From a virus, in the IMG/VR virus record IMGVR_UViG_3300012954_000020, positions 1 to 42,231 of that record: a stretch of 42,231 nt of DNA; one strand, 5' to 3'. Every line of letters begins with the position of its first letter. Position 1 is the first letter of the stretch. The translations under genes and the position numbers were made by a program. Of the stretch, positions 1-42,231 are shown in pieces. The notes beneath the pieces were generated by a model. It was not told the origin of the DNA, ran no database searches, and saw nothing but the letters and a program-made list of their open reading frames with translations.

Positions 1-1007
1 ACTCTTACTTGTGAAAATATATCATCATAGTTTACTTTTGATTCATATGCAACAGTTAATGCTAGTTCAATCAAACCAAGTTTATCTTCTAATGCGTCAA
101 CAATTTCTACGTCTTGTATGTTGTAATCAATAAATTTTTGAAAATCTTTTGTGTAAAAATCTTTAAATGTATCATAAGGATTTTCGTTCTTGTTTTTACC
201 TAGTTCTATTTCGCCAATATAATCTAGTTTATAACTTTCTTGTCTTGTTGGTATAAACCATCTATAACAATCTAGATAATCTAACATTACAATACCTTTT
301 AAAGTATATGTTGTTTGTGGTCTACCTCTTACCATAATCTCGTTCTTTTCAATCATATTCCAAGGCGACATCTTGTTTGCAACTTTTTCATTTGCAACCA
401 ATTTAATTCTATTCATCAAGTAAGGTAAGTCAAAAAATTTAGTATTCCAACCAGTGATAACGTCTGGATAATTTTTTAACCAAAATTTCATAAACTCCAT
501 AAGTAAATGATTTTCTGATTTACATTTTACATAAGTCACATCTGTTCTATCTGTATGATAGTCACCAGTTCCCCATGTTAATATTTGTTTGTTAGTTTGA
601 TTTTTAACTGTAATACAAAGTAATTCTTCTATTGGATTTTCTACATCAGGAAAGCCATCTTCACAGGTAGTTTCTATATCTATTGTAAATATTTTAATAT
701 ATTTTTTATCCCAATCAATCTTATTAGGAAATTGTTCGTTTATATATTGATAATGAAATCTCTCTAGACCATAGATAGGAGAGTTTTGAGTTGCAACATC
801 ACGTCTAAATCTTCTAGCGTCATTGATGTTTTTAAATTTTATAGGATTTAGATTTCTATTATCTAAAGTTTTAAATTTAGATTGATTTTTAGTAAGTGAA
901 TATAATGTAGGACCAAAGTCTATCTTTTCTTTATAGTCTTTGCCATCATGTATACCTCTTACTAGAAGTTTACCTTTGTGTTCTATAACTGATTTATAAA
1001 AGTTCAT
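1..1007 (-). CDS. 43: DNA polymerase gp43, N-terminal part (cut by window edge)
   Basis: This is the first 335 residues of a T4-type family B DNA polymerase; the rest lies beyond the left edge. The visible part is the N-terminal and 3'-5' exonuclease region. Exo I reads DIE at residues 110-112, Exo II ends in FDLPYL with the metal-binding Asp near 194, and Exo III is YNIQD at 296-300. All expected proofreading acidic residues are present. The start overlaps the end of the ferredoxin gene by 14 bases; an adjacent ATG one codon upstream is equally possible, and no clear ribosome binding site separates them. It follows the Sm-like and ferredoxin genes and would be co-transcribed with them. The polymerase domain cannot be assessed here. 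Confidence 0.96.
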   Translation of the reverse strand, partial: MNFYKSVIEHKGKLLVRGIHDGKDYKEKIDFGPTLYSLTKNQSKFKTLDNRNLNPIKFKNINDARRFRRDVATQNSPIYGLERFHYQYINEQFPNKIDWDKKYIKIFTIDIETTCEDGFPDVENPIEELLCITVKNQTNKQILTWGTGDYHTDRTDVTYVKCKSENHLLMEFMKFWLKNYPDVITGWNTKFFDLPYLMNRIKLVANEKVANKMSPWNMIEKNEIMVRGRPQTTYTLKGIVMLDYLDCYRWFIPTRQESYKLDYIGEIELGKNKNENPYDTFKDFYTKDFQKFIDYNIQDVEIVDALEDKLGLIELALTVAYESKVNYDDIFSQVR

Positions 1008-1326
1008 CATCAATTAAATGTAAAGTTATACCATCAAGTTCTTTAGTTAAAGATACTTGACAACTCAATCTACTAATACCTTTCTTATAACTCTTTTCAT
1101 ATTCTAATATTGTTTGTTCGGTACTATTATAATCTATTTCGCCTAATTTGTCAATCCAGGCATTGCCTACGTATAAGTGACAAGTACCACAAGCACAACA
1201 ACCACCACAAACAGCAGGTATTTCTTCCAAGTTTGCCTCTTTAGCAGCCTCCATTATAGTGAAACCGACAGGCACCTTTACTTGGACTTTTTCATTATTT
1301 GTCCTAATAAAGTTTACTGTAATCAA
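994..1326 (-). CDS. 2Fe-2S ferredoxin, adrenodoxin type
   Basis: The 110-residue protein is a [2Fe-2S] electron carrier. The cluster ligands fit the adrenodoxin/Isc-ferredoxin pattern C-x5-C-x2-C followed by a distant Cys: C40, C46, C49 and C89, with the typical H after the third ligand and the RLSCQ context around the fourth. An extra C43/C44 pair sits inside the loop. Such ferredoxins pass electrons in Fe-S cluster assembly or to oxygenases; the partner here is unknown, but this window also encodes a radical SAM protein. The start codon is TTG, overlapping the TGA stop of the Sm-like gene (TTGA), so translation is probably coupled. The gene overlaps gp43 downstream. Confidence 0.92.
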   Translation of the reverse strand: MITVNFIRTNNEKVQVKVPVGFTIMEAAKEANLEEIPAVCGGCCACGTCHLYVGNAWIDKLGEIDYNSTEQTILEYEKSYKKGISRLSCQVSLTKELDGITLHLIDDELL

Positions 1327-1628
1327 TTCGCCTCTGTAATTAAACTTTTCTTTGGTTGTAGTATTGAGCTTGTATTCTGCTCGTATGATTTTAAAATATT
1401 GTCTTTAGGTTCTGTCATAAAAACAATTTTATCTTTACCTACAGTGACAGTATCTTTTTTACCAAACGCATTATACAATGACATCATCAATTGTATTGGT
1501 TGTCCTGGTGCTGATTGTTGAGGTATAATTACGAAAGGGTTTTTTAAAGAAACACCTTGATCGTTTTCACCTACTTTGGCAATTACATCTTCGCCTGTAG
1601 ATAGTCTTAATATTTTCACTTTGTCCAT
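1323..1628 (-). CDS. Sm-like (LSm fold) protein, paralogue 1
   Basis: This 101-residue protein starts with a KILRLSTGEDVIAKV strand pattern and later has VGKDKIVFMTEP. The same order of motifs occurs in the gene at 17660-18106 (IIKLVNGDDIVAVV, then IPKDKIMTITTA), so the two are paralogues. The arrangement, a five-stranded barrel with a conserved G-D/E-D turn, matches the small Sm-like proteins known from cyanophage-type genomes. Sm-like proteins often form rings that bind RNA, but RNA binding here is inference. A sigma70-like promoter and an AGGAGAT ribosome binding site lie just upstream, so this gene probably leads the Sm-like, ferredoxin and gp43 transcript. Confidence 0.7.
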   Translation of the reverse strand: MDKVKILRLSTGEDVIAKVGENDQGVSLKNPFVIIPQQSAPGQPIQLMMSLYNAFGKKDTVTVGKDKIVFMTEPKDNILKSYEQNTSSILQPKKSLITEAN

Positions 1629-1645
1629 AATATCTCCTATAGTTC

Positions 1646-1674
1646 TTTATAACATATAACCTGTGAAATGGCAA
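1646..1674 (-). promoter_or_regulatory. sigma70-like promoter of the Sm-like/ferredoxin/gp43 operon
   Basis: On the minus strand TTGCCA (1669-1674) and TATAAA (1646-1651) are separated by 17 bp. The predicted start gives a short leader containing AGGAGAT before the ATG at 1628. It lies in the short gap after the RimK-like gene. Confidence 0.6.
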
Positions 1675-1676
1675 TG

Positions 1677-3140
1677 TTATTCTTTTTCAACCGGTCTTAA
1701 TCTTTTACTTAATACAAACGTTCTATTAGGGTTGACACCAATATTCATTTGACGCATTAATTCTCTATTTACTAGTAGATCGGAATGTGCTCTTGGTCTA
1801 CTATCTAAACCAACTTCTACCTCTTTATATGTAAAACCATTAAAGGTAATATCCATAAGAATCGTTGGTCTTGTTTCAGATGGCTCTTCACCCTCTGCAT
1901 TTGCTCTAAAAATTTTACTTATACCATGTCTTGGTTTACTATATGTTTTACCATCGTATTTCCATTTAACAATTTTTTCTTTACTTAAAATCTCATCGGC
2001 ATGTAAAGCACAGGCAGCCGCTCCGTTACCCGTATCAAATTTTGCCCTAACTTTTAAACCGTCTTCTAATTCTACCGTTTCTAACCAACCACTTTCTATT
2101 AGTGATTGTCTGTCCCAGTTAGTTCTATCTGATACATAATCTACCAGATATTCCATCATTTTTTCGCCGTCTATTCTACCAGATGGTTCTGGATCAGAAT
2201 AATAATCTTTGTATTGGTAACCTTGATAATCAGCACCTGATCCTGGACTACCATTGATTTCTAAAATGTATGGTTTTTTATTGTTTACTATATGGTCAAC
2301 TCCTACCATATATGCTTTTGAAGCTCTTGAAGCTTTTAAAACTAATTCGTGTTCTTCATCACTTAAAATATAAGGCATTGCCTCAGCGCCTCTATGTGTA
2401 TTTGATCTAAAGTCATATGAGCTATGTACTCTTTTTGTACTTGCAATAATTTTGTTATCTAATACAAAAGTTCTTACGTCAAACTTTGTTTCCATAAATT
2501 CTTGTATTAGTAGTTCAGCACCTAATTTCCACATCGCCTGTACTGTTGCAACCAGGCCTTCATAACTTTCAATCTTAACTACACCAACACCTTGTGTACC
2601 TGTTAATGTTTTTAATATTACAGGAAATTTACCACCAATTAAATCTAAACCTGTTCTTATATTCTTTTCGTTAGATATAAAAGCAGTTCTCGGTGTAGGT
2701 ATACCAAACTTCTCAAATAGTAAAGCTGATGTTAATTTATTATCACAAGTAAGCATAGCAGCTCTTGTGTTTAACATAAATGATTCTGAATTTTGAAAGG
2801 CAGATATTAAAGAAAGGCCAGCCTCATCTTCTACTGCACCACCTCTTGTTATACAAAGAGTATCTTTACCAACAAACGTATGTTCGCTGTTCTTACCATC
2901 GTAATTATAGACCGTAAGTGTCTTTTTATCTTCGTCTTTACCTGTTATGATTGTCGTTTTAGTGTTTACAATAACACATTTAATCTTCTTTTTTATACAA
3001 GCTTTTTCTATAAGTTCAACAGTAGAATCTTTATTAGGTTTATCTGAATCGTTTATAGTAAGTATAGCCACCGTAAATGGTTTATTTTTACGTGACTTTG
3101 TATTCTCTGTTATGTAATCTCTAAACTTCGGTATTTGCAT
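1677..3140 (-). CDS. RimK-like ATP-grasp ligase fused to RimB-like aspartic protease domain
   Basis: The 487-residue protein has two domains. Residues about 22-340 are an ATP-grasp amino-acid ligase close to RimK, the enzyme that adds glutamates to ribosomal protein S6: GTQGVGVV at 181-188, DFRSNTHRG at 243-251 and the metal-binding LEINGSPG at 293-300. Residues about 350-480 resemble the RimB family (so-called ATP-dependent zinc protease, retropepsin-like fold), with the DTG motif at 369-371 and a second conserved stretch near SDLLVNRE at 453-460. In bacteria RimK and RimB are separate proteins acting in the same pathway. The ATG overlaps the end of regA by 20 bases. The likely role is modification of host ribosomes or another acceptor; the substrate is not shown by the sequence. 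Confidence 0.87.
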   Translation of the reverse strand: MQIPKFRDYITENTKSRKNKPFTVAILTINDSDKPNKDSTVELIEKACIKKKIKCVIVNTKTTIITGKDEDKKTLTVYNYDGKNSEHTFVGKDTLCITRGGAVEDEAGLSLISAFQNSESFMLNTRAAMLTCDNKLTSALLFEKFGIPTPRTAFISNEKNIRTGLDLIGGKFPVILKTLTGTQGVGVVKIESYEGLVATVQAMWKLGAELLIQEFMETKFDVRTFVLDNKIIASTKRVHSSYDFRSNTHRGAEAMPYILSDEEHELVLKASRASKAYMVGVDHIVNNKKPYILEINGSPGSGADYQGYQYKDYYSDPEPSGRIDGEKMMEYLVDYVSDRTNWDRQSLIESGWLETVELEDGLKVRAKFDTGNGAAACALHADEILSKEKIVKWKYDGKTYSKPRHGISKIFRANAEGEEPSETRPTILMDITFNGFTYKEVEVGLDSRPRAHSDLLVNRELMRQMNIGVNPNRTFVLSKRLRPVEKE

Positions 3141-3564
3141 TATCAGTCTCTTTTACTACCTTTTTCCCTATGTTATATTTAGCGGATAATATCCACTCTT
3201 TTTTCTCTTTAAATGGTAATACTTTAATTTGTGATAATGGTGCCTTATTTTCCATTGCCGAATCTTTGTTGACAATATCTATTAATTTCCAGTCTTGTAA
3301 TAATACTGCAATCGTATTTCTACGTTGTATATCGTTATTAATAAGAGTTGCTTTCTTTCCGTCTAAAGCAAATAACTCTTTAAAATGTACTATGTAATAT
3401 TTACCTTGCTTGTGTAATATATGACAAGATTGAAATAATGTCTTGTCTTTCCTACTTGCGACACCAATTCTGGTAAGTGTCTCTCTAACTTTTAAAAAAT
3501 CATCTGGTTGAGTTAGAGTGACCTCTAACATGTCTTCCTGTGACCACTTAATTTCTTCATTCAT
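3121..3564 (-). CDS. regA: RegA translational repressor
   Basis: The 147-residue protein matches T4 RegA along most of its length. Shared stretches include FLKVRETLTRIG, LFQSCHILHKQGKYYIVHFKE and the RRNTIAVLLQDW segment. RegA binds start regions of early phage mRNAs and blocks their translation. It is about 25 residues longer than T4 RegA, with a Lys/Glu/Asn-rich C-terminal tail and a short N-terminal addition. It sits between gp62 and the RimK-like gene and not directly next to gene 43 as in T4. Its ATG overlaps the TGA of gp62 (ATGA), indicating translational coupling. Confidence 0.95.
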   Translation of the reverse strand: MNEEIKWSQEDMLEVTLTQPDDFLKVRETLTRIGVASRKDKTLFQSCHILHKQGKYYIVHFKELFALDGKKATLINNDIQRRNTIAVLLQDWKLIDIVNKDSAMENKAPLSQIKVLPFKEKKEWILSAKYNIGKKVVKETDNANTEV

Positions 3565-3953
3565 CTAGTTCTCCCGCCTTTATATGTGGCTTGTTTAATC
3601 TTTTCTAATTGTTCTTTTGTGAGTATTTGTAAAGCCTGCTTTGCCTTCTCATTACTATAACCATAATACTCCTTAACATTTTCCAAATCATGCAGCTTTT
3701 GTTGTTTGATCCACTTACCTCCAAAACGCTTCTTTGGTCTTATACTATTTAGTAAAAATGTAAACTGTATATCCTTATCCATGAAGTGATAACCGTTCAT
3801 TTCATTGGCATGTGGAAGTGTGTCAATAAACATTGATAAACACTTGTTGATTACATATGGTGGGTATTTCTTTTTCCAGGCGATATCGGTGGAGTCCAAA
3901 AGCTTTTCTTTTGTCTCATTAATTGCCTTCAAATAATCTTTCAATTCGTACAT
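3561..3953 (-). CDS. 62: clamp loader small subunit gp62
   Basis: This 130-residue protein has the shortened gp62 form found in marine T4-like phages. The conserved signature is YPPYVINKCLSMF, then a MNGYHFMD segment and RPKKRFGGKWIK. Together with gp44 it loads the gp45 sliding clamp. T4 gp62 is 187 residues. Position, directly upstream of regA, is as in T4. The ATG lies only eight bases after the CCA end of tRNA-Thr and no Shine-Dalgarno is visible, so tRNA 3' processing would leave an almost leaderless message. Confidence 0.85.
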   Translation of the reverse strand: MYELKDYLKAINETKEKLLDSTDIAWKKKYPPYVINKCLSMFIDTLPHANEMNGYHFMDKDIQFTFLLNSIRPKKRFGGKWIKQQKLHDLENVKEYYGYSNEKAKQALQILTKEQLEKIKQATYKGGRTR

Positions 3954-3961
3954 AATAATTC

Positions 3962-4037
3962 TGGTGCCCTTTGTCCGAGTCGAACAGACGACCTACTGAT
4001 TACAAATCAGTTGCTCTACCAGCTGAGCTAAAAGGGC
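3962..4037 (-). tRNA. tRNA-Thr(UGU)
   Basis: A 76-nt cloverleaf with a 7-bp acceptor stem (GCCCTTT/AAAGGGC), D-arm GCTCAGCTGGTAGAGC, anticodon loop TTTGTAA (anticodon TGT), T-loop TTCGACT and an encoded CCA. All canonical features are present. It lies between gp62 and a small ORF inside the clamp-loader cluster and has no visible promoter of its own, so it is probably cut from the replication transcript. The anticodon reads ACA, a codon common in AT-rich genes. Confidence 0.96.
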
Positions 4038-4045
4038 TATTCCTT

Positions 4046-4210
4046 TCATCTAATTCCGTGTCGTTTTTCGTGGTCTCTTTTGCCTTTATTCATGCCCATG
4101 TAATACTCGCCTGGCTCATAATCCCAAACTTTTCCATGATGACCTCTTATGTCAGCCCAAAGCATTCTCAATTTTACTAAACACACTCTAAACAGCGTTC
4201 TTTTTGCCAT
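4046..4210 (-). CDS. small basic protein of unknown function
   Basis: A 54-residue basic protein is predicted from the ATG at 4210 (MAKRTLFRVCLVKL...). It contains aromatic and Gly residues in the middle (WDYEPGEYYMG) and a Lys/Arg/His-rich end. A longer reading from 4267 would overlap the upstream gene by 80 bases and has no better start, so I chose 4210. It overlaps the GIY-YIG-like ORF by 23 bases and ends eight bases before tRNA-Thr. I do not recognise a family. It may be real, because its end is packed tightly against the tRNA. Confidence 0.5.
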   Translation of the reverse strand: MAKRTLFRVCLVKLRMLWADIRGHHGKVWDYEPGEYYMGMNKGKRDHEKRHGIR

Positions 4211-4853
4211 GTTTCTTCTCAAATTCTTCTTGTTGTTTTTGTTTTTCTCTTTCGTTAGCTTTAACAACCTGTATTATATCCCAAGCATAATTACTAACTG
4301 GTACTCGTTGTTCTTGCTGTAATTTTAAAAGGCGTCTGCCTTTTTTCTGGTATTTAGTTAAATAAAACCTTGAGCGTTCTTTACTATATCTTTTGCCTTT
4401 AGCAAAAACACCAGCTCTGGTAACTATCATGGCCACCTCTCCTGGAATATAAGTACAAGGTTTTCTATCGTCTCTAATGTCTTTTGTACCGTCAAGAGTA
4501 CCATATTCATACGTGATATCTTTAACATCATTACTTTTAGTTTTGACCTTGTTCATCACTTCTAATAATATCTTCTCTGCTTTTTGTACATCTTCTATTT
4601 TAGTACCTATCTCAAACTGTTCGGTAGAGGTCTTCCACAATTTATAGTATTTCTTTAAGTATTCTAAAAGCTCGCCTTCAGCTTTAGTTAAGAAGTTAGG
4701 TTTAACTTCTTTTAAGTAATCAAAAGTAATATTGGCGTTTGTAGTTTTATATCTATCTTCTCGCTCTTTTTTATCTGTCGTTTTACCTACTGTCAGGAAA
4801 TATATTCCTGATTTCATGTCTAACTGAAAGAAACCGTATAACCAAGCAATCAT
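4188..4853 (-). CDS. putative GIY-YIG-like (T5orf172-type) domain protein
   Basis: The 221-residue protein begins with a hydrophobic strand, GFFQL, then GIYFLTVGKTT and DRYKTTNAN. This resembles the degenerate GIY-YIG fold of T5orf172-type nucleases, where a VGKT-R pattern is followed by an acidic helix; here AEGELLEYLKKYY and then TSTEQFEIG fit that order. The C-terminal half is Lys/Arg-rich and ends in a charged helix. The ATG overlaps the TGA of gp44 (ATGA). T4 has no gene at this place between 44 and 62, so this is an inserted gene. It could be a homing or repair nuclease, or a catalytically dead relative; the family match is by motif only. Confidence 0.45.
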   Translation of the reverse strand: MIAWLYGFFQLDMKSGIYFLTVGKTTDKKEREDRYKTTNANITFDYLKEVKPNFLTKAEGELLEYLKKYYKLWKTSTEQFEIGTKIEDVQKAEKILLEVMNKVKTKSNDVKDITYEYGTLDGTKDIRDDRKPCTYIPGEVAMIVTRAGVFAKGKRYSKERSRFYLTKYQKKGRRLLKLQQEQRVPVSNYAWDIIQVVKANEREKQKQQEEFEKKHGKKNAV

Positions 4854-5794
4854 TTAAATTTACAGTTGGCCATGATTTCAGTTAAACAAGCTATTGTATT
4901 GATCTCATGGTCTGCTACAAAAGCCGCTTTATACTGATAACCAGCGATGATTAATATTGCTTGAGGTACAGATTTAGGGTCTAAACTTTGATATAAACTA
5001 TCATAGACACCTCTGAACAAGTCTGTAGAATCCATATCTAAATGGTTTACCACCCACTTTCTCATACTGTCAAACTCTTTATTCTTTAGATTGTTCATAA
5101 GATTTTTATAGTCGGTCTCCTTTAAATTAAATAGAATACCACTGTCAATCTTACCACGTACAGAATATCTTTGTAGTTCGTTTATAGTTCTACGAAAATC
5201 TGGATAATGTTTTTCAATCAATTGAGCCAATATCTTTTTATCATACTCAATATCTTGTTCTTTCAATATAACTTCCATACGTTTCATAAAAGCAATAGCA
5301 GTCTTTTTAACTTGACCATTAGTGACTTTGAAATCAATTACGGTACAACGACTATGTAAGGCTGGTATGATTTTATGTTTATAATTACAAGTAAATATAA
5401 ATCTACAATTATTATAATAACTTTCTATGAAATTTCTCAAAGCAGGTTGTACTGATTCGGCGTTCATATAATCTGCCTCATCAATTATAACTACTTTGTG
5501 TTTAGACTCTGTATTAAATGATACAGTTGTTGCAAAGTTTTTTATCTTATTCCTCAACGTATCTATTTGACGGCCTTCATCTGAACCATTGATTACAATA
5601 TAATCTAAATTCAATTGATCACATAAAGCACGTGCAACAGTTGTCTTACCAGTACCGGCAGTACCAGTTAATAACATATTTGGTAATTCTTTTTTAGATA
5701 AAAACTCTAGAAAGGTTTTCTTGGTATCATCTGAAAGAATACAATCATCTATTGTTTTAGGTCGGTATTGTTCAACCCATAAAAAATCGGTCAT
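4850..5794 (-). CDS. 44: clamp loader large subunit gp44 (AAA+)
   Basis: This 314-residue AAA+ ATPase (T4 gp44 is 319) has Walker A GTAGTGKTT at 44-52, Walker B VVIIDEAD at 101-108 and the clamp-loader SRC motif at 148-150, which provides the arginine finger between subunits. With gp62 it opens and closes the gp45 ring around primed DNA. It follows gp45 with an 11-base gap, preserving the T4 order 45-44, but gp62 is separated from it by the GIY-YIG-like gene, a small ORF and a tRNA. Confidence 0.97.
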   Translation of the reverse strand: MTDFLWVEQYRPKTIDDCILSDDTKKTFLEFLSKKELPNMLLTGTAGTGKTTVARALCDQLNLDYIVINGSDEGRQIDTLRNKIKNFATTVSFNTESKHKVVIIDEADYMNAESVQPALRNFIESYYNNCRFIFTCNYKHKIIPALHSRCTVIDFKVTNGQVKKTAIAFMKRMEVILKEQDIEYDKKILAQLIEKHYPDFRRTINELQRYSVRGKIDSGILFNLKETDYKNLMNNLKNKEFDSMRKWVVNHLDMDSTDLFRGVYDSLYQSLDPKSVPQAILIIAGYQYKAAFVADHEINTIACLTEIMANCKFK

Positions 5795-5805
5795 TGTCTA
5801 ACTCC

Positions 5806-6471
5806 TTAAAATATAGAGTCAGGTTCTAATGCGATCCAATATTGAACGTTCTTACCTCTAGATATGAAACTAGAAATCTTTTGTTTACTGATTGCCACAT
5901 CGTAATCATCAGGTATCATTTTAAAGTTTTCTGATTTAAAATAAGCAGTAAACTTAACATCTGATTCTATAAGTGGTATAGATACTTCGTTAGAAGTTTT
6001 ATCTTTTTTATCAGAAGCCACAAGATTAATAGTTTTACCATTACCTATAACAGATACATCTGGTAAATTTAACGTAGCAACACCCTTATGTAATTCTGCC
6101 AAGTCATCGTTCTTTAATGTAAACGTGACATGTTTATCTGGCATATTTATTTTGTTAGGTGTAAACACTGTAGATTTATCAGAAAAATAATACTTAATCT
6201 GTTTTCTAGCGTTTTTTGACTCAACGATAGTCATAGAAGCACCACCATTAAATTTAAGTTCAGGCTTACTGAATAAGTCTAATGATCTTAAAAATTTTGG
6301 TAAGTCATAGATAGCAAACTCGCTATCAAACTTCTCTTTAATCTCGGCCTCTGCCAAGATATTTCTCATATTGGAAATAGTTTGTATTTTACTTCCTGGC
6401 TTAATTAATATATTCTGATTTATATCAGAAAAATTTTTAAGCATTGCGATTGTCTCTGTTGACAAGTTCAT
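5806..6471 (-). CDS. 45: sliding clamp gp45
   Basis: At 221 residues (T4: 228) the protein has the gp45 start MNLSTETIAMLKNFSDIN, a DLPKFLRSLDLF segment matching the clamp interdomain region, and the WIALEPDSIF end like T4 ALEADS. The trimeric clamp gives processivity to gp43 and, in T4, activates late transcription through gp55. An AAAAGGAGTG ribosome binding site precedes the ATG. The unusual tRNA-Gly(UCC) and its promoter lie directly upstream, so clamp mRNA may be made as a tRNA-clamp transcript. Confidence 0.94.
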   Translation of the reverse strand: MNLSTETIAMLKNFSDINQNILIKPGSKIQTISNMRNILAEAEIKEKFDSEFAIYDLPKFLRSLDLFSKPELKFNGGASMTIVESKNARKQIKYYFSDKSTVFTPNKINMPDKHVTFTLKNDDLAELHKGVATLNLPDVSVIGNGKTINLVASDKKDKTSNEVSIPLIESDVKFTAYFKSENFKMIPDDYDVAISKQKISSFISRGKNVQYWIALEPDSIF

Positions 6472-6501
6472 AATTTAATCACTCCTTTTCATAATTTAAT
6501 T

Positions 6502-6575
6502 TGGAGCGGATACTTGGTACTGCCCCAAGTTCTACTGGTTGGAAACCAATCATAATACTTTTATACGATATCCGC
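6502..6575 (-). tRNA. aberrant tRNA-Gly(UCC) or tRNA-like RNA
   Basis: A 74-nt tRNA-shaped sequence. The acceptor stem is a perfect 7 bp (GCGGATA/TATCCGC) with an encoded CCA, the anticodon stem is ATTGG/CCAGT around loop TTTCCAA (anticodon TCC, Gly), and the T-stem is a perfect 5 bp (CTTGG/CCAAG). The T-loop is GGCAGTA where TTCGANN is expected, the D-loop lacks the GG pair, and the D-stem is weak (G-U, U-A, A-U and a U-U mismatch). Standard scanners may miss it. A sigma70-like promoter is placed so that transcription starts one base before the tRNA. It is either a decaying tRNA or a specialised Gly tRNA with altered elbow contacts. Confidence 0.75.
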
Positions 6576-6582
6576 ATTTTTG

Positions 6583-6611
6583 ATCCTATACTAGATCAAT
6601 TAAAAAGTCAA
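6583..6611 (-). promoter_or_regulatory. sigma70-like promoter of the tRNA-Gly(UCC)/gp45 unit
   Basis: TTGACT (6606-6611) and TAGGAT (6583-6588) lie 17 bp apart on the minus strand. The predicted start is at about 6576, one base upstream of the tRNA 5' end. It overlaps no gene and follows the end of the peroxiredoxin gene. Confidence 0.7.
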
Positions 6612-6614
6612 GCC

Positions 6615-7160
6615 TCAAATTGACCTCTTAATTTCTTCACTTTGTAAATAAGATAAAACGTTTTCTGGAGAAGAAACACCATATGGATCCGAAGGATCGT
6701 TGATATCTCTACCAGGTTCTATAAACATTTTTTCTACTTCACCATCATTTATTACAGCTGCATACCTCCAAGAACGGTAACCGAAACCAATGGCCTCTTT
6801 GGTAACTAACATGTCTAATGCTTTTGTTAGTTCGCCATTACCATCAGGTATCATCTTAACGTTTTTTACGTCTGAAGCATGAGCCCAAGCATTCATTACA
6901 TACGAATCATTTACTGAACAGCAATAGATTTCATCTATGCCTTGTATCTTAAATGCTTTGTAATTTTGTTCAAAACCAGGTAATTGTTGTGACGTACAAG
7001 TAGGTGTAAAAGCACCTGGCAAACTGAATAAAACAACCTTTCTATTTTGAAATAGATTTGTAGTAGTTATATCCACCCACTTTCCGTTTTCAAAGGTACA
7101 CTCGCCGTTTTCTGCAAGATCGCCTACCCTTGTTTTAAATGTTATATTTGGTATTCTCAT
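6615..7160 (-). CDS. peroxiredoxin, Prx5 type
   Basis: The 181-residue protein has the peroxiredoxin active site P48-x3-T52-x2-C55 within LPGAFTPTCTSQQLPGFE, which is the wording typical of the Prx5/AhpE-like group, and a later RYAAVINDGEVEKMFIEPG stretch that matches the same family. It reduces hydrogen peroxide and organic peroxides, using a thiol donor. It lacks the C-terminal glutaredoxin domain found in some bacterial Prx5 fusions. It sits between Hsp20 and the tRNA-Gly/gp45 unit, so it is placed with stress-related genes. A sigma70-like promoter and an AAAGGAG site precede it; the -10 box and the Shine-Dalgarno partly overlap. Confidence 0.92.
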   Translation of the reverse strand: MRIPNITFKTRVGDLAENGECTFENGKWVDITTTNLFQNRKVVLFSLPGAFTPTCTSQQLPGFEQNYKAFKIQGIDEIYCCSVNDSYVMNAWAHASDVKNVKMIPDGNGELTKALDMLVTKEAIGFGYRSWRYAAVINDGEVEKMFIEPGRDINDPSDPYGVSSPENVLSYLQSEEIKRSI

Positions 7161-7171
7161 AATATATCTCC

Positions 7172-7200
7172 TTTATATCACATGAGAGTGAGGAAGTCAA
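7172..7200 (-). promoter_or_regulatory. sigma70-like promoter of the peroxiredoxin gene
   Basis: TTGACT (7195-7200), a 17-bp spacer and TATAAA (7172-7177) lie on the minus strand. The usual start distance puts +1 near 7165, which would leave the GGAG just outside the message; read-through from Hsp20 would include it. An imperfect inverted repeat (AGAGTGTGAGG and CCTCACTCT, about 7183-7215) spans the -35 region and could be an operator or a leader hairpin. Confidence 0.6.
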
Positions 7201-7224
7201 TGCTCCCTCACACTCTATTAAAAA

Positions 7225-7668
7225 CTATTTAATATCAATAGTTCTTGCTTTCATATGTTCTGGAATAATACGTTCCATACTAATAGTTAAAAGACCATCT
7301 TTTAACTCAGCGCCTTTGATTTCAACATCTTCAGCCACTGTAAAAGATTTGGTAAAATACTTTTTAGTGATACCTTTATGTATCATGTCTTTATTTTCCT
7401 TGTCTTTAGTTAAAGATTTCACTGTAAGTATACCCTCTTCCAAGGTAACCTCAATGTCTTTTTTATTATAACCTGCAAGTGCAATTTGTATATCGTACTT
7501 GTTTTTATCCTGTTTTACTATATTGTAAAACGGAAAATTTGACATAGTTGCTAGTCTTGGTGTACCACCAAACTCGTCAAACATAGATTCAAAACGATCA
7601 AATACATCATCGTAACCTACGGTTATTGGTCTTAATTGATTAAAAATAGAATATGCTTTATTGGTCAT
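7225..7668 (-). CDS. small heat-shock protein, Hsp20/IbpA family
   Basis: The 147-residue alpha-crystallin-type chaperone begins MTNKAYSIFNQLRP, like IbpA proteins, and has the conserved core from about residue 38, including IQIALAGYNKKDIEVTLEEGILTV and LKDGLLTISMERIIPE. It keeps unfolding proteins soluble. The ATG at 7668 has a perfect AAAGGAGG site seven bases upstream; the longer reading from 7710 begins with TTG and is not needed. T4-like marine phages often carry an Hsp20 gene. It has its own promoter region with overlapping early and late boxes. Confidence 0.95.
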   Translation of the reverse strand: MTNKAYSIFNQLRPITVGYDDVFDRFESMFDEFGGTPRLATMSNFPFYNIVKQDKNKYDIQIALAGYNKKDIEVTLEEGILTVKSLTKDKENKDMIHKGITKKYFTKSFTVAEDVEIKGAELKDGLLTISMERIIPEHMKARTIDIK

Positions 7669-7732
7669 GTAACCTCCTTTGTTAAGCAAAGTTATTTTTT
7701 TAAAAGACAACCCATTATGGCATTGTCATAGT

Positions 7733-7764
7733 TATTTATATAAGTATGATTTCTCATATGTCAA
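7733..7764 (-). promoter_or_regulatory. dual promoter of hsp20: sigma70-like plus T4-type late box
   Basis: TTGACA (7759-7764) is followed by TATATA at 16 bp or TATAAA at 18 bp. The same bases form a perfect late box TATAAATA at 7733-7740. Transcription would begin near 7727 and give a leader of about 60 bases. The overlap suggests expression both before and after the switch to gp55. Confidence 0.65.
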
Positions 7765-7766
7765 GT

Positions 7767-7802
7767 GGTAGTTTTCTGAATACAAGGCTATAGAAAACTA
7801 CC
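7767..7802. repeat. 11-bp inverted repeat abutting the hsp20 -35 box
   Basis: GGTAGTTTTCT at 7767-7777 pairs perfectly with AGAAAACTACC at 7792-7802 across a 14-base loop. No U-tract follows on either strand, so it is not a typical terminator. It ends two bases from the hsp20 -35 box, where a repressor or activator could act. Confidence 0.6.
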
Positions 7803-7970
7803 AAAACCGAGCCGCAGCTTTAGTTTGTTTTTTTAAAGTGGTGCGAAACTAAGCGCAAATGCTTAAACAATCCACTGTTTGAGGCACCCTATATGCCTCA
7901 TTTAACGCTGTCATAGGACTTACGAGCAGCCTTGACCATAATATATATATCAATGTATGGCGTTAAATTC
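7803..7970 (-). ncRNA. candidate structured RNA between rpsU and hsp20
   Basis: This gap has no ORF but many nested complementary segments. ATTTAACGC/GCGTTAAAT (7960-7968 with 7900-7908) pairs over 9 bp and encloses about 50 bases. Directly after it comes hairpin GAGGCA/TGCCTC (7881-7899). AGTGG/CCACT (7872-7876 with 7837-7841) then encloses the hairpin TAAGC/GCTTA (7850-7865). An alternative 7-bp pairing, 7820-7826 with 7846-7852, excludes that last hairpin. The region is richer in G and C than its surroundings. It could be a small RNA or the 3' part of the rpsU message. I do not recognise a known RNA family, and strand assignment follows the neighbouring genes. Confidence 0.4.
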
Positions 7971-7977
7971 ATAAATT

Positions 7978-8181
7978 CTATAAAAATTTTTCTCGTAATC
8001 TCTTAGCTTTTTTAGAATTGATAATCATTTCCTTTTGTTTACGTCTTTTTCTTTCAGACGGTTTTTCATAGTACATTTTTTCTTTGTACGTTTTTAAAAA
8101 GCCATCTTTAAGATATTTACGTTTTAAAACACGTAAGGCTTGTTCTACATTACCATTTCTAACGTCTACTTTTATACCCAT
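7978..8181 (-). CDS. rpsU: ribosomal protein bS21
   Basis: This 67-residue, strongly basic protein matches bacterial bS21: VDVRNGNVEQALRVLKRKYLKDG, then YYEKPSERKRRKQ and a Lys/Arg-rich helix. bS21 sits on the 30S platform near the anti-Shine-Dalgarno and is important for starting translation of natural mRNAs. It is among the ribosomal proteins known from marine phages, including a SAR11 phage, and can probably exchange into host ribosomes. An AAGGAAAT site precedes the ATG. A perfect 9-bp hairpin lies 25 bases upstream of the ATG and a candidate structured RNA lies just downstream. Confidence 0.95.
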   Translation of the reverse strand: MGIKVDVRNGNVEQALRVLKRKYLKDGFLKTYKEKMYYEKPSERKRRKQKEMIINSKKAKRLREKFL

Positions 8182-8206
8182 ATTTCCTTTCTTATTTCCT
8201 TTAGTA

Positions 8207-8232
8207 GGAGGGCGACCACTACATCGCCCTCC
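8207..8232 (-). promoter_or_regulatory. perfect hairpin in the rpsU leader
   Basis: GGAGGGCGA (8207-8215) and TCGCCCTCC (8224-8232) form a 9-bp GC-rich stem with an 8-base loop. On the minus strand it is followed by TACTAAAGG and not by a U-run, so it is poor as an intrinsic terminator. It separates the cobS-like stop from the rpsU start and could be a protein-binding leader element or an mRNA-stability hairpin. Confidence 0.6.
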
Positions 8233-8255
8233 AAAGGATTACACTAAGCTTTAGA

Positions 8256-9470
8256 CTAGACAGCGCTAGACTCATCGTCCTCGCTATCTTCATCTTCGCT
8301 AAGATCCGATTGTGAAGCTAAATCGTCCTGTCTTTTCTGCTCCATAATGTCTTCAACACTTGCACCAGAATCGACTTTTGTATATAACTCTACAAACGAA
8401 TTTTTTGTATCATCATCAAATCTATTAGTACACATTGTAATAGCTTTTACTTTATTATTAAATATAGCGTAAGCTTGTGTTATGTGGACTAATCTTCTTG
8501 TTGAGATAATCTCATCTACACCACCATCAAAAAACGTTTTTCTGATAACATCAGCCCATGTAGTAAGCTTTTCAATGAAAGCCTTGTCTGATTTACCAGC
8601 CGCTTTTAACGTGTTAGTTAATATTTTTTTCTCAATAGCAACACTTGGATATTTCTGTTCAAACGTCACAGGAAATCTTTCCAAGAAAGCCTCATTAAGA
8701 ATGTTTGTTCCGATAAACTTACCATCTTCACTACCTTGACCTTTAGTATTGGCAGTAGCAACAATGTTAAAACCATTTTTAGGTTTTACAAACTTGTTTA
8801 TCTTTTTAACATAAACACCTGATCCTTCAAGTATTGGTTGTAGACACATAATTTTATTAGAAGCTAAATCAACTTCATCTAATAATAACAATGCACCTCT
8901 TTCCATTGCCTCAATAACAGGACCGTTTTGCCAAACAGTTTGTCCGTCTTTAAGTCTATAACCACCTAATAGATCGTCCTCATCTGTTTCAATTGTTATG
9001 TTAACTCTAATTAATTCTTTCTTTGCCTCGGCACAAGATTGAATCACACCCATTGTTTTACCGTTACCTGAAAGTCCAGTAATAAAGATAGGATAAAATC
9101 TATTAGATTTAATAATTGATTTTACATCTGTATAATTACCAAACGGTACGAATATTGGATCCTTTTTAGGAACAATATCACCAACTAAAGAAGAAACAAC
9201 GTAAGCGGCTTCTGATTTTGCCGTCTCAACTTTTGCTTCAGACTTTACTGATACGGTAGATTTTGTAGGTACTGATACGTCCTCACCATCTACAGGCAGT
9301 TTGAATAAAGACTTACCTAATTTGTAATCTTTATTTTTAATTAACCATTGTGGAGCATATTTACAACCAAACTTTTTGTTTGCTTTTTTTAACTGCTCAA
9401 CAGTTAATTCTTTTTTGTTAAACATACTATAAGCGTGTTCAACAAATTGTGTTTGTTTTGCATTAAGCAT
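8256..9470 (-). CDS. cobS: CobS-like MoxR-type AAA+ ATPase
   Basis: The 404-residue protein has an N-terminal helical part, a Ser/Val/Lys-rich linker (about 65-90) and an AAA+ module with Walker A GLSGNGKT at 132-139 and Walker B LLLLDEVD at 194-201. It ends in an acidic Asp/Glu/Ser tail. Marine T4-like phages carry this gene under the name cobS, after the cobaltochelatase subunit, but MoxR-type ATPases more generally pair with VWA proteins to remodel complexes. The next gene downstream is such a VWA protein. A TTTACA/TAGGAT promoter and an AAGGAAA site lie upstream. Confidence 0.88.
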   Translation of the reverse strand: MLNAKQTQFVEHAYSMFNKKELTVEQLKKANKKFGCKYAPQWLIKNKDYKLGKSLFKLPVDGEDVSVPTKSTVSVKSEAKVETAKSEAAYVVSSLVGDIVPKKDPIFVPFGNYTDVKSIIKSNRFYPIFITGLSGNGKTMGVIQSCAEAKKELIRVNITIETDEDDLLGGYRLKDGQTVWQNGPVIEAMERGALLLLDEVDLASNKIMCLQPILEGSGVYVKKINKFVKPKNGFNIVATANTKGQGSEDGKFIGTNILNEAFLERFPVTFEQKYPSVAIEKKILTNTLKAAGKSDKAFIEKLTTWADVIRKTFFDGGVDEIISTRRLVHITQAYAIFNNKVKAITMCTNRFDDDTKNSFVELYTKVDSGASVEDIMEQKRQDDLASQSDLSEDEDSEDDESSAV

Positions 9471-9497
9471 AGTGTTTTCCTTTCATATTATTGGTAT

Positions 9498-9526
9498 ATC
9501 CTATCATAGATTAAAGTAAATGTAAA
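9498..9526 (-). promoter_or_regulatory. sigma70-like promoter of the cobS-like gene
   Basis: TTTACA (9521-9526) and TAGGAT (9498-9503) are spaced by 17 bp. The predicted start near 9491 leaves a leader of about 21 bases that carries a GGAAA ribosome binding site. Confidence 0.5.
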
Positions 9527-9556
9527 GCCTAAAAGAATCGTTGATAACCGTATCAT

Positions 9557-11869
9557 CTAGGCGACCTCCTCAATAAACTTGTTTAAAAGTGATCTGGAAG
9601 TGATTCGTCCTTTCATACTTTTACTAAACGTTGATTTGATATTTCTTATCTTATCATCTGCTTTAATTGTAGACAAGTCAGTATTTTGTACGGCCAGTTG
9701 TTTACCATTTAACAAGAAGTACTTATTGTAACCTTTGTTAAGTACAGTAGCACACTTCTCTTTAGTAAACTTGGATTTAATTTCAGCCACTACCTTGTCT
9801 CTTTTTAAGTAGTCTTTAATGTGACCAGTAAATCTACCAATGTCCCACCATTTTAATGTTCTAACTACATAAAAACCAATTGTTTTAATACCATGTTCTT
9901 TTTGAATAATTTGTAATAACATACCAGTAAGGCCTGATCTATGATCTGAATTTACGTATTGTTTTTTACCAATCTTAATAACATTCTTAACTGATACATA
10001 CCTGTCATCTGGTGTTTTTTTAGTAGCAACTAACTCATCTTTATGTACAGCTTCCATCTTACCATCTTTGTTTTCAATAACTTTTCTATCTCCACAATAG
10101 TTGGCACCACCATCTGTTAAGGTAATAAATGTCATTTTTTCAATACTGTATTTTTGTTTAAACATTGGTACCATTTTTAAACAAGCAATTAAAGCTTCGT
10201 TAAGTGGTGTAGTACCTAGGTTGTATTGATTAGGCATACTGAATCTGTCACCTTTGTATGCTCTCTCACCATTCCAGAAAGAACCTCTGATATTACCATC
10301 ATAACATAATCCCATATTGTAAAGATACATTAAAGATTCTTCTAATTGTATTTTTTTCAATTTGTGATCTGCTATCTCAATTAAGTTAAAGTTCTCAACG
10401 TGCATATCGCCAACTTTCCATTTCCAAGTTGACTTCTCGTTTAAGTCACTATTTCTATGGTTGATACCCATTTTATCACAATACTCGGTAGTAAATGCAT
10501 ATACTTTAAAAGGTATATTAATTTTTCTACAGAAATAAACTAGATTTAATAATTGATCAATAGTCTTTTTAAGATCACTAGCCATACTACCAGACCAATC
10601 TAATAACATCATCATACCATGGTTTTTTTCAGTAGGTAAGATAGTTAATCTTTTAAAGATATCATCACTGAATTTGTAATCTTTTAATTTAAGAGGATCA
10701 ATAGTACCTGTTTTATCAGTAGTTGCTCTTTTGTAAGCAGTAGCAGATTTTTTCATTTCAAACTCTTTAACTAGATAGTTAACAGTTTTCATATTATCTG
10801 CAATATGTTTTTTGAAATCACTTTTTAACCAGTTTAAGTAATCTTTAGTACCTCTATAATGCATTTGTTCATTTTTAACATACTGTCTCATTTCATTAAT
10901 GAAAGTAGAATTTTTAACTACAACTCTATTTAAATCTGCTTCTGGTAAATTTACATAATTGTAATCAATATCAGCAGTAGTAATTTTAGCAGTATTGTCC
11001 TGATATGTTTTATCAGTAATTGATATAAACTTGTCAGCGTCTAAACCTTTGCTAGCAGAGTCTTCATCTTTACCCTCACCACCTGGAGTAGATTGTTGTT
11101 GTTCGCCTGAATTTGTATTGTCTACATCACCAGCGTCACCGTCACCTTTTTCCTCGGCGTCATCTATTTCATTTGAATCTGTATCATCACCATCATCACC
11201 ACTGTCATTACCTGATTCAGGCATTTTGTGGTCATCTGATATTTTGTAAAGTTTATCTATAGTTTCAGATAATGAACCGTTTTCTTTTTGTTTTTCAATT
11301 TCTTTTTTCTGCCAATCTAACATTTTCTTAGCTAACTCAACTACATCTTTAAAAGATTTAAGATTGTTAACTTGTTTAATCCATATATTATCCATAGTAG
11401 AAAAATAAATAGGTAATCTTTTTGAAGACTTGTAGAACATATTGATTTTATCAATCAACATTAAGTCTTTGTTTAAGTCTTTATCTTTAACACCAAAAAA
11501 GTTTGCTTTGTTAAGAATATCAAAACCATTGATATAGTTTTTAACAACACCTGGATATTGTTTTTGAATCTTAGCGTCTATTCTGCAATCTTCAAGTACG
11601 TTGACGTAAGCTCTTAACTCATCATCACTAGAAATATTTGCCCATGATTTATAAGGAGTAAAAAGAGCATGAGCACATTCATGGGCGATAAGCATGTCAT
11701 ACACATCGGGAGATTTTGTTTTAAATATTGGTAATGTAAGTACTCTATTCTTTACATCAAAAGAAGCTGTACGTACATTGTTATGTTGAATTGTAATATT
11801 TTCTGTTGCAAGTAGTTTTGCTAATACTGATTTCTGATCAATATTTACTGTAGTGGTTTTTGTTTTCAT
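9557..11869 (-). CDS. CobT-like VWA-domain protein with an HExxH motif
   Basis: The 770-residue protein has three parts. Near the N-terminus is HECAH at 63-67 followed by VLEDCRID at about 91-98, the layout of a zinc metallopeptidase with a downstream Glu. Residues about 215-275 are a very acidic Asp/Glu/Ser/Gly linker. The C-terminal half is a von Willebrand A domain with the MIDAS start DWSGS at 424-428 and a later TDGGAN. CobT of cobaltochelatase has the same acidic-linker-plus-VWA build. With the CobS-like ATPase it should form a MoxR-VWA pair. Metal chelation, protease action or chaperoning are all possible. The ATG follows a promoter with only about three leader bases. Confidence 0.82.
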   Translation of the reverse strand: MKTKTTTVNIDQKSVLAKLLATENITIQHNNVRTASFDVKNRVLTLPIFKTKSPDVYDMLIAHECAHALFTPYKSWANISSDDELRAYVNVLEDCRIDAKIQKQYPGVVKNYINGFDILNKANFFGVKDKDLNKDLMLIDKINMFYKSSKRLPIYFSTMDNIWIKQVNNLKSFKDVVELAKKMLDWQKKEIEKQKENGSLSETIDKLYKISDDHKMPESGNDSGDDGDDTDSNEIDDAEEKGDGDAGDVDNTNSGEQQQSTPGGEGKDEDSASKGLDADKFISITDKTYQDNTAKITTADIDYNYVNLPEADLNRVVVKNSTFINEMRQYVKNEQMHYRGTKDYLNWLKSDFKKHIADNMKTVNYLVKEFEMKKSATAYKRATTDKTGTIDPLKLKDYKFSDDIFKRLTILPTEKNHGMMMLLDWSGSMASDLKKTIDQLLNLVYFCRKINIPFKVYAFTTEYCDKMGINHRNSDLNEKSTWKWKVGDMHVENFNLIEIADHKLKKIQLEESLMYLYNMGLCYDGNIRGSFWNGERAYKGDRFSMPNQYNLGTTPLNEALIACLKMVPMFKQKYSIEKMTFITLTDGGANYCGDRKVIENKDGKMEAVHKDELVATKKTPDDRYVSVKNVIKIGKKQYVNSDHRSGLTGMLLQIIQKEHGIKTIGFYVVRTLKWWDIGRFTGHIKDYLKRDKVVAEIKSKFTKEKCATVLNKGYNKYFLLNGKQLAVQNTDLSTIKADDKIRNIKSTFSKSMKGRITSRSLLNKFIEEVA

Positions 11870-11878
11870 ATACTATAT

Positions 11879-11907
11879 ACTTTACAGGAAAAAATCGTAA
11901 AAAGCAA
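11879..11907 (-). promoter_or_regulatory. sigma70-like promoter of the VWA gene, near-leaderless
   Basis: TTGCTT (11902-11907), 17 bp and TAAAGT (11879-11884) put the start about three bases before the ATG at 11869. The -35 lies in one arm of a 9-bp inverted repeat (11899-11907 with 11930-11938), which may also terminate the upstream gene. Confidence 0.5.
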
Positions 11908-11980
11908 CCATTATTTTTCACGTCCTTACTTGCTTTTTAAAAGAACATTACCAGAACACTTAATTTTTTAGTCTGATTCG

Positions 11981-13333
11981 TTATCTTCCGACTTGATTTA
12001 GATACTTTTCCTTACACTGTTCCCAATCTAGATATATTAAATCATCATAGAAATGTGAATCGTAAGTAAATCTATCTGTCGCCAATAAGTTTTTTACTCT
12101 ATTCTTAACATGTTTGTTTTTCCAAACATTAACTAATGCTTCGGTAGAGTTATCAAACCTTTTGTCTAGTTGATCTTCTTTTACTTCTCCTCTTAAAAAT
12201 TCATATGAGTTATTATATAATCTAGCAAAGTAAATACCTCTTGCGTGATCTGTCTTAATATATTCTTTTGGTATACCTAGTCTACTGTAAGTAAACATAT
12301 ATGATCTATTTTTGTGATCTCTTTTCAATGGTTGGCCATTAGCTCTTGTTGCCTCATACCATTCAAAGTATTTTCTAGTATGATTTTTTTTCAACCATTG
12401 TTTGATTAACTTTTTAGTGTTAGCTTGTGGTTCGTATGAAACGGAACCCATAGTGAAACCCATTTTTTTCCAATACTTTAAACCATCGTATTGACTTAAC
12501 GTATTAGTTTTTGATTTACCATATAAAGATGTAGTTGTGACACCAACCAAGTGATCTCCATACTTCTCTTTCCATAAATTCTGTACAACATCTGATAAAC
12601 ATAGATACGCTAATAATTTACCACCAGTATAACTATAACCTAAAGGTTGTGTAGGTACTATAGAAGAACCAATTGCTGTGTGATTAATCATACCACCAAA
12701 AGTTTTACTTTGTCTATCCCAACCAATAGCACTATCTCTTGGTGTTAAATCCATAAAGTCACCAGATATACAAATTACACCTAAATGGCCACCTGAATTG
12801 TTATCATTTACATTAAAGAATAATTGTCTACCAATATTACTATTGTTTTTCATAGTAGACAAAAAAGTTCTTAACGTATTCCAAGTTTCTGATTTAGTCT
12901 TATCTCTTTTAACCTCTGTTTTGCCACCTAGTTGACCACCTTTTTCAATAATTTCGTGGTCATCTGTAAATTCTAATACTGGTTCTAATTTCTCATAATC
13001 TTCAGGTGATTCTGGAATCCAGATATTGTTTCTTACTTTATCTATCTTCTTTTTTACTTCTTGATCTAATACTTTTTGAACGCCGAAAACTGTTGATGAT
13101 TCTGTTGTTGGATATTTTCTTTGTACTTCTTGCCACTTTTGAAATAATGTATACTCTTGTACGGTCATTTGAGACACGAAACCAAGGTCTTTTTCTATTT
13201 CTTCTTTAAGTATTTTTTCGTCTATATCTTCTATTTTAGATATATCGTTTTCGTCTTGAAATTGTTCCCATTTCTTCTCAACGCCGGCCAAGTCTTGCTT
13301 AGCGTGTATATCAAAGTCAGTAGTTGCAGTCAT
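11981..13333 (-). CDS. DruA/DUF4338-like protein
   Basis: The 450-residue protein has a charged N-terminal third and then a stretch that reads HLGVICISGDF, TPRDSAIGWD, KLLAYLCLSDVVQNLWKEKYGD and GVTTTSLYG, ending with WKKMGFTMG. The order of an RDxxIGW-like motif, WxxxYG and a TxG turn resembles DUF4338, the domain of DruA in the Druantia anti-phage system. The match is by eye and remote. The function in a phage is unknown. It has a very good sigma70-like promoter whose start coincides with the ATG and a small palindrome in the spacer, so it looks independently expressed and possibly repressed. Confidence 0.5.
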   Translation of the reverse strand: MTATTDFDIHAKQDLAGVEKKWEQFQDENDISKIEDIDEKILKEEIEKDLGFVSQMTVQEYTLFQKWQEVQRKYPTTESSTVFGVQKVLDQEVKKKIDKVRNNIWIPESPEDYEKLEPVLEFTDDHEIIEKGGQLGGKTEVKRDKTKSETWNTLRTFLSTMKNNSNIGRQLFFNVNDNNSGGHLGVICISGDFMDLTPRDSAIGWDRQSKTFGGMINHTAIGSSIVPTQPLGYSYTGGKLLAYLCLSDVVQNLWKEKYGDHLVGVTTTSLYGKSKTNTLSQYDGLKYWKKMGFTMGSVSYEPQANTKKLIKQWLKKNHTRKYFEWYEATRANGQPLKRDHKNRSYMFTYSRLGIPKEYIKTDHARGIYFARLYNNSYEFLRGEVKEDQLDKRFDNSTEALVNVWKNKHVKNRVKNLLATDRFTYDSHFYDDLIYLDWEQCKEKYLNQVGR

Positions 13334-13339
13334 AATATA

Positions 13340-13368
13340 ATAATATCAGAAATCGTTCCGATTGTCAA
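13340..13368 (-). promoter_or_regulatory. sigma70-like promoter with internal palindrome, leaderless
   Basis: TTGACA (13363-13368), a 17-bp spacer and TATTAT (13340-13345) are followed by six bases and then the ATG at 13333, so +1 falls on the A of the ATG. The spacer holds AATCG-TTC-CGATT (13351-13363), a 5-3-5 palindrome that touches the -35 and could be an operator. Confidence 0.7.
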
Positions 13369-13370
13369 GC

Positions 13371-14096
13371 TTACAGGTTTTCCATTGCCTCCTTGTGCTT
13401 TTGGTAGGCTTTCATCTGTTTTTCTGCTTTCTTGTAGGCCATGTCTAATTTCATTTTAGACACCTTATCGGTCATATTCTTACCCATTACATGGTCATAT
13501 TCATGTTGGAATACTCTACTTACTACACCATCTAAATGGCCTTCTTGTAGATCGCCATTTTCATCTGTATATTTTACAATGACTTTTCTAGGTCTAGTTA
13601 TTCCTAGGAATACGAAAGGAAAGGTTAAACAACCCTCTTTCATCATAACTTCTTCCTCGCCTTTTGATATTATCATAGGATTAAAACATGCCATTTTTAA
13701 CCCTTTTTCTATGTGTTCGTGAGCACCTAACACAAACATATTGAAAGGTAACCCTACCTGATTCGCTGTTAATCCTATACCACCATATTTTAGCATAGTC
13801 TTGAACATTCTATCTGCAAGTTCTTTTCTATCTTTGATATCATGTTCTTTTAACATGTCATCTGTAAATGGTGCTATTGCTGAATTTACTCTAGGGTCTC
13901 TAGGTGGTACTAGTTTAAATGTACCATCGTCTTTATCTTCCACTGGTTTTCCTATAGTTTGTTCTACAGGTTTTTTCTTCATCATCTTTTCTGCTTTTTG
14001 TGTGTATGACGTAGGACCAGATTTGTTTACGTTATGAGCCAACTTATTCATAGTCTGCTTTGGCTTTTTCATTACATTTTTTTGTGTGCTTCCCAT
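13371..14096 (-). CDS. def: peptide deformylase with N-terminal extension
   Basis: This 241-residue protein has all three deformylase motifs: GIGLTANQ at 107-114, EGCLT at 154-158 and QHEYDH at 197-202, providing the Cys and two His metal ligands and the catalytic Glu. It removes the formyl group from new proteins. About 55 residues of Lys-rich, disordered-looking sequence precede the enzyme, which is unusual compared with the compact phage deformylases known from cyanophages. A GGAG site precedes the ATG. A late-like CATAAATA box (14105-14112) overlaps the same leader. Confidence 0.93.
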   Translation of the reverse strand: MGSTQKNVMKKPKQTMNKLAHNVNKSGPTSYTQKAEKMMKKKPVEQTIGKPVEDKDDGTFKLVPPRDPRVNSAIAPFTDDMLKEHDIKDRKELADRMFKTMLKYGGIGLTANQVGLPFNMFVLGAHEHIEKGLKMACFNPMIISKGEEEVMMKEGCLTFPFVFLGITRPRKVIVKYTDENGDLQEGHLDGVVSRVFQHEYDHVMGKNMTDKVSKMKLDMAYKKAEKQMKAYQKHKEAMENL

Positions 14097-14107
14097 AATA
14101 CTCCTAT

Positions 14108-15823
14108 TTATGTTGCTTGTAATCTAGTGAAATTTTTGTACTTTTCATACTTGATTATATTAGTAAATTTATCAAACATTATATCGCCTTTATGTGATAT
14201 GATAAAGATATTTTCTTTTGTTAGTTGTGTTATGATTTTAAAGAAATCATCTGTACCTTGGCCATCTAAACTACCATCAAATATTTCATCTAGTATTAAT
14301 AGATTGGTGTTTGTACTATTTTTCATTTTTGCGATATGTCGCCATGTAAATAACAATGCAAGGTCTATTCTCATCTTTTCACCCTCACTAAAGTTATTAT
14401 AATTAAAAGTATCTCTAAATCTACTTTTTACTGTCTCATTAAACTCCTCATCTAGATGAAACGATACAAAGAAATCCATGGCTTGTAAATGTTGATTAAT
14501 TAAATTATTCATTATTGGTACATACTTACGTATAATCTGTGCCTTGGCGCCTTTGTCATTTAATATCTCTCTTAATATATCCACGTAATCTTTTTGTTCT
14601 ACTATTCTGTCTCTTTCAACTTTTGTTTCTTCTAATTTGTTATTCAGTTCATCTAATTGTATTTGTATTTCTTTACCATCTACTTGTTTGTTTTCTAGTA
14701 ATCTTATTTCTTCGTGTATTCTATTGCTGAATTTGTTTATTTCATCTAAAGAAGTTTCAAATTTAGATATGTCTATATTCAGTTCATGTATCTTTTGAGA
14801 TACTTTATCCATTTCTGTTAGTCTAGTTTCTGTATTGGCTATCTCACTTAACAATTCTTTCATTCCATCTGATAAAGTTTTTACTTTTTGTTTGGTTGCC
14901 TCTATCTTTTGTGTTTTAAAATCTTGATCTATAGGTTGAGTACAAGTAGGGCAGTTATCATTATTTTCAAAAAACTCTAATGTTTTCTGGTGAGTATTTA
15001 AATTAGTTTCTATCTTAGCTTCTATTTTAGTTAATTGAGATACTTTCTTTTGTGTCTTATCTTTGTTTTCTATGTTTTGTTTATATACACCTATTTGTTG
15101 ATTAAGTTCTTCTATCTTATTACCATACACTTTACTATCTTCTTGATTTTTCTTAACTAGTTGTTTTTTACCATCTAGGTCGTTCATATTAAGGTCGGAG
15201 ATTGCGTTGAAGTGGTTTAACTCTGTCTCGTACTTGGTTTGTATAAGATCAGCACGGTGTTTCATTTCTATTACTTTTTTTGCTAAATCTGATTGTTGAC
15301 TTCTTAATATCAAATCCATAAGACCAAATACCCTTATGTCTAGGATTTCTTCTACCACTTCTCGTCTGTATCGTGGCTTCATTTTCATAAAAGGTTCATA
15401 TGAGGAAGAACCAAGTAATACTACTTGTAAAAAAGACCTATAGTTAAGTCTCATTATATTTTGTTCTAGATATTTTTGATAGTCTATACTATTAGCGTCT
15501 TGATTCATAAGAACACCATCACAATAGATTTCAAATATGTTTGGTTTTATGCCTCTTATAATTTTATATTCTTTTGTACCTACAGTAAATTCTATTTCTA
15601 CAACACAATCAGCATTGTTTATTGAGTTTACTATTTGATCTTTTTTAATTATTCTAAATGGTTTGTTGAATAAAACAAAACATAATGCGTCTAATAAAGT
15701 TGACTTACCAGAACCATTTGATCCTACAATAAGTGTAGTGTGTGACTTATTAAGTTCAACTTCTATAGGTACATTGCCTGTAGATAAAAAATTCTTATAT
15801 GATATTTTTTTAAATACTATCAC
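14108..15823 (-). CDS. 46: recombination endonuclease subunit gp46 (Rad50/SbcC-like)
   Basis: The 571-residue SMC-like ATPase has Walker A GSNGSGKST at 34-42, long coiled coils with the zinc-hook CPTC at 291-294, and a C-terminal signature NFSEGEKMRIDLALLF followed by LLILDEIFDGSLD. It matches T4 gp46 (560 residues). With gp47 it resects double-strand ends for recombination-dependent replication. The start codon is GTG, and it overlaps the TGA of gp47 (GTGA). Confidence 0.96.
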   Translation of the reverse strand: MIVFKKISYKNFLSTGNVPIEVELNKSHTTLIVGSNGSGKSTLLDALCFVLFNKPFRIIKKDQIVNSINNADCVVEIEFTVGTKEYKIIRGIKPNIFEIYCDGVLMNQDANSIDYQKYLEQNIMRLNYRSFLQVVLLGSSSYEPFMKMKPRYRREVVEEILDIRVFGLMDLILRSQQSDLAKKVIEMKHRADLIQTKYETELNHFNAISDLNMNDLDGKKQLVKKNQEDSKVYGNKIEELNQQIGVYKQNIENKDKTQKKVSQLTKIEAKIETNLNTHQKTLEFFENNDNCPTCTQPIDQDFKTQKIEATKQKVKTLSDGMKELLSEIANTETRLTEMDKVSQKIHELNIDISKFETSLDEINKFSNRIHEEIRLLENKQVDGKEIQIQLDELNNKLEETKVERDRIVEQKDYVDILREILNDKGAKAQIIRKYVPIMNNLINQHLQAMDFFVSFHLDEEFNETVKSRFRDTFNYNNFSEGEKMRIDLALLFTWRHIAKMKNSTNTNLLILDEIFDGSLDGQGTDDFFKIITQLTKENIFIISHKGDIMFDKFTNIIKYEKYKNFTRLQAT

Positions 15824-16866
15824 TCACTGGCCTCCGTATATAGTTCTTTTGCAAATTCTTTTAGTTTATGTTTATCTAATTCTGTATCTACTTGATCAAT
15901 ATAGTTACCTAAAAATGTTAGTGTATCTTCTCCTTGATCTATAGTATCTACTCTAACTGTTTGTGTTATATCTTGTGTATCTTCGTTTATTATTAGTTCA
16001 TGTATATTTGTATTGTTATAAAATCTTTCTACTAGATTGCCATACATTTCAGAGTTTGTTTTTCTATTTACAAATAATTTAACAAAACAATTTTCGTAAG
16101 ATGATAAATCCAAATTATTATAATTTTCTTTAGTATCATCATATACAAGTTTTTTAAATATAGGCATAGGGTTCTCTATTCGTTCTAGTTCTCTTGTATC
16201 TGTATCAAATATATGAAACCCTTTAGGACAATTGTAATCTGACCACATAATTTGATATTGTGTACCTAGATAATAGATAAGTCCGTCATCTGATTTTTTA
16301 TGAAAATGGCCAGACATTACTTTTTCAAATCTTTTAAATTGTTCTCTATCTAAACCGTGTTCGTTTATAACTCCTCTATGCATTTCAAAACCTTTTATTT
16401 CTAAATGTCCCATTGCAATTTGTGATGTAGAATTATCTATTTGATATAGAGTATCTTCCATATTGTCTTCACATATCCAAGGTATTAATAGTATATCTAA
16501 ACCACCAATATTTACTTCGGTAGCTTTTGTATATACTTTAACATCATCACCTATATTAAGGTTTTGTAAAGCGTTAACTTCGTTTGTGTTTTTATAATAT
16601 GTGTCGTGGTTACCTAGTATAACATGAGTATCTATACCTAGTTCTTTTAGTCTATCCCAAAACTTTATTTTAAAGTTGTGTGCTGTGTTATGGTTAATAA
16701 ACTTACGTCTATCAACTACATCGCCTAAATGTACTAAACATTTTATATCGTTTTGAATAAGGTAAGGAAAGAATAACTCCTCGTAAAACTTATTCTGATA
16801 GTTTATAAAATGTGGAGAATCATTACGGCAACCAAAGTGTGTATCATTTAGTAGCGCTATCTTCAT
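15820..16866 (-). CDS. 47: recombination endonuclease subunit gp47 (Mre11/SbcD-like)
   Basis: This 348-residue metallophosphoesterase has LLNDTHFG near the start (Asp8, His10), HLGDVVDRR (Asp49), GNHDTYY (Asn86, His87) and later GHLEIKG and SGHFHKKS. These are the di-metal nuclease motifs of Mre11/SbcD and T4 gp47. I start it at the ATG at 16866, giving MKIALLNDTH; the longer reading begins with TTG. It overlaps the end of gp55 by 23 bases and is coupled to gp46 downstream. Confidence 0.95.
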   Translation of the reverse strand: MKIALLNDTHFGCRNDSPHFINYQNKFYEELFFPYLIQNDIKCLVHLGDVVDRRKFINHNTAHNFKIKFWDRLKELGIDTHVILGNHDTYYKNTNEVNALQNLNIGDDVKVYTKATEVNIGGLDILLIPWICEDNMEDTLYQIDNSTSQIAMGHLEIKGFEMHRGVINEHGLDREQFKRFEKVMSGHFHKKSDDGLIYYLGTQYQIMWSDYNCPKGFHIFDTDTRELERIENPMPIFKKLVYDDTKENYNNLDLSSYENCFVKLFVNRKTNSEMYGNLVERFYNNTNIHELIINEDTQDITQTVRVDTIDQGEDTLTFLGNYIDQVDTELDKHKLKEFAKELYTEASE

Positions 16867-17428
16867 AATCTTCAAAAAAATAATCTAAACTATTCTTACT
16901 TCTTCTTTTCTTCCTTTTCTTTTTACTTTGTTTTATTTCTTCAGCAATTTTTTCTTGTGCTTCCAAAGGTAAGTTTTTTTGTAAATACTCTGTCATTTGA
17001 TTTTTAAACTCTCTGTCTTCTCCAGGTTGTAGAGCAAAATCATCTAAATTTGATTTACTAATAAGTTTGTGTTTAATTGTCACTTGCTTTTTCTCTTTTT
17101 GTATTCTACGTATAAATGCATAGTAGATTATTTGAGTAAAGTAAGCAAACGGATTATTTGATTTTTTACCATCAAAGTTGTCAAGGTATTGTAGACAGTT
17201 TTCTATACCATCTGAAATCATGTCATCTTTAAAGGTGTAATTAATAAAATTAGGTCTATATGAAAGGTGATTGGCAATCTTTAAAAAACAAGAACCAAGA
17301 TAGTTTCCTACTGGTGGTTTAGGTTGTTTTTCTCTCTTTGCTTTACGTACAGACTTTCTATACTGTATCATCGCCTCCAAAAACTCTTTGTTATTTACAT
17401 AATGTTCTTTTTTTGTTTTTGTTGTCAT
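16844..17428 (-). CDS. 55: late-transcription sigma factor gp55
   Basis: At 194 residues (T4: 185) it has YVNNKEFLEAMIQ near the start, DDMISDGIENCLQYLDNFD and NPFAYFTQIIYYAFIRRIQKEKK, all as in T4 gp55. Gp55 directs RNA polymerase to late TATAAATA promoters. The C-terminus NSLDYFFEDYED matches the hydrophobic-acidic clamp-binding end of T4 gp55 (SLDFLYE), so clamp-dependent late activation by gp45 is likely kept. A TTGACA/TATATT promoter places +1 exactly at its ATG, and no Shine-Dalgarno is visible. Confidence 0.95.
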   Translation of the reverse strand: MTTKTKKEHYVNNKEFLEAMIQYRKSVRKAKREKQPKPPVGNYLGSCFLKIANHLSYRPNFINYTFKDDMISDGIENCLQYLDNFDGKKSNNPFAYFTQIIYYAFIRRIQKEKKQVTIKHKLISKSNLDDFALQPGEDREFKNQMTEYLQKNLPLEAQEKIAEEIKQSKKKRKKRRSKNSLDYFFEDYEDSATK

Positions 17429-17434
17429 AATTTA

Positions 17435-17463
17435 AATATACTACATTTTGTTATTTTTGTCAA
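17435..17463 (-). promoter_or_regulatory. sigma70-like promoter of gp55, leaderless
   Basis: TTGACA (17458-17463), 17 bp and TATATT (17435-17440) are followed by six bases and the ATG at 17428. The start site therefore falls on the first base of the gene. It lies just after the tRNA-Gly(GCC) 3' end. Confidence 0.75.
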
Positions 17464-17476
17464 TGTTTTCCCTAGA

Positions 17477-17551
17477 TGGAGCGGGCTATGAGATTCGAAC
17501 CCACGACCTACTCGTTGGCAACGAGTCGCTCTACCACTGAGCTAAGCCCGC
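17477..17551 (-). tRNA. tRNA-Gly(GCC)
   Basis: A 75-nt cloverleaf with acceptor GCGGGCT/AGCCCGC, D-arm GCTCAGTGGTAGAGC, anticodon loop TTGCCAA (GCC), T-loop TTCGAAT and an encoded CCA. It is canonical, unlike the tRNA-Gly(UCC) at 6502. Its 5' end lies two bases after the T-run of an intrinsic terminator and no promoter is seen in between, so its expression would depend on read-through. Confidence 0.96.
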
Positions 17552-17553
17552 CT

Positions 17554-17580
17554 AAAAAAAATTTCGGTTTTTGCCGAAAT
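17554..17580 (-). terminator. intrinsic terminator after Sm-like gene 2
   Basis: On the minus strand ATTTCGG and CCGAAAT form a 7-bp stem with a 6-base loop (17561-17580), followed by a run of eight U residues. It lies between the Sm-like gene and tRNA-Gly(GCC). Confidence 0.85.
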
Positions 17581-17585
17581 CAGCA

Positions 17586-17613
17586 TTGACATTTTGGTGA
17601 TTTTATGTATAAT
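17586..17613 (+). promoter_or_regulatory. consensus sigma70 promoter on the plus strand
   Basis: TTGACA (17586-17591) and TATAAT (17608-17613) are both perfect, with a 16-bp spacer. It points rightward, against every gene in the window, and would start near 17620 and read antisense into the second Sm-like gene. No ORF follows on that strand. Confidence 0.6.
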
Positions 17614-17659
17614 GAACGGTGTAGCCGGTTGATTGAGGATACTCCAGCCTAGTATATTC

Positions 17660-18106
17660 CTAATGTAAAGTTCCTTCATCATCGTCATCGTAAAAATTCA
17701 TATTATCATCAAAAATCTCGTTAATCTTTTTATTCGCATTTGTTGACAGTTGTACTTTGGCATGTTTTACTTTGTCTTTTGCCAAAGGTATATCTTCGTA
17801 TGTGTCAACCACACCTTGATAACTTCTACTCATGGCGTCATTGGCCGTTGTAATAGTCATTATCTTATCTTTCGGGATAGTTATTTGTTCATCGTCTGTA
17901 TAGGCAGTCCAACGAATCAAAGCAATATAGTCTTTAAATCCAGCCGCCGTAATTTGTGGTACGTATTTAATTTGTAAAGGCCGTTCTATATTGATTGTTT
18001 TATTTTTTGGATCTAATTGTCTTTTAGTAAATTCAACAACAGCGACAATATCATCTCCGTTTACCAACTTAATAATCTTAATGTTATTATCTTGTTTCTG
18101 GTGCAT
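17660..18106 (-). CDS. Sm-like (LSm fold) protein, paralogue 2, acidic tail
   Basis: The 148-residue protein shares with the gene at 1323-1628 the pattern KIIKLVNGDDIVAVV, an aromatic middle strand and IPKDKIMTITTANDAMSRSYQ. It differs in having a longer middle and an Asp/Glu-rich C-terminal tail ending in YDDDDEGTLH. The Sm-like assignment is therefore the same and is partly inference. GATAAATA lies exactly five bases before the ATG, so late transcription would produce a leaderless mRNA. An intrinsic terminator follows, and a plus-strand promoter points at it. Confidence 0.65.
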   Translation of the reverse strand: MHQKQDNNIKIIKLVNGDDIVAVVEFTKRQLDPKNKTINIERPLQIKYVPQITAAGFKDYIALIRWTAYTDDEQITIPKDKIMTITTANDAMSRSYQGVVDTYEDIPLAKDKVKHAKVQLSTNANKKINEIFDDNMNFYDDDDEGTLH

Positions 18107-18110
18107 ATTA

Positions 18111-18584
18111 TTATTTATCCTTATTTAACTCTGCCAAGACACAATGAGTGCCTCCTGTTCTTGTTGATATGTCGTAGTTTTCTATTGCTACTTTTTTTAA
18201 ATAATTTAAATTGTAACCACCCTTGTTAGTATTTCTATGTTTCTCTCCTGGTATATAATCATGGAAAATAATTTTAAAAGTATCAGTAGTTCTTTTTAAT
18301 ATTTCTTCACAATCATAAGTGCCAAGTGAACCATCAACGAATACAAAATCAAAATCATAATGACCATACTCTTTCCAATAATCAGAGCTTTCACAAAAAA
18401 ATCTGTTTATGTTATCTTCAATGCCAACATATTCAAAAATATTATTTCTGTCAATAGTATATACCTCTGCTCTGTTTGCCACTAAAGCAGTTGTACTTTT
18501 ACCTGTGCCAGTACCTATCTCTAATATCTTTTTGGCGTACCGACTTTCTTCTAACAAAAATCTAAAATCTTGATCTGAAATCAT
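18111..18584 (-). CDS. class I SAM-dependent methyltransferase-like protein
   Basis: This 157-residue protein has the SAM-binding motif I ILEIGTGTGKST at 20-31, an acidic residue closing the next strand (YTIDRN at 43-48) and a motif IV-like FVFVDGSLG around 80-88. The fold is that of class I methyltransferases of the Methyltransf_24 type. The substrate is unknown; the protein is short and lacks an obvious target-recognition domain. Its ATG overlaps the UvsW TGA (ATGA), so it is coupled to the recombination genes. Confidence 0.78.
   Translation of the reverse strand: MISDQDFRFLLEESRYAKKILEIGTGTGKSTTALVANRAEVYTIDRNNIFEYVGIEDNINRFFCESSDYWKEYGHYDFDFVFVDGSLGTYDCEEILKRTTDTFKIIFHDYIPGEKHRNTNKGGYNLNYLKKVAIENYDISTRTGGTHCVLAELNKDK
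18112..18119 (-). promoter_or_regulatory. late box of Sm-like gene 2, leaderless
   Basis: GATAAATA on the minus strand ends five bases before the ATG at 18106. No Shine-Dalgarno is present. It lies at the end of the methyltransferase gene. Confidence 0.55.
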
Positions 18585-20053
18585 TTTAGTTCTATGTTGT
18601 GTATTTCATAATTAAAATCTTCACTGTTGTAAATATTTATTCTTTCACGAAAGTGTGCAAGTGTATAATTTTCCTTGTCTTTATAACTCATATCGTCTGC
18701 TATGTCGTACAAAGTCGCAGCCGATTTATTATCTTTTAATCTTAAACCTCGTCCAATACTTTGTAAATTTCTTATGCGAGATTTAGAAGGACTAGCAAAA
18801 ATAATGTTATGCAAATTCCGTATATTAATTCCGGTTGAAAAAGTGCCGTAAGAAGCAACAATAATGGCGTTGTCACTTTTCTCCGTAATTTCTCTAATAT
18901 TTTCTCTATCATCTGTTTCAACTCCTCCATGTACATAAAAAACATTTTTATCTTCAGCCTTTTCTTTTATCATTTCGTATAACTCATTACCATGTTTCTC
19001 TACGTATTGAAATAAACATAGAGTATTACCTTGTAAGCTAGAGGCCAAGTTTCTTATGTATTTGTTTCGTTTTTCACTTCTTACTAGGTAATCCATTTCC
19101 TCTTGATAATTCTTATCTTTTATCATGTGTCTAATATCTTTGTCATATTGTAATACTAAACATATAATTTTTAATTCTGCTAATTGTTTTTTCTCTTGCA
19201 ATTCACTTGTAGATACAACTTTATTTACTACGCCAAACAATCCTTCTAACACTAGTTTGTGTGTTTTTGTACCATCTAAAGTACCTGTAAGGCCTACTCT
19301 ATATTTACATTGTTCTAGTTTAGTCATTATTTTTGTCAATGAAACTGCTTTAAATAAGTGTGCCTCGTCACCTATAACCATACCAAACTGTTTAAACCAT
19401 TTTTTTGGTTGATTGTATATAGATTGCCATGTAGATATAATAACGGCTTTATTTGTTTCTTTTTCGTGACCTTGATATATCTTATGTACATTATTCATAT
19501 TCCAGCCATAGTCGCCAAAGTCTTTTGTTAATTGTTCTACTAATGATGTGGTCGGTACTATAATTAAGATTTTCTTGTTTTGTTCTTTTAATCTTAATAT
19601 ATTAAAACGTACTAGTAAATATACTATTAATGATTTACCAGAGGCCGTTGGAGACAACAACATACATCTATTTTTTGTTGTTGCATATATAAATGCCTCT
19701 CTTTGATAGTCTCTTATTTCCATAGGTATTTTAAGAGCCTTTGTAAATGCGTCTACTTTTTTTACATCAACCTTTGTATCTGTAATTTTAGTGCCGTCTA
19801 CTACTTGTATTTTATTATCTTCACACCATTTAAGTATATAAGGATATAAACCGGCATAAATTTCACCAGTTGCATAAGAGAATAATCTTATTTTTCCATC
19901 CCACACTCTGTTTCTATAAGCAGGAACAAACTTATAACCAGGTACCTCAAAACAAAAATACTCTGATAACTCTCTACGTATAGAGGCGTCTGCCTCTACC
20001 TTGAGGTAAACATCGTTTTTTCTATCTACTATAATGTATCTGATATCTGGCAT
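18581..20053 (-). CDS. uvsW: recombination helicase UvsW
   Basis: The 490-residue SF2 helicase has an N-terminal DNA-binding domain (WDGKIRLFSY) and motifs I (SPTASGKS, 134-141), II (GDEAH), III-like GLTGTL and VI QSIGRGLRL. T4 UvsW unwinds branched DNA and R-loops and helps switch replication mode. I start it at the ATG at 20053, which gives TAATG overlap with the preceding stop and aligns with the known N-terminus; the longer reading adds nine unsupported residues. Confidence 0.94.
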   Translation of the reverse strand: MPDIRYIIVDRKNDVYLKVEADASIRRELSEYFCFEVPGYKFVPAYRNRVWDGKIRLFSYATGEIYAGLYPYILKWCEDNKIQVVDGTKITDTKVDVKKVDAFTKALKIPMEIRDYQREAFIYATTKNRCMLLSPTASGKSLIVYLLVRFNILRLKEQNKKILIIVPTTSLVEQLTKDFGDYGWNMNNVHKIYQGHEKETNKAVIISTWQSIYNQPKKWFKQFGMVIGDEAHLFKAVSLTKIMTKLEQCKYRVGLTGTLDGTKTHKLVLEGLFGVVNKVVSTSELQEKKQLAELKIICLVLQYDKDIRHMIKDKNYQEEMDYLVRSEKRNKYIRNLASSLQGNTLCLFQYVEKHGNELYEMIKEKAEDKNVFYVHGGVETDDRENIREITEKSDNAIIVASYGTFSTGINIRNLHNIIFASPSKSRIRNLQSIGRGLRLKDNKSAATLYDIADDMSYKDKENYTLAHFRERINIYNSEDFNYEIHNIELK

Positions 20054-20613
20054 TACACAAACGAAGGACCGACAATCCAACCTACTAATACTTTTCTGGT
20101 ACCTTTTGTTATAGGGTGTACTTTATGCCACATAAATGACGGAAAAGTTATAATTGTACCTGTTGTAAATTTATCTGTAAACTTTACGTTTTGATTAATA
20201 CCTTTAGGATTTGGATTTGCAATTTCAAATTCGCCTCCTTCATAATCTTCGTTTAAACATAAAGTAAAACTTAACTTTCTGATAAAACCATTAGGATATG
20301 GATCAGTATGTGAATCTATGTGCCAATCATAGTGGTCATTTTCATTGTATATTGTATATTGAAAAGGCTCAAATTCTTTTAAATCATAATTCCAACCGGC
20401 AGATTTATTATGTTCTAATACTATCTTTTCTAAATCTTTGTATAACTGTTGATTTTCCTTTACCCATGCCACGTTAGAGCTTCTATTATCTTGATTACCA
20501 TCTTGAATGTTGGCCTCTTGTATAGGTAAACTATCTGACTTTTGTATTATCTCATTGCAATATTGTGGAGAAAATTTAGCAATAGATACACAATTGTTAT
20601 TTTTTAAAAACAT
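20053..20613 (-). CDS. 2OG-Fe(II) oxygenase
   Basis: This 186-residue dioxygenase of the prolyl-4-hydroxylase-like type has the iron ligands HID (His98, Asp100) and His163 in FMWHKV, and Arg173 in GTRKVLVGW for 2-oxoglutarate binding. The GGEFEI segment is also typical. Such genes are common in T4-like marine phages, but their substrates are unknown. It sits between uvsW and uvsY, with one-base TAATG overlaps on both sides, so it is in the recombination operon. Confidence 0.92.
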   Translation of the reverse strand: MFLKNNNCVSIAKFSPQYCNEIIQKSDSLPIQEANIQDGNQDNRSSNVAWVKENQQLYKDLEKIVLEHNKSAGWNYDLKEFEPFQYTIYNENDHYDWHIDSHTDPYPNGFIRKLSFTLCLNEDYEGGEFEIANPNPKGINQNVKFTDKFTTGTIITFPSFMWHKVHPITKGTRKVLVGWIVGPSFV

Positions 20614-21041
20614 TATACAGCACCACTAGTAAATCTCTTCCAGTCTATTGCGTTTTTAATCGTAAATGTTCTATTAGAAATTTGTCTTATTGTTCTATCT
20701 AAAAAGTCAACAACTGTTTCTAGATATTTAACTTTTTGATTTAATTTTTGTACGTCTGGATCAGCTTCAATATATTGTGGTACATCAGCCTTTAGTATTT
20801 TTAAGTTAAATGGTTTTAATGTATACACAGCTGGATCAGATTTGCCTGTATAATATTCCCACTTTTCTCTTTTGATTGTTCTATATTCATCTTCAGCACG
20901 TGTTAATAACAATTTAAATTTTGTTAAAAATTTTACGTACTTGTTATGTAATTGAGGTGTTTTTAAAGATTCTAAATCTAATTCAATATCGTTAATTTTT
21001 AAATCTTTATCTGCTAGTTCTTGTAATTGTTCTAAATCCAT
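20613..21041 (-). CDS. uvsY: recombination mediator UvsY
   Basis: At 142 residues (T4: 137) it begins MDLEQLQELADKDLKIN like T4 MRLEDLQEELKKD, has the WEYYTGKSDP segment matching LDYYSGRGD, and ends with VDFLDRTIRQISNRTFTIKNAIDWKRF. UvsY loads the recombinase UvsX onto gp32-covered DNA. A GTGGAGAT site lies upstream, preceded by an AATAAATA late-like box at 21076-21083. Confidence 0.9.
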   Translation of the reverse strand: MDLEQLQELADKDLKINDIELDLESLKTPQLHNKYVKFLTKFKLLLTRAEDEYRTIKREKWEYYTGKSDPAVYTLKPFNLKILKADVPQYIEADPDVQKLNQKVKYLETVVDFLDRTIRQISNRTFTIKNAIDWKRFTSGAV

Positions 21042-21075
21042 TATATCTCCACTTGTTCATAATATTACTCAACCT

Positions 21076-21083
21076 TATTTATT
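21076..21083 (-). promoter_or_regulatory. late-like box before uvsY
   Basis: AATAAATA on the minus strand, about 35 bases before the uvsY ATG, with a Shine-Dalgarno in the leader. It overlaps the stop of the upstream gene. Confidence 0.45.
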
Positions 21084-21699
21084 AAGATGTTGTAACCGTT
21101 TTTTGTTTGCCTGTTAAAGCAAAATCATATATTTTATATTCAAAAGAAACCGACGCTGTTAAATAGTCAACGTCTGTCGCTTGTTGATTGTATAATAATC
21201 CTGATAATGATGTAGGATATACATCACTAAATCTTACTTCTACAACCGAATTGTTTTTATTTGATAACACTGATAAAGTAGCGTCTGAATATAAACCACC
21301 TGTTTTTGGTGGTGCGTATTTAGTTCTACCTGCGTCACCTAATACATTGCTTGTACTACCTGGAAATCTATCATTACCACTAGTTAATGTATTTTGAAAT
21401 TCTTTATGATCTTCAGGAAAGCCTATACCTCTCAACCAACCATGTATTTCTTGATAGTTTTCTAAATTTTCATCTACTAAAAAGGTCATAGTTAAACTTT
21501 CATAATTTAATTTATCTCCTGGCAAAGGTATATCTTTTAACATTGTTTGTTGTACAGGTGTTCCTGCTAATGATATTCCTGGTATATTAACTGCCGTACA
21601 AAAGTATTCTGTTTTTGGTAGTTTTAATATGTTAAATTTAAACTGCGTTGGACTTGCATAGTCTAACTTTGTTGGTTGTCTAGATTTTAAAGTTGTCAT
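21082..21699 (-). CDS. tail-tube-fold baseplate protein (gp54/gp19-like)
   Basis: The 205-residue protein contains PTQFKFNILKLPKTEYFCTA, LPGDKLNYESLTMTFLVDENLENYQEIHGWL and a C-terminal FEYKIYDF. This order resembles the tail-tube fold, and T4 gp54 has a similar region (NRLSYETDW then YRAMQDWV). It therefore may be the tube initiator or a tube-like baseplate component; it is distinct from gp19 at 29180. The late box AATAAATA ends exactly five bases before the ATG and no Shine-Dalgarno is present. Naming it gp54 would be too strong. Confidence 0.6.
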   Translation of the reverse strand: MTTLKSRQPTKLDYASPTQFKFNILKLPKTEYFCTAVNIPGISLAGTPVQQTMLKDIPLPGDKLNYESLTMTFLVDENLENYQEIHGWLRGIGFPEDHKEFQNTLTSGNDRFPGSTSNVLGDAGRTKYAPPKTGGLYSDATLSVLSNKNNSVVEVRFSDVYPTSLSGLLYNQQATDVDYLTASVSFEYKIYDFALTGKQKTVTTS

Positions 21700-21703
21700 A
21701 TTA

Positions 21704-21955
21704 CTATTTATTAGCGTCCTTATCTACTTCTTCCCACTCTTTTTCAGTAGCCACTTTCTCTAATTCTTTTTCATTTTCTGTCAAAACCATTGATTTAGTT
21801 TCTGCCTCATTTAATTTTTGTTCAATGTTTTCAAGAGGATTAGGCTCTTGTGGATCAAATATACCAATATAACATATAAACAAAAATAAAGCAACAACCT
21901 TAATACAGATTATTACTACTAACATTGCTAAAATTGATCTTAATAAGTTCTTCAT
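21704..21955 (-). CDS. small single-pass membrane protein
   Basis: This 83-residue protein has one hydrophobic segment at about residues 7-33 after a short positive N-terminus, then a highly charged Glu/Lys-rich helix. I do not recognise a family. The layout fits an inner-membrane anchor with a cytoplasmic or periplasmic coiled region; a holin or spanin-like role is possible but not shown. CCTAAATA lies nine bases before its ATG. Confidence 0.65.
   Translation of the reverse strand: MKNLLRSILAMLVVIICIKVVALFLFICYIGIFDPQEPNPLENIEQKLNEAETKSMVLTENEKELEKVATEKEWEEVDKDANK
21705..21712 (-). promoter_or_regulatory. late box of the tail-tube-fold gene, leaderless
   Basis: AATAAATA on the minus strand ends five bases before the ATG at 21699, with no Shine-Dalgarno. 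It overlaps the stop region of the membrane-protein gene. Confidence 0.5.
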
Positions 21956-21964
21956 TGATACATC

Positions 21965-21972
21965 TATTTAGG
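21965..21972 (-). promoter_or_regulatory. late-like box before the membrane-protein gene
   Basis: CCTAAATA on the minus strand, nine bases before the ATG at 21955, which predicts a leader of only about four bases. Confidence 0.45.
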
Positions 21973-22443
21973 TTATTTTCTTTCCCATATCTTTAATTTA
22001 CCGCCTTCGGCCACTGTCATTTCTTGTTTACCTTGTTTTTTATTGTTTCTACAAGTATCCCAACAAGCAAAAGGACCTCTATTGTGTTCTAATGACTCGT
22101 AAAAAGCTTGCCAATGATCATTACTCAATATGTCATTTACATGATTATGATCTTTAAGATAACTGTTTTCCGCTAACCTTTTAAACTCTGGATCGTTCAT
22201 CATTCTTTCTGTATCGCAATGACAACAAGGTAATACTTGTCCTCTATTAGTGACAGCTAAATTCATATCTCCATCAAAACACATAGGTTTTATTTTAACA
22301 TCGGTTTTGATATTGTTTTCTTCGTCTGATATTACGTTATAGTTCTCATCATATAATTTAGTATGAGAATTTTCTATATCTCCTCTTTCTGTATATTCAC
22401 TTACGTGTGGAAAATTAAATTTAATCTTGTTCTTTAAACTCAT
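21973..22443 (-). CDS. SPASM-like Cys-rich partner of the radical SAM protein
   Basis: The 156-residue protein lacks the radical SAM core but has a SPASM-like set of cysteines: C55, then C73, C74 and C76 in VLPCCHC, and C127 and C131. These would hold an auxiliary Fe-S cluster. The upstream gene has the CxxxCxxC core but no such tail, so the usual one-chain radical SAM-SPASM enzyme is split in two. The reading frames overlap by 23 bases, and a fresh ATG starts this one. Confidence 0.68.
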   Translation of the reverse strand: MSLKNKIKFNFPHVSEYTERGDIENSHTKLYDENYNVISDEENNIKTDVKIKPMCFDGDMNLAVTNRGQVLPCCHCDTERMMNDPEFKRLAENSYLKDHNHVNDILSNDHWQAFYESLEHNRGPFACWDTCRNNKKQGKQEMTVAEGGKLKIWERK

Positions 22444-23158
22444 TTACTTCAATCCCTTTTTTCTTTTTAGGAGCTAATTTATCAGGCTTTTTATTTTCCC
22501 ACCTACCACTATTTATTACGTTAAATATAACGTCTATTTCTTCAGCCATTTTCATAGCAGTTTCTACATCTTGTTCATTATAATTAAAAACAATAAATTG
22601 CCATATAGGTTTTTTGTTTAATATCTGTCTAGCCATTTTTAATCTTTTAAAATGTAGTTCACCGTTTTGATGTACTCTATACTTGTGACTATCTTTAGGC
22701 AATCCATCTATACCAAACCACCATTGTGAATCAACATTGGCTTCAAATGCTTCTTTAAACCATTTGTCTGATTTAAAACTAGAGGCAGTATGTACTTGAC
22801 TTATCAAATCTTTTCTTTTTATTATTTTTAAAAATTCAATAAAATTTGGGTGGTGTATTGGATCCGAGTATTGACCACAAAATTGTATTCTAGCAAAATA
22901 ATCTGTAATTTTTTCAAACTCATCTATAGTTATATCTCTGCCTGGTATAGGTTTCTTTTTTAAACCACCTTTACCATCACTTTCATATGTTTGTCTAGCA
23001 CAACGTAAACACTCTAACGGACATCTATGAGATAAATCTAAATTAACTTTGTTTGATATGAATTTTTTATTTCTATTAGGTAAGTTATCCCATGTTTCTT
23101 GGCCAACTTCCATGCCTTTAATGATTTTATGATTGCCTAATATAATTGTTTTTTCCAT
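22421..23158 (-). CDS. radical SAM protein (core only)
   Basis: The 245-residue protein has the CPLECLRC motif (C46, C50, C53), which binds the [4Fe-4S] cluster that cleaves SAM. A GIDGLPKDSHKYR segment fits the later part of the barrel. The C-terminal end is Lys-rich and short, as if the SPASM part were removed; that part is the next gene. The pair may modify a peptide or protein, since SPASM enzymes often do. The substrate is not apparent. Late box CCTAAATA is exactly five bases before the ATG. Confidence 0.82.
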   Translation of the reverse strand: MEKTIILGNHKIIKGMEVGQETWDNLPNRNKKFISNKVNLDLSHRCPLECLRCARQTYESDGKGGLKKKPIPGRDITIDEFEKITDYFARIQFCGQYSDPIHHPNFIEFLKIIKRKDLISQVHTASSFKSDKWFKEAFEANVDSQWWFGIDGLPKDSHKYRVHQNGELHFKRLKMARQILNKKPIWQFIVFNYNEQDVETAMKMAEEIDVIFNVINSGRWENKKPDKLAPKKKKGIEVNEFKEQD

Positions 23159-23163
23159 ATCAC

Positions 23164-23171
23164 TATTTAGG
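23164..23171 (-). promoter_or_regulatory. late box of the radical SAM pair, leaderless
   Basis: CCTAAATA on the minus strand ends five bases before the ATG at 23158; no Shine-Dalgarno is seen. It lies just downstream of the gp23 terminator, so this is an independent unit. Confidence 0.55.
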
Positions 23172-23176
23172 CAGCC

Positions 23177-23207
23177 AAAAAAAAAGGGGACCGAAGCCCC
23201 CTTTTTT
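23177..23207 (-). terminator. strong terminator after gp23 with UUCG tetraloop
   Basis: The minus strand reads GGGGGC-UUCG-GUCCCC with a C(UUCG)G tetraloop, flanked by A-runs and a nine-U tail. One G-U pair is valid only on the minus strand, which fixes the direction. It ends the capsid operon. Confidence 0.92.
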
Positions 23208-23229
23208 AAATAAACGTTTAAACAACGTA

Positions 23230-24564
23230 TTACATGATGTTTGATACTTTAACTTTTTGGTAGTATCTGTTTGAATTTGGCGTACCTGAATCAGTCACAC
23301 CAGAAACAGCACCTGATACAGCACCAGTTTCAGCAAATGGGTTCGCAACTAAACCGTATCTAGTTTTGAAACCAATTTTTGGTTGGAAAGTATCTTGACC
23401 AACTGCTCTCACCATTTGTAGTGGAACATATGGACAATAGAACATACCAGCGTCATAAGGTGAAGTACCTTTGTAACCAACAACGTAGTATTGGCTAGCG
23501 CTTGAGTTTGCACTATATGGATCAATGTATACTTTGAATCTACCGTTTAATACACCAGCGAATGTTGAACCAGTGTCATCAACGTTTAGATTGTTGTTTA
23601 AAGCAGGCGTGTAATCTAAAACACCAGCCATTTGAAGAGCAGAAGCAACGTCAGCAGAACAAATGATCATGTTCCCTTTACCTCTTCTCGTTCTTTGAGC
23701 GATTCTGTTTGCGTCTCTTTCCAATTGGAACATAAGACCTTTGAATCTCTCAACAGACCATCTACCGTTTGAGTCAGTATCTAAATCAAAGATACCTGCA
23801 GTAGTTGTGTTTGTAGCAGCGCCTTTTTCTGAATTGATGTAAACTGATCTTACAACTTCTCTGTTGATCTCAGCTAAGATTTCAGCAGATAGAATGTTTG
23901 CTAGTTCAGTTTCAGCGTCTAAACCGTGGATTGCTTTTAAATCTTGAGCAAGTTCCATAGTGTATTCTGCTTTAAGAGCTCTGCTTCTTGCAGTCACTGT
24001 AGTTTTCTCAATTGAGAAAGCCATTTCAGCAAATGCGTTTGAAGTAGAATCACCTAATGCCTCAGCAGCAGCTGTAGTCATACCTTGACCTCTAGTGTAC
24101 TCGCCAGCAGGAGAGTCGTTAAGTACAGATGGATTAGTTCCTCTGTGCTCTGTCACTCCGTCAGCAGTCACTGAATCACCAGCAGCATTTCTAGATGAGT
24201 AATCAGTATCAGCTTCGTCAAATAGCGCTTCTCCGCCAGTTGCTGAAGTGTATCTTGATCTCATTGCGAAAATAAGGCCAGTTGGACCAGTCATTGGTTG
24301 AACACCTGCGATATCGTAAGCGATAAGGTTAGGCATTGCTCTTCTTACTAGTGAAATCAAAATTGGATCCCAATTTGAAGTACCAGCAGTATTGTTTGTA
24401 GGAGCAGCTTCATTTAAGAATGCGCTGTCTTCCTTCATTGCTCTTTCTTGGTTTTCCAAGACAGTAGCGGTAACGGCACGTTTGTAAGAGTCGCTGATTT
24501 TTGGTAAATCAGGATGCTCTAAAACTGGCTGCCATTTTTTTTCGTATTGTTCTGATAAATACAT
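23230..24564 (-). CDS. 23: major capsid protein gp23
   Basis: This 444-residue protein is T4-like gp23: WDPILISLVRRAMPNLIAYDIAGVQPMTGPTGLIFAMRSRY is conserved in part, and the end FNPF-type region reads YGLVANPFAE. The N-terminal propeptide holds LNE at 50-52 followed by Ala, which fits the gp21 cleavage rule (hydrophobic-x-Glu), so about 52 residues would be removed during maturation. It is preceded by an AGGGAGA site and followed by a very stable terminator, as expected for the most abundant virion protein. Confidence 0.97.
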   Translation of the reverse strand: MYLSEQYEKKWQPVLEHPDLPKISDSYKRAVTATVLENQERAMKEDSAFLNEAAPTNNTAGTSNWDPILISLVRRAMPNLIAYDIAGVQPMTGPTGLIFAMRSRYTSATGGEALFDEADTDYSSRNAAGDSVTADGVTEHRGTNPSVLNDSPAGEYTRGQGMTTAAAEALGDSTSNAFAEMAFSIEKTTVTARSRALKAEYTMELAQDLKAIHGLDAETELANILSAEILAEINREVVRSVYINSEKGAATNTTTAGIFDLDTDSNGRWSVERFKGLMFQLERDANRIAQRTRRGKGNMIICSADVASALQMAGVLDYTPALNNNLNVDDTGSTFAGVLNGRFKVYIDPYSANSSASQYYVVGYKGTSPYDAGMFYCPYVPLQMVRAVGQDTFQPKIGFKTRYGLVANPFAETGAVSGAVSGVTDSGTPNSNRYYQKVKVSNIM

Positions 24565-24580
24565 GTTTTTTATCTCCCTA

Positions 24581-25768
24581 TTATTTGTTAGACAACTTTA
24601 TGTTTTTAGTTTGACTTATAGCGGCACTATAAGCAGCCATTGCATTGCTTAGGTCCTCAGGTTGAGTTCCTTCGCCAGTCGCTACTTCGTCTATACCGTC
24701 ACCAGAAACGTCTTTAGATTTGAAATAACTCTCTTTAATAGTAGTTATTTTTTGTCTGTAATCTGCTTCTGTTGAATAATCTACTTCTTCAGCAAGTTTG
24801 TTAAATTTTTCTTTTGCAGTTTCAGTTAAGTCTTTAGCCGCTTCCATTTTAATTTCTTCAGCTTTGTACTTATTTGATTGCTTAGATAGTTCAACATTCT
24901 TCTCAATAGACTCGTCTAACTTTTTCTGTAGTTCGTCTATTTTAGAAGCTTGATCTTCAAGTACATTATATTTTTCGTCTGGAACATTTATGTAATGATC
25001 TTCAAATAATTTTTTAAGACCACTGATAAAGTCCTCAGCGATTTCGCCTTTGATTCCTCTTTCAAGAGCAAGTTCGTTTTCTTTCATCCATTCTTCTACC
25101 ACGTATGATAGGTAAGAATCAACTTTTTCAACTAACTCAGCTTTTGCTGTAGAGGTCTCTTCCTCGAATCTTTTATTGTAATCTGCTTCCATGTCTTCAG
25201 CAATTTCTTTTACTTTAGATTTGATTGCTGTTTCAAAGATAGTAGCAGCTTTGTTTTTAAATTCTTCAGATAAGTCTGTTTGTCCAGCGATAAGAGCGTC
25301 AACGTGTTCTTTAACGTCAATCTCTTTTTCAGATTTTTCTTCAGCTTTAACTTCTTTGTCGTCTGCTTTAGAATCTTCCATTTTTTTACCGTAGCCTTCT
25401 TTTTTGTCTTGATGTTTTTTCAAAGCGTCAAGAGCAGCTTTCGGCATTTCGCCTTCTTTCACAGTTTCTTTATCTTCCGATTTAGTTTCTTCGCTAGACT
25501 CTTCTTTTAGTTTAGGCATTGCGTCAGCAGCACCAGCACTTTTTTGTTGAGCGTCGCCAGAAACTTGATTTGTAGATTTAGCAGCGTCCGGGTTACTGTC
25601 TGTAGGTTTAACTACAGCCGCACCTAAATCCTCAGCATCGTTTTTCAGATGTGTAGGTTCAGCTGCAACAGCATTTTTCTTCGGAAGATCAGCATTAGGA
25701 TTAGCAGTGTTTTCTGCTACCTCTTTTTGATCTTTTACTGCCTCAATCTTTTTTTCTATTTCGGCCAT
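24581..25768 (-). CDS. 22: prohead scaffold protein gp22
   Basis: The 395-residue protein is longer than T4 gp22 (269) and very rich in Lys, Glu and Asp, with predicted coiled coils in the C-terminal half. Its place between gp21 and gp23 is diagnostic. It forms the core around which the capsid assembles and is later degraded by gp21. The first 150 residues are Ala/Asp/Lys-rich and look disordered. It has an AGGAGATTT ribosome binding site and an upstream TATAAATA late box. Confidence 0.85.
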   Translation of the reverse strand: MAEIEKKIEAVKDQKEVAENTANPNADLPKKNAVAAEPTHLKNDAEDLGAAVVKPTDSNPDAAKSTNQVSGDAQQKSAGAADAMPKLKEESSEETKSEDKETVKEGEMPKAALDALKKHQDKKEGYGKKMEDSKADDKEVKAEEKSEKEIDVKEHVDALIAGQTDLSEEFKNKAATIFETAIKSKVKEIAEDMEADYNKRFEEETSTAKAELVEKVDSYLSYVVEEWMKENELALERGIKGEIAEDFISGLKKLFEDHYINVPDEKYNVLEDQASKIDELQKKLDESIEKNVELSKQSNKYKAEEIKMEAAKDLTETAKEKFNKLAEEVDYSTEADYRQKITTIKESYFKSKDVSGDGIDEVATGEGTQPEDLSNAMAAYSAAISQTKNIKLSNK

Positions 25769-25820
25769 TGAGAAATCTCCTTATTTTTTTTATTTAACTA
25801 GTTATAAATTCTTGTAGTAC

Positions 25821-25828
25821 TATTTATA
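25821..25828 (-). promoter_or_regulatory. T4-type late promoter of gp22-gp23
   Basis: A perfect TATAAATA on the minus strand, 52 bases before the gp22 ATG at 25768, in the gap after gp21. Confidence 0.75.
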
Positions 25829-25831
25829 AAA

Positions 25832-26476
25832 CTAGAGTTTTTTAAGAAACTTTTGAAAGACATCAGCCTTAGCTTCTGCTAAAGCAAGTCTTTTCGCAGC
25901 TTCCACGTCACGTTTCCAAGACTCTATGTCTTTTTCAACGAGAACGCCATTGTTCCATACCCATTCTTTATTTTCCATAATGCCTTCAACGAAAGCGTCT
26001 GGAGCGCTTGGATCTGCAACAATGTCAGCGGCTGTAGCTAAATAAAAATCTCTACCTACATAATTAACACCACCTCTTTGAGATAAAGAACCCATACCTC
26101 TAGATGATACTCCTAATTGAGCACCCTCGTCAATAAGACCTTTTACAATCTTACCGTAAGGTGTATTCATTATCTTTGCTTCACCAATAAAATTAGTGCC
26201 ATCTGGATATAAAGAAGTAATCATATGACTTACTCTCTCTAGATTTACTGTTGGACTGTCTGGATGTCCAAGTTCACCAAAGGCTCTTTTTTTATTAATA
26301 AATTCTGCGTTATATCTTCTTACTTCTTTCTCTAAAATCTCTTTTTCATAAACTCGTCCATTTCTATTTTTGATTTCAGATTGTAGGAAGACTCCTCTAA
26401 TTTTGTAATTTTTTTTACCGTTAGTTTCTTCTACAAGATACTCGGCGTTTTGTACTTCTTCGGATATTAATTTCAT
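25832..26476 (-). CDS. 21: prohead protease gp21
   Basis: This 214-residue serine protease matches T4 gp21: the catalytic His is in FGELGHP (His71) and the Ser in LGVSSRGMG (Ser124/125), with ADPSAPDAFVEGIMENKEW after it. It cleaves scaffold and capsid proteins after Glu. Preceded by an AGAGGGAA site and a perfect TATAAATA box. Confidence 0.95.
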   Translation of the reverse strand: MKLISEEVQNAEYLVEETNGKKNYKIRGVFLQSEIKNRNGRVYEKEILEKEVRRYNAEFINKKRAFGELGHPDSPTVNLERVSHMITSLYPDGTNFIGEAKIMNTPYGKIVKGLIDEGAQLGVSSRGMGSLSQRGGVNYVGRDFYLATAADIVADPSAPDAFVEGIMENKEWVWNNGVLVEKDIESWKRDVEAAKRLALAEAKADVFQKFLKKL

Positions 26477-26503
26477 AAATTCCCTCTGTTTTTCTCTACC
26501 GTA

Positions 26504-26511
26504 TATTTATA
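26504..26511 (-). promoter_or_regulatory. T4-type late promoter of gp21
   Basis: Perfect TATAAATA on the minus strand, 27 bases before the gp21 ATG, with a Shine-Dalgarno in the leader. Confidence 0.75.
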
Positions 26512-26518
26512 AAGGTTT

Positions 26519-26911
26519 TTACCTAAACTCTGCTATAATTGTGTAATTATCTCCACTTGCAAAGTTTTTAGTAGATAGTAATACATCACCTGTAGGCGAT
26601 GTAGAATTGTTAGGAATTTCGTTTCCTGGCGTTCTTAAATCCCAATAACCGTTGCCTGATAATAAAACCATAGTTGCATTTATAGTACCGTCCCATAATA
26701 ACTCAACAGCTGCCTTGTTATCGTGAGTGTTTATTGAGTACCATATCTTACTTAATTTTCTATTACCATCTTCGGTCATAAAAGTTAAAGCGCTAGCGTC
26801 TACTTTTTTAACAGTAGTTTCACCTGTGCCGTCTGAAACGTTTGTTAATTTAACTACATACTTGATACCTGAAGTATCTGCTATTGTTTGTGTTGTTACC
26901 GTGTCTGCCAT
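26519..26911 (-). CDS. putative virion protein between gp20 and gp21
   Basis: The 130-residue protein is rich in Thr, Ser, Asn and Gly and mostly beta-strand in appearance (KYVVKLTNVSDGTGETTVKKV, AAVELLWDGTINATMVLL). It has no charged scaffold-like segment, unlike its two neighbours. Similar small proteins occur at this site in marine T4-like phages and may be head decoration or structural components. A GGGAGAA site precedes the ATG, and it begins directly after the next gene upstream. Confidence 0.6.
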   Translation of the reverse strand: MADTVTTQTIADTSGIKYVVKLTNVSDGTGETTVKKVDASALTFMTEDGNRKLSKIWYSINTHDNKAAVELLWDGTINATMVLLSGNGYWDLRTPGNEIPNNSTSPTGDVLLSTKNFASGDNYTIIAEFR

Positions 26912-27175
26912 TTATTCTCCCATTTTCTCTAAATGTTCACTTATCTCATCATCAAAGTATTGTTCTAATGCTTCTTTTTCTATTTGATTAAGAGTAGCAA
27001 CATTATCTAATGCTTCTTCAAATTTGATAGGTAAGTTTTCTGCGTTAATACTTTCATCTTTTTCAATAGTTGAAAAGACTTCTTTCACTGCTGTTTGCAT
27101 AACAGGTGTTAAACTGTTAAAAGCATTGCTGTCAAATAGTTTATTGTTTTCCACAATGTCACTAACTCTTATCAT
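26912..27175 (-). CDS. small acidic head-assembly protein candidate
   Basis: This 87-residue acidic protein is mainly helical, with a Glu-rich C-terminus (EKEALEQYFDDEISEHLEKMGE). It lies between gp20 and gp21, where T4 has the prohead core genes 67 and 68, so I infer a core or scaffold role by position; I see no sequence match. It touches both neighbours without gaps. Confidence 0.55.
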   Translation of the reverse strand: MIRVSDIVENNKLFDSNAFNSLTPVMQTAVKEVFSTIEKDESINAENLPIKFEEALDNVATLNQIEKEALEQYFDDEISEHLEKMGE

Positions 27176-27176
27176 A

Positions 27177-27563
27177 TTATTGTTCCGTTGCTGGTGCTTC
27201 TGCTGGTGTTTCTACCTCTGCTGGTGCTTCAGGTTGTGTTTCAATAGTACTTGCTGTATCAGCTGATGGCTCTGCTACTTCAGGTTTTGTTTCTGCTGAT
27301 AATTCTTCAGCTGATTTACCGTCTGTACCATCGGCATTTGTAATTGTACCGTCTTGATTAAATTGACCTGGTGTTGCAACTTGTGGTTTGTTATCACTAT
27401 GAGGCATTGCTTGACCATTAAACATAGCACTCGCCATGTCTTTTCTTCTTTGATCTAATGCGTCACCTACTTTTGATCTTAATGCGTCTTTAAATGCGTC
27501 ACCGGCTTCAGCGCTTTTTCCAGCACCTAATTTGTCTATAAAGTTTTTTACTTCACTACTCAT
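27177..27563 (-). CDS. prohead core-like protein with Pro/Ala/Glu/Thr-rich tail
   Basis: The 128-residue protein has a helical N-terminus (FIDKLGAGKSAEAGDAFKDALRSKV... with QRRKDMASAMFNGQ) and a low-complexity Pro/Ala/Glu/Thr tail from about residue 80. The position and the N-terminal pattern resemble gp67/gp68-type prohead core proteins of marine T4-like phages; the assignment is positional. A GGAGAAC site precedes the ATG. Confidence 0.55.
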   Translation of the reverse strand: MSSEVKNFIDKLGAGKSAEAGDAFKDALRSKVGDALDQRRKDMASAMFNGQAMPHSDNKPQVATPGQFNQDGTITNADGTDGKSAEELSAETKPEVAEPSADTASTIETQPEAPAEVETPAEAPATEQ

Positions 27564-27583
27564 TTTTGTTCTCCATTAATTTA

Positions 27584-29098
27584 TTATAACTCCTCACTAT
27601 CAACAACCTGATTACCAGGACTTGATATGATTCCGTTATCTATTTCTGTTTTGATTTGTTTGTCTATTTTCTCTATATCAGCGTCGCTCTGTTTCAATAT
27701 ATTTTTTCTAACATATTCAACAGAGAAATATTTACCAACATAGTCTCTAACGTCATTTGCTAATTGTATTCTATCTTTTAACATTTCAGCTTGCTTTAAT
27801 TCTGCAAAGTGACCGTCTTGTAAAAAGTCATAGAATATATTATCTCTGATCATTGGCCATTCTTCTTCGGCTATAATCTGTTTTAAAACTAGTTGAGTTC
27901 TTAAAATATCATTAAATAATTCAATAAATTTCTTTCTTAATCTTTGAACAAATTTAGTAAATTTTAATTCGTCTCTAGTTATTTCTGTTGATCTTCCTAA
28001 ATTAAATCCACTAGAAGCTTCAAGTCTACTTGATGGTACGTTTAGTGATCTGTATAGTTTACTTCTAAAGTATTCTATATCAGTAATCTCACCTAAATTC
28101 TGACCACCTGGTAAAGTAGAAATATCTGTACCTCTACCACCCTCTCTACTTGGTAACCAAAAGTCTTCTAACATTGACATATAATTTCTATCGTCTCTGA
28201 TTTCACCAGTAGCTGCGTCATATACAAGTTTGTTTCTGTATCTTGCCATAACGTCTCTTAAATATTGTTCAGCTTTCATTTTAGGCAAATTACCAACATC
28301 AATTTTGAATATACGTCTTTCAGGTGCTCTTGCTATTCTGTAAATAACAGCAGCGTCTTCAATCATTCTTAATTGATTAACTGGTTTAATTGCTTTATGT
28401 AAATATGATAAAATTATATTTTTATTCTGATCTATTAAACCTGATGGACAAAATGCGATAGTATCTACAGCAATTTTAATACCTTGTAAACTAGCGCCAC
28501 CTACACCTCTTTCATTATACAAAAAATACTCCATAGTTTCGTCTACTAAATTTGTAGCCGATGGAGCCACACCGTCAGGTCTTCTCTTTCTTACTTCTCT
28601 GATTTTTTTGATTTTCCGAGGATCAAGATATTTTAATTCTGTAATACCTTTCTTTCCTGTTTCTGTATCAATTATTTTTTGATAGTATATTCTACCATCT
28701 ACATACCATCTTCTAAAGATGTCATGTCCTCTAGTATTAAATTGTAATAGTCTTAATACTTCAGAAAATTCTTCTTCTATTCTTCTCTTAATATCCCTAC
28801 CGTAAGGAACATTATTTGTATTTAAATTTACAGCCTGTCTATTTTCATTAGCAACGATAGCCTCATTGATTATATCTTCAATGGCCATATCACATTCAGG
28901 ATGTATTGAAATTTCTCTATATCTTCTTATTAAGTCCGCTTCAGTCTTAGCGTTCCCTTCCATGTCAAGATGAGACGCAAAATACCCTCCAGCGGCTACA
29001 ACTTGTGTGCCGTCTTCGGCTTGAGGTGTACTAAAACTTTGTTTCGGATCGGATTTAGGTTTTTCTCTTGTAATCTTAAATCCAAAAAACTCTGCCAT
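27584..29098 (-). CDS. 20: portal vertex protein gp20
   Basis: At 504 residues (T4: 524) it shows the gp20 hallmarks: RYREISIHPECDMAIEDIINEAIV, ITELKYLDPRKIKKIREV, and LEDFWLPSREGGRGTDISTLPGG. The dodecameric portal initiates the prohead and is the DNA gate used by the terminase. An AAGGAGTT site lies upstream. No late box is seen near it, so it probably relies on read-through from gp18-gp19. Confidence 0.96.
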   Translation of the reverse strand: MAEFFGFKITREKPKSDPKQSFSTPQAEDGTQVVAAGGYFASHLDMEGNAKTEADLIRRYREISIHPECDMAIEDIINEAIVANENRQAVNLNTNNVPYGRDIKRRIEEEFSEVLRLLQFNTRGHDIFRRWYVDGRIYYQKIIDTETGKKGITELKYLDPRKIKKIREVRKRRPDGVAPSATNLVDETMEYFLYNERGVGGASLQGIKIAVDTIAFCPSGLIDQNKNIILSYLHKAIKPVNQLRMIEDAAVIYRIARAPERRIFKIDVGNLPKMKAEQYLRDVMARYRNKLVYDAATGEIRDDRNYMSMLEDFWLPSREGGRGTDISTLPGGQNLGEITDIEYFRSKLYRSLNVPSSRLEASSGFNLGRSTEITRDELKFTKFVQRLRKKFIELFNDILRTQLVLKQIIAEEEWPMIRDNIFYDFLQDGHFAELKQAEMLKDRIQLANDVRDYVGKYFSVEYVRKNILKQSDADIEKIDKQIKTEIDNGIISSPGNQVVDSEEL

Positions 29099-29145
29099 AA
29101 TTTAACTCCTTTTATTTCCTTTTACTACTTATAATAGTTTTAAGA

Positions 29146-29165
29146 AGGCGGTTTTGAGGCCGCCT
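29146..29165 (-). other. hairpin between gp19 and gp20
   Basis: AGGCGG and CCGCCT form a 6-bp GC stem with an 8-base loop, but the following minus-strand bases (TCTTAAAAC) are a poor U-tract. It may lower read-through or protect the upstream mRNA end. I do not call it a terminator. Confidence 0.45.
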
Positions 29166-29179
29166 CCTAATTTTGTGTA

Positions 29180-29707
29180 TTACGTTGTAGTGTTTGTTTC
29201 AAAGTATTGATACTCAAACGTCACGCCAAAAGTTTCTATTTCTGTCGTTTCGCCCATACTTAAATCAATACCACCGATCTCTGTCGGAAATAAACCTCTC
29301 AAAGTATACGATTTAATGTTATTACCATTTCTGTCAAGATGATCTACAAATGCGTCAACTTGGTAATCAACTGGATTAGTTAATCCCTCGTTATCAGTCA
29401 TGTTATTGATACCATTCTGCCATCTTTCAAATGCATTTCTTAATTTGAAATTTGTATCGTTTAGTACCGTAATTGACCATGACGGAATTGTTCGGTCACC
29501 TGCAATTTTAATTGCTCTACCTCTAAATGGAACGTTGATATTAGCAACGGTCATACTTGGTATAGATGTAGCTGTACATAAAAATGCTAAGTCTTCTATT
29601 TCTCCACCAACTTGTGCGTAACCAGGAAAAGGCATTGTTACCTTAAACTGATTGGCTCTAGCGCCACCACCTGCAAGTTTAGCTTTGAAATCGTTAATGT
29701 TTGCCAT
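29180..29707 (-). CDS. 19: tail tube protein gp19
   Basis: The 175-residue protein matches T4-like gp19 with RANQFKVTMPFPGYA, PSMTVANINVPFRGR and SWSITVLNDTNFKLRNAFERW, ending in VTFEYQYFE. It forms the inner tube of the contractile tail. It follows the sheath gene by 17 bases with an AGGAGAAAT site, as in T4. Confidence 0.95.
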   Translation of the reverse strand: MANINDFKAKLAGGGARANQFKVTMPFPGYAQVGGEIEDLAFLCTATSIPSMTVANINVPFRGRAIKIAGDRTIPSWSITVLNDTNFKLRNAFERWQNGINNMTDNEGLTNPVDYQVDAFVDHLDRNGNNIKSYTLRGLFPTEIGGIDLSMGETTEIETFGVTFEYQYFETNTTT

Positions 29708-29724
29708 TTTTTATTTCTCCTCTA

Positions 29725-31647
29725 TTAACCTGCAACCTCTTCAAAAGAGACGCCTGTTCGTGTTGCGATGAATTGTAAAGTGATAAAGTTAATGCTTCTA
29801 GCAGGTTTAATGAAAATCTCCGCTATAAACTCGTTTCTATCAATTACTTCACCTGTGTTGTTAGTTTCATCACAAACTACTAAAAAGTCTGTGATCCCTC
29901 GTCTACCTTGTACTTCTCTTAAAAAAGGCTCTACAATGTTTCTAAAGTTTGCTCTTGTAAACTCATCGTTAAACTCAAACAATTGAAATTTAGAAGCAGT
30001 TGAGATTGCCTTCTCTAAAACTATAAACAGTCTTCTTACATTGATTCTATCAAATGCTGAAGGAGCAGATAATCCAGTTTTGTCACCAAACAATACTGTA
30101 CCTTGACCTGGGAATGTAACCACTGGGTTAACTCTCGCTTTGTACAATTCGTCTCTTTGTGATTTACTTGGATTGTATGCTAACTTAACAGCGCCTCTGA
30201 TAACACCTCTGTTTAATCCTGCTGGAGAAAACCAGCTGTCTGCGATTAAATCTGTTCTAGCAGAAAGACCAGCCATATCACCATTTAATGGTACAAATCT
30301 GTATACGTCATTGTATCTGTCGTATTGATATTTGTAACCACTATCTAACACTACGTAAGATGAAGAACGAATACCGCTCATAAATGCTTTAACGTTTTGT
30401 GTTTGTGTGATTGAAGAAGCTATATTAACTACATCTGCTCTCTCTGGAGATACGAATGCGATAGCGTCTTTTCTGTTCTCTGCTAATGTTATTAGGTCGT
30501 CAATGTGAGTAGCGTTGCAAGCTCCACCAATGATTAGACCAACATCAACTGTTTCTGCGTCTGCAAATTTTTCGTAAGCAGTTTTTATTTCGCCAACTGT
30601 TGCTGTTGAACCATTAGCTCCATTTATTAATGAATCAGTTTTTGGTGTATCAACTGCTGTGAAAGTTGTTCCTGCAGCTGCTGAACCATGGTTTGATCCT
30701 GAAGCATGATGATCCATCCAATAGATGTAATTTGACTTGTTGTAAATTACGTCTCTTACATAGTTTGAATCACCTTGTGGTGTTTTTGCGTCTGAAGCTT
30801 TTGATACTCTATCGTAAACTTCAATTACTTCTCCTGTTTTACCTGTGATACTACCGTCTTCGTCTACTACGACAACGTGCATTTCATCATTTACACCTGA
30901 TTTAGTAGCAGCGTAAGGAGATGTTCCTGGTGCTCCTGAAACAAATTCATGGAACTCCCAAAATCTTCTTACGTTTGCACCGTTAGCAGGTACTTGATGT
31001 AAACCACCTTGTAGTGTATCCGCTCTAACGAAAGTAATATCATTAGTAGCTACGTTTGTTATTTTATATTTTCTACCATCATAATCTGTTCCAGCGGAAC
31101 TCGTTGAAAACTCAACGATATCGCCAACTGCAAAACCAGTTCCTGATGTTAACGTCACTGTCGTATGACCAACGGCCATAGCAGAATCGTTTACTGTTGT
31201 TTTTGCGTCCTCTTGGAAACCTGTTGCGCTGTGACAAGCAGAAACTTTAAGGCTGTTGCCCCAAACTCCTGCTGTTCTAGCTGCCCATTCTCCGACAGAA
31301 CCTTGACCAGCATTGTAATTATCCTGGTAGTCTTGTGTATTTTTGATAGCAATTGCTGAACCTGAAACGGCTGCGTTTGCTAAACCAGTATTTTGTACTC
31401 GTACTACTCTTAATGCGTTAGAATATTGTAAGAAGTTTGCAGCTGAAAAAAACGCTTCAAAATTACTTGAATCGGGTTTTCCAAAAACACTTACTAACTC
31501 TTGTTCACTAGAGATTGATGTAATCTCATCTAAAGGACCTTTACGGAATTCTCCAGCAAAAGCGCCTATTGAAGTTGATACAGCAGGAATGATTCTAGTT
31601 AAGTCTCTTTCCTGTACAAGAACACCTGGTGATACTTGAAATGCCAT
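29725..31647 (-). CDS. 18: tail sheath protein gp18
   Basis: This 640-residue protein has the sheath start FQVSPGVLVQERDLTRIIPAVSTS in part and the conserved C-terminal block VRRLFIVLEKAISTASKF with FNDEFTRANFRNIVEPFLREVQGRRG. It forms the contractile sheath. A variable Gly/Ser/Thr-rich insertion lies in the middle (about 130-360). An AGAGGAGAA site precedes the ATG, and a TATAAATA box lies 93 bases upstream. Confidence 0.96.
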   Translation of the reverse strand: MAFQVSPGVLVQERDLTRIIPAVSTSIGAFAGEFRKGPLDEITSISSEQELVSVFGKPDSSNFEAFFSAANFLQYSNALRVVRVQNTGLANAAVSGSAIAIKNTQDYQDNYNAGQGSVGEWAARTAGVWGNSLKVSACHSATGFQEDAKTTVNDSAMAVGHTTVTLTSGTGFAVGDIVEFSTSSAGTDYDGRKYKITNVATNDITFVRADTLQGGLHQVPANGANVRRFWEFHEFVSGAPGTSPYAATKSGVNDEMHVVVVDEDGSITGKTGEVIEVYDRVSKASDAKTPQGDSNYVRDVIYNKSNYIYWMDHHASGSNHGSAAAGTTFTAVDTPKTDSLINGANGSTATVGEIKTAYEKFADAETVDVGLIIGGACNATHIDDLITLAENRKDAIAFVSPERADVVNIASSITQTQNVKAFMSGIRSSSYVVLDSGYKYQYDRYNDVYRFVPLNGDMAGLSARTDLIADSWFSPAGLNRGVIRGAVKLAYNPSKSQRDELYKARVNPVVTFPGQGTVLFGDKTGLSAPSAFDRINVRRLFIVLEKAISTASKFQLFEFNDEFTRANFRNIVEPFLREVQGRRGITDFLVVCDETNNTGEVIDRNEFIAEIFIKPARSINFITLQFIATRTGVSFEEVAG

Positions 31648-31740
31648 AGGTTATTCTCCTCTTTAATTAGCTAATTATTAATATATTATAATTCACAACT
31701 TTGTAAGTTTTCTTACATCCATATTTAAAGCCAGTACAGA

Positions 31741-31748
31741 TATTTATA
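31741..31748 (-). promoter_or_regulatory. T4-type late promoter of gp18
   Basis: Perfect TATAAATA on the minus strand in the 117-base gap after gp17. The resulting leader is about 90 bases and includes a 14-base perfect palindrome at 31664-31677. Confidence 0.75.
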
Positions 31749-31764
31749 ATAACCTAGAAATAGA

Positions 31765-33396
31765 CTATTGCCCTTTTCTAGAGACAGGAAACCATCTTGT
31801 ACCATATTCATCTACTGTTTCCTCGTCTTCAGGATCGGTCACACCATCGTCTACAAATCCGAACGGTGCCATATCCTGCTCTATTAAATTTCGTTGTTCC
31901 TCGTACATTTTTTGACGTGCATTTGTATTAGTCAACTCTTTAAAATAAGGTTGATTAGACAACCAACCAAATATAACTAAACACATCATTAAGTCATCAT
32001 TTGATCCGTCTTCAGCCTGCCAACTTTGGCCTCTTTTAGTAAACGTTGACATCTCCTGAATAATGTTAAAATCATTAACAACTATCTTATCTCCTTCTAC
32101 CAAAGTCTTTAGATTAGAACAACCAACTTTCTTAATTGCCTTTGTCATACGAACACCTATAGATGAACCACGACCACTATACATAGCGCCTAATATTTGA
32201 CCAGCACGGCCTTTTTGAGTAGTCATTAGTATATTAGGATATTCAATCTCAAACTGTAAAGCTTCTGCAACTTGTTGACCTATATCGTTTACCTCTGTTA
32301 ATATATGTGCCTCATTATAATTCTTACAAACTTTAGATATTATATTAGGAAATACAAAAGGTTTAATTTCATTACTTCTATATTTGGCTACAACTTTATA
32401 AGGCATTTTAGTGACATCAAATATTATAAAAGCAGAATAATCTTTATCTACACCACGTGATACATCAACTGAACAAACGTAAGTATTACCTTTGATTGCG
32501 TCTTCATATATGTCAACTCCTTGTGCCGATTTAATTGGCGTCATGTAAGGTGTTGATTTTATTTTAGCAGCTGATATTAAAGTATTTACAGAACCTAAAA
32601 ATTCACACTCAAACTCTTGTTGAAATTGTTCCTCACTTGTATTACGTATTGTTTGTTCTTTCCATTTTTCATCACGGCCTGGTACCTCACTCCAATGTAC
32701 TTCAATTGGATTGTAATCATTTTTTTTATTGATAGCATCCATCCAAATCTTATAGTACATATTCATACCATAAGGCGTAGATACAATAATCATTTTAGTT
32801 TTTGTACCAGCAGATATTGTAGGATAAACTGAACTAAAAAACATTTCGGCAATATTAGTAGGTACGAAAGCAAACTCATCAAGAAATATAATATTAAAAG
32901 AACCACCTCGGATAGCACTTGATGATGTAGCAGCCGCCACAATAGTTGACTTATTTTCTAATTCTATATTACCTTTGTTCCAATTTATTACACCTTGTTG
33001 TAACCATTTTGGTAAGTTTTCATATGCAAGTTGTAATCTACCTAATATATCTCTTGCTGTTGAGGATTTGTTTGCTAGAATAGCAATATTACTATTAGGA
33101 TTAAATAATGCAAAATGCAACAGATATGAAATTGTTGTTGTTGATTTACCTGATTGTCTTGGTAGTTTACAGATTGTAAATCTGTTATCGTGAATAGTCT
33201 CAACAATTCTCTTTTGAAAATCGTACATATTAAAAGGCACTAAACCCTCATCAAGAGATACAATACGGATATATTTTTCCATAAAGTATATTGGATCGCC
33301 AGCACACTTTTGATATTCTACTATTTGTTCTTGTGTGTATTCAACAGGAGTATTAACCTTTTTAAGGTTAGGATTCCCTAAATATGCTTCACTCAT
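31765..33396 (-). CDS. 17: large terminase subunit gp17
   Basis: At 543 residues the packaging motor has Walker A RQSGKSTT at 80-87, Walker B FNIIFLDEFAFV at about 168-178, and the C-terminal nuclease region with CSVDVSRGVDKDYSAF and a late NDDLMM motif. It cuts concatemers and pumps DNA through the portal. It follows gp16 by three bases. No inserted intron or intein is visible in the reading frame. Confidence 0.97.
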   Translation of the reverse strand: MSEAYLGNPNLKKVNTPVEYTQEQIVEYQKCAGDPIYFMEKYIRIVSLDEGLVPFNMYDFQKRIVETIHDNRFTICKLPRQSGKSTTTISYLLHFALFNPNSNIAILANKSSTARDILGRLQLAYENLPKWLQQGVINWNKGNIELENKSTIVAAATSSSAIRGGSFNIIFLDEFAFVPTNIAEMFFSSVYPTISAGTKTKMIIVSTPYGMNMYYKIWMDAINKKNDYNPIEVHWSEVPGRDEKWKEQTIRNTSEEQFQQEFECEFLGSVNTLISAAKIKSTPYMTPIKSAQGVDIYEDAIKGNTYVCSVDVSRGVDKDYSAFIIFDVTKMPYKVVAKYRSNEIKPFVFPNIISKVCKNYNEAHILTEVNDIGQQVAEALQFEIEYPNILMTTQKGRAGQILGAMYSGRGSSIGVRMTKAIKKVGCSNLKTLVEGDKIVVNDFNIIQEMSTFTKRGQSWQAEDGSNDDLMMCLVIFGWLSNQPYFKELTNTNARQKMYEEQRNLIEQDMAPFGFVDDGVTDPEDEETVDEYGTRWFPVSRKGQ

Positions 33397-33399
33397 TTT

Positions 33400-33867
33400 C
33401 TACTCCTTTTCGGGAGTAATATTTTTTTCAATTGTTTCATCTTCTTGTTTTCTGTTTAACATTTTCTGCAACTCGGCAGTTGATCCAACAAAAAGAGCAT
33501 TTTTTACGTTTGTATTTGCAGTCTTTGGTACCTGTTTTAAATCTTTTAATTTTTTTTGTAAATCTTGTAATTTATCTACAGTAGCACCAACCTGTCCAAT
33601 TAATTGACCGGCAACTTCATATGCTCTAGGGTGTTGGCCTTCTTTTGCAATTTCTAATATTCCTTCAATAGCTTCATTACCTTTATCTATTAGATTATAA
33701 TAACTATCTCTACTATAAGAGTAATCTTGATTAATATCTTTTTCTGTTTTTACTTCAACATCACCTTTTGGTCTTTCCACAGGTGGTTGAAACTCTTTGG
33801 CTTCTTCTACTTTTTCCGTAGACTCAATTCCTAAAATCTCATTTACTTTGTCTTCTAAATTTGCCAT
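33400..33867 (-). CDS. 16: small terminase subunit gp16
   Basis: The 155-residue, Glu/Lys-rich protein sits between gp15 and gp17 and contains a central helix pair (RAYEVAGQLIGQVGATVDKLQDLQKKLKDL) as in phage T4-like gp16. It recognises DNA and regulates gp17. There is no Shine-Dalgarno in the two-base gap after gp15, so translation is probably coupled. Confidence 0.88.
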   Translation of the reverse strand: MANLEDKVNEILGIESTEKVEEAKEFQPPVERPKGDVEVKTEKDINQDYSYSRDSYYNLIDKGNEAIEGILEIAKEGQHPRAYEVAGQLIGQVGATVDKLQDLQKKLKDLKQVPKTANTNVKNALFVGSTAELQKMLNRKQEDETIEKNITPEKE

Positions 33868-33869
33868 AA

Positions 33870-34817
33870 TTATTCATCACTACCTGTTGTTGTATTATAT
33901 TTTTTACCATCTGTAAAGTTTTGTACAGTTGTTGTAAATCCAAAATCATCTGTCACATCAGCTGTTGGTGGATTAGGTATAACAGTTATTCTTTCCTCTC
34001 TAGGAGTATTAACTGTATCTGTATCAGCATATAAATCTGATTGTACTTTTTTGATAACACCTTGATTAGTTGTAGGACCAAACAAGTATGTTTTCGCTGT
34101 AAAATTCATTGTATATATTACTGCTCTTCTATTTGTAAAAGCACCATCATAACTGTCCTCATAATTTATAGTATTTAAAATAATAGGCACGTCTCTTTTC
34201 ATTCCCATTTCAGGTAAAACATTAACTGTTACCGTATAGTCTGGTTGAAAGAAAGGTAATATTTGTTCTACTATTTGTAAACCATTTTCAGCAGTTGCTG
34301 TAAAACAATAAACATTTAAACTTATATTATATGGTACAGGCGTCCAATTAAAAGACGCTTTTTTAGAATCATCAAAAGTTGTTTGTGATGTTTCTAATAA
34401 TGGATATTCAGCATTACCTGTTGCTGTGTTTGCTTCTTCTAACATAATAAAACCACTATCATCTTCCATTGCTATTTGATCCATTAAAGCAACTCTTTGA
34501 TCTCTAGTTAGTGGTGTTTTTTCATGTTTAAATTTTTGCATTCTAGTTAATTTCCTAGATGGATCATAAGATAAACCTGATATCTCAAATCCCATTCTAG
34601 GTAAAGTGACTGCAAATGATCTGTCGTTTAATTCTGCTTGTTGATCTAAACGAACTAAAAACTTTTCTTTAGGTGCATATGCTAAAGGCACCTTTATTCT
34701 TTGTAATACGGCACCAGTATCCTTATTCTTACTTTCAATAACTATATTATTAAATAGTTGACCGAAAGCAATAATAATCTTTCTTAATCCTTCATTATAA
34801 AACGGTGTGCCGAACAT
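33870..34817 (-). CDS. 15: tail terminator/sheath stabiliser gp15
   Basis: The 315-residue protein begins MFGTPFYNEGLRKIIIAFGQLFNNI, close to the T4 gp15 start (MFGYFYNSSFRRYATLMGDLFSNI), and has IKVPLAYAPKEKFLVRL. It caps the tail and joins it to the neck. It is about 40 residues longer than T4 gp15 with a Thr/Asp-rich C-terminus. Confidence 0.93.
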   Translation of the reverse strand: MFGTPFYNEGLRKIIIAFGQLFNNIVIESKNKDTGAVLQRIKVPLAYAPKEKFLVRLDQQAELNDRSFAVTLPRMGFEISGLSYDPSRKLTRMQKFKHEKTPLTRDQRVALMDQIAMEDDSGFIMLEEANTATGNAEYPLLETSQTTFDDSKKASFNWTPVPYNISLNVYCFTATAENGLQIVEQILPFFQPDYTVTVNVLPEMGMKRDVPIILNTINYEDSYDGAFTNRRAVIYTMNFTAKTYLFGPTTNQGVIKKVQSDLYADTDTVNTPREERITVIPNPPTADVTDDFGFTTTVQNFTDGKKYNTTTGSDE

Positions 34818-34820
34818 TTA

Positions 34821-34997
34821 TTATTTTTCCTTTGTTTTATGAGTCTTGCCTGAATTTTTGCCTTTTTTAAAAACATAGTCCATTGTGCCGTGAGCACCAG
34901 AAACTACTTCTTTTTTTAAATTTTTAAACAACTCCATATTTTTTATTTTTTTGGCTTGTTTACTGGCATAAGACATTAATAATTTTACGTCTCTCAT
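34821..34997 (-). CDS. 58-residue basic protein between gp14 and gp15
   Basis: A small Lys-rich ORF starts at the ATG at 34997 (MRDVKLLMSYASKQAKKIKN) and ends at 34823. Its ATG overlaps the TGA of gp14 (ATGA), and its stop lies three bases before the gp15 start, so it fills the gap exactly. The C-terminal half holds SGAHGTMDYVFKKGKNSG. No family is recognised. The tight overlap suggests a real, co-translated gene. Confidence 0.7.
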   Translation of the reverse strand: MRDVKLLMSYASKQAKKIKNMELFKNLKKEVVSGAHGTMDYVFKKGKNSGKTHKTKEK

Positions 34998-35803
34998 ACT
35001 TCATCTACCTCCCCAAATGGATTTCTTTCTGTGAAATCTAACACGTCATCTGCTACAGTAGCTGTATCAAAGCCAGCTGCTGTATCTAAATCCAGATTTT
35101 GTGCATACGTTGATTGTGTTTGAACTGTAACCTTTGTACTATCATAACTTTCGTTAATCAAGAAGTTAGCATTTCCTGAAGATGTGTCGTCTTGTTCAAG
35201 TTGAATAGTACCTTTGCCATCTTCTAGATGTATTCTATCTACTAATAAGTTTGTAGAATAAGCTTCATCTTTGTCATCAATACCTTGAACGCCTGTGTCT
35301 AATCCTTCGTTTGAGTATTCCCAACGTGTAACCCTTAATTTATAAACTGGTAAATTTCCTAATTGAAAAAATGGCTCTTGATCTTCAACAAATTGAATTT
35401 CAAAAAAACTATTCATTAAAGGAAAATATAAAATATCTCCTTCGTTTGGTCTACCTTTTACATTTAATTCTGTTCTAACGTCTATCTTATTATGAAAACG
35501 TCTTTTAGATACCATCAATGTAGTATCTTCTCTAATTTCTAATCCAAACTTATTGATTAATTCTTGTTGACCAGCAAATCCTTCAGTAGTCTCAAAATAC
35601 ATTTCAATAGGAAAAGCATTTTTAAATTTACTATTAACATCTTCGCCTAATACTAAATCTCTATTTACAATATCTCTCGGCATATAGTAAATTAAATTAC
35701 CATATATTTTTAATCCTTCTATGATTAAATCTTCGTATAGATATTTTTCGGATGCATTTCCGATGCCATCTCCGTGCTGAAAGTATGGATTCATTACTAC
35801 CAT
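34994..35803 (-). CDS. 14: neck protein gp14
   Basis: This 269-residue protein contains YFQHGDGIGNASEKYLYEDLIIEG, MYFETTEGFAGQQELINKFGLEI and YKLRVTRWEYS, as in gp14 of marine T4-like phages. It forms part of the neck and head completion complex. A start three codons downstream (35794) is equally plausible. It is followed by an ATGA overlap with a small ORF. Confidence 0.88.
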   Translation of the reverse strand: MVVMNPYFQHGDGIGNASEKYLYEDLIIEGLKIYGNLIYYMPRDIVNRDLVLGEDVNSKFKNAFPIEMYFETTEGFAGQQELINKFGLEIREDTTLMVSKRRFHNKIDVRTELNVKGRPNEGDILYFPLMNSFFEIQFVEDQEPFFQLGNLPVYKLRVTRWEYSNEGLDTGVQGIDDKDEAYSTNLLVDRIHLEDGKGTIQLEQDDTSSGNANFLINESYDSTKVTVQTQSTYAQNLDLDTAAGFDTATVADDVLDFTERNPFGEVDEV

Positions 35804-35809
35804 AATTGT

Positions 35810-36622
35810 TTACCCTATTATGAAGTTATGAGGCTCTTCAAACGTTGTACGTATTTCTGTTTCTAATTTTTCACACTCTTGTAGTGATTCAGAATATATT
35901 TGGCCTCCGTTAAGAGTCACACCACCCACCATAGCAACGCCGTTGAATTTAGATAGGTTTGCTCCCCATTGTTTTTTAAATAGTGTTGTGACATATCTTT
36001 TTAACCATTGGTCATTATATACATCTGTAAATGTTTCTGGATCTAATTTTCTAAAACAATCTATTACTAAAAATTCACCTACTTGTAAATCTTCTTTCCA
36101 ATCCATATCAATGAATAATTTATTATCGTTTTGATTAAATCTTAATGGCTTTTCACCTACTAATATATGATCTAAAAAATCTAATTGTCTCATTACTATA
36201 TCATAATTAACTACCGATGTTGAAGAAAAATCATAGAGATCATTTAGTCTCATTTGATATCTTACATCAAATAAATTCAAACTTCCTTTACTTGAAAAAG
36301 GAAATATATTAGTGACAGATATAACTGATTCAGGAACTACTATGTAATTTTGATTTTCTTTCCATGTTGTAGTTACCGAGTTTTTAGTTTGTGACTCTGA
36401 TACGTCTCCGTTAGTCACAATTCTATCATAATCTGATTGTGTATATTGATATTTTAAATAACATCTTCTTATTGCATTCATGTGATATTGAGAATAATAT
36501 TGTAAAGCTTCATCAAGTCTATCCTCTAATTGATCATTGTCAACGTTAATTTCTATAACAGGTTGACCTAATGCTCTTAAAGCGTATTCTTTTAACTGTT
36601 CTCTTGTTGTTGGTGTTGCCAT
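35810..36622 (-). CDS. 13: neck/head completion protein gp13
   Basis: The 270-residue protein contains REQLKEYALRALGQPVIEINV, DRLDEALQYYSQYH, VNYDIVMRQLDFLDHIL and YVTTLFKKQWGANLSKF, matching T4-like gp13. It completes the filled head and binds the neck. GATAAATA ends exactly five bases before the ATG, and there is no Shine-Dalgarno at the usual distance. Confidence 0.92.
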   Translation of the reverse strand: MATPTTREQLKEYALRALGQPVIEINVDNDQLEDRLDEALQYYSQYHMNAIRRCYLKYQYTQSDYDRIVTNGDVSESQTKNSVTTTWKENQNYIVVPESVISVTNIFPFSSKGSLNLFDVRYQMRLNDLYDFSSTSVVNYDIVMRQLDFLDHILVGEKPLRFNQNDNKLFIDMDWKEDLQVGEFLVIDCFRKLDPETFTDVYNDQWLKRYVTTLFKKQWGANLSKFNGVAMVGGVTLNGGQIYSESLQECEKLETEIRTTFEEPHNFIIG

Positions 36623-36627
36623 GTTTA

Positions 36628-36635
36628 TATTTATC
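36628..36635 (-). promoter_or_regulatory. late box of gp13, leaderless
   Basis: GATAAATA on the minus strand ends five bases before the ATG at 36622, giving a start site on the ATG. It probably serves the gp13-gp17 cluster. Confidence 0.6.
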
Positions 36636-36641
36636 CCTTAA

Positions 36642-37484
36642 TTAACTTGTTGTTCCGTACATAGTTTTTAATACGTTACCACTTGAATCTTTAATTTGTA
36701 TATTTGTTGTGTTATTAACTGTACTTAAAGTTATGTCACCATCTACATCTAAACTTGTACCATTTATTAACATTAATTTATCGGACTTCCATCTTCCTGT
36801 AATAGCATTAGAGCCTGCTTTTTTATGTGTAAACTCTAGTATGCCATCTTCGCTACCATCACTTGCATCCGAAATTTTTGCTGTAATTTTAGCATATATT
36901 ATTTCTTGATCGGCGTCATTTTCACCTTTGAATTTTATTTGTCCTAGATAATCTGCGTCACCAGGACTTGAGCTGTTTCTTTTTAATGTTATAACAGGAC
37001 CAGCTGTACTTGAATCTTCTGTTGTTGTGATTAATAATGAATCACTTAAAGTTGTATTGGTTAAACTTGCAACGCCAGTAATTGATACTCCATTACTTGT
37101 TGTTTCTAGTTTTGCTGAATCTTGATAATGCAATGTCACGCCATAACTATCATTGGCGTATATATGTTTTAAACCAGAACTATTTGAAAGGTTAAAGTTT
37201 GTACTCTGCATATAAATTTGATTGCCTTGTACATCTTTAATAACACTACTTGATCCATCGTGGAGAATTTCAAAATCATTACCTGTTCCAAGTACTATAC
37301 TTTCATTGTCTGCAAGATCAGCTGCTCCTGCTGAACCAGTATAACCAATAGCACCTTGTGATCCTGTAAATCCACCTGTTAATGGTTGTAATTCCCACGC
37401 CTCACCATTCCATCGCCAAGTACGTGTACCTAAATTATACGTGTCATTTGTTGACGGACCAGTCGGAAAATTTATTGTTGGCAT
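36642..37484 (-). CDS. tail fibre-like structural protein A
   Basis: The 280-residue protein has three parts. The first 45 residues (INFPTGPSTNDTYNLGTR and WRWNGEAWELQPLTGGFTGS) are shared with the gene at 38586. A short Gly-rich link follows, then a fibre-type region (FEILHDGSSSVIKDVQGNQIY, LHYQDSAKLETTSNGVSITG) common in marine phage fibres. The end IQIKDSSGNVLKTMYGTTS matches the end of the 38586 product. It lacks the long collagen shaft. Confidence 0.75.
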   Translation of the reverse strand: MPTINFPTGPSTNDTYNLGTRTWRWNGEAWELQPLTGGFTGSQGAIGYTGSAGAADLADNESIVLGTGNDFEILHDGSSSVIKDVQGNQIYMQSTNFNLSNSSGLKHIYANDSYGVTLHYQDSAKLETTSNGVSITGVASLTNTTLSDSLLITTTEDSSTAGPVITLKRNSSSPGDADYLGQIKFKGENDADQEIIYAKITAKISDASDGSEDGILEFTHKKAGSNAITGRWKSDKLMLINGTSLDVDGDITLSTVNNTTNIQIKDSSGNVLKTMYGTTS

Positions 37485-37520
37485 ATTATAATTCTATCCT
37501 TTTAAGTTTCTCGTTCCACA

Positions 37521-37537
37521 TATTTATAATATTTATA
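37521..37537 (-). promoter_or_regulatory. two tandem T4-type late promoters
   Basis: Two perfect TATAAATA boxes on the minus strand at 37530-37537 and 37521-37528, about one base apart, upstream of the fibre gene ending at 36642. The leader has an AAAAGGAT site. The pair lies just below a strong terminator. Confidence 0.75.
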
Positions 37538-37564
37538 CTAACTTTAGGACAGCTATTTTCCAAT

Positions 37565-37600
37565 AAAAAACCCCCGGAGACGAATCGCCGGGGGTTAATC
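37565..37600 (-). terminator. intrinsic terminator after structural gene B
   Basis: On the minus strand AACCCCCGG and CCGGGGGTT form a 9-bp GC-rich stem across a 10-base loop, followed by U residues. It separates the gene at 37625 from the tandem late promoters. Confidence 0.88.
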
Positions 37601-37624
37601 TTTTTCTTTGATTACTATAGATTA

Positions 37625-38557
37625 TTAAGCTTTAACAATCTTAAGCGTGTGAGTAGCCGCTGTGGTTACTGAACCACTTGGAAACTCTTGCGCTCTGTAG
37701 TCATCACCGTTAACTTGTCTAGTTTGGTAATTAGATCCATCAAGTACAGTGTTAGCCATACCAGATCCTCTTGTAGTACCTGAACCATTAAAGTTATATC
37801 TAATAGTATATCCGTCTGTTGAAGCACTTGCAGTCGCTCTAATCCACTCTTGACACAAAGTATCAAAAGATGAACCAGTTTGTTGTAAGTGATTTGATCC
37901 GTCTATATTTAATAGATTGTCGTATGATGAAGTAGCACCATTTACTCTATGCAAATAGTAGCTAGTAATCGTAGTCGGGTTATCCAACGCATGATCACCG
38001 ATTGAACCTGAAGCATAAGCGCCAGTATTGGCTCTTGTGTCTACAAATATCGGTGTGCTTGAACCACTAACTTCAGTCGCACCTGATTCAGAGGCGTTAG
38101 ACGATACAAAATATGTACCACCTTGTTGTGTGCCTGTTGAACCACTTGTAAGTAAGTCAATAGCAGGATGTAAGAACGTGTCCTTAATATCTGCTAAAGG
38201 CATAGCATGGATTTCACCACCACTTGTGTAGTAAACTGGCCATGTTGTACCTGTGTCAGCTGTCGGTGTAACCGAAGCAACTGATTGACTAACTTTATCA
38301 TAGTTGACTGTTACCGTTTGAGGATCTTGTGTAGTACCTGATCCTGGAAAAGACGAAGCCGATGTTGAAACCGTACCTGCCTTTAACCTAGTATCAGTGA
38401 TTGTTCCTAAAGAACCACCTGATCCTACTACTGATAATGTCACTGACGGCGATTGCGAATATTGATAAACAATATTATCTACAACAGCGTCAACTTGAGC
38501 TGAAGTCATTTCAACTAGATTTCCCGAGCTATATACTAATGGGTTTCTTGTTGCCAT
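37625..38557 (-). CDS. putative virion structural protein B
   Basis: The 310-residue protein is rich in Ser, Thr and Gly and begins MATRNPLVYSSGNLVEMTSAQVDA, followed by repeated beta-rich segments (VTLSVVGSGGSLG, YYTSGGEIHAM). I recognise the style of marine T4-like phage virion proteins but no named family. It has an AGGAGAAAT site and is followed by a terminator. The C-terminus THTLKIVKA closes a strand-rich domain. Confidence 0.65.
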   Translation of the reverse strand: MATRNPLVYSSGNLVEMTSAQVDAVVDNIVYQYSQSPSVTLSVVGSGGSLGTITDTRLKAGTVSTSASSFPGSGTTQDPQTVTVNYDKVSQSVASVTPTADTGTTWPVYYTSGGEIHAMPLADIKDTFLHPAIDLLTSGSTGTQQGGTYFVSSNASESGATEVSGSSTPIFVDTRANTGAYASGSIGDHALDNPTTITSYYLHRVNGATSSYDNLLNIDGSNHLQQTGSSFDTLCQEWIRATASASTDGYTIRYNFNGSGTTRGSGMANTVLDGSNYQTRQVNGDDYRAQEFPSGSVTTAATHTLKIVKA

Positions 38558-38585
38558 AATTTATTTCTCCTTCTTACTCTACTTC

Positions 38586-39482
38586 TTACGAAGCGTTTCC
38601 TATGATTGTTTTTAAAGTTGTGCCTGAACTGTTTTTAATCAGTAAAGTCACTGCTGAACTAAAGTTAGATGAATCGATTGTATCTACTTGATCACCTTTT
38701 GATCCTGTAAATCCAACAACACCTTGGTTAGCTAATTCAACCCATTGTACACTGTTACCATCGTTGTAGTAAAAGTATTGTACACCAGTTGCGTTATCTA
38801 CCCAAATATCTCCTTCTCCTACACCTGAAGTTGGCGGTGAAGCTGAAGTTGTGATATCAAGATTACCTTCAGATCCAGTGTAACCAATGTCACCTTTAGA
38901 ACCTGTGAAGCCAGTGTCCCCTTTAGAACCTGTGAAACCTTTTGATCCAGTGAAACCAATGTCTCCTTTAGAACCAGTGTAACCAATGTCCCCTTTAGAA
39001 CCTGTGAAACCTTTAGAACCTGTAAAACCAATGTCACCTTTTGATCCTGTGAAACCAATATCACCTTTTGATCCAGTGAAACCAGTATCCCCTTTAGAAC
39101 CTGTGAAACCGATTGTACCAGAAAGGTCAGATACGAATGAGTATGCTGAACCGTTCCATAGGTATAATCTAGAATTTTCTGAGTCAGTTAATGACCCGTT
39201 TTCAATGATAGCAAATTCACCAGTCGCAATGCCTGATGGAGATGTATCTGCTGATAAGTTAGCAACACTTGTATAAGTCTTAGCAATGTTAAAACCTAAA
39301 CCTGTGTCCCCTTTTGAACCTGTATAACCAATATCACCTTTAGAACCGGTATAACCGATTGATCCAGTGAAACCTGCTGTTAAAGGCTGTAGCGCCCAAC
39401 CGTTACCGTTCCATTTCCACTGTCTTGTACCGAGAGTGTATATGTCGTTTAACGATGGCGAATTTGGAAAGTTTATTGCCAT
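38586..39482 (-). CDS. collagen-like tail fibre protein C
   Basis: This 298-residue protein has an N-terminal module (INFPNSPSLNDIYTLGTR and WKWNGNGWALQPLTAGFTGS) shared with fibre A, a short collagen-like stretch (38-62), an insert, a longer Gly-X-Y shaft built from GFTGSKGDI-type units (122-207), and a module EGNLDI to NQGVVGFTGS shared with the gene at 39662. The end LLIKNSSGTTLKTIIGNAS resembles that of fibre A. Such proteins form trimeric fibres. A Shine-Dalgarno AGGAGAAA precedes the ATG. Confidence 0.8.
   Translation of the reverse strand: MAINFPNSPSLNDIYTLGTRQWKWNGNGWALQPLTAGFTGSIGYTGSKGDIGYTGSKGDTGLGFNIAKTYTSVANLSADTSPSGIATGEFAIIENGSLTDSENSRLYLWNGSAYSFVSDLSGTIGFTGSKGDTGFTGSKGDIGFTGSKGDIGFTGSKGFTGSKGDIGYTGSKGDIGFTGSKGFTGSKGDTGFTGSKGDIGYTGSEGNLDITTSASPPTSGVGEGDIWVDNATGVQYFYYNDGNSVQWVELANQGVVGFTGSKGDQVDTIDSSNFSSAVTLLIKNSSGTTLKTIIGNAS
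38862..39119 (-). repeat. collagen-like tandem repeat, fibre C
   Basis: The DNA encodes Gly-X-Y triplets (GFT GSK GD[IT]) with nearly identical 18-base units, here TTCACAGGTTC- and TAAAGGGGA-type, repeated about ten times. Length change by slippage or recombination with the similar repeat at 40262-40849 is likely. Confidence 0.85.
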
Positions 39483-39609
39483 TTTGTGTTTCTCCTAATT
39501 GTTTTATTTAATTAAATAATACTCTTTCACTTAATACATAATTTTAACGTTATAATCATTTTATAAATTTCTTGCAAGAAAAAAGTATTTCGTTTCTTTT
39601 TCCTCCATC

Positions 39610-39617
39610 TATTTATA
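39610..39617 (-). promoter_or_regulatory. T4-type late promoter of fibre C
   Basis: Perfect TATAAATA on the minus strand in the 179-base gap between fibres C and D. The leader is about 120 bases and contains a TTTCTTGCAAGAAA palindrome. No ORF of useful length lies in the gap. Confidence 0.7.
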
Positions 39618-39661
39618 AGTTATTTCTTCTTCAAATCCTTATATAATACAATAGTTTTAAA

Positions 39662-41185
39662 TTAAACTATAGTAATTGTTCCTACCATAGAACCGTGCGA
39701 TGAACATTGATAATATAATGTCGCAGGAGCGTCCATAGGAACATGAAATACAACAACACCGTTAGGTCCTGAAGCGTTATTATCTGTCACGCCTGTGTTA
39801 TATACTGTACCACTAGTACCTGTTGTTGATTGTATTCTAAATGGGTGACCACCACTTGTATTTCTAAAGTAGTATGTTTGACCTTTTTTAAGATAGATAG
39901 TAGGATTATCGCCACTTGTACCTGACGGAAATCCTGCACCATCAAATCTATATGCACTTGATCCATTTGCTGTCACCACAAATTGTGAAATTGGAGTTTG
40001 TGTTTGTACCCAACCTGAACCATTATAAACTAAAGTATGACCTTTTTGTGGAGTACTAATAGTTGTATCTGTAAGAGCTGATAATGTACTAGCTCCAGCA
40101 GAGCCGGTAAATCCTACAACACCTTGATTGGATAATTCTACCCATTGATTACTATTACCATCGTTCATGTAGAAATATTGAATACCTGTTGCGTCATCAA
40201 TCCAAACATCGCCAAGTCCTGCTGAACCTGGTGGAGTTGACGAAACTGATACGTCTAAATTTCCTTCCGATCCTGTGTAACCAATAACACCTTGATCACC
40301 TTTTGAACCACTGAAACCTGTATCGCCTTTTGATCCTGAATATCCTAAATCGCCTTTTGATCCTGTGTAACCAATAACACCTTGATCGCCTTTTGAACCA
40401 CTGTAACCAATTGAACCTGTATAACCTAAATCTCCTTTACTGCCGGTAAATCCTGTTGCGCCATCTGAACCATCAGCGCCAGCAGCTCCTGTATCTCCTT
40501 TAGAACCACTAAAACCTATATCGCCTTTTGATCCTGAATATCCTAAATCTCCTTTACTGCCGGTAAATCCTACTGCACCATCTGAACCATCAGCACCTGC
40601 AGCTCCTGTATCTCCTTTTGATCCTGAAAATCCTATTACACCTTGGTCGCCTTTACTACCGGTAAATCCTGTTGCGCCGGCTGAACCTGCGTCTCCTTTT
40701 GATCCTGTAAATCCTACTGCACCGGCTGAACCTGCGTCTCCTTTTGATCCTGTAAATCCTGTAGCGCCGTCATCACCTTTACTGCCGGTAAATCCTACGT
40801 CACCTTTACTACCTGTAAATCCAATTGCACCTGCTGATCCTGTATAACCCGAACCACCTGATACACTGAACAATGACCAGTTTGCGTCTGCATTAGGAAC
40901 GGCACCTGTTGATGAATTTCTAGATTCAGAACCTTGAAGTTTGTAAGTGTAGTAATTATCTCCTGTGTATGTTGTTGATCCTGATGTGTAAGTTGTTTTA
41001 ACATACACTAACATACCTTCTTGTATTCTAGCACCTGGAATATCTGTTAATCTATCTCCACTATCTCCTGTGATAGAATGTAAAGTACCTCTAATTTCTG
41101 TATCAAGTACTATAGGGGAGTTAGTCCCGGTACTCCATGTACCTGGCCATACGTTTCTGGTTAATCCGTCGTAATTACTAGACAT
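39662..41185 (-). CDS. collagen-like fibre with C-terminal cupredoxin-like domain
   Basis: The 507-residue protein has an N-terminal domain (1-110), a collagen-like Gly-X-Y shaft (113-308), a module shared with fibre C (307-360), and a C-terminal domain (about 395-507). The last domain reads KKGQTYYFRNTSGGHPFRI, then YYQCSSHGSMVGTITIV. His447, Cys494, His497 and Met500 have the spacing of type 1 copper proteins, in particular C-x2-H-x2-M as in amicyanin. Copper binding is inference. It begins with a TAATG overlap with the next gene. A trimeric fibre carrying three such tips is the likely form. Confidence 0.82.
   Translation of the reverse strand: MSSNYDGLTRNVWPGTWSTGTNSPIVLDTEIRGTLHSITGDSGDRLTDIPGARIQEGMLVYVKTTYTSGSTTYTGDNYYTYKLQGSESRNSSTGAVPNADANWSLFSVSGGSGYTGSAGAIGFTGSKGDVGFTGSKGDDGATGFTGSKGDAGSAGAVGFTGSKGDAGSAGATGFTGSKGDQGVIGFSGSKGDTGAAGADGSDGAVGFTGSKGDLGYSGSKGDIGFSGSKGDTGAAGADGSDGATGFTGSKGDLGYTGSIGYSGSKGDQGVIGYTGSKGDLGYSGSKGDTGFSGSKGDQGVIGYTGSEGNLDVSVSSTPPGSAGLGDVWIDDATGIQYFYMNDGNSNQWVELSNQGVVGFTGSAGASTLSALTDTTISTPQKGHTLVYNGSGWVQTQTPISQFVVTANGSSAYRFDGAGFPSGTSGDNPTIYLKKGQTYYFRNTSGGHPFRIQSTTGTSGTVYNTGVTDNNASGPNGVVVFHVPMDAPATLYYQCSSHGSMVGTITIV
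40262..40849 (-). repeat. collagen-like tandem repeat, fibre D
   Basis: About 195 residues of Gly-X-Y triplets, with units such as GFTGSKGD, GFSGSKGD and GAAGADGSDGA. The units are less uniform than in fibre C. The DNA shares near-identical 18-base blocks with fibre C, so the two genes can recombine. Confidence 0.85.
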
Positions 41186-42231
41186 TAACTAATCTCCACA
41201 TAAGTTGTTCCTGGTTGAAGTGTAATTCCATATAAGTGATAAGATTCACCTGTTAATCCACTAGGTGGTGAATTTGGTATTAAAGAAAGAGTACCACCAT
41301 CTGTTGTAGATACATCACTCAATAGAGCTGAACTTGCACCAGTTTTAAATGTTGTCGGTTGTGTAACCGAATTTCTAACAGCGAACCAAAAAGCACGAGG
41401 ATTAGAATCAGTATTGTTCACTGCTTGGACGGAAAAATCATGAGTCTGATTGGCCAATTGGTTCGTGTTAGAGTTAAAACCGGTACTTTCAGAATCGTCT
41501 ATTATATCCGTAAGTGTTGGAGGGGATCCTGTACTTGAAGTCCAAATCCAAAAACTTGGATATGTGAACGAAGCAGATACGCTAGATGTTGTAGATGATT
41601 GATCTACAGTGTACGATGTACCGGTTACATTGGCAGGTCTTGTGAAAGTACAAGTATTACTAATTGTACGAGTAGTACCTGTGTTATCTTTATGGATAGG
41701 ATCAGTGAATGTAAATGTTCCACTGACATAACCACTGCCAGATGTATTGTTCAAAGTACCTCCAGTAGCCGAAAGCGAATGTGAACTATTGCTTGAACTA
41801 TTGAGGCCGCTTACACTTGTACTGTAAGAGGTACTTGAATATGTTTTTAAAAATGTCTTTCCGCTGACATTATTTTTAGATACGCTCATAGACGCTGTTG
41901 ACCAGTTAACGGAAAAACTTGTATCAGAAGCTGTGTATTCTGATTCACTGCCGTCATTATGATTAAATTTAACTGTTGCGCCTGCTGAGCCACCACTACG
42001 ATTAGTTGATGTTGATCTAATATATGAATTTGAATTGTCTACAGTGAAAGATTGATTCCAATCTACACCACCTGCTGGTGTTTGTGAAAAACTACCTGCT
42101 GTATAATTAGACAAAGTACCGTTAACACTTCCACTTGTTTGAGTGATAGAGTAAACTGAACTTATAAAATCGTTTGTGACATCACTAGGGTTATCTACTG
42201 ATACAGAAAATCCTGTACAAGGAACATCCCA
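41185..42231 (-). CDS. Ser/Thr-rich virion protein, 5' end cut by window edge
   Basis: The reading frame stays open to the right edge (349 codons including the stop), so the gene begins outside the window; an apparent TTG start at 42114 is only where an automatic start could be placed. The visible 348 residues are rich in Ser, Thr, Asn and Gly with many beta-strand patterns (FSVNWSTASMSVS, GTFTFTDPI) and end in SYHLYGITLQPGTTYVEIS. This is consistent with a fibre or baseplate-associated structural protein. I do not recognise a named family. Confidence 0.7.
   Translation of the reverse strand, partial: WDVPCTGFSVSVDNPSDVTNDFISSVYSITQTSGSVNGTLSNYTAGSFSQTPAGGVDWNQSFTVDNSNSYIRSTSTNRSGGSAGATVKFNHNDGSESEYTASDTSFSVNWSTASMSVSKNNVSGKTFLKTYSSTSYSTSVSGLNSSSNSSHSLSATGGTLNNTSGSGYVSGTFTFTDPIHKDNTGTTRTISNTCTFTRPANVTGTSYTVDQSSTTSSVSASFTYPSFWIWTSSTGSPPTLTDIIDDSESTGFNSNTNQLANQTHDFSVQAVNNTDSNPRAFWFAVRNSVTQPTTFKTGASSALLSDVSTTDGGTLSLIPNSPPSGLTGESYHLYGITLQPGTTYVEIS

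Follow-up and report, generated by a model that had tools for sequence, protein, structure and literature searches.

The window, i.e., the whole 42,231-nt stretch of viral DNA that was analysed, carries on its minus strand (6502–6575) a 74-nt gene for a tRNA-Gly(UCC) with an alternative elbow and an encoded CCA end. From its sequence and that of its relatives, the gene most probably provides a phage elongator tRNA-Gly for GGA and GGG codons, transcribed from its own promoter, with a rewired elbow that may allow escape from the host enzymes acting on the elbow. The alternative-elbow structure is well supported and a use in translation is likely; the reason proposed for the elbow swap is speculative.

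Identification of the tRNA Gene

The 5′ end of the tRNA was located at 6575 and its CCA at 6504–6502, and the minus strand from 6575 to 6502 encodes GCGGAUAUCGUAUAAAAGUAUUAUGAUUGGUUUCCAACCAGUAGAACUUGGGGCAGUACCAAGUAUCCGCUCCA. The coordinates in the preliminary description of this DNA were correct, and the encoded CCA was confirmed. On the same strand lie the D-loop AAAAGUA (6556–6562; A14 A15 A16 A18 G19 U20 A21), the anticodon UCC (6541–6543) within the loop UUUCCAA, the T-loop GGCAGUA (6518–6524; G54 G55 C56 A57 G58 U59 A60), and the discriminator U73 with the CCA end (6502–6505). The cloverleaf was scored with the Rfam covariance model RF00005, a check that had been suggested earlier; the score was 39.1 bits (E = 6.8e-5 in the window), above the gathering cut-off of 29 bits, which places the RNA in the tRNA family. 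The score was 93.7 bits with the model R1, whose building set includes the sequence itself. The cloverleaf fold had an energy of −21.6 kcal/mol (z = −2.85), and 2 of 200 shuffles were equally good. The Rfam score, the fold and the covarying stems of the relatives all point to a real RNA gene, as had been claimed. ARAGORN, when run on the window, missed the tRNA-Gly(UCC) at 6502–6575 and called a canonical tRNA-Thr(UGU) (3962–4037) and a canonical tRNA-Gly(GCC) (17477–17551), with no others. The source is a marine phage of the Pelagibacter type, related to the isolates Mosig EXVC030M and HTVC008M.

Conservation of the Element in Related Phages

Related phages had been named as the place to look for the element and for compensatory changes in its stems, and both were found. 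In the closest 40 of 80 gp45 relatives from IMG/VR (76–100% clamp identity), the element occupied the same position. The ten relatives inspected after these had a plain promoter in place of the element, and a few more distant ones carried it again (L051, L054, L056, L078, and L080). A pattern with fixed D-, T- and UCC anticodon loops matched in at least 119 viral contigs. Among 34 distinct copies, 95% of the base-pair cells were paired, and both sides had changed in 14 of the 21 pairs. The covariation score of these copies was 0.615, compared with 0.169 for shuffled sequences and less than 0.1 for slid structures. In the copies fetched by gp45, which were picked without regard to loop sequence, AAAAGUA, UUUCCAA and GGCAGUA were invariant and the stems varied. 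One copy (L089, about 1661–1705) has unusual flanking sequence and a 3′ end other than CCA, and is a possible assembly chimera.

A relaxed or decaying tRNA gene would account for how low the canonical model scores the element and for nothing further. The covariation across four stems, the constancy of the odd loops in the gp45-fetched copies and the conserved promoter all speak against it, and decay, which retains almost no chance of being correct, was rejected on the basis of the stem covariation. The preliminary description had likewise argued against simple decay, and the double substitutions that maintained the stems in the 34 relatives while the odd loops stayed constant bear this out.

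The element was also present in two isolate phages. In Mosig (MT647606.1, locus L318), an alternative-elbow tRNA-Gly(ACC) was found at 7779–7852, at the same locus as in the window and within an ORF that the annotation lists as encoding a hypothetical protein. In HTVC008M (KC465899.1), a tRNA-Gly(ACC) with the loops AGAAGUA and AGCGUUA was found at 91140–91213 (L332:43856–43929), before the S21 gene. Both copies lack a tRNA annotation, and both have A34, which is rare in bacteria for a four-codon box. Mosig also has an annotated tmRNA (SsrA) of its own at 111467–111805.

Promoter and Downstream Gene

The tRNA had been proposed to have its own promoter, and this proposal was upheld. The −35 hexamer TTGACT (6606–6611, minus strand) and the −10 hexamer TAGGAT (6583–6588, minus strand), extended as TATAGGAT, are separated by a 17-nt spacer, and the −10 hexamer lies 7 nt before the tRNA. 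Transcription from this predicted sigma70-type promoter would begin at or just before the first tRNA base. The promoter type was conserved: a TTGACN-15..19-TATAAT-like sequence occurred upstream of 87 of 116 distinct relatives versus 0.4% of shuffled upstream regions, and the leader between the promoter and the tRNA was mostly 7–8 nt long. The T4-type sliding clamp gene gp45 (5806–6471, minus strand; Pfam gp45-slide_C) starts 30 nt 3′ of the tRNA in the same direction. The predicted promoter would transcribe the tRNA together with the following gene.

The position of the element, which follows a promoter after so short a leader and has a same-strand ORF start within 120 nt in 211 of 215 cases, would also suit a cis-acting 5′ mRNA element, in which RNase P and 3′ processing set the 5′ end or the stability of the message. 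The genes 3′ of the elements, however, belonged to 17 unrelated families. Those for gp45 and a peroxiredoxin-like protein led, and a gp45-like gene followed in 129 of 211 cases, a share inflated by the many loci that were fetched by gp45. Because of these 17 families, a gp45-specific signal is argued against, and the earlier suggestion of a processing signal for the gp45 message did not hold. The conserved anticodon and glycine identity, the plain promoter of gp45 in relatives lacking the element, and the occurrence of the elbow in arrays elsewhere without such a layout also weigh against a cis-acting element, which is very improbable. Processing of the downstream message may be a by-product of the tRNA.

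Covariation of the D-loop and T-loop

Nearly all elongator tRNAs are regarded as having the contacts G18–U55, G19–C56, and U54–A58. In the window tRNA-Gly(UCC), G19–C56 alone was retained. The molecule shares with canonical bacterial tRNA-Gly(UCC) (RF00005) the cloverleaf, the glycine identity, U8, A14, A21, U33, G19–C56, the closing pair G53–C61 and the CCA, whereas A18/G55 takes the place of G18/U55, and G54/G58 that of U54/A58. A15/A48 and A60 accompany the swapped elbow, and the variable loop, another difference from the canonical tRNA, has 4 nt and ends in A48. The elbow-forming bases had been described as missing. This was correct for positions 18, 54, 55, and 58, which are replaced in a covarying manner, but not for G19 and C56, which are kept.

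The elbow was surveyed in 198 representatives, obtained after collapse at 90% identity and removal of the tRNAs matching the fetch pattern. A D-loop GG was accompanied by U55 C56 in 129 representatives. D-loops with AG and without GG had G55 C56 in 48 cases and U55 C56 in none, and those with GA had U56 in all six. The three apparent exceptions, in which GG occurred with G55, all read AGG, which permits A18 G19. The association between the D-loop and the T-loop gave a Fisher p value of 5e-29, a figure of the type that related sequences inflate. Because of this kinship, the T-loops were also permuted inside each of seven mixed arrays. Concordance was seen in 85 of 103 tRNAs, whereas the permutation maximum was 75 and none of 20000 permutations reached the observed value. 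The discordant array tRNAs should mainly be those with U55 and no GG, including the GA/U56 kind, and AGG readings.

The combinations at 54/58 in the 198 representatives were U/A (162), G/G (17), A/U (15), and C/A (3). The G/G and A/U elbows carried A60 in 28 of 29 cases, and a purine–purine 15/48 combination was found in 15 of these 29 elbows versus 11 of 141 U/A elbows. In the Arg and Val tRNAs of six loci (L211, L226, L234, L249, L255, and L256), which have the T-loop UUURA and the D-loop GA, 19/56 had changed from G–C to A–U in 6/6. In a 634-kb phage (LR745206; L324:18569–18642, 17899–17970, and 18744–18815), the T-loops AUCGUAA/AUCGUUA were observed with canonical GG D-loops, and 54/58 alone had changed from U/A to A/U. 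Since A54/U58 occurs there in an otherwise canonical elbow, the swaps appear to be modular. Because the changes covary between both loops, docking of the D-loop with the T-loop is most likely preserved via a different set of contacts. The covariation suggests that it involves A18/G55 plus G19–C56; which bases count as 18 and 19 in the GG-less D-loops is itself presumptive.

Glycine Identity and Range of Isotypes

The glycine identity elements G1–C72, C2–G71, C35, C36, and U73 (PMC9976931) were all present in the window tRNA-Gly(UCC) and in 83–85 of 85 alternative-elbow Gly relatives, for which C35 C36 was a selection criterion; G1–C72, C2–G71, G3–C70, and U73 were found in 83–84 of the 85. A mere tRNA mimic, as had been considered, seems improbable given this retention. 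G10–Y25 occurred in 80 and G45 in 73 of these 85 tRNAs, the anticodons of which were UCC (52), ACC (24), and GCC (9). Glycine codons were mostly GGU (62%) and GGA (22%) in the window, and GGU (70%) and GGA (15%) in Mosig. At the same locus, the window tRNA has the anticodon UCC, whereas that of Mosig has ACC, a difference that fits codon reading, since GGA and GGU are the two commonest glycine codons. The canonical tRNA-Gly(GCC) of the window already serves GGU, its most used glycine codon; this, and the share of no more than 22% for GGA, count against the elongator reading.

The alternative elbow was present in phage and array tRNAs of about 18 isotypes. In further viral contigs, the same two loops were found with other anticodons, including those of Thr(UGU), Ala(UGC), His(GUG), Pro(UGG), Lys, Gln, Gly(GCC), and Gly(ACC) tRNAs. 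Many alternative-elbow tRNAs were located in tRNA arrays beside canonical tRNAs, and in some loci they supplied an isotype for which ARAGORN found no canonical tRNA (Thr in L205, L213, and L218; Ala in L202 and L216). Cognate identity elements were kept: G3:U70 of Ala in 3/3 tRNAs, C1:G72 of Pro in 3/3, and G-1:C73 of His in 4/5, the fifth having C73 only. Owing to the wide isotype range and these cognate elements, the alternative-elbow tRNAs probably act as elongators.

The neighbouring genes included those for phage terminase, portal, helicase, and polymerase. The exact Gly(UCC) pattern had no match in 84,980 species genomes, and a host origin was rejected on this ground and on the outcome of a wider pattern. 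The wider pattern gave 12 matches in the species genomes, six of which were tRNA-like by sequence and model score; these six lay in phage-like contigs or tRNA arrays, including those of Chthoniobacter flavus and a planctomycete MAG. Plasmids searched with the Chthoniobacter array gave no match, and the alternative elbow was absent from the named arrays of A511, Luma, and BillNye.

In the pelagiphage contigs, the elbow was distributed differently from elsewhere. Alternative-elbow Gly tRNAs accounted for 50/50 distinct UCC, 24/28 ACC, and 8/15 GCC, and the elbow occurred only on Gly; Thr, Pro, Arg, Leu, Ala, and Asp were canonical. This Gly-only pattern is in part a matter of sampling, given that many contigs were fetched by the Gly pattern, but sampling does not account for the canonical state of the non-Gly tRNAs that those contigs also carry. 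The pattern, including its 50/50 Gly(UCC), together with the retained glycine identity, is what favours a non-translational glycine donor that GlyRS would charge, that would be excluded from EF-Tu, and that some Gly-tRNA-dependent transferase would use. In staphylococci, the non-proteinogenic tRNA-Gly has UU or CU in place of G18 G19, and A49–U65 plus A51–U63 form its signature for EF-Tu escape (PMC4052509). The phage tRNA resembles it in being a tRNA-Gly with an altered 18/19 region. Nevertheless, by comparison with that description, A18 G19 is found here with G19 persisting, the window tRNA has C49–G65 and U51–A63, and the two escape pairs occurred jointly in just 5 of 85 relatives. The staphylococcus-like donor avoiding EF-Tu that had been put forward therefore lost its footing. 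Moreover, beyond the pelagiphages the elbow extends to the other isotypes, and the anticodons vary among UCC, ACC, and GCC as codon reading predicts. A speciality as a glycine donor was rejected because of the isotype range, the same elbow being found on Ala, His, Pro, Thr, Lys, Gln, and Trp tRNAs, and the donor reading as a whole is quite unlikely. As the host of the phage is Gram-negative, no cell-wall role is expected of the tRNA.

Proposed Mechanism and Comparison With Known Systems

The elongator tRNA proposed here would be released as tRNA-Gly(UCC) by normal tRNA processing and, once charged, would read the GGA and GGG codons of the phage. TrmA, TruB, and TrmI modify the elbow bases U54, U55, and A58, respectively. 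Modification sites at the elbow positions and TrmH have been described (PMC7912444). The swap would take away the bases modified by host TruB (U55), TrmA (U54), TrmH (G18), and TrmI (A58). The favoured, though speculative, reason for its selection is that alternative-elbow phage tRNAs may fold without the host elbow modifications and may be poorly recognised by any host enzyme or defence nuclease that depends on the canonical elbow. We know of no defence nuclease that reads the elbow. The general idea of modification bypass or immune evasion is weakened because the non-Gly isotypes of pelagiphages stay canonical.

A decoy or defence sponge, which titrates or resists a host effector targeting tRNAs, is unlikely. 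Phage tRNAs have been proposed to evade anticodon nucleases (PMC10264068), and the toxSAS FaRel2 targets tRNA-Gly and tRNA-Thr (PMC11559606), both of which are isotypes encoded by the window. One phage contig that carries alternative-elbow tRNAs and a full tRNA array also has a polynucleotide kinase gene (L218:13068–14027). However, FaRel2 recognises its targets by the acceptor stem, most of which is retained in the element, and no elbow-reading effector was identified in this analysis.

Beyond the elongator tRNA of the window, it is possible, as a tentative proposal, that A18/G55 with U54/A58, G54/G58, or A54/U58 forms a second self-consistent elbow code for most isotypes in bacterial mobile genomes, which folds free of modification and is unseen by the host enzymes and immune nucleases that read the canonical elbow. 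No report of this alternative elbow was found in the open-access literature, to which the search extended. If true, so large a covarying exception in phage tRNAs would mean that the L shape can be built in another way. Standard tRNA finders would miss functional phage tRNAs, as ARAGORN did in the window. The swap would also give an experimental handle on why phages carry tRNAs, i.e., codon supply versus escape from tRNA-directed host factors.

In eukaryotic tRNA-Ala, A54/A58, R15/A48, and a purine at 60 co-occur and are tied to A34 anticodons, a combination reported to be absent from bacteria and archaea (PMC7566577). The phage tRNAs share the purine–purine 54/58 with R15/A48 and a purine at 60, and the pelagiphage relatives include the A34 Gly(ACC); they differ in having G/G or A/U rather than A/A at 54/58, plus A18/G55. 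The tRNA arrays of phages and mobile elements, which have been proposed to counter tRNA-targeting defence (PMC10264068, PMC12803027), likewise contain phage-borne tRNAs that are distinct from those of the host, and cover many isotypes. Changes in the anticodon loop are described in one of these reports, from the text of which the words D-loop, T-loop, and elbow are absent (PMC10264068). In one phage-like-looking contig, a gene for a TROVE/Ro60-type RNA-binding protein (L230:4945–6645) adjoins a tRNA array (2871–4591) that holds one alternative-elbow tRNA.
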